64,000 nucleotides of DNA from NCBI GenBank assembly GCA_025349905.2, contig MU624541.1, positions 52,227-116,226 on the forward strand, written 5' to 3'. Source of the DNA: Blastocladiella britannica (Eukaryota > Blastocladiomycota > Blastocladiomycetes > Blastocladiales > Blastocladiaceae). The notes below the pieces were generated by a model. That model was not told where the DNA came from, ran no database searches, and worked only from the letters and a program-made list of their open reading frames with translations. The position numbers and the translations under genes are program-made. Of the stretch, positions 1 through 64,000 are shown in pieces. Numbering within the stretch: position 1 is the first letter of the stretch; each line of letters opens with the position of its first letter.

Positions 1-1962
1 ATTCGCCGCGGCGCCGATCCCAAGCACCCGGCGTACCTGATTTTCCCGTACGTTGGCGGGTCGGCGGCGTTTGGAAAGGACGTGCGGCGGGTGTTTGCGT
101 CCGATACCCGCGCGGCAGTGCTGGCGCGGCTGGCGGCCATGCTGGACGTGTGGGTGCGGTCCACGGCATCCAAGGGCCACATCAAGCGCCACATTTACAC
201 CAGCGACACGGGCATGCAGCTGGTCAAGGATCAGACCACGGGCGTCATTGCGGTGGTCGTGCACGCCGACCCAGACCGGCAGCGGCCGGGGTGGTACCAC
301 GACAAGTTCGGGACCTGGAAACCGTCGGCGGCTATTCTCGGCAGCATGGGCGGGCGGCCGCCGGGGACATCAGTGGGCATGGGCGGCGGCAGCAGTTACC
401 CTCCTTCCCGCGGCCGGTCGCGATCGCACTCACGGACTCGCGGGCGCCGCATGTCGCCGCCTCCGCGACGCCGTGGCGGGTACTCGCGGTCGCGCACCCG
501 CAGCCGCAGCTGGGGTGGGCGGTACCGGTCGCGGTCGCGGTCGCGCGATCGCGGGTCTCTTCGCCGTGGTGGAAGTGGGCCAGGCAGTGGTTCGGGTCGT
601 CGCGATTCACGTTCGTCGTCATGGAGCCGAAGCCGCAGCCGATCACCGCCAGCAAGCGGCAGCAGGAGCCGCCGAGGAACCGGATCAGGGCGGTCCCAGG
701 GAACGGCGGCAGCAACGGGAGCGGCGGCAGCGCCCTCGCGAGAGCACGGCAGCCGCCGGGGCCGGTCTCCTTCGCGGTCTCGATCGCGGTCGCGCAGCCG
801 GTCTCGCCGCTCAACAGCCGCGACGGCGACACGTTCTTCCGGAGGTGGCCGCCGCCGGTCGCACTCGCACGGCTCATCGCTTGCGTCCCGTTCTCGGTCA
901 CGGTCGCGATCTCGGTCGCATAGTCGTGGCCGCACCGCGGACCATGGCACCAGCAGTGGCTCTTCTCGTGCTATTCGAGGAGGTCCGTTTTTTTTTTTAT
1001 ATTTATTCCTTCAGGTCCAAGTCCTTACCGTGAGAAATTAATAACAGCCTCGCCACATTCGCCTCCCCGCCGCCCACCATCCCCACCGTCCCTGCCGCGC
1101 AGCAGCCGGACAGCCGCCACTCGCAATGGCCGCAGCCGCCAGTCGTCGACCAATGGCCGCGTCTCGCCGCCACACCCGGTGCCGACGGCGCGCGGATCGA
1201 GCCAGACCACCGACGACGACGAAGGCGACGATGGGTCCCGGATGGACGTGGATAAGCCGACCGCTGCTGACCGGCATCGCCTTGGGACCACTCCGTCGCC
1301 CATGAACCCGCCATCGTCGCCGGGAATGACGCCTCCACCGCGACGGCGCCGTGGTGGCGCTGGAGCGAGCGCGGCCGACTCCAGTCCTGGAGCCTTGACG
1401 CCCAACGCCAAGCCTGAGCCACCAGTAGCACGGCCCCCCAAGGCTCGCGCTTCGGCATCGGCGGTAGCGGAAGCTGTCAAGGCGCCAGCGCCGATGCGCC
1501 GCATGACGCGAACGGCGGCGGCAGCAGCAGCAGCGGCAGCAGAGACCCTGGTGATGCAAATGTCGGCGGCGGATGCGGTGGCTTCGGTGACGCCTAAAAG
1601 CACGACTGCCGTTCGGGGGAAAGCGGCAGCGGCTCGCGCTGCGCAACCCGATTCAGTCGAGGGCGGCAACAGCGACGTTGCTGCTCCAAGTGCCGAGGCG
1701 CCGCCACCGGTGGCCAAGCGCGCAAGGGCCATTCGGACCGCGCTGGCCATCAAGGTGACCAAGGCCCGTGCTGGCAAGAACAAGCCGGTATTTTCTACCC
1801 TTTTATATTTAATACTGCATTGGAACTGACACATCAAGAAAAAGGACGGGGGCGACCAACAACAGCTGTCGCAACCTGAGCAAGAGGGCAGTAGCAAGCA
1901 ATCCCAACCACCAACAGCTGGATCATCGTCCACGTCGTTGGCATCGACATCCGCGGTACCCA

Positions 1963-1998
<36 letters not shown>

Positions 1999-2252
1999 CA
2001 ACGCACGCTTCATCCCTGAGCGAGAACGAGGAGGAAGAGGTGGTGGACGAGAGCAAGCGGGAGCGGATGGTGGAGACCATCACCAACAAGCTGTTCCTGG
2101 CGGCGGGCCGCAACGTGGCGATGATGGGGTCGATTGTCCGCCACGTGACGCACGGGGTGTCCAACGGGTACACGGACCAGGAGACGGTCGAGTACGCGCG
2201 GGCAATGGTGGACTGCCAGTTTCCGGGCGTGCAGTGGAGCGGGTTGGATTGA
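1..2252 (+). CDS. SR-rich (Arg/Ser) nuclear protein, 5' partial
   Basis: The gene is open at the left edge. I read exons <1-982, 1048-1787 and 1839-2252, and reading frame and phase agree across both introns (65 and 51 nt; donors GTCCGT and GTATTT). The first ~110 visible residues look like a folded region that I do not recognise, with a motif resembling GWYHDKFGTW. After that come ~200 residues of Arg-Ser and Arg-Ser-Arg repeats (about 410-980), then a Pro/Ala-rich basic stretch, a poly-Ala run and an acidic patch. A short structured C-terminus follows (about 2040-2250, from KRERMVETI to the end). Long RS domains are typical of splicing and mRNP proteins, so nuclear RNA processing is likely. 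No RRM is visible in the window; one could lie to the left. The specific identity is unknown. Confidence 0.6.
1961..2003 (+). repeat. GCA/ACA run encoding poly-Ala then poly-Thr
   Basis: A tract of GCA codons followed by ACA codons inside the last exon of the SR-rich gene. On the plus strand it is a CAG-type repeat read in the Ala frame. Confidence 0.7.
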
Positions 2253-2358
2253 AATTGTCTTTTCTTTGAATTTCTCTTTTGCCTCCCACTCACTGAATCT
2301 CAAAAGCTCCAGAAAGTGGAGAAACACCCTCGATACCAACCCAAGAAAAAAAAATACA

Positions 2359-3590
2359 ATGACCTCTCGCCTCCTGGCATTCACCTGTGCCGACGATTTT
2401 GACTATGATGACGACGAGGCGTTCGCTCCCTTGGGTCCTTCGCCATCGCCGTCCTTGCAGTTTGATTTCGCTCCCGTATCTTTGGCGGCGGTGGTTGCCG
2501 CCAGCAGTGAAGACGAGGACGACGACAACGATGACCAGCTGTGTATTCTCCTGACCCAATCCATGTACGCGCGTCCTCTGAAATTTTTTTTTTCTCATGA
2601 TTAAGTGACGTGCAACTGACTCTGTTTCCAAATTAATGCAGTGCGTCATTGCCGTCGCCACCAACGCCGACACCAAGATCCAACGTTGCGCGGCGGACAC
2701 GCGACCGCTACGGGTCGAGCGGAAATGAAAGGACGCCAGCCGCGCTATTTCACGACGACGAAATTGTCTGTGGCATGGACCTGCTGCTGCCGACCCACGC
2801 CACGGCCGCCGACATTGCCTCTGCGCGCGAGTACGGCCGCGGTCCCCGTGATCGCCGTCCGCGAGCAGCCGTGACCGTTCGCTCCCAGATCGTCACCCCC
2901 GAGTGCCTGACAACGGCCGACATAATTCGCTCGCGGTACGAGCTGCCTGCCCCAATTGTTGCTTTTGCTACCGCGGATGCTGAGGATGTCGGCTGTCACT
3001 TGCCACCGACACCTTACGTCTCGCAAACGTTTGGGTTTGGGCCGGTGTCGTCGCGAGTGACCTTTGTCGGTGCCGCTCGCCACTTGAACCGCCAGCAGAC
3101 TCGGACGGATACTAGAGCGGCCGTCGCGTACCTATCACCCCCACCATCCTCGTCATCAAGCAGTGCCAGTCTCGGGACCTGGTCGCCCGTGTCGCCCATG
3201 ATGCTGGCAGCCGAGAGTCCGCTCCTGCTATCCTCCTCCTCGCCGCCGCTCCTTGGATCGCCACTGTCGCCAGAGAAGGGACAGGGCGTGGCGGCACGGA
3301 CGCGCTCGCGACATGCATCTGCTACTGCCGCGACTCCTCCACCCGTGTCGGTGGCGGTGGCGGTGGCGGTGCGAGCGTCAGCTCCGCTCTGTTTTACGCT
3401 GCCCTTGTCGCCGCCGCGGTCCCCTACACAAGAGCTGGCCGAGATGCTGACATTTGTTGGGTTGCCGTTGACTATTGTGGATTCGATTGTGACTCACTCC
3501 ATCACCACCATCACCACGGTCGAACAAAGGACGAGGATGTCGTCCAGCCAAGTGGTCCGGCAGCGGTATTTGTTGTCCATTCCAATATAA
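2359..3590 (+). CDS. hypothetical low-complexity protein
   Basis: I read two exons, 2359-2564 and 2642-3590, joined by a 77-nt intron with donor GTACGC and acceptor ATGCAG. Phase is consistent and gives 384 residues. The start at 2359 is chosen because it follows an A-rich leader; an in-frame ATG further upstream would add residues with non-coding composition. The N-terminus is acidic (DDFDYDDDEAF, then SSEDEDDDNDD). The middle is Ser/Pro/Ala-rich. The last ~50 residues are more ordered and start near ELAEMLTFVGLP. No domain, signal peptide or membrane segment is recognisable. The gene lies 106 bp downstream of the SR-rich gene on the same strand. Confidence 0.55.
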
Positions 3591-3691
3591 TTTTTGTGTC
3601 TCTTTCTGTGTATTTCTTTAATTTTTTTTTTTTAACTCACCGCTCCCGAAAAAAAAAAAGCCTTTCTGTGTATTTCTCACTCGCGTAATAA

Positions 3692-4766
3692 ATGGCTCAA
3701 GTAACTTCAACACCAACATCGATTTCCACGACACGCCAGGAGGAAAATGGGGCCGATGAACGCACATTCTCGCTCAGCGACTTTGACGTGGGCCACTCAC
3801 TGGGCAAGGGCCGGTTTGGGCACGTGTACCGCGCGCGGGTCAAGGCCACCGCGCACATTGTTGCCATCAAGATCATGGACAAGCGGCAAATCGAGAGCGA
3901 GGGCGCCATCAGCAGCGTGCGGCACGAGGTTGAAATCCAGTCCCGCTTGAGGTATTCTCATTTTCGGATTGCACTTGGTCCCATTTATTCACGCGAATGG
4001 AAAACAGACACCCCAACATTCTGCGCCAGTTTGCGCATTTCGTCGACCGCAAGCGCGTGTTTCTGGTGCTGGAGTACGCCGAAGGTGGGGAGCTGTTTGA
4101 CCGGCTCACTAAAGCCGGGCGGTTTGACGATGCAACGGCCGCAAGCTACATTGCCCAAATCGCAAACGCGGTGCTGTACTTGCACGCCAAGAAGATCATT
4201 CACCGGTATGCTATCTGACATCTTTTTTTTATGATAGGGTACGATTTAACGGGATTGAAAAAAATAGCGACCTCAAACCCGAGAATATCCTCCTGGCCGC
4301 GGACGGCACCATCAAGCTGTGCGACTTTGGCCACGCGGTGATTTCCCCGCGCGATCGACGACACACGCTGGTGGGCACTTTGGACTACCTCCCAAGCGAA
4401 GTAACCGAGTCCCGCCCTTACGGATCGGCGGTTGATCGCTGGACTCTGGGCGTGTTGCTGTACGAGTTCCTGGTTGGCCAAGCACCCTTTTACGCCGACG
4501 ATCAGACCGACACGGTTCAGCGCATTCGGAACCTCGAATACACTATCCCGGACCACGTGCACCCGCTCGCGCAAGACCTGATCAAGCGGTTGTTGCAGCG
4601 AGAGCCCGAGGAGCGGTGCAAGCTGGAGCACGTTCTGGTCCACCCGTACTTGACAACGCTTGCACCCGAGACGGTGCACGGTCTGTGGATGTCACCCGAT
4701 CTGACCCAAGTGGTGCAGGCCGCCAAGCGACTCCATGAGAGTGGGGAATTGTTTGCTCCGGTGTAA
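3692..4766 (+). CDS. IPL1: Aurora-family serine/threonine protein kinase
   Basis: Three exons (3692-3951, 4008-4205, 4268-4766) give 318 residues, close to the size of single-copy fungal Aurora/Ipl1. Aurora kinases phosphorylate kinetochore and chromosomal-passenger substrates to correct spindle attachment. The sequence shows a Gly-rich loop (GKGRFG, 38-43), the ATP lysine K60 in VAIK, helix-C E79 in HEVEIQ, HRD at 152-154, DLKPEN, and DFG at 172-174. The Aurora-type activation segment RRHTLVGTLDYLP has its phospho-acceptor Thr at 186. DFG is followed by HAV where animal Auroras usually have WSV. The short disordered N-terminus (1-28) shows no clear D-box. Introns are 56 and 62 nt, and the second falls inside the HRD arginine codon. 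An Aurora identity is more likely than another AGC kinase because of the activation-loop match. Confidence 0.92.
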
Positions 4767-4948
4767 ATATAATGTTTTGACTTTGCTCGTGTGTAATCTG
4801 CGCTGGGTTCGTTCGAGTGAGATTCCATGCATCCGATGCAAAAAAATGATTGGCCATGTCCACGACACCGACTCTTCTCGATCGTCCAAGGTCAGGAATG
4901 GCAATCAAACGCACACAAAACAATCAATTAATCCTGAAGTAAAACGAA

Positions 4949-5031
4949 TACCCACGGCGGGACTCGAACCCGCAACCCTCAGATATCTTCAGAGTAGAAG
5001 TCTGACGCGCTAACCATTGCGCCACGCAGGC
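4949..5031 (-). tRNA. tRNA-Arg(UCU) with a 10-nt intron
   Basis: On the minus strand a full cloverleaf folds. The acceptor stem is GCCTGCG/CGTGGGT (with G-U pairs), followed by T8 G9, the D stem GCGC/GCGC, and the anticodon stem TCAGA/TCTGA. The T arm is GCGGG-TTCGAAC-CCGC with one extra pair, and the discriminator is A. The anticodon loop is CT-TCT-A..A with CTCTGAAGAT inserted after position 37, the canonical eukaryotic tRNA intron site. That makes the anticodon UCU (Arg). Total length of 83 nt equals 73 plus a 10-nt intron. It lies between the Aurora gene and the gene ending at 5123. Confidence 0.9.
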
Positions 5032-5122
5032 ATTATTTCCGCGAGGATCCAAATCGTAGGATTCGAGCATTTTCCTGATTCAACAAGAGAATACTTCCCA
5101 TATAAATATATTGAATAATAAA

Positions 5123-6334
5123 TTAAAACCCAAGTCGAGTAAGAGGCTCCTCCAAACCAATGGAGGTATCTGTGGCAAATGCGGCACCCGGACGCGACGC
5201 CCGTGTTGCCGCCGACGGTGCTGCGCCAAACATGGCGCCCCTGCTATTGCTGCTTCCATTACCAGTTGTCTGGCGGCTTCGAGGCGGTTGGAACGCGCCA
5301 CCTGGCATCCAGGTACCGCGAGACCCGCCGCCGCCCGATTCAGCGTTGCCGCCGTGGGTCCAGTCCAAGTCCATGGCCTCATCATCGTCTGCACCCTCAT
5401 CCGCCGCCGAGTCCCTGCGCGCACGTGCTCCTCTATCCACGGCCGACCGCATGCGCGCCCACGCGCTTGCCGCCATACCATTGATTCCACGAGACGAGGA
5501 AAAGGAAACACGGTCGTCGTCTTCGTCATCGTCATCCCTCGCCAGCGGCGGCATGTACACGGGTGGGCGCGACGGCGCAAATGCCGCGATCCGGCGCCGA
5601 TCCTGCTCGGCAACCGCCATCGCCGTTTCGCGGTCCTTGCGTTCCTGTCGTTGGCGCGCCTGCTCGCGCAAGATCGGTTCCCAGCTCGACTGCGATCCGG
5701 GCTGTGGGCGATGATGGTGCGCATCGGGAACCAGGTGGCGCGGGAGGCGTTCGCGGTTGACGTTCTCGAGCCGCGTGGCTAGCGACGGAACAAACTGGTT
5801 GGCGTGGCCAAACATCTGCGGTTGCGGGACCATCGTGGACGGCATGCGCGGCTGTGGGGCAAACATCGGGTTGACGGCCCGGTGCTGCTGCTGCTGCCGC
5901 TGGGCTGTGATTGTTGTTGCAGTGGGAGCGAGTGCGGACGAAAACCATGAGCGGCCGCCGCGACCCAGGGTCGGCGAGTCCCGCCCACCGTCCGTATCCT
6001 CGTGGTCGCTATTGCCACCATCATTGCTGGCATGGTGAGTGGGGTCATCGTTGTCGCGCAAATGCCAGCTCGAGATCCGCGGCAGCAAGATCGTGTTGGC
6101 GACACGCCCTGCTGTGCCTGGCGACATGACGGGAGCCTGACGACCAATTTGTTGGTAAGAACGACCACCATCGTTGTGGCCTGGGGTGGCTTGTTGTTGC
6201 ACGGTCGACGAGGGATGGTCATCGTCGCCATGGATGATCATGTCGTCGGCCGAGAGGCCCAGTCGGGATTGCATTTCGGTCGGGGTCAGGTGTAGCGTCG
6301 ATGGGCCACGGGCATAGGAGACCGAGTACGACAT
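5123..6334 (-). CDS. hypothetical disordered protein
   Basis: This is an uninterrupted 403-codon frame with host-like high GC at third positions and no intron needed. The first ~30 residues contain a segment resembling TPTEMQSRLGLSADD that could form a short helix. The remainder is rich in Gln, Ser, Gly, Asp and Arg. It includes a basic helical stretch (LREQARQRQERKDRETA) and an acidic run (DDDDEDDD). No family is recognisable and no membrane or signal sequence is present. The 3' end lies about 90 bp from the tRNA-Arg gene. Antisense frames of 100-220 codons across the same region look like shadows of the GC-rich codons. Confidence 0.6.
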   Translation of the reverse strand: MSYSVSYARGPSTLHLTPTEMQSRLGLSADDMIIHGDDDHPSSTVQQQATPGHNDGGRSYQQIGRQAPVMSPGTAGRVANTILLPRISSWHLRDNDDPTHHASNDGGNSDHEDTDGGRDSPTLGRGGRSWFSSALAPTATTITAQRQQQQHRAVNPMFAPQPRMPSTMVPQPQMFGHANQFVPSLATRLENVNRERLPRHLVPDAHHHRPQPGSQSSWEPILREQARQRQERKDRETAMAVAEQDRRRIAAFAPSRPPVYMPPLARDDDDEDDDRVSFSSSRGINGMAASAWARMRSAVDRGARARRDSAADEGADDDEAMDLDWTHGGNAESGGGGSRGTWMPGGAFQPPRSRQTTGNGSSNSRGAMFGAAPSAATRASRPGAAFATDTSIGLEEPLTRLGF

Positions 6335-6398
6335 GAGTGCGCGCGGTGCCGTTTTGAGAAACTATTTGTTTCTTTTTCTGAGTGACCAAAGCTTTAAT

Positions 6399-7812
6399 TT
6401 AAAAAATGGGATGTATACGAACAATGTAGTGGCCAACGACCGTCGCAGCCAAGATAGAGATCGGGAACCAGTTTTGTAAAGGCAACACTTGGTCAAAGCA
6501 AGCGGCAATGGCGAGCACGCGTAGTAAGAGCCGAGGCAGTGCGCATTTGATCTGCAAAAAAAACATTACTTGTTGGCAGTGAGTGAGGCCGCATCAAACA
6601 CAAAGAGGAGAAGAAAGGACGAACTCGATATTGCCAGATCGCTTGGTTAAACATGGACCAATAAAAGTTGCGCTGGGCATCGTCCTTGTGGTGCCAGTAC
6701 GCAACCCATAGGGGATTAAATACGAACGCCTCAACCAGTGCAAGGATCCCTGCCGCCATGACCGTGGCTGGTACATCATCGTAGGACGTTGGCCTGGCCA
6801 GGACGAAATCTCCATAGGCACCTACGAGTTGGACTTGTTAAAGCTATGCTGCCCACAATACAACCCAGTTTATAAAAAAAAGGCGTACGCACGCATTGCA
6901 AGCAAGCCCAGGAAATAAATGGGCGTGAATCCGGCAGCCAGCTGGACAAGGGCACGAATGGCACGAATTGGAGTAGGGATCTGGGCCATGATGGCCGCCG
7001 ACAGGTGCGGGAGGACCGGGCCCGTGCACCGCGGATCTGCGGCCGCGGATCTTTGCGCATCGAGGAACCACGACAGGTGTCCCGCCCAGTGGTTGTGCAG
7101 GCGATCCGTGCACCGACTGCACAAGTTATTTCCAAATGGCGGTGGATTGGTCTGCTCCACTTACACGGATACGCACACAGTCAGTATATGTTGCTTTGGC
7201 AAGAAATGTACGACGCACACGAAGACTGTCCTCGTCGTCGCGTGCGAGTCGGCAGCGAATGTAAATCTCCTGCTCGTGCAAGCAGCCAGGGCACAGAATC
7301 GCGGCGGCGCTGCCCGAAACGTCCAGTCCGGGCATCGAGGGCGCGCGGAATACGTCAGCAGAGGGATTGGCTGAAGGGTTCTGCTGGGCTGCATGCGCGA
7401 CAAACTCGCCCTTGGTATCAAACACATTGTCGGCACCGCACGCGGGACAGTTGAATGCCACCGCGGCCCCGGGAATGCCAGAAGTGTACGCGGTCGGGGG
7501 CACAGTGACGGATGTCCCGCAGTAGTAGCAGTCGCGGTCACCCTTTGTTGACGACGATGCGGGTGATGAAGACTCCAAGGCAGACGAAGCAAGGGATGTC
7601 ACGGACGAGCGACGCCGGAACCAAAGGACCAGAGCAAGAAGCACGAGCATGGATGCCCCGGCAAAACGATTTTCGCGATGCAGGTGAATCAGCGATCTGC
7701 TGTCGTCGACAAGTGGTGCGATGCGCAGGAGAACGCGGTCGGCCAGAGAGGCGCCATGGGCCAAGATCTCACTGGTATACGCGTCGAGAAGCGCCAAGAG
7801 GTCGTCGGCCAT
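6399..7812 (-). CDS. IMA1: Ima1/TMEM201-like inner nuclear membrane protein
   Basis: Four exons (7812-7219, 7151-6893, 6821-6625, 6551-6399) give 400 residues in consistent phase. After a short N-terminus and a membrane-compatible segment (MLVLLALVLWF) comes an Ima1 N-terminal zinc module. Its cysteine pairs are CYYC, CPAC, CPGC and CSRC, the last in the form LCSRCTDRL. Further hydrophobic segments follow in exons 2-4. Ima1/Samp1 proteins sit in the inner nuclear membrane and link heterochromatin or centromeres to the LINC complex. The intron 1 boundaries (donor GTGCGT, branch-like ATACTGAC, acceptor AGCAG) are set by aligning LCxxC spacing with the family. The gene starts 40 bp downstream of the HMG-protein stop on the same strand. 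The family call rests on the zinc pattern plus membrane topology. Confidence 0.78.
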
Positions 7813-7852
7813 TATTTGCAAAAGAATTGGATTGAAATGGGAAAGAGATTTT

Positions 7853-8779
7853 TTAATAATACGAGTCCTCCGCTGCGGCAACAGATGGAGCAGCTGCACT
7901 CTTCTTGACCGTCTCCATGTTCACTTTGGCAGTGACTGAAGGGCGTGCGCGGGCCTTGGCGGCGGCGGTGGGTGGGACAGCGGCGGGTTCGGCCAGGGCC
8001 GCGTCGCGCTTCTTCTTCATGGGAGCGAAATCAGCCTCGGTGATGCCCAGCTCCCGTGCGCGCTCGGCCTTGATACGCGCGGCCTCATCCACGAACGGCT
8101 GCTTTGCCTCCGCCGGCATGGCCTTCCAGGCAGCGGCGATCTGTCGCGATGCAGCTGGCATGTCGATCTTTTGGCCCTTGGCCAGGTCCTTCTTCAGCTC
8201 CACGTGCGCGTGACGCGTAAACAGGTTGTAGCTCGAGAGCAGGCCTTTACGCAGGTTCTGCAGTTCCTTGGCCGGGGAGACGGCCGTGTCCGAGTCCACG
8301 TTTGTCTTGGTCAGCTCGCGTTTGGCCTTGAGCTCGGCCTTGCCCATCTTCTGGTACTTGCTGGCAGCGCGCTGCGCGGGCGTGTAGGTAGCATCGTAGT
8401 GGGCCCTGATCTGCTTGTACTCGGCACCGAGGCGGCGGCCCTCGGCCTGGAACCGGGTCTTTTCTGGCTCGGGGAGCAAATTCCAGATGGCGGGCAGCTG
8501 GCGGAACCAGTCGATGGGGTCGAGGTCGGTCGGCCGCTTGGACGCGTATTCCTTGACAAAGAGGCTGTAAGAGGTTGCGGGTCGCTTTGGCGGGATGGGT
8601 GCGGGTGGGACTGTGATTGCGTTGTTTTTGTTAGCATGTTGTGTTGGATGATGGCAAAATGGCACCGTACGCTCAGAGGACGCAGTGGACAAGGATGCGA
8701 CCGGTGCCCGCAGAACCACTGCGGTCGCAGAACGGGTGAGACTCACCAGGGTCAATGTGTTGCGAATCAACGCCAACAT
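7853..8779 (-). CDS. ABF2: mitochondrial double HMG-box DNA-packaging protein (Abf2/TFAM-like)
   Basis: The start at 8779 (MLALIRNTLTLVSLTRSATA) gives an Arg/Ser/Leu-rich amphipathic leader typical of mitochondrial import; longer in-frame starts add nothing sensible. Two HMG-box-like regions follow. Box 1 runs from PPKRPATSYSLFVKEY to about the TYTPAQ segment. Box 2 starts at LRKGLLSSYNLFTRHA and continues through AWKAMPAEAKQPFVDEA. The tail is Lys/Ala-rich. Abf2/TFAM proteins bend and compact mtDNA. A 60-nt in-frame intron (8611-8670) is likely, because it carries GTACGG, the branch site TGCTAAC and CACAG; removing it gives 288 residues instead of 308. The 89-bp spacer to the TBC gene is a shared divergent promoter. 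Confidence 0.8.
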   Translation of the reverse strand: MLALIRNTLTLVSLTRSATAVVLRAPVASLSTASSERTVPFCHHPTQHANKNNAITVPPAPIPPKRPATSYSLFVKEYASKRPTDLDPIDWFRQLPAIWNLLPEPEKTRFQAEGRRLGAEYKQIRAHYDATYTPAQRAASKYQKMGKAELKAKRELTKTNVDSDTAVSPAKELQNLRKGLLSSYNLFTRHAHVELKKDLAKGQKIDMPAASRQIAAAWKAMPAEAKQPFVDEAARIKAERARELGITEADFAPMKKKRDAALAEPAAVPPTAAAKARARPSVTAKVNMETVKKSAAAPSVAAAEDSYY

Positions 8780-8868
8780 TTCTTGAAATTTCCAATTGAT
8801 TTTCCAAGGAGACAACGGCAGCAGGTGGCGCCTCTCTTTCCCAGACCCTCGACCGCGTATAAAACTCA

Positions 8869-11800
8869 ATGCCCCCGCCAACCAGTAGTGCCCTGCCGCC
8901 GCTGCCACGCAACCCGTCGCCGGTCCGCACCGCCTCGACTGGCTCTACGCGCTCTCGCCCGGTCTCGGCTTCTTCCGCATCTGGCACTGGCACTCCCACT
9001 GCGCGTTCGCCCCGGTCCGCCACCGCTATTGCCACCCCGCTCCCGTCGTCGCCCGTGCCAATTGAGACGGACCCAATGCATGATCCGCGTGCCAGCGTCG
9101 CCTCCACCGTCCTCAGCACTTCCTCCATTGCCGAAACCGAACACTCGGCCACGGGCGATGAGGCGGATGATGGGTTTGATTCCGGTCCGGGCCTCAGCCG
9201 TGCCTCCACTGGCACCGCATCAGTCGTGTCCGAGTCTGGCAGCTCCATCGCCGCCGACAATGGCGCCGCCACCGTCATGTCGAGCATGGTGGACATGAAC
9301 TCGTCCATCGCCACCATTCACGCCTTTTCTCCCGGCCCCTCCTCCTTCGCGTCGAGTGGCGGTGGTGGTCCCGCTCTGCCGCGCCCTCTCGGTGGTGGCG
9401 GAAACGGTTCGAGTCCCCCTTCTGGCCCTGGTGCTGGCGCTGGCCGCCACTCGTCGTACCTGGAGCTGGCCTCCCAAGGCCGGCTTGCACCAACCATTGA
9501 CGAAGAGACTAACTATGACGAACGCACCCTGCCCGCGCTCCCGCCGTCCATGTCGACACCCTACTCCCCCGACGACTCGGCGAGCCTGGGCCGGCTGATC
9601 AGCGTGGACTCTGTCGGTGAGGAGGATGACAGCGATGTTGCTGCCGTGACTACCATCGGACTCGTTGACCATGATGGGAGCGGCGGGTCTGCGCGTCCGC
9701 TCAAGCCCTCGGACAACGTGATTGGCCTCTCGTCCGCGCCCATCTCGGCTTCCTCCAATAACAACAATGTTGCGCATTTCGGACTTGGTGACCAGGAATA
9801 CGGTGACGACACCGATGCCGCTACAGGTGATGGTGGTATTCGGGACGCTGAGCCAGACCACTTGACCGCCTTGGCTGATCCTGGCCGCAGGCTCTCGGCC
9901 CGCGGTGGTATGGGCAGCAGTCAGCTTGGCAGCCGCACCGGAGTCGCGCCTCACTCCATCCTGGGCCATGGCTCGATCCTAGCGCTCGATGCTGGCGTGT
10001 CCACGACCTTTTTGGACGCATCCATGAGCGCCATGCACGTGGACCCGCATTCGGTTCACTTTTCTACTGTGCGTCTACATGATTTTTATTTTGGAGGATT
10101 GACTGACTTGTTTTTAATGCAGCAGGCAATCCCCGATTCCCCTTTGAAGCATGCTGTTATTGATTCCAGTCCCGCCTCGCACGCCGGCACTTTGCGTGCG
10201 GACACCTCTGACTTGTCCCCGGCTGCTCAGCTTGCACAGTATACTGCCGCCCAACAGCCTTTGGCACCGCAATCCTTGGCAGCAGCAGATGTGCTCATGA
10301 CCATGGCTATGCCGCCGCCGTCCCTGTCTGGCACCAGCGAGGGTGGGCTCGGTGGCCTTGACGTGAACGTCACTGTTCCCTCCATGGACAGGACGCCAAA
10401 ACCACCCGCAGCAGAGCATGAAGACGTTGCATCGTATGCGCACCTTCCGGGCTTCATTTCTCTGCCGCCGTCGTCGGCGCCCGCTCCGAGCAGTGTTAGC
10501 GCGGCAGCAGCAGCCTATGCCCACACCATGGACATTCAGCCAGCGCAGCAGCCAGTGATGGCGCCTTCCGACGGATTTGCCACCTTATCGCCCCGGCAAA
10601 TGGCGACCCCTCCAGCAGAGCCCATGCCGCTCGCGCATCGCTTGTCCTTGAGCTCAACAATGGCGCCTGGTATTGTAGCGCCGCCACAGAGCGTGATTGT
10701 CGCCGTCGCCGCGACCGCGACCGCCACCGCCACCGCCACCACGACCACTGTCACCACCGCCGCTGTCACAACCCCAGCTCCGTCTGCAGCACTTTTGGCA
10801 CGCCCGGTCTCTTTGGTCACTGCGACGACCCCACCTACATCCTCCCCTGGATCTCCATTGCAACCAGTGTCACGCGCTGTGCCCTTGGCGCCGCAGTCCG
10901 TGTACTCGCCAACCGCCACCACTACCGCCGCAGCAGGGTTCGCTGGGAGCACGACGGACTACTTTGGCGACAGCATGGCATCGATTCCGCTCTCGGATGC
11001 GTCCGGCCAAGCGTCTGGGGTTGCCACGCCCACCACCACTGGCATGACGCCATCACCATCGGCTCTTTCGTGGGGACAGCAGCAGCAGCAGCAGCAGCCA
11101 CAACAACCGCGGTCCTCACTCCCTCCGCGCCTTGCGCCGGCAACGTCCTCGCATGGATCGCTGACAGCGTTCACTTCGCCACAAATTATTCCACCTCCCC
11201 AGGTGCCAAGCATGCCCATATCGCCTCCCGACGCGGACCCCCTTGTTCCCTCGGCGTCCGTGTCGCGCGCTGGTTCGACTTCGACCATGGATAGCCATAA
11301 TACGGCCACGGCGGCAGCACCAATCGATGCGTTTGCTGCTACTCCGTCTGCACCAGCCGCAGACGTAGCACGTGGATTTTTGGGAGACGAAATGATGGCC
11401 AATGGTGGCGGGTTCTTGGATGCCGAATCGCTCGCCAGCCTATCGTCCCTCGCATCCATGGACTCTTCGCTGGTGCCGTCGTCGCCTGGATCGAATGTCG
11501 GCTTCGCCAATGGCGGTGCATCAGCACCGATCATGCACCGCGCCGCGTCGTCCATGTCGTCTGTCTCGTCTGTCGCTTCGGTTGCGACGCCGCCGAGCGT
11601 CGCTTCGTCTTCGGCCTCGGGGACCGGGTACTCGTCCTTTTTTGGTAAGCTGTGGCGTGGAGGTGCCGGCTCGAAATCACGCGGAACGAGCCCTGATGCG
11701 TCCGAGGTGCCAGGCCCAATCTCCAACGGCAATGGCACCGTCCCGGTTCTTGCGCCTGGTTCGCCTGCAGCAAGCTTGCACGCTCCGGTACCAGCTGCGA

Positions 11801-13654
11801 TTGCGATTCCGGCCACCAATGCAGCGCCACATCGGTCTCCCGTGCCCATTGGGTCGGCGGCAGGCTCGCCGTTGCCAAATGCTCCTGTCTCGTCCGTCTC
11901 GGCCGCTTCGTCGTCCTCCCGCGGAATGCTCGCGGCGATGGCGGCCGCGGTTGCCAAGACCGCCGGCGCCGTCACTGGGGGCTTGGACGCTGGCTACGGC
12001 GCGTCGCCTTCATCGTCGTCGCGGTCGCCGAACCAAGGTTTGCCTACCGCTCATGGATCAACTGATTCCCTGGACGTGCTGGACGATGGCGTTGATTGGG
12101 GTTCGTCACTTCATTAATTTTCGCACTCCTTTGATTCTGACATTCGAAACAACAACAGAGTTTTGGGGTCGCGTGATGCAAGACTACGATACGGTTGCGC
12201 GCAAGCAAGCCAAAGTGCTGCAGCGAAACGTGCAGGCGGGGATCCCAGCCAAGATCCGCGGCACCGTGTGGCTGCTCATGTCCGGCGCGCGCGACGCGGC
12301 CCTGGAGCGCGAGTTCCAGCGGCTGTTGCCGTTGCCATCGTCGTTTGAAAAGCTGATTCAACGCGACTTGCCGCGCACGTTCCCGGGCCACGAGTTCTTT
12401 GCCGATGCGGGCGGGCCTGGGCAAGAGGCACTGTACAATGTGACCAAGGCGTACAGCTTGTACGACACCGAGGTCGGGTATTGCCAGGGGATCGCATTTG
12501 TGGCGGGCCCATTGCTTTTGAATGTGCGTTTGTTCCATTTTTTTTTTTTTTAACTACAACTGCTGACCGAAAAATATTAAAGATGCCGGACGAAGAAGCG
12601 TTCTGCGTGCTGGTCAAACTGATGACGACCTACAACTTGCGCGAACTCTACACGCCGTCCATGGACGGTCTGCATCTCCGTCTGTTCCAGTTTGACAAGC
12701 TGCTCGAGGAGCAGATGCCGCAGATCGCTGCCCACCTGCAGCGCGAGGGGATCAAGTCATCCATGTTTGCCAGCCAGTGGTTCATGACCCTCTTTGCGTA
12801 CCGGTTCCCGCTCGAGCTCGTGATGCGCGTGTTTGACATGATTTTCGCTGAGGGAGGTTCGTTACCACTTTTTCTCTTGTTCTGCTTCAAAGGTATTGAT
12901 AACAACAACAATAACAACAACAAAGCCGATGTCCTGCTCAAATTCGCACTTGCTATGATGAAACGGCACGAGGCCATGCTCCTGACACTCGAGTTTGAGG
13001 GCCTCCTCGAGTACTTGAAAGTCGGCATGTTTGACGTGTACGCGTCCACCGAAGCCGGGACCCACGAGTTTGTAGGCGACGCGATCAAGATGAAGTCGGT
13101 GAATCGGCGCGCGCTCGAAAAGCTCGCGGGTCAGTACACGCAGGACGTGAAAATGGCCGATGGGCACCTGGTGGTGATGGAGACGCTCAAGTCCGAGAAC
13201 CGGAGGCTTGAGGACCGCATCAAGCAGCTGGAAAAGAACCTGGAACTCATCAACCAGGAGCACGTGGATCTCGCCAACGAGCTGATCCAGACGAAGGTGG
13301 ACCATGCCAAGTTGCGCGAGGCCAACGAGGGGCTCGTTAAGCAGGTGGGCGAGTTGCGGTCGATTGTGGTCGAGGAGCGCCGCGCGAACGAGGATCGGCA
13401 TCGCGAGGCCATGGACTATCGCGATGCGGAGAAGGTTCGTTTGCTTCCAAATTTTTTTTTTTTTCTCAGTTGCTCTTGCGCTGACTTGTCTAAATGGACA
13501 GAGCGCACTCCGGGACCAGAACCGCATGCTCATGGACGCGCTGCAAGAAATGCAGGACGAGCTGGTGCGCACCAAGGTCCAGTTTGCCGAGAGCGAAGCA
13601 GACCGCGGCATGCTCAATCGCAAGTTGCAGCAATTGCGCCGGGCTTTTGAATAA
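8869..13654 (+). CDS. TBC-domain RabGAP with C-terminal coiled coil (Gyp5/EVI5 type)
   Basis: Six exons (8869-10068, 10123-12100, 12159-12523, 12583-12856, 12926-13434, 13502-13654) give 1492 residues. The first ~1055 residues are Ser/Pro/Ala/Thr-rich and disordered, with short Gln and Ala-Thr runs. The TBC domain starts near residue 1060 (EFWGRVMQDYD). It carries both catalytic fingers, Arg 1132 in DLPRTFPGH and Gln 1169 in YCQG, so GAP activity is expected. Rab GTPases of the secretory or recycling pathway are the usual substrates of this subfamily. After the domain comes a long heptad-rich coiled coil (from about LVVMETLKSENRRLE to the end). The giant disordered N-terminus is unusual for the family. 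The start codon follows TATAAAACTCA closely, so the true transcript start is unclear. Confidence 0.88.
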
Positions 13655-13693
13655 CAACCAGAAAAAAAACATGTCATAATTTGCTCAACACAT

Positions 13694-14131
13694 CTACAAC
13701 GCGCCGACCACGATCGTGTGCCCTTGGCCAACCAGCGCCTCCACCGCCACGCTCCTCTTGTCGGCCGGAACCAAAACAAAGTCCGTGTCGTACGTGGACA
13801 CCACAAACACCGACACCCCGACGGATTTGAGCGCGGTAGTGATCCCGGCCAAAATCCCAACCAAGCTAAAATCGAGCTGGGCGTCGATCTTGAACGCGGC
13901 AAACGGCTGCTGTACCTTGTGGTGCGACGCCGCCGTCGCGCGGTCCGCGTCGGCCAGGTACGCGAGCACGTCAACGGTCGTGGGCGCTAGGATCGATACC
14001 TCGGTGGTGGTGCGGGTGACGGTCGCAAACTGGTCGGCGGGGAGGTTGATGAGCGACGCCGGGAGTGGGGTTCCGGCGGGGAGCCGGTGCACAGCGAATT
14101 GGTGTGCGGACTCGATAAAAGTGAACGACAT
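13694..14131 (-). CDS. small ACT-domain protein
   Basis: The start at 14131 (MSFTFIESAHQFAV) gives 145 residues; an upstream in-frame start adds a low-complexity leader and is not preferred. The C-terminal half reads FSLVGILAGITTALKSVGVSVF, then VSTYDTDFVLVPADKRSVAVEAL. This is a typical ACT fold of the type found in small bacterial amino-acid-binding regulators (often in the DUF2241/CASTOR-like group). The N-terminal half has the partner segment with a conserved-looking VTRTTTEVSIL. ACT domains bind amino acids and usually regulate metabolism, but no target is visible here. It is a single exon, convergent with the TBC gene (39 bp) and divergent from the ABC gene (78 bp). Confidence 0.72.
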   Translation of the reverse strand: MSFTFIESAHQFAVHRLPAGTPLPASLINLPADQFATVTRTTTEVSILAPTTVDVLAYLADADRATAASHHKVQQPFAAFKIDAQLDFSLVGILAGITTALKSVGVSVFVVSTYDTDFVLVPADKRSVAVEALVGQGHTIVVGAL

Positions 14132-14209
14132 TTTATTTTTTTGGATCTCTTTGATCCGAAAGGGCACTTCACGAATCGATACATAGAAAAATAGAAGTAT
14201 CATTTAGAC

Positions 14210-15464
14210 ATGAGCCATACAGTCATCCAAGTCGACGCGAGCGGCAGTAGCTGCGGAGCACGGCCACCAGTGCCCGTGGTGGAACTCGACAACATCCACA
14301 AGACGTATCTGCTCGGATTGGAGGGCGTTCCTGCTTTGCGGTACCTTTTGTACAATATTCCATGTGGAGCCAACTTCAAAATACGGAAAACAATACATCA
14401 CAGAGGAGTCTCGCTCACCCTCTACGCCGGCGAGTGGGTCGTGATTTACGGAACCAGCGGCGGCGGGAAATCGTCTCTGCTCAACATTGTGGGCACCATT
14501 GACAAGCCTACAAAGGGCAAGTTGTGGATCGGTGGCAAACGTACGTTTTTTTTTTTTTTTTGTTGTCTGCTTGCGTACAATTCTAATATGGATCCAATTT
14601 ATTTGTGCAGCCATCACCTCAGAAACGACGGACGAGATCCTAGCCGCCATCCGGCTGGCGCAGCTCGGGTTTGTGTTTCAATCGTTCAACTTGATCTCGT
14701 CCATGACGGCGGCAGAGAATGTCGAGCTGCCCATGACCCTCAAGGGCACGCTCTCGGTTGCCGATTGCCGCCGAAAGGCTCGTGCATCGCTGCAACGTGT
14801 CGGGCTCGGGCACCGGCTGGACCACTTCCCGACCCAGTTGAGTGGTGGCGAGCAGCAACGGTGTACGATTGCGCGAGCGATCGCCAACGAGCCGGCGGTG
14901 CTCTTGCTGGACGAGCCAACGTGCGTTCATCACTTTATGTCGCGAGTTACGCTGACACTGACCGTTGTTGACATACATAGTGGCGACCTCGATACCGGAA
15001 ACACGCACCGTATCATTGACTTGCTGGTGGCCCTCAACACCGAGCAAAACATGACGATGCTGATGGTCACGCACGACGTGTACCTCAAGAATCTCGCGCA
15101 CCGAGTGATTTACATGCGCGACGGCAAAGTGGCGCGCGAGGAACGCGTGCCTGCCGATGTGCGTGCACGGGCCATTGCCGAGGTGCGGACCAAGCTCGCG
15201 TCACTGGGGATGGTCTCGGCGGCAACAACGCCAGCGGTCGCCGCCAATGGAATGTCTTCGTCCAACAGCAGCAACCAGGTGCATCAAGATCCGGTCAAGA
15301 AGCCGTTTGGTGGACCATCACCCGCCTCGACAGCCACCACGATTCGTCGGCCGCAAGATTATGCGACGTTTTCCCCGGCGGCGTTAAAGGCGGCCATGGA
15401 GCTTCGCAATGCGTTTGTCAAGCGGCAGCCTCCATCCGCTGCCACCCCGCCCATGAAGCCGTAA
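14210..15464 (+). CDS. stand-alone ABC ATPase of LolD/MacB type
   Basis: Four exons (14210-14340, 14404-14540, 14611-14920, 14981-15464) give 353 residues. The nucleotide-binding domain is complete. It has Walker A GTSGGGKSS, a Q-loop in FVFQSFNLISS, the signature LSGGEQQR, Walker B VLLLDEPT followed by GDLD, and an H-loop in MLMVTHD. The GDLDT and FNLI features are those of the LolD/MacB/FtsE group, which powers lipoprotein export or mechanotransmission in bacteria and resembles the eukaryotic ABCH-like proteins of some protists. No membrane domain is encoded here, so a partner permease must be elsewhere. The C-terminal ~90 residues are Pro/Ala-rich and disordered. The stop codon sits inside a GTAAGT string, but the PPCDC gene on the other strand ends 47 bp later, which argues against a further exon. 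Confidence 0.85.
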
Positions 15465-15511
15465 GTAAAGCTAAGAAAAATGTACATTCATCCCTTCTTT
15501 TATATGACATT

Positions 15512-16373
15512 TCAGTTGCTGGTGCCGCTGCCTGGCTTGGGGTCCGGCACAAAAGACTCCAGGGCCATTCTTGCAATATCGATCGGCTCGGCCATGGCGC
15601 CCGTTCCTGCACAGTCCAGTCAAAATGTAAGAAATGGAACAACGAATGAAACCAAGAAGATGGATACCAATATCACCGCAGGCCAGCATCTTGCTGATCG
15701 GATCAATGACCTTGTATCCCCAGGACGTCAGTGTCCTCAAGTGCGCTGCCGTCGCAGGGTGCTCCCACATGGCCGTGTTCATGGCCGGAGCGATCCATAA
15801 TGGCTTGGTCATGTGCCAGGCTCGCAGCACACAGGTCTATGTTGCTCCAAATCAGCCCATGCTTATTTTTCAAAGTAGTCAGATATGGGTACCAGGAGAT
15901 TGTCGCAAAGTCCATTGGCGGCTTTGGCCAGAGTATTGGCAGACAACGGCGCGACCACGATCACATCAGCCCAGTTTCTGAGCTATATGAAGAATGTACA
16001 TGCATGAGCGGACGCTGACCGATCCGATAATACCAATCCCGTTAAATCCCATAATGTACGTCAATGTGAAGGACGCCGTCGCCCATCTTTTGCCAGGTGC
16101 TATACTCGTCTGCATCGCGATAGATACGAATCATACGGTCGCCAATGGACGCATGGTTCGGCGAGAAAAAGTGAAGCGCTGGCTCCGTTGCAATAATGCG
16201 GATCGAAATTGGCATGCCATGGGCCAAAGCTGTTTCCATATCGATGCGGTGAGTCGACCACCCCAGAAAAAAAAAGGCCAGGAGGCCGGACCAAAGTCGT
16301 GCAACCGGTCGACGAGCACCGGAATCTTGACGGCGGCGACGCTCCCCGAGGCTGCAATGAGGATATTGACCAT
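15512..16373 (-). CDS. PPCDC: phosphopantothenoylcysteine decarboxylase
   Basis: Five exons (16373-16292, 16229-16060, 15982-15893, 15836-15668, 15606-15512) give 201 residues, the usual length of the eukaryotic enzyme. It is an FMN flavoprotein that decarboxylates 4'-phosphopantothenoylcysteine in coenzyme A synthesis. Visible hallmarks are the start MVNILIAASGSVAAVK, the catalytic-histidine motif LHID, ADVIVVAPLSANTLAK followed by ANGLCDNLL, and the substrate loop APAMNTAMWEHP. The C-terminal ACGDIGTGAMAEP holds the active-site flap cysteine. All four introns (56-77 nt) were placed by phase and family alignment. Yeast uses Hal3-type paralogues with long acidic tails for this step; this protein is the compact form. 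The start codons of this gene and YJU2 lie 56 bp apart, back to back. Confidence 0.92.
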
Positions 16374-16429
16374 CGATTTTTTTTTTCTCTTTCAAGAATT
16401 TTTGTAAAGGCATCCCCCAAAATTTTACC

Positions 16430-17805
16430 ATGTCCGAGCGAAAGGTCCTCAACAAGTATTTCCCGCCAAATTTCGGTACGATACGTGCACCCGCGCCGTG
16501 ATTCAGCAATTTATTCTAAAGGAAACATGCAACATCACAGACCCATCCAAGATCCCGCGGGCGAAAAAGCCCATCGGGGTCAAGGACAAGCGGCACAAGG
16601 TGCGCCTGATGGCGCCGTTCTCGATGCAATGCCTGGCGTGCCGCGAGTACATTTACAAGGGCAAGAAGTTCAATGCCATCAAGGAAACGGTCAAGGGCGA
16701 AATGTACCTGACGATCCGCGTGTTCCGGTTCTACATTCGGTGCCCAACGTGCCATGCCGAGGTCACGTTCAAGACCGACCCGCAGAACATGGACTATGTG
16801 GCGGAACGGGGCGCCGTGCGCGCGTACGACGGCCGCCGCGACCAGGAGACGGTGAAAGACCAGGTGCGCGCCGCGCGCGAGGTGGACGACGAGCGCGATC
16901 CGTTGCGCGGGCTGGAAAACCGTACCGACGCGTCCAAGCGCGAGCTCGAGATCCTCGACGCGCTCGACGAGGTGCAGGCGCGCAACGCCCGCGCCGAACG
17001 CGTCTCGGTCGACGCCGTGCTGGCTCGCCTCCATGGCCGCGATACGTTGGCAGAGGACGCCGAGGCGGCCGCCGCCGACGACGACGAGGCGCAGCTGGGC
17101 CGCCTGGCACGCGCTGCATATGCCCAGGGCAGCGCAACACCAGCAGTGGACGCCATGGCCGCGATCCGGTCTGCGCTGATGGCCGATGGTGACGACGGTC
17201 ATGTTGAGCAGAATGGCGATGCCGAGACGGGCGACGGTGTCGAGGACAAGGACGACGCAGCAATCCCATCTACAGGCAAGCCCATGTACCGCCGCACTGC
17301 TGCTCTGATCGCAAGTGCGAAAAAGGTGACGGCGCCCGCTGGACCGGTCATTGCCACTTTTCTTGGCGACCGTGGAGACGACGACTCTGGTGGGGATGTT
17401 GACGACGACGGCGACGCCGAGGAGGAAGAAGATCTCGATGCGCTACTCCGTGACGGCGGCAAGCATTCGGACTCGGACTCGGACTCGGGCTCAGGCGACA
17501 AGGGCTCGAGGAAACGGCGCCGCACCATTGGAGCGGCGCAGGATGAAGAGGGTCGTCGACCAACGCCGCCCGCGCCATCTGTCCGCCCTGCACCATCCAA
17601 GCCAGCCGGCGGCAGCAGCGAGTGGTCATCATTGCGCGCCAGGCAATCCAAAGGCGCGAGCTTTGGTGGGAGTGCAGTGGAATCAAAGAAGACGACTCCC
17701 TTGCTGGTGCACCGACTGCCAGCAGTGAAAGCACCGGCGCCACCACCACCACCACCAAGGGCAGCGGTGCTCGTGAGCTATGGCAGCGACAGCAATAGCG
17801 AGTAG
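16430..17805 (+). CDS. YJU2: splicing factor YJU2 (CWC16/CCDC94 family)
   Basis: Two exons (16430-16475, 16541-17805) give 436 residues. Exon 1 encodes MSERKVLNKYFPPNF and the intron splits the Asp codon that leads to DPSKIP, exactly as the family motif requires. The conserved core follows: VRLMAPFSMQC, then LACREYIYKGKKFNA and FRFYIRCPTC, a C4 zinc site, and FKTDPQNMDYV. YJU2 joins the NineTeen-complex-activated spliceosome and positions the branch helix for the first catalytic step. The C-terminal ~250 residues are acidic and low in complexity (DDDDSGGDVDDDGDAEEEED and a Ser-Asp run) and end in a poly-Pro stretch. Confidence 0.93.
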
Positions 17806-17898
17806 TAGTAATATATAGCAGCGAATTTGCTGTCTGTCTGTCCGGGATCCAGCTTGTGTGATGGTGGGCAACATTGTCCACTCCACAGCTAAGGAGAA

Positions 17899-18843
17899 AT
17901 GATGTTCAGGAGGAATCAAAACTTGGTTCTTCGGAATCTCATTCTCGCGAATTATCTACTGTCGCTACCGGTGCAGCAACTGCCGTGGACCCTCCAGCCC
18001 CCTCCAGTCCTCAACAATTGCCGCGAGGACAAGGATAAGGTGTACCACCCCATCGTTGGCCACACCATCCGGGAGGTGATTGGGTTGGATCCTGGCCTCA
18101 TGGAGGTGCAGCATCTGGGCATCCTGGACTGCTCCGGGAGGTCGGTGAAGGATCGGGTGCTCACTCGGACCCACTACCGCAAGGGTTGTGGCGACAGCGA
18201 TGCTGACACCCAGCGCAAGTGGTGGCTGGACATTTCGGGTACGATCCGGGTGATCGACGACGGCACGCCAACACTCAAGGATCCGACGACCGCCAACATT
18301 GCTGCGCGCATCCGATACATTCGGGAGCACTTCAAGGCTCTCAGCGACTTTTATCTCTGTCCCAAACAGGCACGACTTTGGTGGTGCAACGAGATCCAAC
18401 GGAAGCAATTCCAGGAAAAGTTCGTGAGGAGCCTTGCTCCCGAGTGCCGCACGCCAGGCCAGCGTGCGGGTGTGATCGTCGTGACGGGCGATGCCGGTCG
18501 GTTGGCGACTTTCCGTGGCCATGCGCCGGCCGCGGTCAGTTGGTTCGAGGATTTGTGTGTCCGCCGTGGGTACACGGTGGTCCGGATGGATGAGTACCGG
18601 ACGTCCAAGCTCTGTTGTGGATGCTTCAAGGAGTTGGACAAGGTGCCGCTGGGCAACCCGTGGGAGACGCGCGTGTGCCCTGAGTGTCTCTTCCCAATTG
18701 ATTGTGACACAAATGCGGTGTGCAACATGATCAGTCTGTTCCTTTACAGGGAACTGCATGGAGGGAAGTGGCTGCAGGAGTTCTCGCGCGACGTCAAGCC
18801 AGTCGCGGCGGGCATTTTTCATTTTGAATTGAATGACCTTTAG
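17899..18843 (+). CDS. Fanzor-like (eukaryotic TnpB) RNA-guided nuclease, N-terminally short
   Basis: This is a single uninterrupted 314-codon frame. The RuvC nuclease half is recognisable. RuvC-I is VIGLDPG with D64. A TnpB/Fanzor-type bridge follows (RTHYRKG, then WWCNEIQRKQFQ), then VIVVTGDAG. The Fanzor hallmark DEYRTSK has E232, CxxC pairs C239/C242 and C260/C263 form a zinc ribbon, and RuvC-III is DTNAVCN with D270. In the known family such proteins are transposon-borne nucleases guided by an omega RNA made from the element end. Only ~60 residues precede RuvC-I, whereas family members normally have a 150-400-residue REC/WED part. A stop codon lies three codons upstream and YJU2 ends 93 bp upstream. 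It is therefore a 5'-truncated copy, or has lost or unrecognised upstream exons. Codon use matches the neighbours. No transposase is nearby. Confidence 0.8.
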   Translation: MMFRRNQNLVLRNLILANYLLSLPVQQLPWTLQPPPVLNNCREDKDKVYHPIVGHTIREVIGLDPGLMEVQHLGILDCSGRSVKDRVLTRTHYRKGCGDSDADTQRKWWLDISGTIRVIDDGTPTLKDPTTANIAARIRYIREHFKALSDFYLCPKQARLWWCNEIQRKQFQEKFVRSLAPECRTPGQRAGVIVVTGDAGRLATFRGHAPAAVSWFEDLCVRRGYTVVRMDEYRTSKLCCGCFKELDKVPLGNPWETRVCPECLFPIDCDTNAVCNMISLFLYRELHGGKWLQEFSRDVKPVAAGIFHFELNDL

Positions 18844-19232
18844 AAAGTAACGAATACAGGAAAGCTCTTTCAACAGCAACAGGCCAATCCAACTTGACAC
18901 CTGTACCCTCCCTGCCCTGCCCCTCCCTGCCTGCCTGCCAGTCGCTTGCTCGCTCGCTCAATTGCCCAGCAATATTTTGCTCGTGGACCCTTCACTCACA
19001 ACCTCACCTCACTTCTGCGTCCGACTCGAGTAGCTCTCAAGTCTTTATCCAAGTCAAGGAACAAGCAACGACCCTCCAAGAGCTTCTTCCTCTTTCATTT
19101 TCTTTTCTCCCTTATCCCGGCCGACTCAGAGCTTATTGCTCCCAAAAGTCATCCCTTTCCTGCGCACCGGCCAAGAGAAATCTTTCTTTCCAGCCTTAGA
19201 ACCGCTCCAAACCAACCAAAAGCAATTTAAAA
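18844..19232. other. 389-bp spacer: pyrimidine-rich leader of the C2H2 gene and 3' flank of the Fanzor frame
   Basis: I see no coding frame here. The first ~60 bp after the Fanzor stop hold two small inverted repeats: GAAAG/CTTTC at about 18860-18872, and ACAGG/CCTGT with a ~17-nt loop at about 18878-18905. In TnpB-type elements the guide RNA comes from this side, so this is where an omega RNA would be sought, but nothing proves one. From ~18905 the strand is C/T-rich (CCCTCCCTGCC, later TTCTTCCTCTTTC), typical of a fungal promoter or 5' leader. Confidence 0.35.
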
Positions 19233-20435
19233 ATGGCCACCCCCGCCGAGCTCGACCGCCTGCACACCAAGCTGCAGTCGGTGGCCTTTGCTAGCACTCC
19301 GTCCATCTCGGTCCCGGCCAGCACCTCGCGCCCTTTGGCCATTCCCATCCCCGGCGGCAGCGCGTCGTCCCTTGCCTCTCCGACTCTCTTGTCGGTGCCC
19401 CACAATGGCCTTGTCGCACCGCACGGCACCCCCATTTCGCCATCTCTCCTGTCGCCAACCATGATGATGATGGGCACCGGCAGCGGCAGCAACGGCACCG
19501 GCGGCCAGTCCACCCCGACCTCGCCCATGCACTTTGACCCGTACCCGGCCGCCCCCGCGCCGACCCCGGCCTCATCGTACGTGGACGCGTCGGTGCTGTC
19601 GTCATCGGTGCAGCGCAACGCCGCGTTCAATGCCAGCGCCATGCTGGCCGCGTCATCGCCGCCCGTTCCGTCCATGCCGAACGCGCCGCCAAACTCGCTG
19701 GTGGTGCCGGCACCGTGGCCCGCGTCGTTTGGCGGCAGTGTTGCGGCCGCGTCGACGGCGTCGGGGCCTTCGATGGTGGTCCTGGCCACGTCGCCGTCGT
19801 CGGGCCGCCCGCTGCCGTCGCTGGCGGCTGGGACCCCCTCGCCTGCGCCGCGCACGCGTCGTCGCTCGTCGCTCTCGATTGTGTCCACTCCGTACACGCT
19901 CAACTCGTCGTCGGGCGCGTCGTCGGTGATTGCGTCGGGGCTGGCCAGTCCCGCACCAGGCGTCATTGACGAGGAGGAGGACGATGCGTCGGCATCCGTA
20001 CTGGCGTCCGGGTCGTCGTCGCTCATTAACGGCTCCTCGGGCCTCAGTGGCCGCCCACGCACCGCCACCGCGGATGCCGCCGCCGCTGCCGCGCTGCTTC
20101 TGGGCACCGCCGGCACCTCGGTTGCTCTGGGCGCCAAAAAGGACAAGGTGTACGTGTGTGACGAGTGCGGCAAGATGTTCAAGAGCTCTGGCTCGCTCGC
20201 CGGCCACCGCGTGGACCACTCGGACAAGTGGCGTGCCGCTGGGAAAGCGCAGCTGCCAAAGCACCAGCAGATTCAGGTGCTCGAGGCTGCCAGTGCCGCT
20301 GCCGGCGTGCGTAGCGTTGTCGCCGCATCGACGGGCACCACTTCCTCCGAGTCTTCCACGCTGCCCAGCTCGCCTTCTGCCGACGACGACATTATGTTCC
20401 CCATGACCGAGGATGGCCCCAGCACGGTTGCATGA
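19233..20435 (+). CDS. single C2H2 zinc-finger protein
   Basis: This is a single exon of 400 codons whose start follows an A-rich leader (TTTAAAAATGG). The first ~300 residues are Ser/Pro/Ala/Thr-rich and disordered. One classical finger, YVCDECGKMFKSSGSLAGH followed by RVDH, lies at about residues 307-329. The SGSLAGH part resembles the linker-facing helix used by single-finger regulators. The tail after the finger is Ala/Ser/Thr-rich and ends with an acidic patch. A DNA-binding or adaptor role in the nucleus is likely, but one finger alone gives limited specificity and the target is unknown. A T-rich 3' region (20440-20590) follows. Confidence 0.75.
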   Translation: MATPAELDRLHTKLQSVAFASTPSISVPASTSRPLAIPIPGGSASSLASPTLLSVPHNGLVAPHGTPISPSLLSPTMMMMGTGSGSNGTGGQSTPTSPMHFDPYPAAPAPTPASSYVDASVLSSSVQRNAAFNASAMLAASSPPVPSMPNAPPNSLVVPAPWPASFGGSVAAASTASGPSMVVLATSPSSGRPLPSLAAGTPSPAPRTRRRSSLSIVSTPYTLNSSSGASSVIASGLASPAPGVIDEEEDDASASVLASGSSSLINGSSGLSGRPRTATADAAAAAALLLGTAGTSVALGAKKDKVYVCDECGKMFKSSGSLAGHRVDHSDKWRAAGKAQLPKHQQIQVLEAASAAAGVRSVVAASTGTTSSESSTLPSSPSADDDIMFPMTEDGPSTVA

Positions 20436-20626
20436 GCTTTAGTTTTTTACATCTACTCTTCTTTTTTTTACATTTCTACCACCGAGCCGTCTTCACTGGT
20501 GCCATTGGTCCTTTTTTCTTCGTATTCGTACTTTTGTGTGTTCATTTCGCCCTTCTTTTTCATACACTTTTCCCAATAAAATATTTTTAGTTTACATTGA
20601 GCGTGTGCCCTTATTGCAGCCGGTAG

Positions 20627-21073
20627 ATGCCCCTGGTCGAGCTACTCGTGCACGTGTCTGTTATTCTCGCGCTCGCCCTCGCCTTTTTCGCAAGTCTATC
20701 TTGGTTAACTTGGTTCTGCCACGTTCGTCAGCCCAAAAACACCGTCGCGGATGCACCACGATCAAATTGATCCATGATATAACAACAGGACGTGCTCGAC
20801 CGAACAGACCGACCAACGTTTACAGTGCCCGCAGCGCACGCCCTGCAGCACGCCGCCATCCAGCACTACTCGTCGCACGAGCTCCTCGCCATTGGCTCGG
20901 ACGTGCACGCGCGCCGGCTCCGCATCTCACTTTCTTCGTCGTCGTCACAGCAGCCGTCTCGGAGCGTAGTTGCCGAAAGAGAAACGGCGACGAACCCGCT
21001 CGTGAACGCGTCGCATCACTTTCTGGACGAGCTTGATCACTTGAATTTGCATGTCCAGCACCACACTACCTGA
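20627..21073 (+). CDS. small single-pass membrane protein (hypothetical, two exons)
   Basis: Exon 1 (20627-20722) encodes MPLVELLVHVSVILALALAF continuing as FASLSWLTWFCH, a clear N-terminal hydrophobic segment. Exon 2 (20789-21073) continues in phase with DVLDRTDRPTFTVPAA and ends in HLNLHVQHHTT, for 126 residues in all. The 66-nt intron has donor GTTCGT and acceptor AACAACAG, like its neighbours. Exon 2 has strongly coding-like third positions (GC-rich, host codons), which is the main reason to believe it. No family is recognised. The stop lies just beyond the first possible ATG of GPI1 (21051), so the two genes overlap by 23 bp or are separated by 4 bp, depending on which GPI1 start is used. 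Confidence 0.45.
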
Positions 21074-22778
21074 CGGAATGCTGTGTGGACGAGGAGAGCC
21101 GGTTCTCCTGTTGCCTTCCACCTTTCTTGACGATTTCTCCATATTTTATGGGATCTCGTGCCCAGCGAGTCCAGATTTTGTCTTGGTATTACCGGCCGGG
21201 ATCAGTGTGCGTCCCTTTCTTCCTTGTGTGCGTATAACTGGATTAACTGTAACACGATTTGCAGCACAAGGGCGATCTGCCATTGAACAAAGGAAGAGTC
21301 GTTCGAACAGGACCTGCGTTTTCCTCGGGGTTGTGCATTGTCGCAGATCAAAAGTACAGCGGCCGGGAACCAGAAGCATAGTACGCGTCATCTCTCCACT
21401 TGGAGCTAGCTATTCCTGACTAAAAAGAAATGCAGCTTCCATGAACGCAGAGCCACCATCCTCCTCTATGATCCGGTTCGGATCCCGCGCTCGCCGCCAT
21501 CACCACCGCCCAGTGCAGTTCTCGCTGCTCACTTTCCGTCCTCGACATCGGACCACTCCGCCACCGCATGCAATGGCAAAGGCCCCATCGAATGGGCATT
21601 GGCGACGCTGGCTCTTGCCCATGGCGACGTTCCGGTGCCGCCCGAGCCCGAGCCTCCGTCGAATTACGGACAGATTGCAAAAGAGCAACAATTCCAGTTT
21701 GTTGCCGCCTGGTTCGCAACGACGCAACGGTGGATGCGCACCATCGCCTGTTGGCCTTTACCGTCGGCACCAGCCGCGCTGTGGCTGTTTCTCAACGACC
21801 GCATCCTGGGCATTGGCCTCGGGGCGGCGGTTCTGGCAATGCCCGCAACCGCATGGCAGTCTATGCTGGCCAAGGGGCTCTTGCGCATCCAAGAACTCAT
21901 TGTCCACAGCCCCACGCGCACTGTCGAGTGGCTGACTAACAATCCGGCCGGGCTCAAGCTCAATGGACCCTATGCGCGGTTTCTGGGCGAACTCGCGACG
22001 TGGTTTGTGACGGTATGGAGTAACGGTCCACTGACATGGGCCCGCGTCCTGGTGCTGGAAGCAGAGGGGTCCGATGACTCGGTGGTGGCGACACAATTGC
22101 AGCAGCGTGCGTTTGCGCTCGTGAGCGCGCTCGGCGGCGTCTCGCTAGTGCTGGCGCTGCTAGGCGACGTGCTTCTGGGCGGGTTTGTCGCGCACCTGAT
22201 CTGGATGCGGAGCGCCTTGCGCCGGCTGGTGGCCGCGCAGTCGCGGTCAGTCGCGGCCGTGCTTTCACTGTTTCTTGGACGCGCACGGAACCCACTGCGC
22301 GGGCGCATGGAAACGCGCGCATTTGCACCCGAGCAGTTGCTCATGAGCACACTGCTGTTTGTGGTGCTCGTGTTCCTGTGGCCCACGACAGCGGTGTTTG
22401 CATGTTACTTTGAAGCGGTATGTCTCCTTTTTTTTTTTTTTAAGGATCACTCACTGACCAATGTATTTTGTAGGTGTACTTTGCGATCCGGGCCGCAAAG
22501 TGGGTTGTTAACGCGTCCTTGGTGTTCCTCCAGACGTTCCCGCTCTACGAGGTGACGGTGTGGCTCAAGGATCCCGGGCGCGTGCCAGGTGCCTTGCAGA
22601 TCCGGCCGAGCCCATGGTGGCCAGGGATATTTGAGCTCGTGGTTCGTATTTTCCCACTATTTTTGTATTTGGATTTGGTGTGTATGCTGACATTTCATTG
22701 GCCAACAAGAACGGCCCGGTACCACTCCAGAGGCTCTTGTGGAGTAAGCAGCGGGTGGTGATTCTACCTCGGCCATGA
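21051..22778 (+). CDS. GPI1: GPI-GlcNAc transferase subunit GPI1/PIG-Q
   Basis: Five exons (21051-21206, 21265-21380, 21436-22417, 22474-22641, 22710-22778) give 496 residues, with phase consistent throughout. PIG-Q/Gpi1 is a multi-pass ER subunit that stabilises the enzyme starting GPI-anchor synthesis. The family block is clear: LLMSTLLFVVLVFLWPTTAVF, then VYFAIRAAKWVVNASLVFLQ and TFPLYEVTVWLKDPGRVPGA. An earlier segment reads NNPAGLKLNGPYARFLGE, matching the conserved AGLK-N motif. Exon 3 also carries the ILLYDPVR element found near the N-terminal half in this family. The start at 21051 (MSSTTLPDGMLCG) is tentative; the in-frame ATG at 21078 would avoid overlap with the small upstream gene. 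Confidence 0.85.
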
Positions 22779-23026
22779 ATGAACGAATATAACAGAGCAG
22801 CGGCGGCGGCGGCGGTCAGGGACAAAGAACCCTCTCTCATTCGCCAAACAAAAGTGAGCAAAACAGAAACGAAAAACAAAAAAAAAAACAGAAAGGCCGA
22901 CGATCGCCTCGATCCCACCTCTCCATTTTTCGAGCTCGTGCCTCTCTTTCCCCAAGCTTGAGAAGAGGAACCGAATCATATACACATACAGTCAGACCGA
23001 CAAGGCCAACTGCAATATAAATTTGA

Positions 23027-25241
23027 ATGTCGCGCCCAACCACCCCGAGCCACGGCGGCGGCGGCGGCGGTGGCAGTGGTCCAACTGGACCTCCACAACC
23101 GCCCCCACCCCCGCAACTGCGCGCCTCGGCGTCCTCCTCTTCGTCGCAGGCCCACCGCGACCATGGTGCCCACCACCACCATCTCCATCAGCCAGAGCCA
23201 GCGCCGAATCCGCGCCACCCCTCGTCATCAATGCAGCAACAACAACAACAGCAGCAACAACACCACCAACAGCCGCACGGTCCACCGCAGCCCGTAGCCG
23301 CGGCCTCGAGCAGTGGTAGTGGTAGTACTAGTGGTGCTGTCGCGACACCGCGCCAGCCAAAAGTGTGTTCGGCGTGCGGAAAGCCCATGACGGGCCAGTT
23401 TGTGCGTGCGCTCGGCGGCACCTTCCACCTCGGGTGCTTCAAGTGCCTTGTGCGCATCCATCCCTCTTAAGCCCATGACCCTCACCACTCACTCCAACCA
23501 AATGGAAAATATAAAGGACTGCGGCCAAATCGTCGCCGCCAAGTTCTTCCCGCACACCGACGCGGCCACCGGCCTGACCCATCCGCTGTGCGAGCGCGAC
23601 TACTTTGCGCGCCTGGACCTGATCTGCTTCAAGTGCGGCGGTGCCCTGCGCGGGTCGTACATTGCCGCCCTCGGCCACAAGTACCACGTCGAGCACTTCA
23701 CGTGCTCGCAGTGCCCGACCGTCTTTGGCGCCAACGAGTCGTACTTTGAGCACGACGGCCGCGTGTACTGCCACTACCACTTTTCGTCGCAGTTTGCGGC
23801 CGTCTGCGCCGGATGCCGCGTCGCCATTCTCAAGCAGTTTGTCGAGATTGCTCGCAATGGCGTCGAGGAACAGTGGCACCCGGAGTGCTACATGATCCAC
23901 AAGTCGTGGAACGTGACGCTGGTCAACGACGCTAACCTCGCCATGGCCCTCGTGTCGCTGACCGCCATCCACGACGCCGCCGAAGCCACCGCTCGGGTGC
24001 GCGCGCTCATGCCCGCAACGGCCACTGCCCCCGCCACTGGGGCACCCATTTCGCGCTCGGGCACGCCCTTGCCCCTGGTGGTGTTTGACCGCGCTCCGGA
24101 CCCATGCCTGGCTGCCGATTTGCGCGCCGAGCAGGTGGCCATGGAGGAACAAGCCACGCGCATCTGGAGCGTGCTGTCGGTGTTTGAAGAGTCGGCCGCG
24201 GCCTGCATTTCCGACATGCTGCTCCATGTATCGTCGGGCGACTATGTTGCAGGCATTCAGGAGGCGGCGCTGTTCATCTTACACGTCGAGGTGCTCTTTA
24301 CCGGCATTGACGGGGTTGACGCGCGTCTGTTGGAGATGGGCGACCAGACCCACGCGGTGGCGCGCGGCAGCCGCGAGCCCAAGCTGCTGTGCAAAAAAGT
24401 GGTCGGGTTCTTTTCGCTGCTGTCCCAGGCCGGGGCCATTGCGAACGCGTACGCAGCCGCTGCCGCCGCGGGCGACTCGGACGGCGACGGCGCCGAGGGT
24501 TCGCCCCGTGACTCAGCGGCGGTGGTCCCCCGCAGCAACCCGCACGCGCCGCGGCTCGGCATCACCCAGGACTTGCTGTCGCTGGTGACGTCGCTGGCAC
24601 ACTTGCTCAAGGTGCTGATTCGGGCGGCGCTGGTCGGCGCGCTGCGGCTGGAGCGCGCGCACGACGCGCACGGCGCCGTGACCGAGTTCCTGGACTCGCT
24701 CATGGAACTCTCGAACGCCGACGAGCGGCTGCGCCACATTTGCGAAACCGATATCAAGTCGGACCTGTGCATGTCCTGCCGGCTCACGATAGAGGACACG
24801 TGCGTGGCCCTGGGGAACATGCGCTGGCACGCCGCGTGCTTTGCGTGTTCGGCGTGTGGACGCAACCTCACCGTCAGTGCCGTCGACCGCGACGCCGCGC
24901 GGTACTTTGCACCCGGAGACGCCATGCTGGTGGCTACCCCACCGTCGTCGGTTCTTCCTGGCGGAGGTAAGCTGCTGTGTGGGACCTGTTTGCAAGGGAG
25001 CGCAGATGCCGAGGGCGCCGCGGTGCTGTTTGCGGGCCGCAGCGGGTTCGAGCCATGCACGCCGCTCTCGCAATACACCTTCCTGCTACGCGTCGCGCTC
25101 AAGCGCCTGCGCAGCCTTCTGGGCGTCGAGGAGGACCTGCTGACGGACGCGCTGGCCGACAGCGCCCGGAGGAAACGCGTCCTGTCCACGTCCATCATTG
25201 ACGCCACTTCGGCCGCGGTGGCAGTGGCAGCCGCGGCACAA

Positions 25242-25276
<35 letters not shown>

Positions 25277-27338
25277 AATGCAGCCGGTCGGCTACCCGCC
25301 CATGCCATCGTTCGGCGCGGGCGGCAGCGGCAGCCCGTTGCCTCCGGTCCCTTTGCCGCTGTTGCCGGCCAATGCTCAGGCAGGGCTCATCAAGCCGCGT
25401 ACTGACTCGCTCCCGCGTAACATGTCGAACGGCGCGTCCTCGGCCTCGTCGCCGGCAATGCAAGGCCTCGACCCAATGACTCATTCGACTCTGGCGGCCC
25501 TCTCACTGAGCACTTCGCCAACCGTCATGCCGACCATGACTCTTGATGGTGCTGCCGCCTCCACTGCAGATGCAGGTAGCAAGTCTCCTGCCGAAATGCA
25601 CGCTGGCTCGATTTCAGAGCCAGCGCTGCACCAGCATGTCGAGCCGGGATTCATGCCGTTGGCCATGCTGCCGCCCGTTCACCACCACCAACAACAACCA
25701 CTCCCGACCCTGCCAGCGTCCTACATGCCGCCGCAGCTAGCGTCGGCAATGATCACGGCCCTCCCCGTTGCCGTCGACTCGGACAAGCTGTTTGCCGAGA
25801 TTGGCGCGCTCGAGTTCTTTTTGGTGCGGCACTTGGCGGTGCGCGAGCTGGACACGATCTTGTCGGGCCTGAAACTGATGGCGTCCGAGGAGGTGTACGC
25901 ACTCATTGACGAAGGGTCGGCCAAGAAGGCCCGCGGCGGCGGTGGGTCTTCGATCTGGGGCCGGTTCGTGTCGGCGGTAGTCAAGGGCGGACGTAAGAAG
26001 TCACCCAGCGTCGGCGGGCACAGCGCGCCGGACCACCAGTCGCTCGAGGCGTCCGCGGCTTCGGTCGCGAGCCTTCCGGCCGGCAATGGGGCGGATGGTG
26101 ATATGGCGGCTGGCAGCACCGCTGGTGGTGTCGGTGGTAGTAACGGCCCGTACAGCCGCAGCGCCACCCCAAGCGCATCAGCAGCAGCAGCGGCGGCGGC
26201 TGGCGGGAGCGGGACCTTTGGTGTGCCCCTCAACATTCTCACGCACCGCACGGGCGTCGCGTCACGACTGGCGGCCAAAGCCACCCGAATCGAGCTCCCG
26301 GCATTTGTGGATCGTGTTGTATCGTTCCTGCACGACAATGACCTGGCAGTGGAGGGAACGTTCCGACGAAACGGCAATATCCGGCGCCTCAACGTGGTCA
26401 AGGACGCGCTGGACGCCAGTCCGATCGCGGCCCTCGAGATGATTGGCGAAGACACGGTGATTCAGAACGCGGCGCTGCTGAAAAAGTTCTTGCGCGAGTT
26501 GCCCGAGCCGCTGCTGACGTTCCGGCTGTATCGGTTGTTTACCTTGTGTCCTCGTACGAGTTTTTTTTTCTTTTATAGATCAGCGCAATGCTAACCAAGT
26601 AATCAAAACATAACAGAAATCACGGACATGGCCACACGCAAAAAGGTGCTGCACTACGCCATCTGCCTGCTGCCCAAGGCCAACCGTGATGTACTGGAGG
26701 TAGTGCTGCTGTGCCTGCGTCAAGTAGCGGCGGTGGCGGACGTCCCTACGCCCGACAACCCAGAGGGCGGGTCCAAGATGGATCTGGCGAACCTGGCGAC
26801 AGTGATTGCGCCTAACGTGTTGATCCCACCGCCGCGGATAGACGAGGAGGTAGCGGCGGCCACATCGGTGGTGTACGATCTGCTGGCATGGCAGGATGAA
26901 ATCATGTGGGCGGTCCCGCTGCCGCTGGCCGAGCTGTTGCGGCGATCGGGTACCTCCGCATCTTCGGCGGCGTTTGCGGCGGACGAGGTGGGCGGCGGGG
27001 GTAGTAACCCGCACGAAGTGCTGCGCCGCGTCAACTTGGTCGCGGCTACCGCCGCCGCCGCTGCGGCTTCCATGTCGTCGTCGCCATCGTCGGCATTGGT
27101 ATCGGCAGCGTCCATGCCTGGTGGTAGTGGGAGCAGCGCCAATGGCGGGTCGCTCGGACCACGCCACCGACTCTCGAGCTCGGCTAGCTCCACGACCCTG
27201 CAGATCGCGCAGGCGGTGGCGTTGCATGCGCCCAGCAATGCGCTGATTGAGGACGACGACAAGTTGGCGGGATCGCTGTCGCCCACGCCGCCAGCGGCGT
27301 CCGCACCTGGTCCGTTCCCAGCGACGGCCCAGACTTGA
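23027..27338 (+). CDS. RGA1: LIM-domain RhoGAP (Rga1/Rga2-like)
   Basis: Three exons (23027-23449, 23517-26553, 26617-27338) give 1393 residues. A His/Gln/Pro-rich N-terminus precedes LIM1 (from residue 114, CSACGKPM; intron 1 interrupts it at CFKCL/DCGQIV). LIM2 (CFKCGGALRG) and a LIM3-like unit (CAGCRVAILKQF) follow. A fourth LIM sits at about 558-632 (CMSCRLTIEDTCVALG). A poly-Gln tract lies near 715-728. The RhoGAP domain is at about 1041-1240 with the arginine finger in EGTFRRNG. Rga proteins switch off Cdc42/Rho at polarity sites. The second intron is placed at GTACGAG because the other phase-compatible donor would create a stop. The C-terminus is Ser/Ala-rich. Confidence 0.9.
25238..25278 (+). 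repeat. CAA/CAG trinucleotide run encoding poly-Gln
   Basis: An uninterrupted set of ~13 glutamine codons within the LIM-RhoGAP gene, mostly CAG. It is a likely site of length variation between strains. Confidence 0.85.
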
Positions 27339-27418
27339 TCCAATCGTTTTTAGTGTTTTTAAATTTAAAAAAATCAATTTTCAAGAAAATATATGCGCAA
27401 CGCATAAAAAAACACAGA

Positions 27419-29218
27419 TTACAATGGCACATTGCCGTGCTTCTTCCACGGATTCTCCAGCTTCTTGTGCTGCAGAAGCTCGAGCTCCTCAATGATGCGG
27501 CTGCGGGTCTCGGACGGGTGCACAATGTCGTCCAGGTAGCCACGCTGGGCCGCCGGCAGCGGGTTGGCAAACTTGTCAATGTACTCGGCCTCGGCCGCGG
27601 CGCGCGCGGCGGCATCGCGGCCACGGAAGATGATCTCAACGGCACCCTTGGCGCCCATCACGGCAATCTCGGCCTGGGGCCAGGCGATCTGTATAATAGT
27701 TTGAAATTAATCAGCCAAGTCCTGCATAACATGGACAAAATAAAAAGGACAGCGTACGTTAATGTCGCCGCGAAGGTGCTTGGACGACATCACGTCGTAA
27801 GCACCACCGTAGGCCTTGCGGGTAATGATGGTAACCTTGGGCACGGTGGCCTCGGCGTACGCGTACAGCAGCTTGGCGCCATGACGGATAATACCATTGT
27901 GCTCCTGGGCGGTGCCGGGCAAGAATCCGGGAACATCGACAAAGGTCACGATCGGGATGTTGAACGCGTCGCAGAACCGGACCCAGCGAGCGGCCTTGAC
28001 GGACCCGTTAATGTCCAGCACGCCCGACGACACCATGGGCTGGTTGGCGACGATCGAGACGGTGCGGCCGTTGAGGCGGGCGAGGCCAATCAGGATGTTC
28101 TTGGCGTAGTCGCCCTGCACCTCGTAAAAGTGGCCGTCGTCCACCACGCGCTCAATTACCGACTTCATGTTGTAGGCCTTGGTGGAGTCGGCCGGGATCA
28201 GCGAGTTGAGCGCCACATCGGCACGGGTGGCCGGGTCAACGCACTCGCGCTGCGGAACCGGGTGCCGGTTTGACAGCGGCAAAAAGTCCACCAGCTCACG
28301 CATCCGCGACAGCGCTTCGACCTCGTTGTCGAACGCCAGGTGCGCGACACCGGACTTGGTGGTGTGCACCTTGGCGCCGCCGAGCTCCTCGAACGTCACC
28401 TCCTCGTTGGTCACTGCCTTGACCACTTCCGGGCCCGTCACAAACAGGTGCGACGTGTCGCGGACCATGGCCGTCACGTCCGTCAGGGCCGGAGAGTACA
28501 CGGCACCGCCGGCACAGGGGCCCATGATCAGCGACAGCTGCGGGATGACGCCCGAGGCCATGACGTTACGCTATTTTATATTTTGGTAATGAGTGAGGAC
28601 GAGGTGCCCGACCACACAAAAATATATAAAGTTTTGAATAAGAAAAAAAAGTACCTGGAAAATGTCGGCATAGCCGGCCAGCGACTCGACGCCCTCCTGG
28701 ATACGAGCACCGCCCGAGTCGTTGAGGCCAATGACCGGCGCGCCCACCAACATCGCCTTGTCCATGACCTTGCAGATCTTTTGGGCGTGGGCCTTGGACA
28801 GCGACCCGCCAAACGCGGTAAAGTCCTGCGAGAACACAAACACCTGGCGGCCGTTGACGGTGCCGTGTCCGGTGACCACGCCGTCGCCCGTGATCTTGAG
28901 CCTGTCCATGCCGAAATCGGCGCACGTGTGCTCAACAAAGGCGTCGTACTCGCGGAACGACCCGGCGTCCAGCAGCAGATCGAGTCGCTCGCGGGCCGTC
29001 AGCTTTCCCTTGGCGTGCTGCGCGTCAATACGCTTCTGCCCGCCGCCCAGGTGCGCGTCGCGGCGCTTGGCCTCGACACGGTCCACCAGCTGGCGCTCCG
29101 TGGACGACGCGGTGGCCAGGGTGCGGCGGATCGCCATGGCGCGCATGGAAGCGGTCGCCGTGGAGGTCGCCGTACGGCGCAGGGCCGAGAGCGCAGCCGG
29201 GAAGACGGAGCGGATCAT
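27419..29218 (-). CDS. PCCB: propionyl-CoA carboxylase beta chain, mitochondrial
   Basis: Three exons (29218-28655, 28570-27758, 27688-27419) give 548 residues, close to animal PCCB. The Arg/Ser/Ala-rich N-terminus ([20 protein letters not shown]) is a mitochondrial targeting sequence. The carboxyltransferase core is intact: [59 protein letters not shown], then [19 protein letters not shown] and [14 protein letters not shown]. The biotin-dependent enzyme makes methylmalonyl-CoA from propionyl-CoA. Methylcrotonyl-CoA carboxylase beta is the main alternative, but the overall spacing and the ending [11 protein letters not shown] fit PCCB. Dikarya that use the methylcitrate cycle lack this enzyme, so its presence is informative. 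The introns are 84 and 69 nt. Confidence 0.92.
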
Positions 29219-29488
29219 TTTTTTACTTGTTTTGATTGTATAGAGAGAAAAGGAAAGGATGGTGTCCTTTGAGGCGGTATATAGACGGCGACGACGACGA
29301 CGGACGGCGACGATATAAAAGTGAAAGAGGCGAGGGAGGAGGGTCAAGGTCGAGCTCCACTTGCAAAAGCTTAACACATTATGGTTTTTGTGTTGTTGAG
29401 GTTGACCATGGAAAATCCCCACTCTTTTCACGTGGGCCTCGCAATTGAAACCTTCCAGTAACTCAACACGCGACCTTTGCATCATACA

Positions 29489-30713
29489 ATGGCTACCACT
29501 GCTGCCGCACGCGCACGCGAGCTCGTGCACCCGGCCCACCAAAAGTACCTGCTGGCCGCCACCCGCCGCTTCAAGTACCCGCTCATTGCCCACTCGGCCG
29601 TCGCGACCGCGTACCGGTCCGCACTCGACCCGGCGCATTTCCACGGCCGCACCGTGCTTGATATCAATGCCGGCTTCGGATTCCTCTCGCACGCGTTACT
29701 CACGTCGCCCGAGCACACGCCGACGCGTCTTTTGGCCGTGGAGAACGAGGAGAAGCTGCATCCTTACCTCAAGAACCTGCAGCCTTTCGCAGAAAGAGCC
29801 GGAACGCGTCTGTCCATTCACACGCACGACCACATGAGCGTGGGATTTTATGCGGACTTGAACTCGGACCCATCCATGCTAGGTATTTCTGACACTTCAA
29901 CAACGCGCTTGGATCCGGCCCATGCGCGGCCTTGGGCAGAGGAGGCGAATGCCACTGCCGTGATTATGCTTTCGGAGAAACTGGGCGACCTCAACATTGC
30001 ACAGCTCCTGCGCTGGATGGCGGATCGGGCTGGGATTCACGCGTTGGGCCGCGTACCCGTGTACATGATGGCCCCGCGCGATTTAACGACGGTTGATTCT
30101 TCCATTTATGCTCTCTTTTGTTGTGGATGTAACTTTTCTGACTTACTGTGAAATCTTGCAGCGTATCTTTGCCGAGCGAGGAAGCGCCTTCCGGGGTCGA
30201 TTGGCGGCCATGACCCATGTCATGGCGGACGTGGATCTGCTCTTGGAAGCAGAGGACAAGCTCATGTACCCATTTGTGCGTATCTCCAATGTTTGATTTG
30301 GTTTGAAAAGAATCTGATGCGTTACCGTCCAGAAAACCGAAATGGATCTCTTGCGATTGCGGCCAAAGTTGGAGCCACTGTTGCCCCCAACTTGCTCCTT
30401 TTTGGAATACGAGTATGTGGTGCGAACCTTGTTTGTAAAGAATCGCGCGCGGCTATCCACTGCGATCAAGTACGTTTTCCTTTTCTTTTGTGTGGAATCC
30501 ACCCAAGTCCTCTTGGACTCATGGTACAGAAAAAAAAAACCAAAAAGATTACTCGATCCCACGGAATCGTCGCTTCTGGATCTCATTCCAACCAACTTGC
30601 ACAACCGAAAACTGTGGAATCTCGAAGTGGAAGAGCTGGTGGATATTGCTGCCGCCTTTTCACGTTGGCCTCTCAAGAACGAGTTCCATTCGGACTCTCT
30701 CTCGCGATTTTGA
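29489..30713 (+). CDS. MTF1: mitochondrial transcription factor B / Mtf1-like rRNA-dimethylase family protein
   Basis: Four exons (29489-30091, 30162-30275, 30333-30469, 30530-30713) give 345 residues, about the length of yeast Mtf1. The SAM-fold motif I is altered: [17 protein letters not shown] replaces the E-x-G-x-G pattern of active KsgA enzymes, so methylation is uncertain. [16 protein letters not shown] follows, then a family C-terminal domain ([19 protein letters not shown]). Mtf1/TFB proteins are methyltransferase relatives that help mitochondrial RNA polymerase melt promoters. A 12S/mitochondrial rRNA dimethylase is the alternative. No strong targeting peptide is seen, as with Mtf1. 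The gene is divergent from PCCB across 270 bp. The last intron is in frame (60 nt) and followed by a Lys-rich run. Confidence 0.72.
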
Positions 30714-30748
30714 ATAAACAAAAACAAAATTGGTTGATGTTGAAAAAA

Positions 30749-32897
30749 ATGGCCAACAACAACCGACCCACCTTGGCCGACCTGGTCACTGCAGGGCTCA
30801 TCCCTCCCAATGCGCAAATCGTGTTTGACAATCACGTCGCCGTCGTAACCCCCACCGGTCTCGTCGGCACTGGCGCCAACCCGCAACCGTACTTGGCCGA
30901 GACATACCCGACGCTGGCGGCCTGGTGCTCGGCGATCCGCGTTCACACCAAGAAAATCTCTCGAAATGAATCGTGCTGGAAAGTATGCCAGCTGCTGCCG
31001 CTGGATGGAACCGCCGGAACCACCTCCCTCGATTCGCTGCGCGTCCAGTGGAAAAACACTTGCAAGCCCCCAGCCCAGCCCACGCGCTTTTCGCAGCGGT
31101 CCAGGGCCAAAGCTGTAGATGAGGCAGCCGCTGTTGTTGAAGTGTCATCTTCGACTCCGTCACCAGTGTCGCCGGAACCGCGATCGTTTCGCCGGTGCTC
31201 CATTCAACGACCAGCTGCAAAGGCTCCAATGGGCCCTCCTGCAACAAACGTTGCGCCCGCAACAAACCCTACCGCCAAACGGCAACGGTCCGCTGCTCCA
31301 AAACGGGCAGCAAAACGGCGGCGGACCACTGCGCCAAAACGGACGGCAGTAGCTTCCGAGCCTGCATCGCTAGCTCCTTCTCCTACACTACCACCACCAC
31401 CGGCAACAACCCTATTTGCGCCTGTCGTCGCGGCTGCATGCTGGAAAGCACCCCTGGTTCCCGCACTCGTTCCGATTGCGTATTCACTGCCCCATGATTC
31501 CGATTTCACACCGCAATTGGAAGCGCACTTGCTGTGCGGAACGTGCTCGGGATGGATCCGACCGGGAGGGGAGCCGCTCTCGGCGCTCACGTGCGCGATC
31601 TGCGCCTCGACCCATCATGCCGCCTGCGCCTGTCACCATCTTTGCCCTACTCCCGAATCGCCCACGGACCCGTGGGTGTGTCCCTCATGCATCGTGTGCC
31701 CCGTGTGCAAGGACAGTAGTCCCCACGGCGAGCTGGTTCGATGCCGTGAGTGTGCTGGAATCCAACATGCGTCGTGTGCGGGCATTGATCCCAGGATGGT
31801 CAACGGCGTGGGCGAGGTAATTTGTCGCAGGTGCATTTCTTGCTGGAGCTGCAACGGAAAGGTCTCTCTTGGCGTTGAAATTGGTAGGTACTTCTCTTTT
31901 TTTCTTCAATTGTACGCTTTGGCTGGATATATTTTCATTGCAAAAAAAAATTGCACAGGCCCGCCAGCGTGGAACCCACACCCCACCAAGGACGCATACC
32001 AGTGCCAGAACTGCGCCATCAATACGGCCTTGGGGCACGTGTGTCCGCTCTGTCAGCGCGCCTATTCCGATGAAGATTACGAGTCCCCCATGCTCTGGTA
32101 CTAAAGAAACATTGGTTCATGTCATTTTGATACACTACTCACCAATTATTGTAAATACATAGGTGCGAGGGTACATGCGAGAGCTGGGTCCACCACGACT
32201 GCGACCCGAAACTTGCTGAAATAGACTATGACGACATTACCGAATCCCCAGTGCCGTATTACTGCCCCTTTTGCCGCGGCGATGCTGCTCCGCCGTCGGC
32301 AACCGAGCCTCAGTCATGCGTGATGGTCAAGACGCGAGCTGAAATCATTTGCAAGGCGCTCAATTCGCCTCAGGTCGCCGAATTACCGCCGTGCGTTCCG
32401 ATACCTGCCACACGAGCCTTCGATGCACCGATACCGCCGCTGGGGGTCGATGAGGCGGCGCTATCACTTGGTGCGCGCCAATGCAGCATTTGCGCAAACA
32501 CAAGCGATCACGATCCAGTTACCCGTGCAGATGACCATCTTGATCAGCACGTTGCGGCAGCGTGCGGGCGGCTAGTGTTTGTTGGAATGCACGGCCATCC
32601 CGATGCCCAGCCGACGTGGGTCCACACCGGGTGCGCCGCGTGGAGCCTGGCCGCAGGCCCCAATCGGACCTTGGTCCTTGACTCTGACGCGCTCGAGTCT
32701 GCCCGAACGACCAACTGTGCGATTTGTGGATCATTCGGCGCCAGCGTCCCTTGCAGCCACTTCGATGGGTGCCTCAAAGTGTTTCACTGGCCTTGCCTTG
32801 TGGCCCAGATTGCCGCTGACGACGCACCACCTAAGACGCAATGTCAAAGTTCTGGGGCTGGCGGACCACCTGCGCGGCGATCCATGCGTCGGGTGTC

Positions 32898-32949
<52 letters not shown>

Positions 32950-33687
32950 CGACGGACTGCAGCCGCCCCGGCACCATTGTCCCATCCCGCCCCCGAGTCG
33001 TCCGGCAGCAGCTACCGCATTGATCTCGACACACGTGCGGTCGAGTGCCCCGACCATGCTACTTTCCGGTCCACGTCCGCCGTGGCTGCCCTGCACGACT
33101 GCGTGCGGTTCGGTATGATACCGCTCGGTGCGATCTTGACAGTACCAACCTACCACCTCCCTCTCAGCACGCAAGAGCACCCACACCTCGAGTCCGGATC
33201 GCTGCTCCTACCCGGCCCGCAATTCCAGCACGCATGGCTAGCAGTCCCCGGCGGCGCGGCCGTGACGCGGTTGGGCGAGGTGCTGGTGCCCGGCGTTCCA
33301 ATTCTCAAGGAATGGATCGACCCGCCGTTCCCTGGACAGCCCGGAACCGAGTTCCCGGTACCGAACGGGTTCAGCTGCGTTCGCCGCGTCTGGAGCTACC
33401 AGCGATCGGGATCGCTCACGTACTGGACCATGACGCGCACGTATCAAGATGGTGGGGCAACTTGGTCGATCAGCGTTCACGACGATCCCGACCGGCCAGT
33501 CGTGGCACCAACCGTCAAGGATGCCCGTCGCGAGCTGCAGAGTCGATACCATCCGACGGCGGAAGGGGCGGCGGTGGGGACGTCGGCCCATTTGGGGGCG
33601 GAGCGGACCGACTTGGTCGTCACTTTGCTGCTCGACTCGGTCCTCGGCCGGTGGGTTGCGCAGTTCCTGGGCGAGCCGTGGGATTGA
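30749..33687 (+). CDS. RAMA-PHD-ePHD-FYRN/FYRC chromatin protein without SET domain
   Basis: Three exons (30749-31883, 31959-32097, 32163-33687) give 932 residues. The N-terminus (about 5-95) resembles a RAMA domain: TLADLVTAGLIPPNAQIVF, TYPTLAAWCSAI, then SCWKVCQLLP. A basic AT-hook-like Pro/Arg/Lys stretch follows. PHD-type zinc fingers run from ~262 (LCGTCSGWIRPGG, CPVCKDSSPHGELVRC, CQNCAINTALGHVCPLC). An extended PHD begins at ~531 (CSICANTSDHD, WVHTGCAAWS, CAICGSFGASVPC). After a poly-Gln run come FYRN-like (VTRLGEVLVPG, PNGFSCVRRVWS) and FYRC-like segments. This order, multi-PHD, ePHD, FYR, is that of MLL/Trithorax, but no SET domain follows; the stop comes at 33687. An alternative start lies 12 nt upstream. 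It probably acts on histone tails or modified DNA. Confidence 0.78.
32898..32950 (+). repeat. (CAA)n microsatellite encoding poly-Gln
   Basis: About 17 consecutive CAA codons between the ePHD and FYR parts of the chromatin protein. It is almost pure CAA, unlike the mixed CAG/CAA run in the RhoGAP gene, which suggests recent slippage. Confidence 0.9.
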
Positions 33688-33849
33688 CTGTGCTTTAAGT
33701 GGCGTTGGAAATTCATTGATTTTTTTTTTTTCGTAAGGAAGCCAACCAGTTCCTCTTGGGCTCCTTGAAGAGCCGCCGGTCGGCATCACACACCAACCAA
33801 AGAAGATTATACGCTGTGGTCGTCGTTGGTCGTGGTCGTCCCTCGTAGC

Positions 33850-34559
33850 ATGACGAACAACAAAAAGACTGATTCATTCACCCCAAATCTGGACCTGGAG
33901 AAGCAGCCAGTCCCGTTCTCGTGGGCACCGGCAAACCAGCAAGCATCTCGACGCCGCCGCCGCAACTGCGCAATCGCCATCTTTGCCGTGGTGGCCATTG
34001 CCGTCGGAACGTACCTTGCTCTGTGGCTCACATGGGCCGATACGCCCATAATGTTGGACTTTATCACCATCACGCAGTCGTTGGCCGCGGACAGCGGCAC
34101 CGCCTTCAGTGCCCAGATTAGTATCATGAACACCCGGTCCGAGCAAATCGAAGTCAATTCGTTTCCGGTCGAGGTACTTACTATCTTTTGATTTTTCGGA
34201 GGGTACGAGGGCACTAGTCTCACAACGCAAAAACATCATTGGAACAGGTACTGGCCAGGGATACTGGCAACTCGCTCCTCACCCTCACCATCCCCGGCTC
34301 AGTGACGCTCCCGCCCTTCAAGGCGATACGGCTCAATGTGACCCTTGACGCGGACGGGATCGCGCCCGTGCTGCAGTTTTGCGGCAACGGGCCCGTGCAG
34401 CCGCGCCAGGCGGTGGTCATGAACGGCAAAGTGGCGGTGCAGGGCTGGCGCTCTCTCCTCCCTCACCTGAGCGTCTCCTCGCGACTGTCCGATATCCCTT
34501 GCCCGACAGTCGCATCTCCGAATGGGCCAACGTTGCTGAAGAAGGTGAAAGGCGTATGA
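33850..34559 (+). CDS. single-pass membrane protein with LEA2-like outer domain
   Basis: Two exons (33850-34173, 34248-34559) give 211 residues. A basic RRRRR stop-transfer-like patch precedes one strong membrane helix (CAIAIFAVVAIAVGTYLALW). After it comes a beta-rich region: TITQSLAADSGTAFSAQIS, then NTRSEQIEVNSFPVEV and LPPFKAIRLNVTLDAD. This alternation of strands and the N-T/P-F pattern resemble LEA type-2 / DUF3712-like domains of fungal vacuolar or plasma membrane proteins, a weak similarity by eye. The topology would be a cytosolic N-terminus (~38 residues) and a lumenal or outer C-terminus. The function is unknown. The start at 33850 is the first ATG in frame. Confidence 0.6.
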
Positions 34560-34574
34560 ATGTATTATTTCTGT

Positions 34575-35752
<1,178 letters not shown>

Positions 35753-38700
35753 TTACACGTGGTCGTCGACGGCAGTCACAGCCGCAGGGGTGGCCGAGCG
35801 TCGCGGAAGACTCAGCGACATGCCGCCGCCATGCAACGACAGTCCGTCGAGATCGCCGCTCTTGTCGTGCCCCGCCGACGCCGGTGCTGGTACAGCTGGT
35901 GGTGGTGACGCGTCGCCGCCAACGGGCACGGAATGCGATCGCTTTGCCTTGAACTTTGGCGGCAACGGCGGCGGCAATAATGGAGGGCCCGTGGCAGTCA
36001 CTGGGGACGTCAATGCCGACGACGACTGCGACTTCGACTGTGGCGACGACGTAGGCAGGATCAGCTCTGCTTCTTCCGCTTGGTGGGGGGCAGCAGCCGG
36101 GTAATCATTGTCACCCAAAGACAAAAGCGCAAGCGCATGGTCAATCCCCACCACCTCACTCGTGGCATCGCCCTGGTCGCCATGCATCGGGAAAATGCTG
36201 GTCGTAAACGAGGCTGGCCGGCCAATCGTCATGATGGCCTTGGACGAGGGCGTCGCGTCGCCACCGTGCGGCACCGGAATGGTGATGGTCGGCAGCCTAC
36301 TGTCGACCTCTTGCTCCTCCTCTGCCATGGGCGAGAGTGGCGCGGGTCCCGACGTGACGCGCGGGTTGGACGGGAGCATACCCGGCGGAATATCCAATGC
36401 TGCCGACAGAGCCAACGGTATGAGCGCGGGCAGTCCGTCCATAGGCGAAGAAAGGGCCGTGGGCGAGGCGGAAGACGTGGTGGCGGCAGCACTCGAGTTG
36501 GTGCCGAAACCGACGGGCACCGTGACTGTGGGCTCGGGTGCTGTCGTGGTGGTCGAAGACCCGTCCAGTCCCTGCACAGGAATGGCGCCAACGGTCCGTG
36601 GCAGCGAAAAGACGCCGCCCTCGCGAGCGCGCTGGTCGCGCGTGGACTTGATCTTGTCCTGGAGCGCCAGCAGGAACCCCTGCCGGCCTTTCTCGTCCGA
36701 CAGCGAGAGCACATACGACAGCGGCAGCTGCTGCTCTTTACTCGCCGCATCGCCCAGGCCGCCGCCGCCGCCACCACCGCCCATCCCGGAGCCAAGGGCC
36801 ACGCCGGCAGAGCGCAGGCCGCTAAATGCGTTGACAGCAGATTTGACGGCAGCAGAAGGACCGTGGCCGGCCTTGGCATTGAGCGTGGTGGAGCTCGTCG
36901 AAAGAGACCCGGCGCGAATGTCCAGCACCACCATCCCGGATCCGCCCTCGGACGCCGTCAGATCAGCCAAGTCGAGGAGCCGGATGAACTTGACTTTACC
37001 CTTTTTGTGCACGCGCGCCAGGAGCAACAGATCGCTCATGAGGTACAACCGGAGCGGGTGGTGCTTGGACGACGCCGCCACAAGCGACAGGAGCGACCCG
37101 GCGACGCCCGACGCCGACGCGGCAGCCGCGCCCATGCCCGTCACCTCGCCCGCGTCCACCTCCAAAATCAGGCGACGCGAGTACTTGATCACGATCGGCG
37201 GGCACCCTTCCACCTGCTTGAACATGGTGAACATGCGCGTCATCTCCTCCTCCTGCTGCTTGACGTGATTGACCTGCGCGGCCATCTCGTTCATGATCCC
37301 CAGCGCCGACGTGAGGTGCTCATAGTCTGGGTGGTCGGTTGGTGTGTGCTTGCGAACGTCCTTGAGCAGCAGCGGGTATCGGGTGGCGCGCTGGATCGGC
37401 AAAATCAAGAAATCCTGCAGCTGCTGCCGGTTCGTGTCGCGCGAGTGCTTGCACTTTTCGTTGAACTGCTTGAACCCGGCGTTGGATTCCTCGGCACGGC
37501 GGACCATCGCCAGCGCGTTCGAGTAGTTGTCGACAAACCGCAGAAACACCGAAAAGCCCTCGCCCTGGGCCAAAAACAGCGGCGCCATAATCGACTGCTC
37601 GTCGTCCCACGAATCCATGACCACCGCGAGCTCTTTGGCGAACTGGGTCGAAAATTCGAGCAGCGCCTCGACGCCCGTAAATACGAGCCGGATAAACACC
37701 TTGGGCACCAGCTTTTGCTCCTCGAGCGGCTGCTTGAATTGCGTGAGGAGGATCTTGAGCGACTCGCGGTACGACACTTCCGTCTCGTACATCTCGTGCG
37801 CGACATAGGATCGCAACTCGAGCTGCTTGAGGCGCTTTTCGAGAGAGAGGGTGGCCGAGTCACTCGCTCCGCCCGAAGCTGCCGACGCCGCGGTGGGGCC
37901 CATCGAGTCTGGAGCGCCAAACTCGCCGCCGCCGCCATTCGCAGAGACAAGTGTCGCATCGCCAGTGCTTGCAAACGAGTCGTCCAGGTCAGTCGTCAGG
38001 AAACTGGCATTGCCCGAGTCGGCAACAACCATTGTGGCGTCGCCATCGCCGCTGCCGCCATTTCCACCAGGAAGCGCCGAATCCGCGGACGAGTAGCGGT
38101 GCAAGTTGGGCGACGAGGCCGACCCACCAGAAGTGCCCGATGGTGGGTATCCCGAGTCCACGCTCATGCGAGGATCCACGTTGCTGTCGCCACCGTCCAC
38201 AAACAAGCCCGGGTCGGATGCGGGTCGCGGGAGAATAGACACGTCGCCAGGAGGTCGGCGCATGGATCCGTAGCGCGCCTGCTGCTGCTGCTGTTGTACA
38301 TCCTGCTGCGACATGCGTGCGGGTTGCTGGCCTGGCTGGTATTGCAGTGCCGGCGACGGACCGTAGCTCGTAGGGCCACCGCCCGGAATCGGGCCGGGCA
38401 TAGCGCCGCCGTTCGGGAACTGCTGTTGTTGCTGTTGCATTCCAGCTGCCATCGTCAGCCCGCCGTGTGACTGCGGGCGGCGGAGCGATGCGGTGCGGCC
38501 GCCAACCATGACTTGCTGATGCATTTGCTGCTGGGCCGGGTGCGGCATGCGATGTGCCAGTGACGAGGCGCGGGACGCGTACGCAGCTGCCGCGGCGGCC
38601 GCTGCTGCAGGGTCCTGCATGGGCGGCCCGGGGGATGCGCGCAACGGCGGCGATTGCATGGCAACGGAGGGATGCATTCCGCTTGGGACCAGCATACTCC

Positions 38701-40990
38701 CCCGCTGTGGGCCCTGCGGCTGCATGCCGTAGGGCACGCCGCCCTGGCCCTGGGGTGGCTGTCCGTACATGCCCGGGTGCCGCTGGTACGCCATTTGCTG
38801 AGCCGCAGCATGGTGGTAAGGCGAGACGGGCGCGTAGCCGCCTGGTCGCATCTGTGGCGACATTGGGTAGCCCTGGTGTGGTGGGGTGCCATGGGGCGTT
38901 GGTGGAGGCGGGCCAGTGTACCGATAAGCCACCGACGACTGGCGACCGAGGGATACTTGTGAGGGGATGTAGGGCTGTCCAGGAGCGATCGCAATTCGGC
39001 CGCCAAGTTGTTGTTGTGGATGTTGTTGCTGTTGTGGGTGATGTTGCGGCTGGCCAGGACGCATCATTCCAGAGGGGCGCATCTGGAACTGTGGACCAGG
39101 GCCGCCACTCGAGTACATGACACTGCTGCGACCGCCGCCCGACGGCGAACCTGGTCGCTGACCTATCGGTGAGCCTCCAGTACCCACGTACATGCCCGGC
39201 CGAGGCGGTTGCTGCTGGTGTTGTTGCTGCTGCAAATGAAGCTGATGCTGTTGCTGCTGGGGAGAAAGGCCAGATACCCGCATGGCAGCCATGGATGCGC
39301 GGCGTTGCATTTCGCTGGGCGAGAGTGCAGACGGCGGTGGCCCACCCCGGACAGAGTACTGGCGCTGGATGGCGGCAGCATTGGCCTGTGCCAGCACATG
39401 TTGTTGTTTTGCGCGAGCCGCGCGCTGCTGGCCCAGGAGTGTTGCAGTCGACGTGAGGTGCCGCAGAGACCGCGGTCGGAACACGGCGTCCTCGGGATCG
39501 GTGGGCTCGAGCGCCGAGTACACGGGCTGGTCGGGATCATCGTCGCCGTCGCCAACGCTGACGAGGTAGTACACTTTTGGGTGTTCAAAGAGAGCGCATG
39601 CGAGCAAGAAGCGGTTGGAGAGCAAAAAGAGCTGCTCTGTTTGCGGGACAGAGTCAAAGAACTTGATGGAGAGCACGTCGTCGCGAAACTCAATCAGGTA
39701 GATATCACCGAAAATGGACTGTGCGAGGACGGCGCACCCGGTTCCGCTGGGCGGCAGACCACGCACGGCCGTGTGGGACACTAAGTACAGCTCGGCGCCA
39801 AGTGTCAGCGAAGGGTGACGGGGAATGGGTACGCTCTGTGCTGCACGTCGCTCGTGGTACCAAACGACCATGTTGCGCGAGCACACGAGGACGCCGCCAG
39901 GACCGGCCGCGACAGAGGAGGAGGAGGAGGAAGCGGCGGCCGGGGCGGTGCCTGCGGGTGAGGCGCCATTATTTGCGCCGCCATTGGCGGTTGCGGCGGC
40001 GCTGACGGTGGGTTCTGCGATCGGCGAGGGCACGGGGATCACCATATTGGCGGACGAATCGACACGCACATCCCAGCGGCGAAAGACCTGGTTTTGCTCC
40101 AGGTCGAGCTCGTAAAAGACCAGCATCTTGTCCGCGGACGCAATGATATCGTCGCGGTAGGCCGACGCTGCGGCTGCCGAGGAGAGCGCTGCTGACATGG
40201 CGGACTTGTCGGACGCGCGGTGGGCTTCCAAGCAGGCGAAAATCGGGTTTCGCCATGGCGATTCCACCGACACGACGGCAAAAAGGGGAGACGACGGGAT
40301 GGCGTCCACTGTTCAATTTGGTGGTGAGTACAAATGGAGACCTGCAATAGCAAAAGTGAAGGAGGGAAGTACCGGTTGGGAGCGCGACCGAGAGCTTGGT
40401 CTCTGCTGGATCAATGAGGATATGCACGATCTTGCACTCTTCCACGTTGCCTGGTTAATGTGCGTGCGTTGCATGCGTAACTGGATGTCAAATACAATAT
40501 CCCAGGTGTATGAAAATAAGTAAAGAAGAGAGCGCGCACCAATCAGCACGCACCGGGACTTCCAGTCGGCGGTCATGTTGCGGCCCCAGCTAAGCCACGG
40601 GTGATGGGTTCCCTGATATTGCTCCTGGTCCACCAGCTCAAACGTGACGTTTTTGGGGTTGTACTCGAGGATCAGAATCGCACCGCCGTCCAGCGCGGCC
40701 AGAATGTAGTCCTTGGAGGCGGCCGAGGTCGCGTTCAGGCGCAGGCGCTCGAGGCCGCGGACCTCGGCGCCAAGGTTGCACTCGGCGATTTTGATGAGCG
40801 TGAACGATGCCGGGTCGATTTGGTACAGCTGAATGTGGCTGGCGCCGTTGGTGGTCAGGAGCAGCGCGCCCCACTCCATGCCGGCAAAGTAGCCTGTGAC
40901 GGCGCGTCGCTGGACGACCGGTGGCGGTGAGTCGGCGGCGACAGAGGCCATGGCCATCATGGCGGCGGCGGCCGAGGAACCGTAGCTCAT
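35753..40990 (-). CDS. SF3B3/RSE1-like propeller fused to a DH-PH RhoGEF
   Basis: Three exons (40990-40541, boundary base 40540 included, then 40450-40373 and 40308-35753) give 1694 residues. Residues 1-330 match the first part of SF3B3/RSE1: GAILILEYNPKNVTFE, ESPWRNPIFACLE, VFYELDLEQNQVFRRW, CAVLAQSIFGDIYLIEF, then FEHPKVYYLVSVGDGD and FRPRSLRHL. A Gln/Pro/Gly-rich linker of several hundred residues follows. Next comes a Dbl-homology domain at about 1000-1220 (SYVAHEMYETEVSYRESLKI, then LQDFLILPIQRATRYPLLLK) and a PH-like domain (RLYLMSDLLLLARV). The C-terminus is disordered. DH-PH proteins activate Rho GTPases; the propeller normally sits in the SF3b splicing complex. The link lies inside one open exon of 4.5 kb with no stop, so it is not a splicing artefact of my model. 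Confidence 0.85.
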
Positions 40991-41591
40991 GTATGTTTTT
41001 GAAAGGCGTTGTTGTTATCGCGCCGCCTCCAGTATTCTTGTTGTTGTTGGGTCGCTGCAAATGATGCTATGATATTACTGCAAGAGCTGTTTGCAGCAGG
41101 CGAACCGATTCGGGGTATGCTTCGTTGGTTTCGGGCGGCCGCTGTGTGAGCCTCACTCTTTTTGGACTTGCCTGTCTTGCTGGGCAGTTGAGCAGGAATT
41201 AAACACTTGCCTCGCGTGGGGAGAGAGTTTTTTTTTTCCACATCAATGACTTGATATGCTCTTTTGCATTGCCCGTCCTTGACGCCGGCACCATGGGCGA
41301 TACCGGGAACGGGGCGCGTCAGTGCTGCTGGAGGCGCGAAACACCCAGGTACGGTTGGCTCGGATCTCGTCTCTGCTCTTTTTTTAAAGGTCTGCAGCGG
41401 AGCGGGTCCATTATTGGCACCGCCGTCATTTGAATACAAAAAAAATCCAAGTCCGGTCAACTCTCTCTCTATGTTTACCCAAAAAAGAAAAGAAAAAAAT
41501 GTAGCGCCATTACAACAACAAGGTCCTCGTTCCCGCCGTACCTGAAAAACTTCCGTCCACGATTAAAGTCCCCAAGGTCACGTTTCCTCTT
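40991..41591. other. 601-bp spacer without a supported gene
   Basis: This is the upstream region of the SF3B3-RhoGEF gene and the 5' flank of tRNA-Leu. A minus frame at 40987-41460 has non-coding composition. There are T-rich tracts (about 41228-41238) and A-rich tracts near 41484-41500, a CAG-GTACGG string at about 41346-41354 that looks like an isolated donor site, and a TC run at 41462-41470. I see no conserved RNA fold or protein. Confidence 0.4.
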
Positions 41592-41675
41592 GGTACGATG
41601 GCCGAGTCGGTTAAGGCGAAGGTCTTAAGAACCTTTGGGTGCAAGCCCGCGTGGGTTCGAACCCCACTCGTACTA
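41592..41675 (+). tRNA. tRNA-Leu(UAA)
   Basis: The cloverleaf folds completely. The acceptor stem is GGTACGA/TCGTACT, T8 G9 follow, the D arm contains GCCGAGTCGGTTAAGGC, and the anticodon stem AAGGT/ACCTT carries loop CT-TAA-GA (anticodon UAA). The extra arm is long (TGGGTGCAAGCCCG), as required for a type II leucine tRNA. The T arm is GTGGG/CCCAC with loop TTCGAAC and the discriminator is A. No intron is present. A T-run downstream (about 41696-41706) is a pol III terminator. Confidence 0.94.
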
Positions 41676-41736
41676 TACTCAACGAGAACATGAGTTTTTT
41701 TTTTTTGCTCTTTCAACATTTTAACCAAACAAAAAA

Positions 41737-42788
41737 ATGGTGGTTGTCAACGGATTCAGCGTCTGTATCGAGGTCGACGGCGCGCCCGCTCGCGAATACA
41801 ATGTCCGCACCATCGAAAACCAGTGGACCAACGTGCTCGAGACCACCTGCGAAATTGCCTCCAAGTCGGACGCGCCCTTTTTGGCCAAGGTCAGCTTGAC
41901 GCCCGAGGCCAAGGAGGAGGCTGGCCGTATGCACTACCAGCAACAACCACCGTGCTATTTGGCCCAGCTCTTTGTCGACGGCCGCTCCATCCTCATCAGC
42001 GGCTCCCCGCTCTCGGAACGCCCGTCCTCGTTTGATTTTGCCGTCGACAACGGGATGAAGCGGTCACTCAAATTCTCGGCCATGCGTCCAGCCATTCTTC
42101 TCGAGGGCGGTGCAGCACATGGGCCCGGTCTCGATGACAAGCTTGTGGTGGAGGGCGAGGGCGCGGCTGAAGTTGGCACCATCAAAGTCCGCATTTCGAC
42201 CGGCCAGATCATCCATCGCGCCCATCCAGTGGCCTCCACGTCGCAGGCCAAGCAGGTCATTCTCAAGAAAAAGACGGTCAGCGACACGCGCATCACGCAT
42301 TCGACCGGGTAAGCTCCTCTTATTTTCATTGTTTTTTCGCTTGCGCATACTGATCTCGCTCAAAACGCGTCCGTCTCCAAAGCTATGGCGACGCGACTGG
42401 TGCCTACCACTCTGGCTCCACGCAGAGCTTGGCCGAAGTCACGGTGCATGATTTCATTTTCAAGTACTCGGATCTTGGTACTTGTTTTCCCTCATCCATT
42501 ACATGGTGCGCGGTCACTTATGCATGTATCCCGACAATAACAGGTCTCATGATCAGCCGGGGCATCATTGCCGATCCCAACAGTAACGCAGCGCCTTTGC
42601 GTCCCATCAAGCGCGACCGCAGTGAAATGACCGCACCTCTGGAGGCTCCTGCGCGCAAGCGGTCGCGCTCGGGCCCGGTGACGCTAAATGGAGACGACGA
42701 CGAGGACGACGACGACCATGACCGCTCGCACAGTAAAACTCCTCCGGGTAGGATTGTTATTACGCTCGATAGCGACGAAGGCGATTGA
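41737..42788 (+). CDS. DUF7918-like fungal protein
   Basis: Three exons (41737-42308, 42383-42477, 42544-42788) give 303 residues in consistent phase; donors are GTAAGC (the only GTAAG donor I used) and GTACTT. The N-terminal ~190 residues are a beta-rich domain. It opens with VVVNGFSVCIEVDGAPAREY and contains CYLAQLFVDGRSI and FDFAVDNGMKRSLKFSAM. That arrangement (a G-F-x-V-x-I-x-V-D-G start followed by an EY pair and a later F-x-F strand) resembles DUF7918, a fungal family of unknown role; the match is by eye only. The C-terminus is basic then very acidic (DDDEDDDDHD) and ends near IVITLDSDEGD, which resembles a SUMO-interacting motif. It starts 61 bp after tRNA-Leu. Confidence 0.62.
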
Positions 42789-43384
42789 ATCAATGTAAAA
42801 AATCTCTTCACCATTTTTTTTATCGTGACCGCATCTCATTGTATTCCTTTCTTTTGCGTGTCAAAATCCTCAAAAGAGAGCGGAACGATTCTTTATTATA
42901 TTTCTGGGCGACCAACTTCGCGTTATTCTCGGACTTGCGCGCGGGTACCCGGCCATCCACGCCCCCCACAAAAAAACGGAAACAAAAGCACCCCAACCAC
43001 ACAGCGAAAAAACGTGCGTCCATGTCGCGTCCTTTTTGATATTCTCTGCTCTTGCAGGCGAATCGACATTGAGGAGCGGCTCCGTCCTGACGTGTAAGTA
43101 AATAATCGGAATGCAGATCTTACAGCGAATCCCGTCGTCGCTCGCCTTATAAATCTCATACCCCACGAAAAACCCCATTTGTTGATTTATTTTGTACGTC
43201 CATTGGATTTACGATGCGGGATGCCGCGTTGATATCCAGAGAACGGCGGTGTTTTTTTTTTTTGTCGTATAAAAAAAAGCGACGAAAACACTCCGCCGGC
43301 CGTCGACTCGCGCCAGACCCCCGCTATATATTGTGAGTGAGCCCAATTTTAACGCTTTAAAAAAACAGGCTCTCTTCTTCAATC
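42789..43384. other. 596-bp spacer, unresolved; promoter of the PHD gene
   Basis: No gene is convincingly coded. One 36-bp segment (about 43060-43095) is flanked by a good acceptor (TGCTCTTGCAG) and by GTGTAAGTAAAT and reads RRIDIEERLRPDV on the plus strand, like a small terminal exon, but I find no matching upstream exon. A minus frame (43178-42870) is AT-rich and unlike host coding DNA. TATAAAAAAAA at about 43268-43278 lies ~110 bp before the PHD gene start and could be a TATA element. Confidence 0.35.
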
Positions 43385-46300
43385 ATGACTGTCCCACCCG
43401 CGCGTCCATTTTGTCTATGTAATGGGACCTACGACGGTAAAGAGTTTGCGATCGAGTGCTCGGCCTGCGATCGATGGTTTCATGGCCGCTGTATTGGCCT
43501 CACACACGCGACGGCCGCCCGCATCCCCGAGTACTTTTGCCCTTCGTGTGCACAAAACATGGCCGACGAGGACGCGCGCGACTTTGCGTCTGGCGCGCTC
43601 GACTCGTCAACCGGCTCCGCAGAGCAACACCGATATGGGGACACGGACGATATGACCGCGTCATCCAGCGGCGACGGGAGCAGCGACGGCGGCAACAGCA
43701 GCAACGATTCCGACAGCGACTCGTCCACTGGCTTTCCCGCTGGTTTCGGAAAGGGCGGAGGGAAAGGCGGGAAGAGCAGTAAGGCGCCGCGCCCACAGCA
43801 CGCATCGTACGCGTCCAAAATGCCTCACCCAACCGTGGCTGTCAAGGCACCTCGCGGAGCAGCCCCTAGCCCTGCCCTCAAGGCGCCCCTTGCCGCCGCC
43901 CACCACCATCATCATCATCACCACCACCACCGCGGTACAGCAGACAGCGCCCCACGACACACCACGCTCTTCACCCACATGGCGACCGGCGCCTCGGACG
44001 AGGAGGAGGAAGAGTCGGACGAGAGCGAGTCTGAAACCAGCGACTCGTCGGACGACAACCAGGTGCATGGCCCCAACGGTGATGCTGCTGCTGGTGGTGG
44101 CGACAGTTCCGTGATCCAAGTGGGCGCCGCGGTCTCGGCCGCCGCCATGATGAACGGGTTTGCCGACGCCCTCACTGCCCTGCCCGACCAGTTTGATCTG
44201 ACGCCAGCACCAATAAGCGCGACGTCATCAACTTCGTCCAAGCGCCCACGACCAGCAGCGCGTCCTCCAGCACGTCGGCGTGCTCGGCGTGCATCGCCCG
44301 ATTCTGCCGATGACGATGAAGGGGTCGAAGAGAGCGCCGCAGGCAACAACGACTTGGACATGAATGTGGGCTCGGATGATAGCACCTCCTTTCCAGTGGC
44401 AGCAGCAGCTCCGCGGCCACCGCGTCGTGCAGCGGCTACAAGAACGGCCACGACCAAACCGCAACCCTCCTGGAATGACGCGCCCGTGTCGCCCGCGCGG
44501 CCAACAACACCTTCGATGGCGACCGCGACCTCAGCATCCGAGATCGATATCGATGACTTTGACCTGGATTTCGACCTCCCGAATCTCAACCAGCCATTGT
44601 CCCCTATGGACCGCCTTGCCGACCCATCGTCCCAGCTGCCTACCAAACGCCCAGCTGATCACGGCAGGGGCGCCGTTGCGGGCCGCGGTCGAAATGGTCC
44701 ATCCAACGAGCCCTCCCGTGCGCCTGCCACGGTAATGGGCAACAGCAGCATGCTCCCCGTCATCTCCGATATGGATTTCATGAGCTTGGCCCATTCGACC
44801 GGCACCGCAGCATTCCCAGTGCATGCGATTGCGCCACCGCCGCCGCCGCCACCACTGCTGCCGCAGTCGTCCAAGCCATCTCGAGCAAAGCCCACGAAAC
44901 CTCGCGCTGGCCGGCCTGGCCATCCTCCATCGGCACCCGATGGCGCTGCATTCACCGGACTGTCGGCTCTTCCCTTGGCGAAAAAGAGTGGAGGCGCGAC
45001 CGCTGCTCATGGTTCTGCTGCTCCATCCGTTGCCAGCAAGCGGCCCATACCGGCCCCTGCACCGTCCGCCAACAAGAGCCGTCAAGGCGTCCGCTCCAAG
45101 CTGCCCGTGGACGATGACGAGACAGACATTGAGATTGATGACATGAGTGACTCCTTGCCACTGCCGCTCCCCACTGCGACTTCGACACGGCCCGGTGGAG
45201 CTCATGGTGGCGCTGGCAATGGCGTCAGAGCACCAAAATCACAGTCTGGGCCTCGCGCCCATGCGGCTGCACGACCGGGGACATCCACCTCCAATCGGCC
45301 AGGTTCGAGTGGTTCCAATCGCGCCCAACCAGCACTGCCGGCGCTTCCGCAGCCTTCCCGTTCCGCGACACTTCCCTCTGTCCCCCGCCCTCTGCCCACA
45401 AGGATTGACGATGATGCAACAGAGGAGGACGATAGTGCATCCGATGCAGGCCGCAACCCCAACGCTGGCAACAACAACAGCAATAGCAACATCAACAGCA
45501 ACGACGACGACGACGATGATGACGACGACGACGATATGTGCGTTGTCTGCGACGGCGAGTGCACGTGCAAGCCGTCTGCCCCACCGCGGGCTGCTGTCGT
45601 CCCACAAGCCCCAGCACAGAGCCTTGGGCGCAGCTCGTCGTCTATGGGCCAGACCAACAATGACTTGGGGCGCAACCGCGGCGGCCAACCGCCAGCCGAC
45701 CATGGGGGTCTCGTACGCGCGTCGCCTCCAAACCAGGTGCAACATAAGCCGCTTTTGCATCCAGCGCTGCCCTCCACGAGCAGCCAGCAAAAAGGGCGTT
45801 CATTGGACGCTTACCGAGCTGCTGGCAAAAAGCGCGGTACTGGCTCAAGCACCGCTGCCGCTGCTGCGGCCATGGCTGCTGCTGCACAGGCTACTGGCTC
45901 TTCGACACATACGGCCGCGACCCGCAAGGCAAACGGACCCAAGCCGACCAAGTCACCGTTACGGATGCGGCCCATGTCCTCCACGCCACTTATTTCCCCC
46001 CCCAGTGGAACTGGCTCTGATGGCGCACTTGCCCCACACGGTCGCTCTACCAAGCAGCACCACGCGCACGCACCTACTCATCATCATCAACATCCGCAGC
46101 ATGGCAGCGCATTGGCACCCCTCCCGCTCCCCTCTGCCCCACCCGCCTCGTCCTCCACCACCAACGGCACCGCTGCCACCACCTCCTCATCGTCGTCCCG
46201 GTCACGCAATGCCAACAACCGGCGTAACCGCCAGGATCGCCACGCAGACGATACCGAGAGCGAGGCGGGGTCGATTGCGTCCGACACGGCCTCGCGGCGC

Positions 46301-48433
46301 AGTGCACATGTTCATCGAGCGCCACCTGGAGCGGTTGTTCCGTCGGCTGTTTTCGGTCCAGCATCCACCGCGTCGTCGGCCCATGCAGCAGCAGCTAAAA
46401 CACGAGCCCCGACAGCAGCACCACCATCAACATTATCGCGGCGGCAGATATCGCAGCGTGGCGCCCGAGCCAGCACGCCCGCCGATTCGCCCTTGTCGTC
46501 CGCCTCCTCGGCATCTTCCTCTGAGAACGAGCTCACGGGCGACGTGGTTGTGACTGCGCGGCCCACCCGGACTGTGAATGAGGCGGACGCCGTGCGTGCC
46601 AACGTCACTGCTTTCGTTGGGCTTGCGGCAGCCGCGCTCGCCCTCATCTCCAGCGATGACTCCAACAGCAGCGACAGCAGCAGCGGCGGGACGAGCTCGG
46701 ACAACAGCAACAGCAGTAGCAGCGACAATGACGACGGAAACGATGGCTGGGACCACGATTTCGAATCGGGGATTGACACGTTCCAGCCAAAGGGCCCAGC
46801 GCGACTGTTCCCGCACATTGCGCCAGTGGCACCCAACCGCGTGCATGTACTCGCACCGGCGAAGAGCAGCAGTCGCAATGGCGACGGCGGCGACCCAATG
46901 GACATGGACGTTACTTACACCGAGTACCATTCAACTGAAGGCGACATGCTGGACGGCCACGCTTCCAGCGCAGACTCACAATCGGATACCGAGCCCCCCG
47001 TTGTTGCTGCCCCTTCCATGCACCTTGCGACCGGGAGCAGCGGCCGGCCATTGCTGCGATCGTCCAGCATGCGGGACTTTGCGACCGAGATGAGCCTGAC
47101 GCCGCGTCCATCGCGCCAATCACTCGGGCCGAGTTATGGCAGCAGTCCTCTTCACTCCTCACCATTCCCCACTTTTGTACAAGGCGTTGTTGCTTCGTCT
47201 CCTGGAGGGGCCATGAAGGGTATGTTTTTTCAATGACCTTTTTAAGTCCCAGCGTCCTGACCGAGCCTGCCAAATCAATCATTAGATCCATTTGCCCGAT
47301 TTGGCCAGCCTCCACCCAACCAGCTGAACCCACGCGATCGCAAAATCAGCTTGCGCGACTTTGGCCTTGGCTACATTCCGACAGCGCCGAAACGTGCCCG
47401 CGAGCCGGAATCGTGGGAGCTCAATTCATCCATGCCTAGCACAAGTGTACTTGGCACGACACAGCAGCTTCATATCGCCGGCGGTAGTGCTCCACCACCA
47501 GTGAAACGGCCTCGCCGAGGTTCGATCCCGTCTGCATTGGTGCTGGCGCCGCCCGGTAGCGCCAGCTCGAGTTTGACTGACCTGGCAACGGACATGGCCA
47601 CCTCGCCGTTCACATTTTCACGCACCGATGGCATATCGCCGACGCCTGGCTCGGTTGGGATTGACCATCTCTTCCGCACTGAGATGCTGGTCCTCGATGA
47701 CGAACCCAACGGTAGCGATATGTTTGCCCATGGCAGGGCGACGGGCGGCAGTGGTGGGCTCTTTTCGCCGACCGACCGCAGGACGCCGTCGCTTCACAAT
47801 GGCGGCGGGGGAAACCGCCGCCGCAAGATTTCGGTGACGGCCCAGGCGTTTGCGTCGTTCCGGGCACCAGGTTTACACGGGCACCACCACCATGGCGGGG
47901 CGGCGGTCCCCGATCTCCGCCGCGCCGTCAAGGGCCACGTGGTGACATCCACTTTGCTGAATATGCCGGCGCCCACGTCCCCGCTGGTTCCATTTGCAAA
48001 TCTCCATTCCGGGTCTTCGTCGTCAGCGGCGGCGGTAGGAGGTGGAGGGCAAGCCGACGATTTCGCGGCCGTGGACCTGGGCCCATCCGCATTTACCAGT
48101 GTTAGCCAGCGGCGCGGATCCATCGCGCAGCAGCTCGGCGGGCGCGTTCGCAAGCAGAGTATTGGGAAGAAGATGGGCGCGCGGCGCGGATCCAACGCTG
48201 GTTTCGGGACGGGCTTGCTGGGCTCGTCCATGTCGGACGCCGCTCACATGTTTGGGACCATGCCGTCGCTCCTTGAAACGTCGCTTGGAGGCCATGACAA
48301 TGGGATGCTGGGCGACAATTGGCTCGCTGGTCACTCGGGCCTGGGTGGGTTCCTTGATGGGCCGTCTGGATCGCAAAACAGTGGCACGGATCCCGATTAT
48401 TTGGCCATGGACATGCTATTTGGGAGCAAGTAA
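43385..48433 (+). CDS. large PHD-finger protein
   Basis: Two exons (43385-47219, 47286-48433) give 1660 residues. A single PHD finger opens the protein at residues 8-56. Its Zn ligands follow the C4HC3 pattern: FCLCNGTYDGKEFAIECSAC, DRWFHGRCIGL, YFCPSC. The DRWFHG tryptophan and acidic surroundings are the type seen in Spp1/CFP1/TAF3-like readers of H3K4me3. The remaining ~1600 residues are low-complexity: His runs, Asp/Ser/Gly/Asn tracts, a CxxC-like CVVCDGECTC at about 719 and Arg-rich segments. After the intron a more conserved-looking segment follows (NPRDRKISLRDFGLGYIP). The C-terminus has Arg-Arg-Gly-Ser motifs that could be kinase sites. A nuclear chromatin role is inferred from the PHD alone. 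Confidence 0.75.
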
Positions 48434-48508
48434 ATCATCCGTTATTCCTCTCTTTTCGTCTTGATTCAACACTTTTTCTCATTACACTTCAAATTTCGAC
48501 CGGCACCA

Positions 48509-50256
48509 ATGGACATGAACGAGCTCAGTGGCACATCTGGGGACTCGCTGCAGACATTTGCGCGGTATGCCGACAAGCACCAGTTGTATGATACGCTGCA
48601 GGATCTGCTGCGCAAAGTGATTGTTGCCCGGCCCGAGGATCCGCTCACTTTTTTGGCCGATGAGCTCGACCGTAAACCTCGTACGCTCAATTTCTTGAAT
48701 TGCTATCATGCCAGCACTCACACTGATACTTAACCAGTTCCTGGGATCGTCGTGCTTGCCCCGCCCACATCGGATGAAACGGACTTGGTATGTGTGCATT
48801 TTCCCATCTACTTGCCAGTGATCCACTCAAATGTCGGTAATATAGTGCCGGAACTTGGCGCGTGCCATGGGTGCAGTGTACATATCGGCGCCAAGCCTAC
48901 TGCGTACCGCGGTCGAAAAGAAATCGTCTCTGGGAACTCAAGCACTGCAGGCCCTCTCGCGTGGAGCGCTCGCGCCCGATCGAGTGATGCTCGAACTGCT
49001 CCAGCAACGGCTCGCGCAGTCCGATGCGCAAGCGCACGGGTGGGTTCTGGAAGGTTTCCCACGAACACGCGAGCAAGCTACGGGTCTTGCGCGGCGCGGG
49101 ATCTTGCCATCGCACATGTACGTTCTGGACGCGTCCGATGCGGCGCTGATTGACCGAGCGATCGCGCAGCGGATTGATCCGGTCACGGGGAAAGAGTACG
49201 ATACGCGCACTTCGGCCGCGGCCGCGGCACCGCCCGACGTGCGCGCTCGGCTCACCGCCAAGGCCAACTTGCGCGAGGACGCGGTGCGCGACCGGCTGGC
49301 TGCGTTCCGCCGACAGTTGCCCGGGATCATTGACGCGCTCAAGGCCGTTTCGGTCAATGTACTTGTGCCCAAAAACGCATCGGCATCGGGATCAGAGGTC
49401 GCGGAGGCGGTTCGTCGCGCGTTGCAAGTGCGCAAGGCGCCGCTGGCCGAGGGAAATGCCATGGGCTTTCACCGCATTCTTTTGGTGGGCGGCGAGCCGG
49501 GGGTGCGCGATAGCGTTGGCCACAAACTCGAGGAGGACGGGCACTACCTCGTCTATGGTACTCCTTTCCTTTTTTCTGTTGGCCTCAAAAGCTCACAAGT
49601 GACCTCGAACTAGTCTCGCCACAGCGCATCCTCACGGAAGAAATTTCGCGTCGCGGGCCGAACGCAGAGCGCTTTTTGCGCGCGCTCAAGGGCCAAGAGC
49701 AGAGTACGTTGATCAGTTAACTTTGCAGTACCCCAGTTACTCACATCCTCGATCTAAAATAGTCTCGGACGAGGAAATGCTCGCGCTGATTGTCGCCAGG
49801 ACCTCGCAGCAAGATTGCAAGACGCGCGGTTGGCTCCTGTTGTCGTCGACGGGTCCACTACCTCCCGGGATCCTGCACCAGGCCGCCGCGCGCCTCAACC
49901 CCACACGCGTGCTGGTGCTTCCAGGTGGCGACGAGACGGCGGCCCGCCTGGAACTGTCGGCACTGGAGGACGGATTCGACTACCCGATGCACCCATTCTT
50001 TGCCGGGACTGGTGCCAGCTCTCCTGGCGGCGAGAGTGCACCCTCGGCGGCGGTGGCTGCTGGTGGGCAAAAGAGCGGAGGCGGTCTGGTTGCCGCTGAT
50101 AAGCACTCCCAGGAGCGGCTTCCTTGCATGCAAGACCTGGAGGTCCTTCCTCGCGGCTTGGTCGAGACGGAACAAGCGTATGCCAGTCGCATGGCAACTT
50201 CCGTGTACCACACGCTGTTGCGGCCGGTCGAGTGGAAAGTGCCTCACTTTTGCTGA
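48509..50256 (+). CDS. AK8: adenylate kinase 8-like flagellar protein with degenerate P-loops
   Basis: Five exons (48509-48680, 48738-48787, 48846-49557, 49614-49703, 49763-50256) give 505 residues; animal AK8 has ~480. It opens with an RIIa/Dpy30-like docking segment (FARYADKHQLYDTLQDLL, then RPEDPLTFLADEL). Two nucleoside-monophosphate-kinase halves follow. Half 1 keeps VLEGFPRTREQA, QRIDPVTGKEY and other lid features. Its P-loop, however, reads APPTSDETD where AK8 has GPPASGKTT. Half 2 has GGEPGVRDS where GPVGSGKS is expected. Both Walker A lysines are therefore missing. AK8 belongs to motile-cilium adenylate kinases. It may now be a structural axonemal part rather than an enzyme. The first intron lies just before the P-loop, and alternative splicing there does not restore a lysine. 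Confidence 0.82.
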
Positions 50257-50322
50257 CCACCGTTTGATTGAATGGAAAAAAAAACTTGTTTATATTCCGT
50301 CGCGAGTTCCTCCAAGGACAAC

Positions 50323-53300
50323 CTAGTCCAACAAACTTCCACCAGGCGGGTGCGGCGGAGCGGCTGCTGCTGCGTACTGCTGCTGCTGCGGTGGCTGCTG
50401 AGAATACTGGCCTTGGTACGGCGGGTACCCGGGCTGAGCGTACGGGCCCGACGGCGGCGGTGGGGCTGCAACATAGCCTGGCGGCGGGGGAGCAGCCGCC
50501 GAGGGTGCACTTCCGCCGGTCGAGGCGGGATATTGGTACGGCTGCTGTGCCTGGTAATGCTGCGGTTGTTGCGGTTGCTGAGGCTGTTGAGGTTGCTGCT
50601 GGCCATAGTAGCCCGTGCCAGGATACGCGGGTTGCTGGTGGTGCTGGTGCTGCTGGGACTGAGGCTGAGGGGGTGCAGCAGCGGCCGCGCTCGGATATCC
50701 GGAATAGCTGCTACCCGTGGCGGCGGGTGACTGGTACTGGTAGTGGCCGTACGCTGGGGAAGAGGTCGAAGGAGTGCTGTACGCGGGCGGGGCCTGCGGT
50801 ACGCCGTACGGGTGGCTGGGTGCCGGAGGGGTAGCGGCGGCGGACGACCCCAGGGTCGGGTAAGGGTTTGGAGCATACGCGGATTGGGGAGCGTACGGGT
50901 TCGGAGCCGCGGCGGCAGATGCACCTGAAGACATGCTTGGGTACGGGCTGGGAGCCGAGGGGGCCGCAGACGACAAGGACGACGAAGTCGGCGTCGAGTA
51001 CGCGGTGGGCGACCCGTGGGCAATGTCCATGCGTGCAATCTGCGAGCGCAAAAAATCGGTCGATGAAGCAGCGCGCGCAGCCTCGGCCGCCTTGGCCGCC
51101 GCATCAGCGTCCGCGGCGCGTTGACGCGTGATCGCAAGCGCCGCGCGCGCCGCACCCGTGCACGCGTCCTGGGCATCCGTCGCGAGCTCGATCGCCGCCA
51201 CCAGCTTCTTTCGGCACGCCTGCCACGCCGCATACGCGGCCCGCACGTCCTTGGCGGCCGTGTCTTGACGCTGCTCGGCGGTGGCCGCGTCGCGTGCAAG
51301 TGGATGGACCGAAATCTCGCGCTGCCAACGCTTCGTCAAGCTCGCGGTGGCATCGCGCGTGGCGGCGGCATTGGCAGCGAGCTTCTCCGAAAACGGGCGG
51401 AACTTTTGCAGCTCGGTGCGGAAAATGTGCTCGTCCACGTTCTGCTTGGCGTTGAGCACCAGCAGCTCAGAGATGTCGTCCTTGTGCACCGCGGCCTTGA
51501 GGTCGCTCACAATTACCGCACGTTCCCGCTTCAGGTCCGACAGCCGCCCAACCGTGTCGCGAGCGGCCTTGACCGCAGCCGTGAACTCGGTGATACCGGT
51601 CTTTTCGTCATTTTCAAGGTCCAACAACGAGCCGCCGCCAGGGCCGCCCGGTGTGCCAGCAGATGGAACCCCACGGACCAGTGCCACGGCCGGGTGTTCA
51701 GCGAGTCGTTCGGCCGCACTCGCGACGGCCGCATCGGCAACCGAACGCACACGGACGGCCTCACGCGCGACCGCCACATCGCGGCGTTGGGGGAGGCTAG
51801 CGGATGGCGCTAGCGTCCACGCGGCGGCGCCGTGCGTGGCCTTGAACTGGTCCTCGCGCTGCTGGTCCTTATCAAGTGCCTCCTTAGCCGCCGTCAGCTG
51901 CGCGGTGCCTTCACGCAAGATATCGGCCGCTTGCTGCGCCAGTTCGCGCGACTCGCTTCCACCACCAATCTCGGCCGCCATGGCCTGCACCTCTGGTGGC
52001 CAGTCATACGAGCTACCGCCACCACTACCCCCAGGACCCGACCCGGGTTTGGCGGCGCTGGCCGCGGCGGCCGTGAGCTTCTCGAGCGCGGCCGGGAACC
52101 CGATTGACGCGAGTGCTGACGCCACCTCAGCATCGAGCACGCTCGCGGCTTCGGAAGCGGTCCGCAGTACCTGTGCCTTGTGCTCCGAGTACACGGACGC
52201 CTTTTCATGCACGTCGAGCGGAATCAGGCCCGAGAAGATATCAGCGCCGACCAGCGCATTGAACTCGTCGGCGCCGCCGGGCAGGACCTTGTCAAACCCG
52301 AGGTACGCGGGCACCACAATGTGGTCGAGCGGCGGCAGCGCGTCGCGGGGCGGGACCGTCGCGTGGTAGATCACATCATTGTCCTTGGTCGCGCGCGCGG
52401 CCAGATCGGCGGTTAACGTGACCGCGAGCTTGCACGCGTCCTGTAGGCCGGCCATGGCGTCTGGAGCCACCAGTCCACCGGCAACCATGGCCATGTACAG
52501 TTCGCGCGGCAAGTTGCGGGTAGCCGCCAACCGCTCGGCTTCCTTTGCGTCGGCGGCGGCCGCAGACCACCGCGCCACCACTTCGCCGTACGCGCCCTCG
52601 GCCTCGGCCAAGGTGGCGCGGTACGCGTTGGCATGCGCCGAGTACAGCTTGGCCTTGGCGGCCACGAACGACGACACGCCGTGGGCAGCGGTGCTGACAA
52701 AGTACGCGGCCACATTGGTTCCGGGAGCACACTGGGTCGCGACCTGCGCGTACATGTGCGCGAGCCCCGCCGCGATCTTGGTGGTCATTTTGCTGATTTT
52801 GCGGGTGTCGGCCACGGTCTTTTCCAGCATCACCTCTTGCGCCTGCGCCAGCATCAGATCGCCCAAAAACTTGACCGTCTCGCGGCCCAGATCCTTGGAC
52901 GGCGCGTGCAAGAAATTGTCGTTGATGTACTTGAAGAGGCCCGCCGCGCACTGCAGGTTGTGGTACGCTCGCTTGAGATCGCGGGGGCCACTCAATGAAG
53001 CACCGCCAGCTGGTGCGGCCGTGGGCGAGGTGGGGCTCTCAGGGGACGACGACGAGTCAGGCACTGCGGCCATGCGCGACAGTACCGCGGCCAGGTTAAA
53101 GATGGTGGCGGCCTTTTCGAACGCGAGCGAGGACTGGGCGGTGACGTCGGCGCGCTCAAAGGCGTCGCGCCATTCAAAGACCACCTCGACGGTGCCGTCG
53201 TCGATCGGAAAGTGCAGGTCCAGGAGGTCAAGCTGGCCATAGTACTTGAGCAGCACGTCGCGGGCGGTGGCGTCGGCGCCGGCCGAGCCCGCACCGCGCA

Positions 53301-53490
53301 TGTCCTGGCGCAGCTTGTGTAAGGCCGCGATCTCGCGCGCATAGTCCCGCGGGCTGGCGCCGTACGCGCCCTCAATGTGCGGGGCCAGGGACGGCTCCCA
53401 CGGCACCTCGGCCGAGTCCTTCAAGGGCACGGCAATCAGTGGGGCGTTGGGCGTGAAGAGGATCGCAGAGGGTGGCTGTTGTCCGGCCAT
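50323..53490 (-). CDS. BRO1: BRO1-domain ESCRT-associated protein (Bro1/ALIX family)
   Basis: This is a single exon of 1055 codons. The N-terminal BRO1 domain (about 1-400) begins ILFTPNAPLIAVPLKDSAEV. It contains YYGQLDLLDLHFPIDD, the hallmark EWRDAFE, and AFEKAATIFNLAAVLS. Family function is to bind the ESCRT-III subunit Snf7/CHMP4 at endosomes. A helical V-like region follows (about 400-790, DKTGITEFTAAV... heptads). The C-terminal ~220 residues are Pro/Tyr/Gln/Ser-rich (PYPSMSSG, SAYAPNPYPT, QPQQPQQPQH). Bro1, Rim20 and ALIX share this layout and I cannot separate them without alignment. No intron is needed. The stop is 66 bp from the convergent AK8 stop. Confidence 0.88.
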   Translation of the reverse strand: MAGQQPPSAILFTPNAPLIAVPLKDSAEVPWEPSLAPHIEGAYGASPRDYAREIAALHKLRQDMRGAGSAGADATARDVLLKYYGQLDLLDLHFPIDDGTVEVVFEWRDAFERADVTAQSSLAFEKAATIFNLAAVLSRMAAVPDSSSSPESPTSPTAAPAGGASLSGPRDLKRAYHNLQCAAGLFKYINDNFLHAPSKDLGRETVKFLGDLMLAQAQEVMLEKTVADTRKISKMTTKIAAGLAHMYAQVATQCAPGTNVAAYFVSTAAHGVSSFVAAKAKLYSAHANAYRATLAEAEGAYGEVVARWSAAAADAKEAERLAATRNLPRELYMAMVAGGLVAPDAMAGLQDACKLAVTLTADLAARATKDNDVIYHATVPPRDALPPLDHIVVPAYLGFDKVLPGGADEFNALVGADIFSGLIPLDVHEKASVYSEHKAQVLRTASEAASVLDAEVASALASIGFPAALEKLTAAAASAAKPGSGPGGSGGGSSYDWPPEVQAMAAEIGGGSESRELAQQAADILREGTAQLTAAKEALDKDQQREDQFKATHGAAAWTLAPSASLPQRRDVAVAREAVRVRSVADAAVASAAERLAEHPAVALVRGVPSAGTPGGPGGGSLLDLENDEKTGITEFTAAVKAARDTVGRLSDLKRERAVIVSDLKAAVHKDDISELLVLNAKQNVDEHIFRTELQKFRPFSEKLAANAAATRDATASLTKRWQREISVHPLARDAATAEQRQDTAAKDVRAAYAAWQACRKKLVAAIELATDAQDACTGAARAALAITRQRAADADAAAKAAEAARAASSTDFLRSQIARMDIAHGSPTAYSTPTSSSLSSAAPSAPSPYPSMSSGASAAAAPNPYAPQSAYAPNPYPTLGSSAAATPPAPSHPYGVPQAPPAYSTPSTSSPAYGHYQYQSPAATGSSYSGYPSAAAAAPPQPQSQQHQHHQQPAYPGTGYYGQQQPQQPQQPQQPQHYQAQQPYQYPASTGGSAPSAAAPPPPGYVAAPPPPSGPYAQPGYPPYQGQYSQQPPQQQQYAAAAAPPHPPGGSLLD

Positions 53491-53773
53491 TCTTTTTCGT
53501 TATTTTGGTGTGCTTTGACTTGACGTGTCCACGGGAAAGAGGATTCATTTTCAACTGGGAAATGGCGCCGAGTATACCGCAAGTCAAAACGGCACTACTC
53601 GCGGTGCAAGCAAATTAAAATATCATGTCATGCACGTGGGCTATTTTATACCCGATCGCTCCGCACTGCTTTGGCCAAGAGTCATGGCTGCGCGTGCTTG
53701 TATAATACGATCCTCCTTTGCCCTCGCTTCCCTCTTTCGCATCAACACCCAACAATACAATAAAGCAAAAAAA

Positions 53774-55561
53774 ATGGCATCTGTTACACCACGCGTCTTC
53801 CTCCTCGACTACGGCGCCGGCAACGTGCGCTCGCTGTGCAACGCGGTCCAGCACGCGACGGGCATCGACCTGGTTCCCATTCGCACCGCGGCCGAGTTTG
53901 CTCTGGCCGATATCGTTGTTTTCCCGGGTGTCGGCGCATTTGGCCAAGCCGTGTCGGGTCTGCGCGCGCTCGGGTTTGTTGAGCCACTGCTGGCGTACCT
54001 GCGGTCCGGGAAACCGTTTTTCGGAATCTGCGTTGGGATGCAGTCGCTCTTTGCCGCGTCCGAGGAGGACCCGGGTGCCGTGGGGCTGGGCGTGATTCCG
54101 GTCACGATCCGCAAGTTCTCGTCCGCGACCAAAGTGGTTCCGCACATGGGCTGGAACGCGGCCCCAACTGTCCTGCCGTCGGCACTGGCGATCATTGACC
54201 CGCACGCGTCGTACTACTTTGTGCACTCGTACGCGGCCATTTTTGGGTCCGTCGAAAGTGATGATGAGGTATTGGCTCGTGCGGCCTGTGCCACGTCCCG
54301 GTACGGCGACCAGGTGTTTACTGCCGCGGTGCGATTCCGCAACATCTTTGCGACGCAGGTACGTTATTATGGTTTGAGGTTGGTCAGTGCGAGTACTGAC
54401 AAGGAATGGAGCCAATTCCTATAGTTCCACCCCGAGAAATCGGGTCCCGCCGGCCTTCAACTGCTGCGCGATTACTTTGCGACCGCAGCGCCTATGGCCC
54501 CGCTGCCCGACCGCGCAGACCTTCTCCCAGGAGCGCCGACTGAATCGCAGGCCGTCACGCTAGCTGCCATCACTGCCACGCCCGATCGGCTAGCCAAGCG
54601 CATCATTGCGTGCCTGGACATTCGCGCCAACGATGCGGGCGAGCTGGTGGTGACAAAAGGCCAGGGGTACGATGTGCGTGATACCACGACTAGCAATGGC
54701 GGCGATGTGCGCAATCTCGGCGACCCGGTGGTGCTTGCGTCGCGGTACTACAGCGAGGGCGCCGACGAGATTGCGTTCCTCAACATCATGTCATTTCGCA
54801 GCGTCCCGATCGCCGACTTGCCCATGCTCCACCTCCTGGAGCGCGCCAGCGCCACGCTCTTTGTCCCGCTGACCATTGGTGGCGGAATCCGCGACATTCC
54901 GCAGCCCAACGGCGCCCCAACGGTCCGCGCTCTAGACGTGGTGGCCGCATATTTCCGCGCCGGCGCTGACAAGGTGTCGATCGGGTCGGACGCGGTGGCC
55001 ATGGCCGAGTCCCTGTGGGCCGAGCGCGGCAATGGAGCAGTCTTTGCGGCTCGTCGCGGCACCACCGCCATTGAACAGATTGCGGCCGTGTACGGGTCGC
55101 AGGCGCTGGTGGTCTCGGTGGACCCGCGTCGCGTGTACGTGTCCTCCCCAACCGACACGACCCACACCACCATTCCGACCGCGTACCCGGGCCCCAACGG
55201 CGAGGGGTACTGCTGGTACGAGTGTACGATCAAGGGCGGTCGCGAAGCACGCGATCTCGACGTGGTGCAGCTGGTGACCGCCTGCGAGTACCTGGGCGCG
55301 GGCGAAGTGCTGCTCAACTGCATGGACAAGGACGGGTCGAATTCCGGGTTTGATCTGGAGCTAACGGCCATGGTCAAGCGCGCGGTGCGCATTCCCGTGG
55401 TCGCCAGCAGCGGCGCGGGGGCTGTCGAGCACTTTAGCGAGGTGTTTAGTGCCACCGGGTGTGAGGCGGCGCTGGCGGCGGGGATCTTCCACCGCAAGGA
55501 AGTCCCGATCGAGAGCGTCAAGGCGCACTTGGCCGGGGCTGGGGTGCTGACGCGGTCATAA
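53774..55561 (+). CDS. HIS7: imidazole glycerol phosphate synthase, bifunctional (HIS7)
   Basis: Two exons (53774-54358, 54425-55561) give 573 residues, matching fungal and plant HIS7 fusions of glutamine amidotransferase and cyclase. The amidotransferase has the nucleophile Cys86 in GICVGMQ and His197/Glu199 in FHPEKSG, which begins exon 2 right after the intron. The (beta/alpha)8 cyclase shows RIIACLDIRANDAGELVVTK, LTIGGGIRD, AGADKVSIGSDAV, QALVVSVDPRR and GGREARDLD. The enzyme makes imidazole glycerol phosphate and AICAR in histidine synthesis. The start follows an A-rich leader (GCAAAAAAAATGG). The 283-bp spacer to the BRO1 gene is a divergent promoter. Confidence 0.97.
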
Positions 55562-55684
55562 ATCTTGAGGTGTGGTCGAATCAGCATGCATCCGACTTTT
55601 GCCGATGCTGCATAAAATTTTGAAAATCCCTTTCATTGCTGCAGGCGCCTTCGTCGTGGAAAATTATAATAAATTAAATAGTAA

Positions 55685-56491
55685 ATGTCGCTCTTATTCG
55701 CGTCGGCATCTTCCTTGACCCTGATGACGGCCGGCGACGTGTTTGCGCAGTGGGTCGTGCTGCCCGAAGGCGAAAGGCTGGCCAACCACTGGGATTCGGA
55801 CCGGACTCTGCGCATGGCCGCGATTGGTGCCTTCTTTAATGGTCCGTCTCATTTTATATAAAATGTGGTATGATGCGCGGTCGCGGCGTGCAATGGAAGA
55901 ATATATAATAATGGATCTAACGAAAATGAAATAAAAGGCCCATACTTTCGCGGCTGCTACAAGATCCTCGACCGGTACATCCCAATGCCGCTACCCGCGT
56001 CGCTGAAAGGCAAATCACTCACGCCACCCGAATCGCGGCGGCTCCTAATGCGCGCATTCACAAAAGGCATGGTCGCGCAGATGCTGACGGTACCACCGTA
56101 CCTGGCGCTGTTCATGACCCTGACCACATCGCTGGCGTACGCGCAGCGCAATGTGCGCGACGGATCATCCGTTCTGGCAGTCCGTACCGACGAGCTGCCG
56201 CTGACTGATTCCGTTGCGTCCACCATCGCTGCCAAGGCACCGACCATGTTTGCAACCGGGTTCTTGGTGTGGCCGTGGGTCAACACGCTGAATTTCCGAT
56301 ACTTTACAGGCAATCCTCGGCTTCTGGTCATGAATTCCACCAGTCTGTGCTGGAACGCATTCCTGTCGTGGTACCTCGCATCCACTGTTGTCACAACAGC
56401 TTCGAGGCAAGGATTGGCCGTTGCCGCTGCCGAGAGTATTGTACCAATGCCGATCCATAGTCCGAGCATGTCTCTCAATCAAAATGAATGA
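55685..56491 (+). CDS. Mpv17/PMP22 family membrane protein
   Basis: Two exons (55685-55841, 55938-56491) give 236 residues. Family signs are TAGDVFAQWVV near the N-terminus (the G-D-x-x-A-Q motif), GPYFRGCYKILDRYIP (the G-P-x-x-x-x-x-Y block split by the intron), and the C-terminal signature FLVWPWVNTLNFRYFTGNPR followed by CWNAFLSWYLAS. Mpv17/Sym1 proteins are four-helix proteins of the mitochondrial inner membrane or peroxisome that affect solute or nucleotide pools. The intron is 96 nt, the longest but one that I modelled, with donor GTCCGT. Which member (Sym1, Mpv17 or PXMP2-like) is not clear. Confidence 0.87.
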
Positions 56492-56522
56492 AATAAATTT
56501 TTGTTGTGCGAAAAAACAGCGA

Positions 56523-59500
56523 TTACGACGACGACGCTCCCTGCTTGGCAATCCCGTCCTCCTCCTCCTTGACTGGCGACGGCCCCGCGGCCGCCACCTG
56601 CGCCGCGAGTGCCGACAACCCGGACGAGCTGAGGTTTTTTTTCATGTACATTTGCGAGTGGCCCGGGAACCCAGGCACGCGCGGCGGCGATCCGACCATG
56701 GCGAACGACGACGAAGACGAAGCGGCCGGCTCCAGCGGCGGAAGAGACCCGAGAATCGTGGCCATGGACGCAAACGGACCCACAGTGCCGTCGAGGTGCG
56801 GCGACATGGGCGGCATGGTCGGGGTGCCCAGTGCCGCCGTCACCAGGCGCGGGCTCGTGGACGACCCGGCAGTTGCACCCGTGGACTTGTTAGCGGCGCC
56901 TACCGCCGCGCCCAGCAGCGACTCGACCGTCGCAGGCTTGGCGGCCGCTCCAGTAACGGCGCCAGGGGACGAGGTCAAGCGCGGCGAGCTCAGAGCGGCA
57001 GGCGCGGAGACCTTCACGGCGGCCGCCGGAGGTAGCGCCATGGCTGGCACGGGTCCCTCCGATCCTGGCGGCTGCTGGAACATGTACTTTGCCGGCGACA
57101 ACGTCAGGAGCAAGTTGACGCCAAGCCCGGCCGCGGTAGGCGCGTGGATCGGCGACGCGGGCATATGGCCGACGGCGTGCGCGGACCCGGACAGCACCAG
57201 CTGCAGCTCTTCCACCAGCGTCAGGTACCGGTAGGTCATGCGGATCGACGGCACGTTGGTCTTGTTGATTTCGTTACCCTCCGGCCCGGGCACGTGGTAG
57301 CGGTTGCCGAGCCACCGCTGCTTGAGCTCGGCCTCCCACCCGGACTGGAGCACCGAGTTGCGCGCCAGCTCGCACATGTCGACCGGCGACAGCTTGTAGA
57401 TCTGGGCCGCGACCGAGTACTCTTCAATCAGCGGCTCCTTGGTGAAATGAAACTGCAGCGGGTCATCCGTCGACAGAGACACGTTGAGCCCGCGCTGGAA
57501 AAAGTACGGCAACGGGTTGCGCTCGTACGTCAAAAACAGCGCATTGTTGGACAGCGGCGACATGGCGATCCCAATCTGCATCAAGTAAAACAAGTACTGC
57601 AGCGCGGGTACTTTACGCAGCAAGATACCGTGCGCGATCGAGTGCGAGGTCAGGAACGCCGACGTCAAGTGGTCCGTGTCGCCGGCCTCGCCCGCGTGGG
57701 GACGCAAGACAAACGTGTTGAAGTTGCGCTCGCGGCGCCACTGGTTGAGGGCCGTGATCCGCGCGTACATGTAATACAGGTAGTACGAGTAGGGCGGGTT
57801 GAGCGACATGGACCAGTAGCGCGGGAACGGGTACTTTTTGTGGATGCGGCGCTCGGCCCGCGACTCGTCGTCCACGCTGTCGAATCCAATCACCCGCTGC
57901 AAGAACACGTGCAGCTCCGGGTGCGACTGCGGGTTCTGCGTCACCTCAAACAGCGGGCCAAAGATGTTGTCGAGCAGCTCCTCAAAGTTCTGCACAGCGC
58001 CCGTGTGCTTGTAGAGCGTGTACAGTCGCGGGACCTGGATCAGCCACCGCACATTGTTGGAGAAGAGCTTGTTCTCAATCACCCACTTGGCGAGCTTGTC
58101 CCACTCGGTGCGCGACCGGCCGTAAATCGAGATCCGGTACTCGGCGTGCTGGTACTTGGACGCCTCCAGATCGCTAAATACCTCCTGCGTGATCTCAGCC
58201 ATGTATTTGCCGTCAATCAGGTTGTCGGACTTGAGGAAGATCTCGCGCAGTCGCGACTCGCCGATCGGGTTGTACTTGAGGTTGAACTTGTCGAAACGGT
58301 GGAACGTGTCCTTGTGCGCGTGCATGTCGAGGGTGTCGATCGACAAGTCGTACGCGGTGAGGTTGAGCGAGTTGAACACCTGCGCCAGCGTCAGGTACTG
58401 GTTGTCACGGTAAATCACCACGTCGTTGGCCGACTTCTTCATCTTGGCCTTGATGAACCGCAGCAGGTGCTTTTGATTCATGCACGCCGAGTGGTGCACG
58501 TGGGTGTCGACTTTACGGACGTTGTAAAAGTCGCGGTGCGGGACCGACTTGGTCTCGGCGATCTCGCGCGACTCGTTGAGCAGCGTGTACATGTTGAACT
58601 TGGACTCGAGGTACCGCAGGCGGCGGTACGCGTACGATTTCGCGGGCCCGTCCGAGATGACCGAGATGATGAAGTCGAGGTCGGTAAAGTACTTTTTGAT
58701 GGACGGCACCTTGGTAAACGGCTTGTGGGTAGCAATGTCGGCCGCCGACTTGTACACGTGCGCGACGCCGTCCTCGGTGGTGTGGTACACGAACGGGTGC
58801 GGGCCGGGGATCTCGCAGTCCTCGAGCCGGAACTCGCCCCGCTGCTCGGGCACGTCCGACGCCGGCGCGTTGGCTGCAGCCGAGGGCGCGGCACCGCCGT
58901 CCGCAGTCGGGACCCAGGCCGGGGGAGGCGGCTGTGGGTAGATCTGCCACGAGTCGGGGTGGTTCTTGGGGTTGTCAAACTCGCGCTGCTGCGACACTTC
59001 CATGTACTCGTTGCGCAGGTCCATGCAGCGCTTGAACTGGATCAGGATCGCGCGTGCTTCCTCTCCGACCGCGTATTCTACGTTTTCATTTTTGAGTTTT
59101 GGTCAGTCCTGCTACGCGGCAAGTGCTCATGAAAAAAAAAACGTACGAAGCTTGGCCGACTTGTCAAACCAGTTAAAGGCCGTGTAGTTGGCCATCCCAG
59201 CAGAGATCGATCCCGATCCAGAGACGGTGCGACGGCGTCCGGCGTCGCTGGCACCACCAGGACTCTTGATCGGGCCGCCGTGCAGGGCAACGTCGTCGTC
59301 GTCGTCCAAGCGATCCGGATTGTCACTGTCGTCGGCCGACGACGAGACGCCCGCCGAGGCCGCGTCCGCACCGGGCCCGACGCCGCCCGACCGCCGCGAG
59401 TGCGCCAGCGATGGGACGCGGCGGCGCGACTGGTGCGACTCGGATCCGGCCACCGATGTCCCTGCCCGATCCTCAGTACCAGCCCCAGAGCCGGCGCCAG

Positions 59501-59819
59501 GACCGCTTACGGCGGTGGCGCTCCCAGTGGTACTGGCGGCGTCGCCTGCATCGTCAAACTGCGAGTGGGCCCAGAACTTGGCGTCGTCGTGCTGTAGCTG
59601 CTTCTCGGCCGTGTACGAAAAGAACGGGTCCAGGTCTTGGGGGTGATCGCCCGGGTGCGCGTCCACGCCGTGCGCGTCGTCGATGGCCATGGACGAGAGC
59701 AACTGCGACGGGCTGGGCGAGAGGGCCTGGCGGTCGGGGGAGGTTTCGTCGCGGCGGGCGGCGAGCAGGCCTGGGTGGCGGTGGGGCCGACCCGAGTCCG
59801 AGGCGGGTGGTGAGGACAT
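56523..59819 (-). CDS. AMD1: AMP deaminase
   Basis: Two exons (59819-59147, 59077-56523) give 1075 residues. A disordered Ser/Asp-rich N-terminus of ~215 residues precedes the intron; the catalytic part follows. Signatures are the zinc motif [58 protein letters not shown] and [20 protein letters not shown]. The enzyme converts AMP to IMP in the purine nucleotide cycle. The C-terminal ~200 residues after [10 protein letters not shown] are Ala/Pro/Ser-rich and disordered, an extension not needed for activity. The intron is 69 nt with donor GTACGT. Its 3' end lies 31 bp from the stop of the convergent Mpv17 family gene. Confidence 0.95.
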
Positions 59820-60124
59820 TTTTTTTTTGTTTTTGTTATATTTCTTAAAAAGAGGCGATCAAGTGCAGGGGTGTGCGTTTGGGTTTTGTTCGCTTTTTTC
59901 TCTTGCGTTTGCGGGGGTGGCAGCCGTTTATTTCATCCGTAATAGTTTTTCCAGCTTTGCCCCACCCCACTCATTCCTGCCCATATCTCAATCAAGTACA
60001 GGCAGAAATTGGCTCCAATGGATGCAAGGCAATAAATGAGATAACAACATAAAGAAAAAAATACAAAATAGACCAAGAAAGGACATTGGATATCCATTCA
60101 TGAGAAAAGAAAAAAAAAAGACTT
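59820..60124. other. 305-bp spacer: AMP deaminase promoter and RPL19 3' flank
   Basis: This stretch is T/A-rich with no coding frame of host composition. It holds poly-T near the AMP deaminase start (59819-59829), and several A-rich stretches (about 60050-60070 and 60104-60119) that on the minus strand would be the T-rich 3' end of RPL19 transcripts. Confidence 0.4.
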
Positions 60125-60857
60125 TTACTGCTTGTCGCCAAGGAGAGCCGCCTTCTTCTCGGCCGCACGGGCAGCCTTGCGCTCGCGGAACGCCTTGTTG
60201 CGGAGACGGTGAGCCTCGGCCTGGTCGGCAAGAGCCTTGGTACGGGCCTTCTCGGCCTTGACCTTGAAGATGTACTCCATCAGCACGCGCTTGTTCTTGA
60301 ACACGTTACCCTTGGACTTGAGGTACAGCTCGTGGTAGAGGTGCTTGTCGATCTTGCCCGACTCGCGGTACTTGCGGAGCAGACGGCGCAGCACACGCTG
60401 GCGACGCATCCACAGGGTCTTGGTGGGCATGCGGGCCTCACGGGTACCCTGGCGCTTACCAGTGCCAGTGTGGCGACCCTTGCGCTTGGCAGCGAGGCGC
60501 TCGCGCACGCGGTAGCGGGACGCAGCGTTATCGGGCTTGGCATTGATGATGCCGTCCTTGACGAGCTTGCGGATGTTGGCGCCTTTTTGTTATTATATTT
60601 TGTTAATTACATTTACTCGATGAGAATTTACAATAAAATTACATACGCGAGTTGGCCTTGTTAATGTCGGTGGTCTCGTTGGGGTCGAGCCAGATCTTAC
60701 GCTGACCAACACCGAGGACCGCGGCGGCGAGACGCTTCTGGAGCTTGAGGGACACCCTGTAATATTTTTTTTCATTTTTCATTTACCAGTCAGACCATTG
60801 TCGGCGTGCCGTGTCTCGGAGCGAAAACGAAATACGAAATGCACAGCGGTCGTACAT
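60125..60857 (-). CDS. RPL19: 60S ribosomal protein eL19
   Basis: Three exons (60857-60856, 60756-60647, 60582-60125) give 189 residues, the same length as yeast Rpl19. The first coding exon is only AT: the 99-nt intron (donor GTACGA, acceptor ATTACAG) separates it from the G that completes the start codon, giving [15 protein letters not shown]. Family blocks follow: [49 protein letters not shown] and [20 protein letters not shown], then [19 protein letters not shown]. The tail is Lys/Ala-rich. eL19 is a core protein of the large subunit near the tunnel exit. No other ATG in the leader can join the exon 2 frame using a GT donor that I can find. Confidence 0.93.
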
Positions 60858-61187
60858 TTTTGATGATAGATATTCCTGACACTAAAGTAAAAAAAAAAGC
60901 GTATTCGGCGGAAAGAGAGAGCCTTTGAATTGGCAATTGAAACGTGAGTTCGTTACCCACACTGTTTTTTTCCACTACGAACAATTTTCTCCAGTGTGAA
61001 TGGTGTTGGGGTTCACGGCCAGCTTGTTAAGGAAAAAAAATTAACCAGTGACCGGTTGCATTCCACGTCACAAACACGCCGAACTCTTACTCAACTCACC
61101 ACATAAGTGATGCAATTGGGCCGGCCGAACTTGGCCGTTACTCTCTCACCTCGCTAAAAGTGAAAAAGTGCCACGTAACGTAAAGAA
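60858..61187. promoter_or_regulatory. 330-bp divergent promoter of RPL19 and the polyprenol reductase gene
   Basis: The interval is non-coding. It has alternating A/T-rich tracts (about 60887-60898, 61026-61044) and GC patches such as GGCCGGCCGAACTTGGCC at about 61120-61137, itself a near palindrome. RPL19 is normally strongly expressed, so this short interval must contain its promoter, but I cannot assign elements with confidence. Confidence 0.4.
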
Positions 61188-62585
61188 ATGCCAATTCCCG
61201 ACCAACTACTCGCGGCCCTCGCCGGCGCCTGCATCGCGTACTATGCCGCCATCACGCTGACTTTGCTGCCGCTGTCCATGGTCCCGGGCCTGCGCAAGCT
61301 CCTGGCCCACGGCAAGCTGCTCATGTCGGAGCACGCGGTGGCCATGGCCGATGCCCGCCGCCGCCGCCGCCAGCTCCACAACCCGGACCGCCGCGTGTCG
61401 CTGTCATCCTCCGCGGGCAATGCCGCTGATCCACTCACATCCGCCACCGAGACCGATGATGGCGTCTCGGACGGCGACACTGCGTCCTCGATCGTGTCGG
61501 TCTCCACCTCCAACTTGTCTGCGCGGCACTCTCGCCCGTCACCCAACATTTCTGGCGTGTCCAGCCCACTGGCATCGCGTGTAGGCGGCTCGGATGAGAG
61601 TGATGGCGATGACAAGGACGCGTCGTCAACCACAGCGCCACCACCACGGCCGTCATCCGACTGGCTCACGCAGCTGTTGTCGCTGCGCGTGCCCAAGGCG
61701 TGGTTCGTGCACTTTTACTGGGTGGCGCTGGCCATGACCGCGGTGCTCTCGGCCATCATCTCGCCCGCGCGGCCCCTGACGCTGTTTGGAATGCACGCGT
61801 CACGCCGTCTGTGGGAGCAGCGCACGTTTTTCCCCGCGTCGGCATCCATGATGCACTCGGGTCATTACTTGCTGGGCCTCACGTTTTACACTGTCACGCC
61901 ACTGGCGATCGCGCTGGCAGTGGTGGCGGCGAGGCGCGAGGGCCACGAGCCCGTGGTGGGCTTTGTGCTGACGTCGGCGTTCCTGGGCTTCAACTTGTCG
62001 CAGTGCGCGCACCACTACTTTTTGTCGGTGCAACCCAAGCCGGTCCCAGTGCCAGTGGCGACGGCTGCTGTCTCGCCGCGCGTGCGACGCATGCGCTCCA
62101 CGTCCCGGCCACGCGGATCGCCGGTTCCTGCGCGGACCACGGCGCCCATGCCTCCCATTCCGTCGCTTGGATCGGCACCTACAGCAACAACCGACTCGGC
62201 CGCTGCTGCCGACTCACCGACGCTGTCAGCGCCAATCACGCCGCGCCGCCTCCGCACCAATACCATGTCGAGTGGGATCAGCACCGTCAGCAACAGCAGA
62301 CCCAGCAGCAGTTCCCTCGGGACTGCAAAGCCTGCCTCTACTGCCGTCCCCGTCGCGTACAAGCTGCCCCGCCGCGGGCTCTTCAAAAAGGTGACCTGCC
62401 CGCACTACCTGTTTGAGATTTTGATTTACGCGTCCTTGTTCCTGATGCAGCCCAGCCGGGCCATGCTGGCGTGCGTGGTGTGGGTGGTGGCCAACCTCAC
62501 GGTGAGTGCATCGCAGAGCCACGAGTACTACCGGCTGGTTCACGGTCGCACGCGCAAGTACCGCATCTTCCCTGGCGTGTATTAA
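61188..62585 (+). CDS. DFG10: polyprenol reductase (SRD5A3/DFG10 family)
   Basis: This is a single exon of 465 codons. Membrane segments are visible at the N-terminus (LLAALAGACIAYYAAITLTLLP) and in FVHFYWVALAMTAVLSAII, in the region after HYLLGLTFYTVTPLAIAL, and at the C-terminus. The steroid-5-alpha-reductase C-terminal block is present: CPHYLFEILIYASLF, ANLTVSASQSHEYYRL and KYRIFPGVY, together with SRD5A3-like HASRRLWEQRTFFP. The enzyme reduces polyprenol to dolichol in the ER for N-glycosylation and affects filamentous growth in yeast. Two disordered Ser/Thr/Pro insertions (about 75-155 and 285-385) make it longer than yeast Dfg10 (~250). They are an unusual feature of this protein. Confidence 0.86.
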   Translation: MPIPDQLLAALAGACIAYYAAITLTLLPLSMVPGLRKLLAHGKLLMSEHAVAMADARRRRRQLHNPDRRVSLSSSAGNAADPLTSATETDDGVSDGDTASSIVSVSTSNLSARHSRPSPNISGVSSPLASRVGGSDESDGDDKDASSTTAPPPRPSSDWLTQLLSLRVPKAWFVHFYWVALAMTAVLSAIISPARPLTLFGMHASRRLWEQRTFFPASASMMHSGHYLLGLTFYTVTPLAIALAVVAARREGHEPVVGFVLTSAFLGFNLSQCAHHYFLSVQPKPVPVPVATAAVSPRVRRMRSTSRPRGSPVPARTTAPMPPIPSLGSAPTATTDSAAAADSPTLSAPITPRRLRTNTMSSGISTVSNSRPSSSSLGTAKPASTAVPVAYKLPRRGLFKKVTCPHYLFEILIYASLFLMQPSRAMLACVVWVVANLTVSASQSHEYYRLVHGRTRKYRIFPGVY

Positions 62586-63121
62586 CATATATCGTGTCCA
62601 AGTATTTTTTGAATTTCACAACACGATCTCTGATTGGGAAACAAAATGGCGTTTTCCCATTTCCCAATCAATACGCGACCGCCATTTCGCACACATATCC
62701 GTAGAACACATGAAAGTACGTCACCCAGGCTATTTCATGGGAATTTGGTCCTTCGTGCTGAGCCGTTTCCCATACTTTCCCTTTTTTCTTTTTGTTTTAG
62801 CGATCTGCCCAGTAGGAATTCGAAAAAGATACAAAAGGCGAGCCGTCGCCTCTCGCCTTCTGCCTCTTTCCTTCCCGCCTCTACTGCCTTCCTGCCTTGG
62901 AAGCTCTCTCTACCCCTCTCTCTTTCTCTCTACTCCATACTTTTTTGCACTCGCTCCACTCTTCGCTCACTTGGCTTACTATCGCCACTTTCCATACATT
63001 ACATACACCGTCTAATCCATTCACTTGATCTCGACTTGTACGGTTACATTTTTTACAACAGTCCAAAAACAAATGGGAAATTCATCCTGATCCACACTGA
63101 TCCACGAAATATAAATAGACA
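62586..63121. other. 536-bp spacer: leader of the secreted protein gene
   Basis: No frame here has host-like coding composition. Two long overlapping forward frames exist but read like translated pyrimidine tracts. A strong CT-rich block (about 62885-62935, CTCTCTCTACCCC and repeats) and TATAAATAGAC just before the ATG at 63122 are consistent with a promoter and 5' leader. Confidence 0.4.
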
Positions 63122-64000
63122 ATGCGCGTCAACACCTTCCTCTTCGCCCTAGTGGCCCTTCTTGCGCTGCTGTCAGGGACACAAGCCGCCCCGACCCAAA
63201 TCGACGAAGCAGTTGATCTTGAGAAGCGTGAACCGGTTCCTGCTGTGGTCCACGTCACGCAGACCCAAGTGATCACCAAGGTCATCAGCTACGTGACGCG
63301 CACTGCTACCCAGTATGTGTCTCTGCCGCCAACCACCGTCACCTCGACCGCGACTGCGACTCGGACAGTCACGCTGGTACAGCGGATCGTGACTCTGCGG
63401 ACTGCTACCGTGACTTCAACGCGTTCTGCGACCATCACGCTTCCGGGGGCTACCGACACTGTGACGAGTACCGCTACCACTACCATTCCCGCGAGTACTA
63501 CCACCGTTTCTTTGGTACTTGTCCTTTTATTTGTTGAGTTTGGATCCTTCGAAATATCTGACAATGATCCATCCTCATTTGTTGCAGCCCGCTCAGACCG
63601 AGACATCGACCGTCACCGAGTCGGCCGCGACTGTCACTGCCACCGAGACTAGCACCGTCACCACTGTACGTTTGGATCCTAAGCTGCTGTGAGTGATCCA
63701 ATCCATATTGACACATAAGTACACAACGATAGTCTACGGCCGGCCCGACCGCAACGGAGACGGCGACCGTCACCGAGACCACCACGATTGCACCCGGCGC
63801 ATCGACCGTGACGGACACCGTGACTGCCACCGAGACCACAACGACCACCGTGGAGACGCCTGGCGCCACGCTGACGGCCACCGAGACCACCACCGTCTCG
63901 ATTGCACCCGGTGCGACGTTCACGGTGACTGACACCACTGTACGAGTCCTTGGGTTTCCTTTAAGCGCAAGTGTCCATCGTATTGACCGTCCTCATACAA
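63122..64000 (+). CDS. secreted Thr/Val-rich repeat protein, 3' partial
   Basis: A typical signal peptide opens the protein (MRVNTFLFALVALLALLSG, cleavage near AQA-AP). It is followed by a Kex2-like LEKREP site, so a propeptide is likely. Exons are 63122-63514, 63588-63665 and 63733-63939, then donor GTACGA at 63940; the last intron runs past the window edge. The body is a Thr-rich repeat with units like TATETxTVT and APGATxTVTDT, expected to be heavily O-glycosylated and cell-wall or surface located. Every intron is in phase 0, so repeat exons could be gained or lost without a frame shift. The function is unknown; adhesins and wall mannoproteins of fungi look similar. Confidence 0.72.

Follow-up and report, generated by a model that had tools for sequence, protein, structure and literature searches.

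A candidate Dbl-family RhoGEF with an SF3B3-type beta-propeller in Blastocladiella britannica

Propellers of the SF3B3/DDB1/CPSF1 family are parts of three-propeller scaffolds that serve in splicing, ubiquitylation and 3'-end processing. A locus of Blastocladiella britannica, within an analysed stretch of 64,000 nucleotides (hereafter the window, to which all positions refer unless a contig is named), raises the question of whether one such propeller has been joined to a RhoGEF, and, if so, what it would do there.

Results and discussion

Gene model

A splice model built from open frame and homology, with GT-AG splice sites, gives a minus-strand gene (40990-35753) of three exons encoding a protein of 1694 amino acids, here called the hybrid (Table 1). 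Translation starts at the first ATG, at 40990, downstream of an in-frame stop, and is terminated by a TAA at 35753. Most of the propeller, the linker and the Dbl homology (DH) domain all lie inside the single uninterrupted exon 3 (4.56 kb), the frame of which runs for 1519 codons with zero stops. This bears out the first-pass annotation, which had described a 4.5-kb exon running without a stop from a propeller through a Gln-rich linker into a Dbl domain, and its coordinates are correct. The motifs quoted there, NPIFACLE, VFYELDLEQNQ and FRPRSLRHL, are located at residues 197, 240 and 453, respectively.

Table 1. Features of the hybrid gene, in window positions.
Feature	Position	Strand	Description
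Exon 1	40540..40990	-	N-terminus and first part of SF3B3-type propeller, residues 1-150
Intron 1	40451..40539	-	89 nt, GT-AG, phase 1
Exon 2	40373..40450	-	Propeller, about residues 151-176 (26 residues)
Intron 2	40309..40372	-	64 nt, GT-AG
Exon 3	35753..40308	-	Remaining propeller, linker, DH, PH-like region, tail, TAA stop
Propeller, exon-3 part	39449..40308	-	About residues 177-462, up to FRPRSLRHL
Linker	37805..39448	-	Gln/Pro/Gly/Ser-rich, ~520 residues; short pre-DH helix segment at its end
Dbl homology (RhoGEF, PF00621) domain	37268..37804	-	Residues 1011-1189
PH-like region	36599..37267	-	Gly-rich insertion; based on low-confidence model
C-terminal tail	35756..36598	-	Low-complexity; proline-rich stretch PLLPPPLPPKFKAKR at residue 1619

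The adjoining downstream gene (35111-35752, minus strand) is phospholipase/carboxylesterase-like (Abhydrolase_2). Upstream of the hybrid gene lies a tRNA-Leu (TAA) on the plus strand (41591-41676), and a gene at 41725-42312 on the same strand matches DUF7918 just below threshold (26 bits against a cut-off of 27).

A single SF3B3-type propeller

Residues ~25-462 of the hybrid make up one SF3B3/RSE1-type beta-propeller. The Pfam model Beta-prop_RSE1_1st (cut-off 26.9) matches the exon-1 frame with 36.1 bits (profile 3-122) and exon 3 with 59.0 bits (profile 171-333 of 351). The earlier claim that the first two short exons also align to SF3B3 holds, exon 1 by this Pfam match and exon 2 in alignments. 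Among PDB sequences, searched up to E 10, ten of the 11 distinct matches are SF3B3 or RSE1. The best (1.2e-35) is a chain labelled 'putative pre-mRNA splicing protein', which the Foldseek comparison described below titles Chaetomium SF3B130; RSE1 matches at 3.5e-4, and the sole match of another kind is ImpA-related (E 0.017). Neither DDB1 nor CPSF1 appears in that search. At about residues 272-311 the propeller holds an insertion rich in Ala and Ser.

A low-confidence model covering the propeller portion encoded by exon 3 (mean pLDDT 53.7, built on an alignment of two sequences, one of them the SF3B3 of the same genome) was compared with known structures by Foldseek. Entries 1-24 of the 50 listed are SF3b, U2 snRNP, spliceosome or SAGA entries, and entries 25-50 are by title mostly DDB1, together with one CPSF160 entry and two entries whose titles name DCAF2 alone. 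A DDB1 or CPSF1 origin was therefore rejected: neither is found among the PDB sequence matches up to E 10, and DDB1 structures rank below SF3B3. The propeller had been described as splicing-type or DDB1-type; by sequence the former part stands and the latter does not, and only the first of the three SF3B3 propellers is present.

This first propeller is abbreviated BPA; in PMC5859971 the same letters denote the branch-point adenosine. The match runs to FRPRSLRHL, near the boundary between BPA and the second propeller (BPB), which in human SF3B3 starts at residue 472, according to PMC12998509. In contrast to SF3B3/Rse1, the hybrid has no detectable BPB or CPSF_A region: the corresponding Pfam models, PF23726 and PF03178, were not found in its two frames up to E 1, and PF03178 has no match on contig C2, which carries the gene.

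Descent from SF3B3

The first-pass annotation had proposed a search of the same genome for a separate, complete SF3B3, and one is found on contig C236 (1316 aa model, with both PF23726 and PF03178). Its intron 1 follows residue 143 and that of the hybrid follows residue 150; both are phase 1 and fall in aligned codons, the two positions being derived from frame and homology. Intron 2 of the hybrid has no counterpart in this SF3B3. The shared codon and phase of intron 1 argue for an SF3B3 gene as the ancestor of the propeller, and the common intron may be ancestral to SF3B3. Judged from sequence, homology between the hybrid's front part and an SF3B3 gene extends to gene structure, and the SF3B3-derived piece is cut near the BPA/BPB boundary. 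The hybrid thus resembles the BPA of SF3B3/Rse1 (SF3b130) in sequence family, N-terminal start, position and phase of intron 1 and end of the match, and differs in being only ~30% identical, in having lost most polar invariants and in being continuous with a GEF.

Over aligned columns the hybrid is 30.6% identical to the SF3B3 of its own genome, 30.0% to the human protein and 30.2% to that of Chaetomium; the own and human SF3B3 are 50.1% identical to each other. A recent duplication is not supported by identities that are this low and this similar, and the propeller would rather be an old or fast-evolving SF3B3 duplicate. It keeps 77 of the 146 residues that are invariant in the three SF3B3 proteins, with 31/56 hydrophobic, 18/28 Gly/Pro, 25/47 charged and 3/15 polar positions retained; the SSPLEAHK stretch of SF3B3 is mostly replaced. 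With three sequences compared, this pattern hints that the fold may have been conserved more than the surface.

A further divergent gene of the RSE1/DDB1/CPSF1 family is located on contig C454, where the first propeller is weak (25.9 bits) and the second scores 44.5 bits.

The DH domain and the PH-like region

The RhoGEF model PF00621 matches over its entire length (profile 1-180 of 180) with 150.2 bits, against a cut-off of 27.6. Residues of the DH conserved regions are present as Glu1020, Lys1159 and, just past the domain end, Asn1190, and all three also occur in the aligned intersectin row. We take these positions to have a catalytic role, as in Tiam1.

The Dbl domain had been proposed to be followed by a PH domain. 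The Dbl domain is well supported by its Pfam score, whereas by sequence the PH domain is not, since no Pfam PH model matches downstream of the DH domain up to E 0.1. A low-confidence AlphaFold2 model of the DH region (mean pLDDT 59.3, built on 4 sequences) shows strands after the DH domain and a terminal helix, and aligns with DH-PH structures, mostly up to model residue ~311. A PH domain likely follows the DH domain.

Among PDB sequences the DH part matches ECT2 best, and this match extends past the DH domain through a common GCP segment. The intersectin score is nearly equal, and with the two nearly tied no GTPase specificity could be assigned from the closest DH domain.

One gene or two?

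Propeller, linker and DH domain very likely belong to one gene. The main alternative is that two genes adjoin, a truncated and perhaps decaying SF3B3 duplicate and a RhoGEF starting from an internal ATG within the Gln-rich part, with the frame between them open by accident. In-frame Met codons are at hand for this, 29 of them from residue 470 to residue 1030. However, no stop is met after the propeller before 35753, and propeller and DH domain share a common frame. The composition of the linker is likewise that of an exon: its parts have a GC content of 0.63 and 0.67, like the exon-3 propeller (0.63) and the DH-PH part (0.63) and unlike both introns (0.44) and the upstream (0.50) and downstream (0.38) gaps. 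Furthermore, all AT runs in 38701-39500 are shorter than 7.

A 507-codon frame of linker composition, simulated with a first-order Markov model (n=5000), contained 7.3 stops on average and was open in just 0.1% of simulations, which also speaks against two genes. The simulation probably understates chance openness, since the other two same-strand frames of the real linker hold 5 and 1 stops compared with this mean. A second minus-strand frame stays open for 515 codons across most of the linker, as accidental openness would allow, and frame openness alone is for this reason not decisive. Codon bias also leaves room for two genes, in that it lends no support to residues 477-676: their synonymous-codon scores are -0.23 and -0.24 in the true frame and -0.18 and -0.19 in the next, below the minimum (-0.16) that a control gene reaches in 15 scoring intervals. 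That control has low-complexity stretches of its own, and in its lowest interval the next frame also scored higher. The interval with the Ala/Ser insertion inside the propeller scores poorly as well (-0.12, with one antisense frame at -0.06). On balance we regard two adjoining genes as unlikely.

Alternatively, two genes could have been misjoined during assembly through low-complexity CAG/CAA repeats. The genome is a draft of 624 contigs, and the linker contains Gln-rich codon repeats (45 CAG and 24 CAA). Against this, a 1201-nt piece of the linker has one place in the genome, itself, in a search that skips simple repeats; the 24-mers of the linker recur neither in the linker itself nor in the other sequence examined, six loci overlapping the gene being set aside; and the gene sequence is free of N. 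An assembly break in the Gln-rich linker, which the first-pass annotation had considered, appears highly improbable. The exon-like GC of the linker together with the single genomic place of the 1201-nt piece makes a gene boundary or a misjoin unlikely, which leaves one continuous gene as the preferred reading. From its composition, the linker of this gene is probably disordered.

Comparison with other propeller-bearing RhoGEFs

Beta-propellers have been combined with DH-PH more than once. Alsin/ALS2 has an N-terminal RCC1-like propeller ahead of DH-PH; that propeller is of another family than SF3B3, and further domains are present. The CNH domain is also a beta-propeller. A DEP-DH-PH-CNH gene on contig C2, a Rom1/2-type fungal RhoGEF, is like the hybrid in combining DH-PH with such a domain, and differs in that CNH is C-terminal and of another family and that DEP lies ahead of DH. 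ECT2, the closest DH match, has N-terminal BRCT repeats and, unlike the hybrid, is without a propeller. TEM4/ARHGEF17 is one long protein holding DH-PH, with the PH domain split by an insert, and a predicted seven-bladed propeller, as described in PMC3404065. Its propeller is WD40-related and C-terminal, whereas that of the hybrid is SF3B3-type and N-terminal.

The order of domains had been held to be without a described precedent. No title or opening of an abstract describes the combination in literature searches for RhoGEF or Dbl with SF3B3, RSE1, MMS1 or CPSF_A over a collection with few subscription papers, and a search for RhoGEF with Blastocladiomycota likewise gave no description of it. 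Joining a beta-propeller to DH-PH is, as TEM4 and the DEP-DH-PH-CNH gene show, already known, and the new part is the SF3B3-type propeller. The SF3B3-propeller RhoGEF is a credible, unusual domain combination, resting on one genome.

Possible function

The explanation we favour, and consider probable, is a single real gene for a Dbl-family RhoGEF that has accreted an SF3B3-type propeller as a docking or regulatory module. By sequence, a segment related to the 5' portion of an SF3B3 gene, covering BPA only, runs in a single frame into the low-complexity linker and on into the DH domain. The DH domain and the probable PH domain would catalyse GDP/GTP exchange on a Rho-family GTPase, the PH domain possibly assisting membrane contact. 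By analogy with TEM4 and Rom2-type GEFs, the propeller may have left the service of SF3b and act instead as a docking or autoinhibitory module, and the flexible tether might let it place or gate the exchange activity. If true, a signalling enzyme that uses BPA by itself would mark this propeller as a portable unit, the protein would help to separate the SF3B3 surfaces needed for SF3b from those needed for the fold, and one more propeller family would be added to RhoGEF regulation.

A different function would follow if the propeller still bound SF3B5, the C-terminal HEAT repeats of SF3B1 or SAGA and thereby drew a Rho activator towards the machinery of splicing or of chromatin. This speculation draws on the arrangement in SF3b, where, according to PMC7452928, BPA and the third propeller (BPC) of SF3B3 hold SF3B5 and the SF3B1 HEAT repeats between them, and on the 77 SF3B3 invariants that are kept. 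The clamp, however, requires BPC too, and the match of the hybrid stops with BPA; the SSPLEAHK stretch has mostly gone, and identity is equally low to the own, human and Chaetomium SF3B3. The absence of BPC and the loss of polar invariants thus speak against a link to splicing, and we think retained binding quite improbable. Equally doubtful is the bolder proposal that a stand-alone BPA serves the RhoGEF as a targeting or sensor module and still holds a partner from SF3b or SAGA, making Rho activation follow splicing or chromatin state, in an architecture perhaps conserved in the lineage. The preferred reading remains a RhoGEF whose propeller would serve docking or regulation outside SF3b.

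Related domains in the genome

PF00621 has at least 12 matches in the genome (contigs C218, C2, C284, C572, C61, C53, C30 and C122), and PF10433, the first propeller, at least five (C236, C2 and C454). Among the matches listed for this draft genome both occur together only on C2, in the window. A second copy of the architecture was not found, no other contig carrying both domains among these lower-bound counts. The exon-3 protein has no relative among the bacterial, archaeal and viral contigs that were scanned.

Two of the other RhoGEF genes follow familiar designs. One is the DEP-DH-PH-CNH (Rom2-type) gene at C2:15000-24000, on the contig that also holds the window. The other, on contig C572, is a CDC24-type RhoGEF, of which a 1494-codon frame contains the end of the DH domain, PH_10 and a Gln/Pro/Ser-rich tail of great length. 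On C284 (minus strand, locus 2029-6544) a leucine-rich-repeat protein (LRR_8, 35.6 bits on one exon frame) seems to continue into a RhoGEF domain: the next exon frame holds a sub-threshold RhoGEF start (16.5 bits), and downstream, at C284:1643-2113, the DH domain gives a RhoGEF match of 129.9 bits. This combination of LRR and RhoGEF is another uncommon design in this genome.
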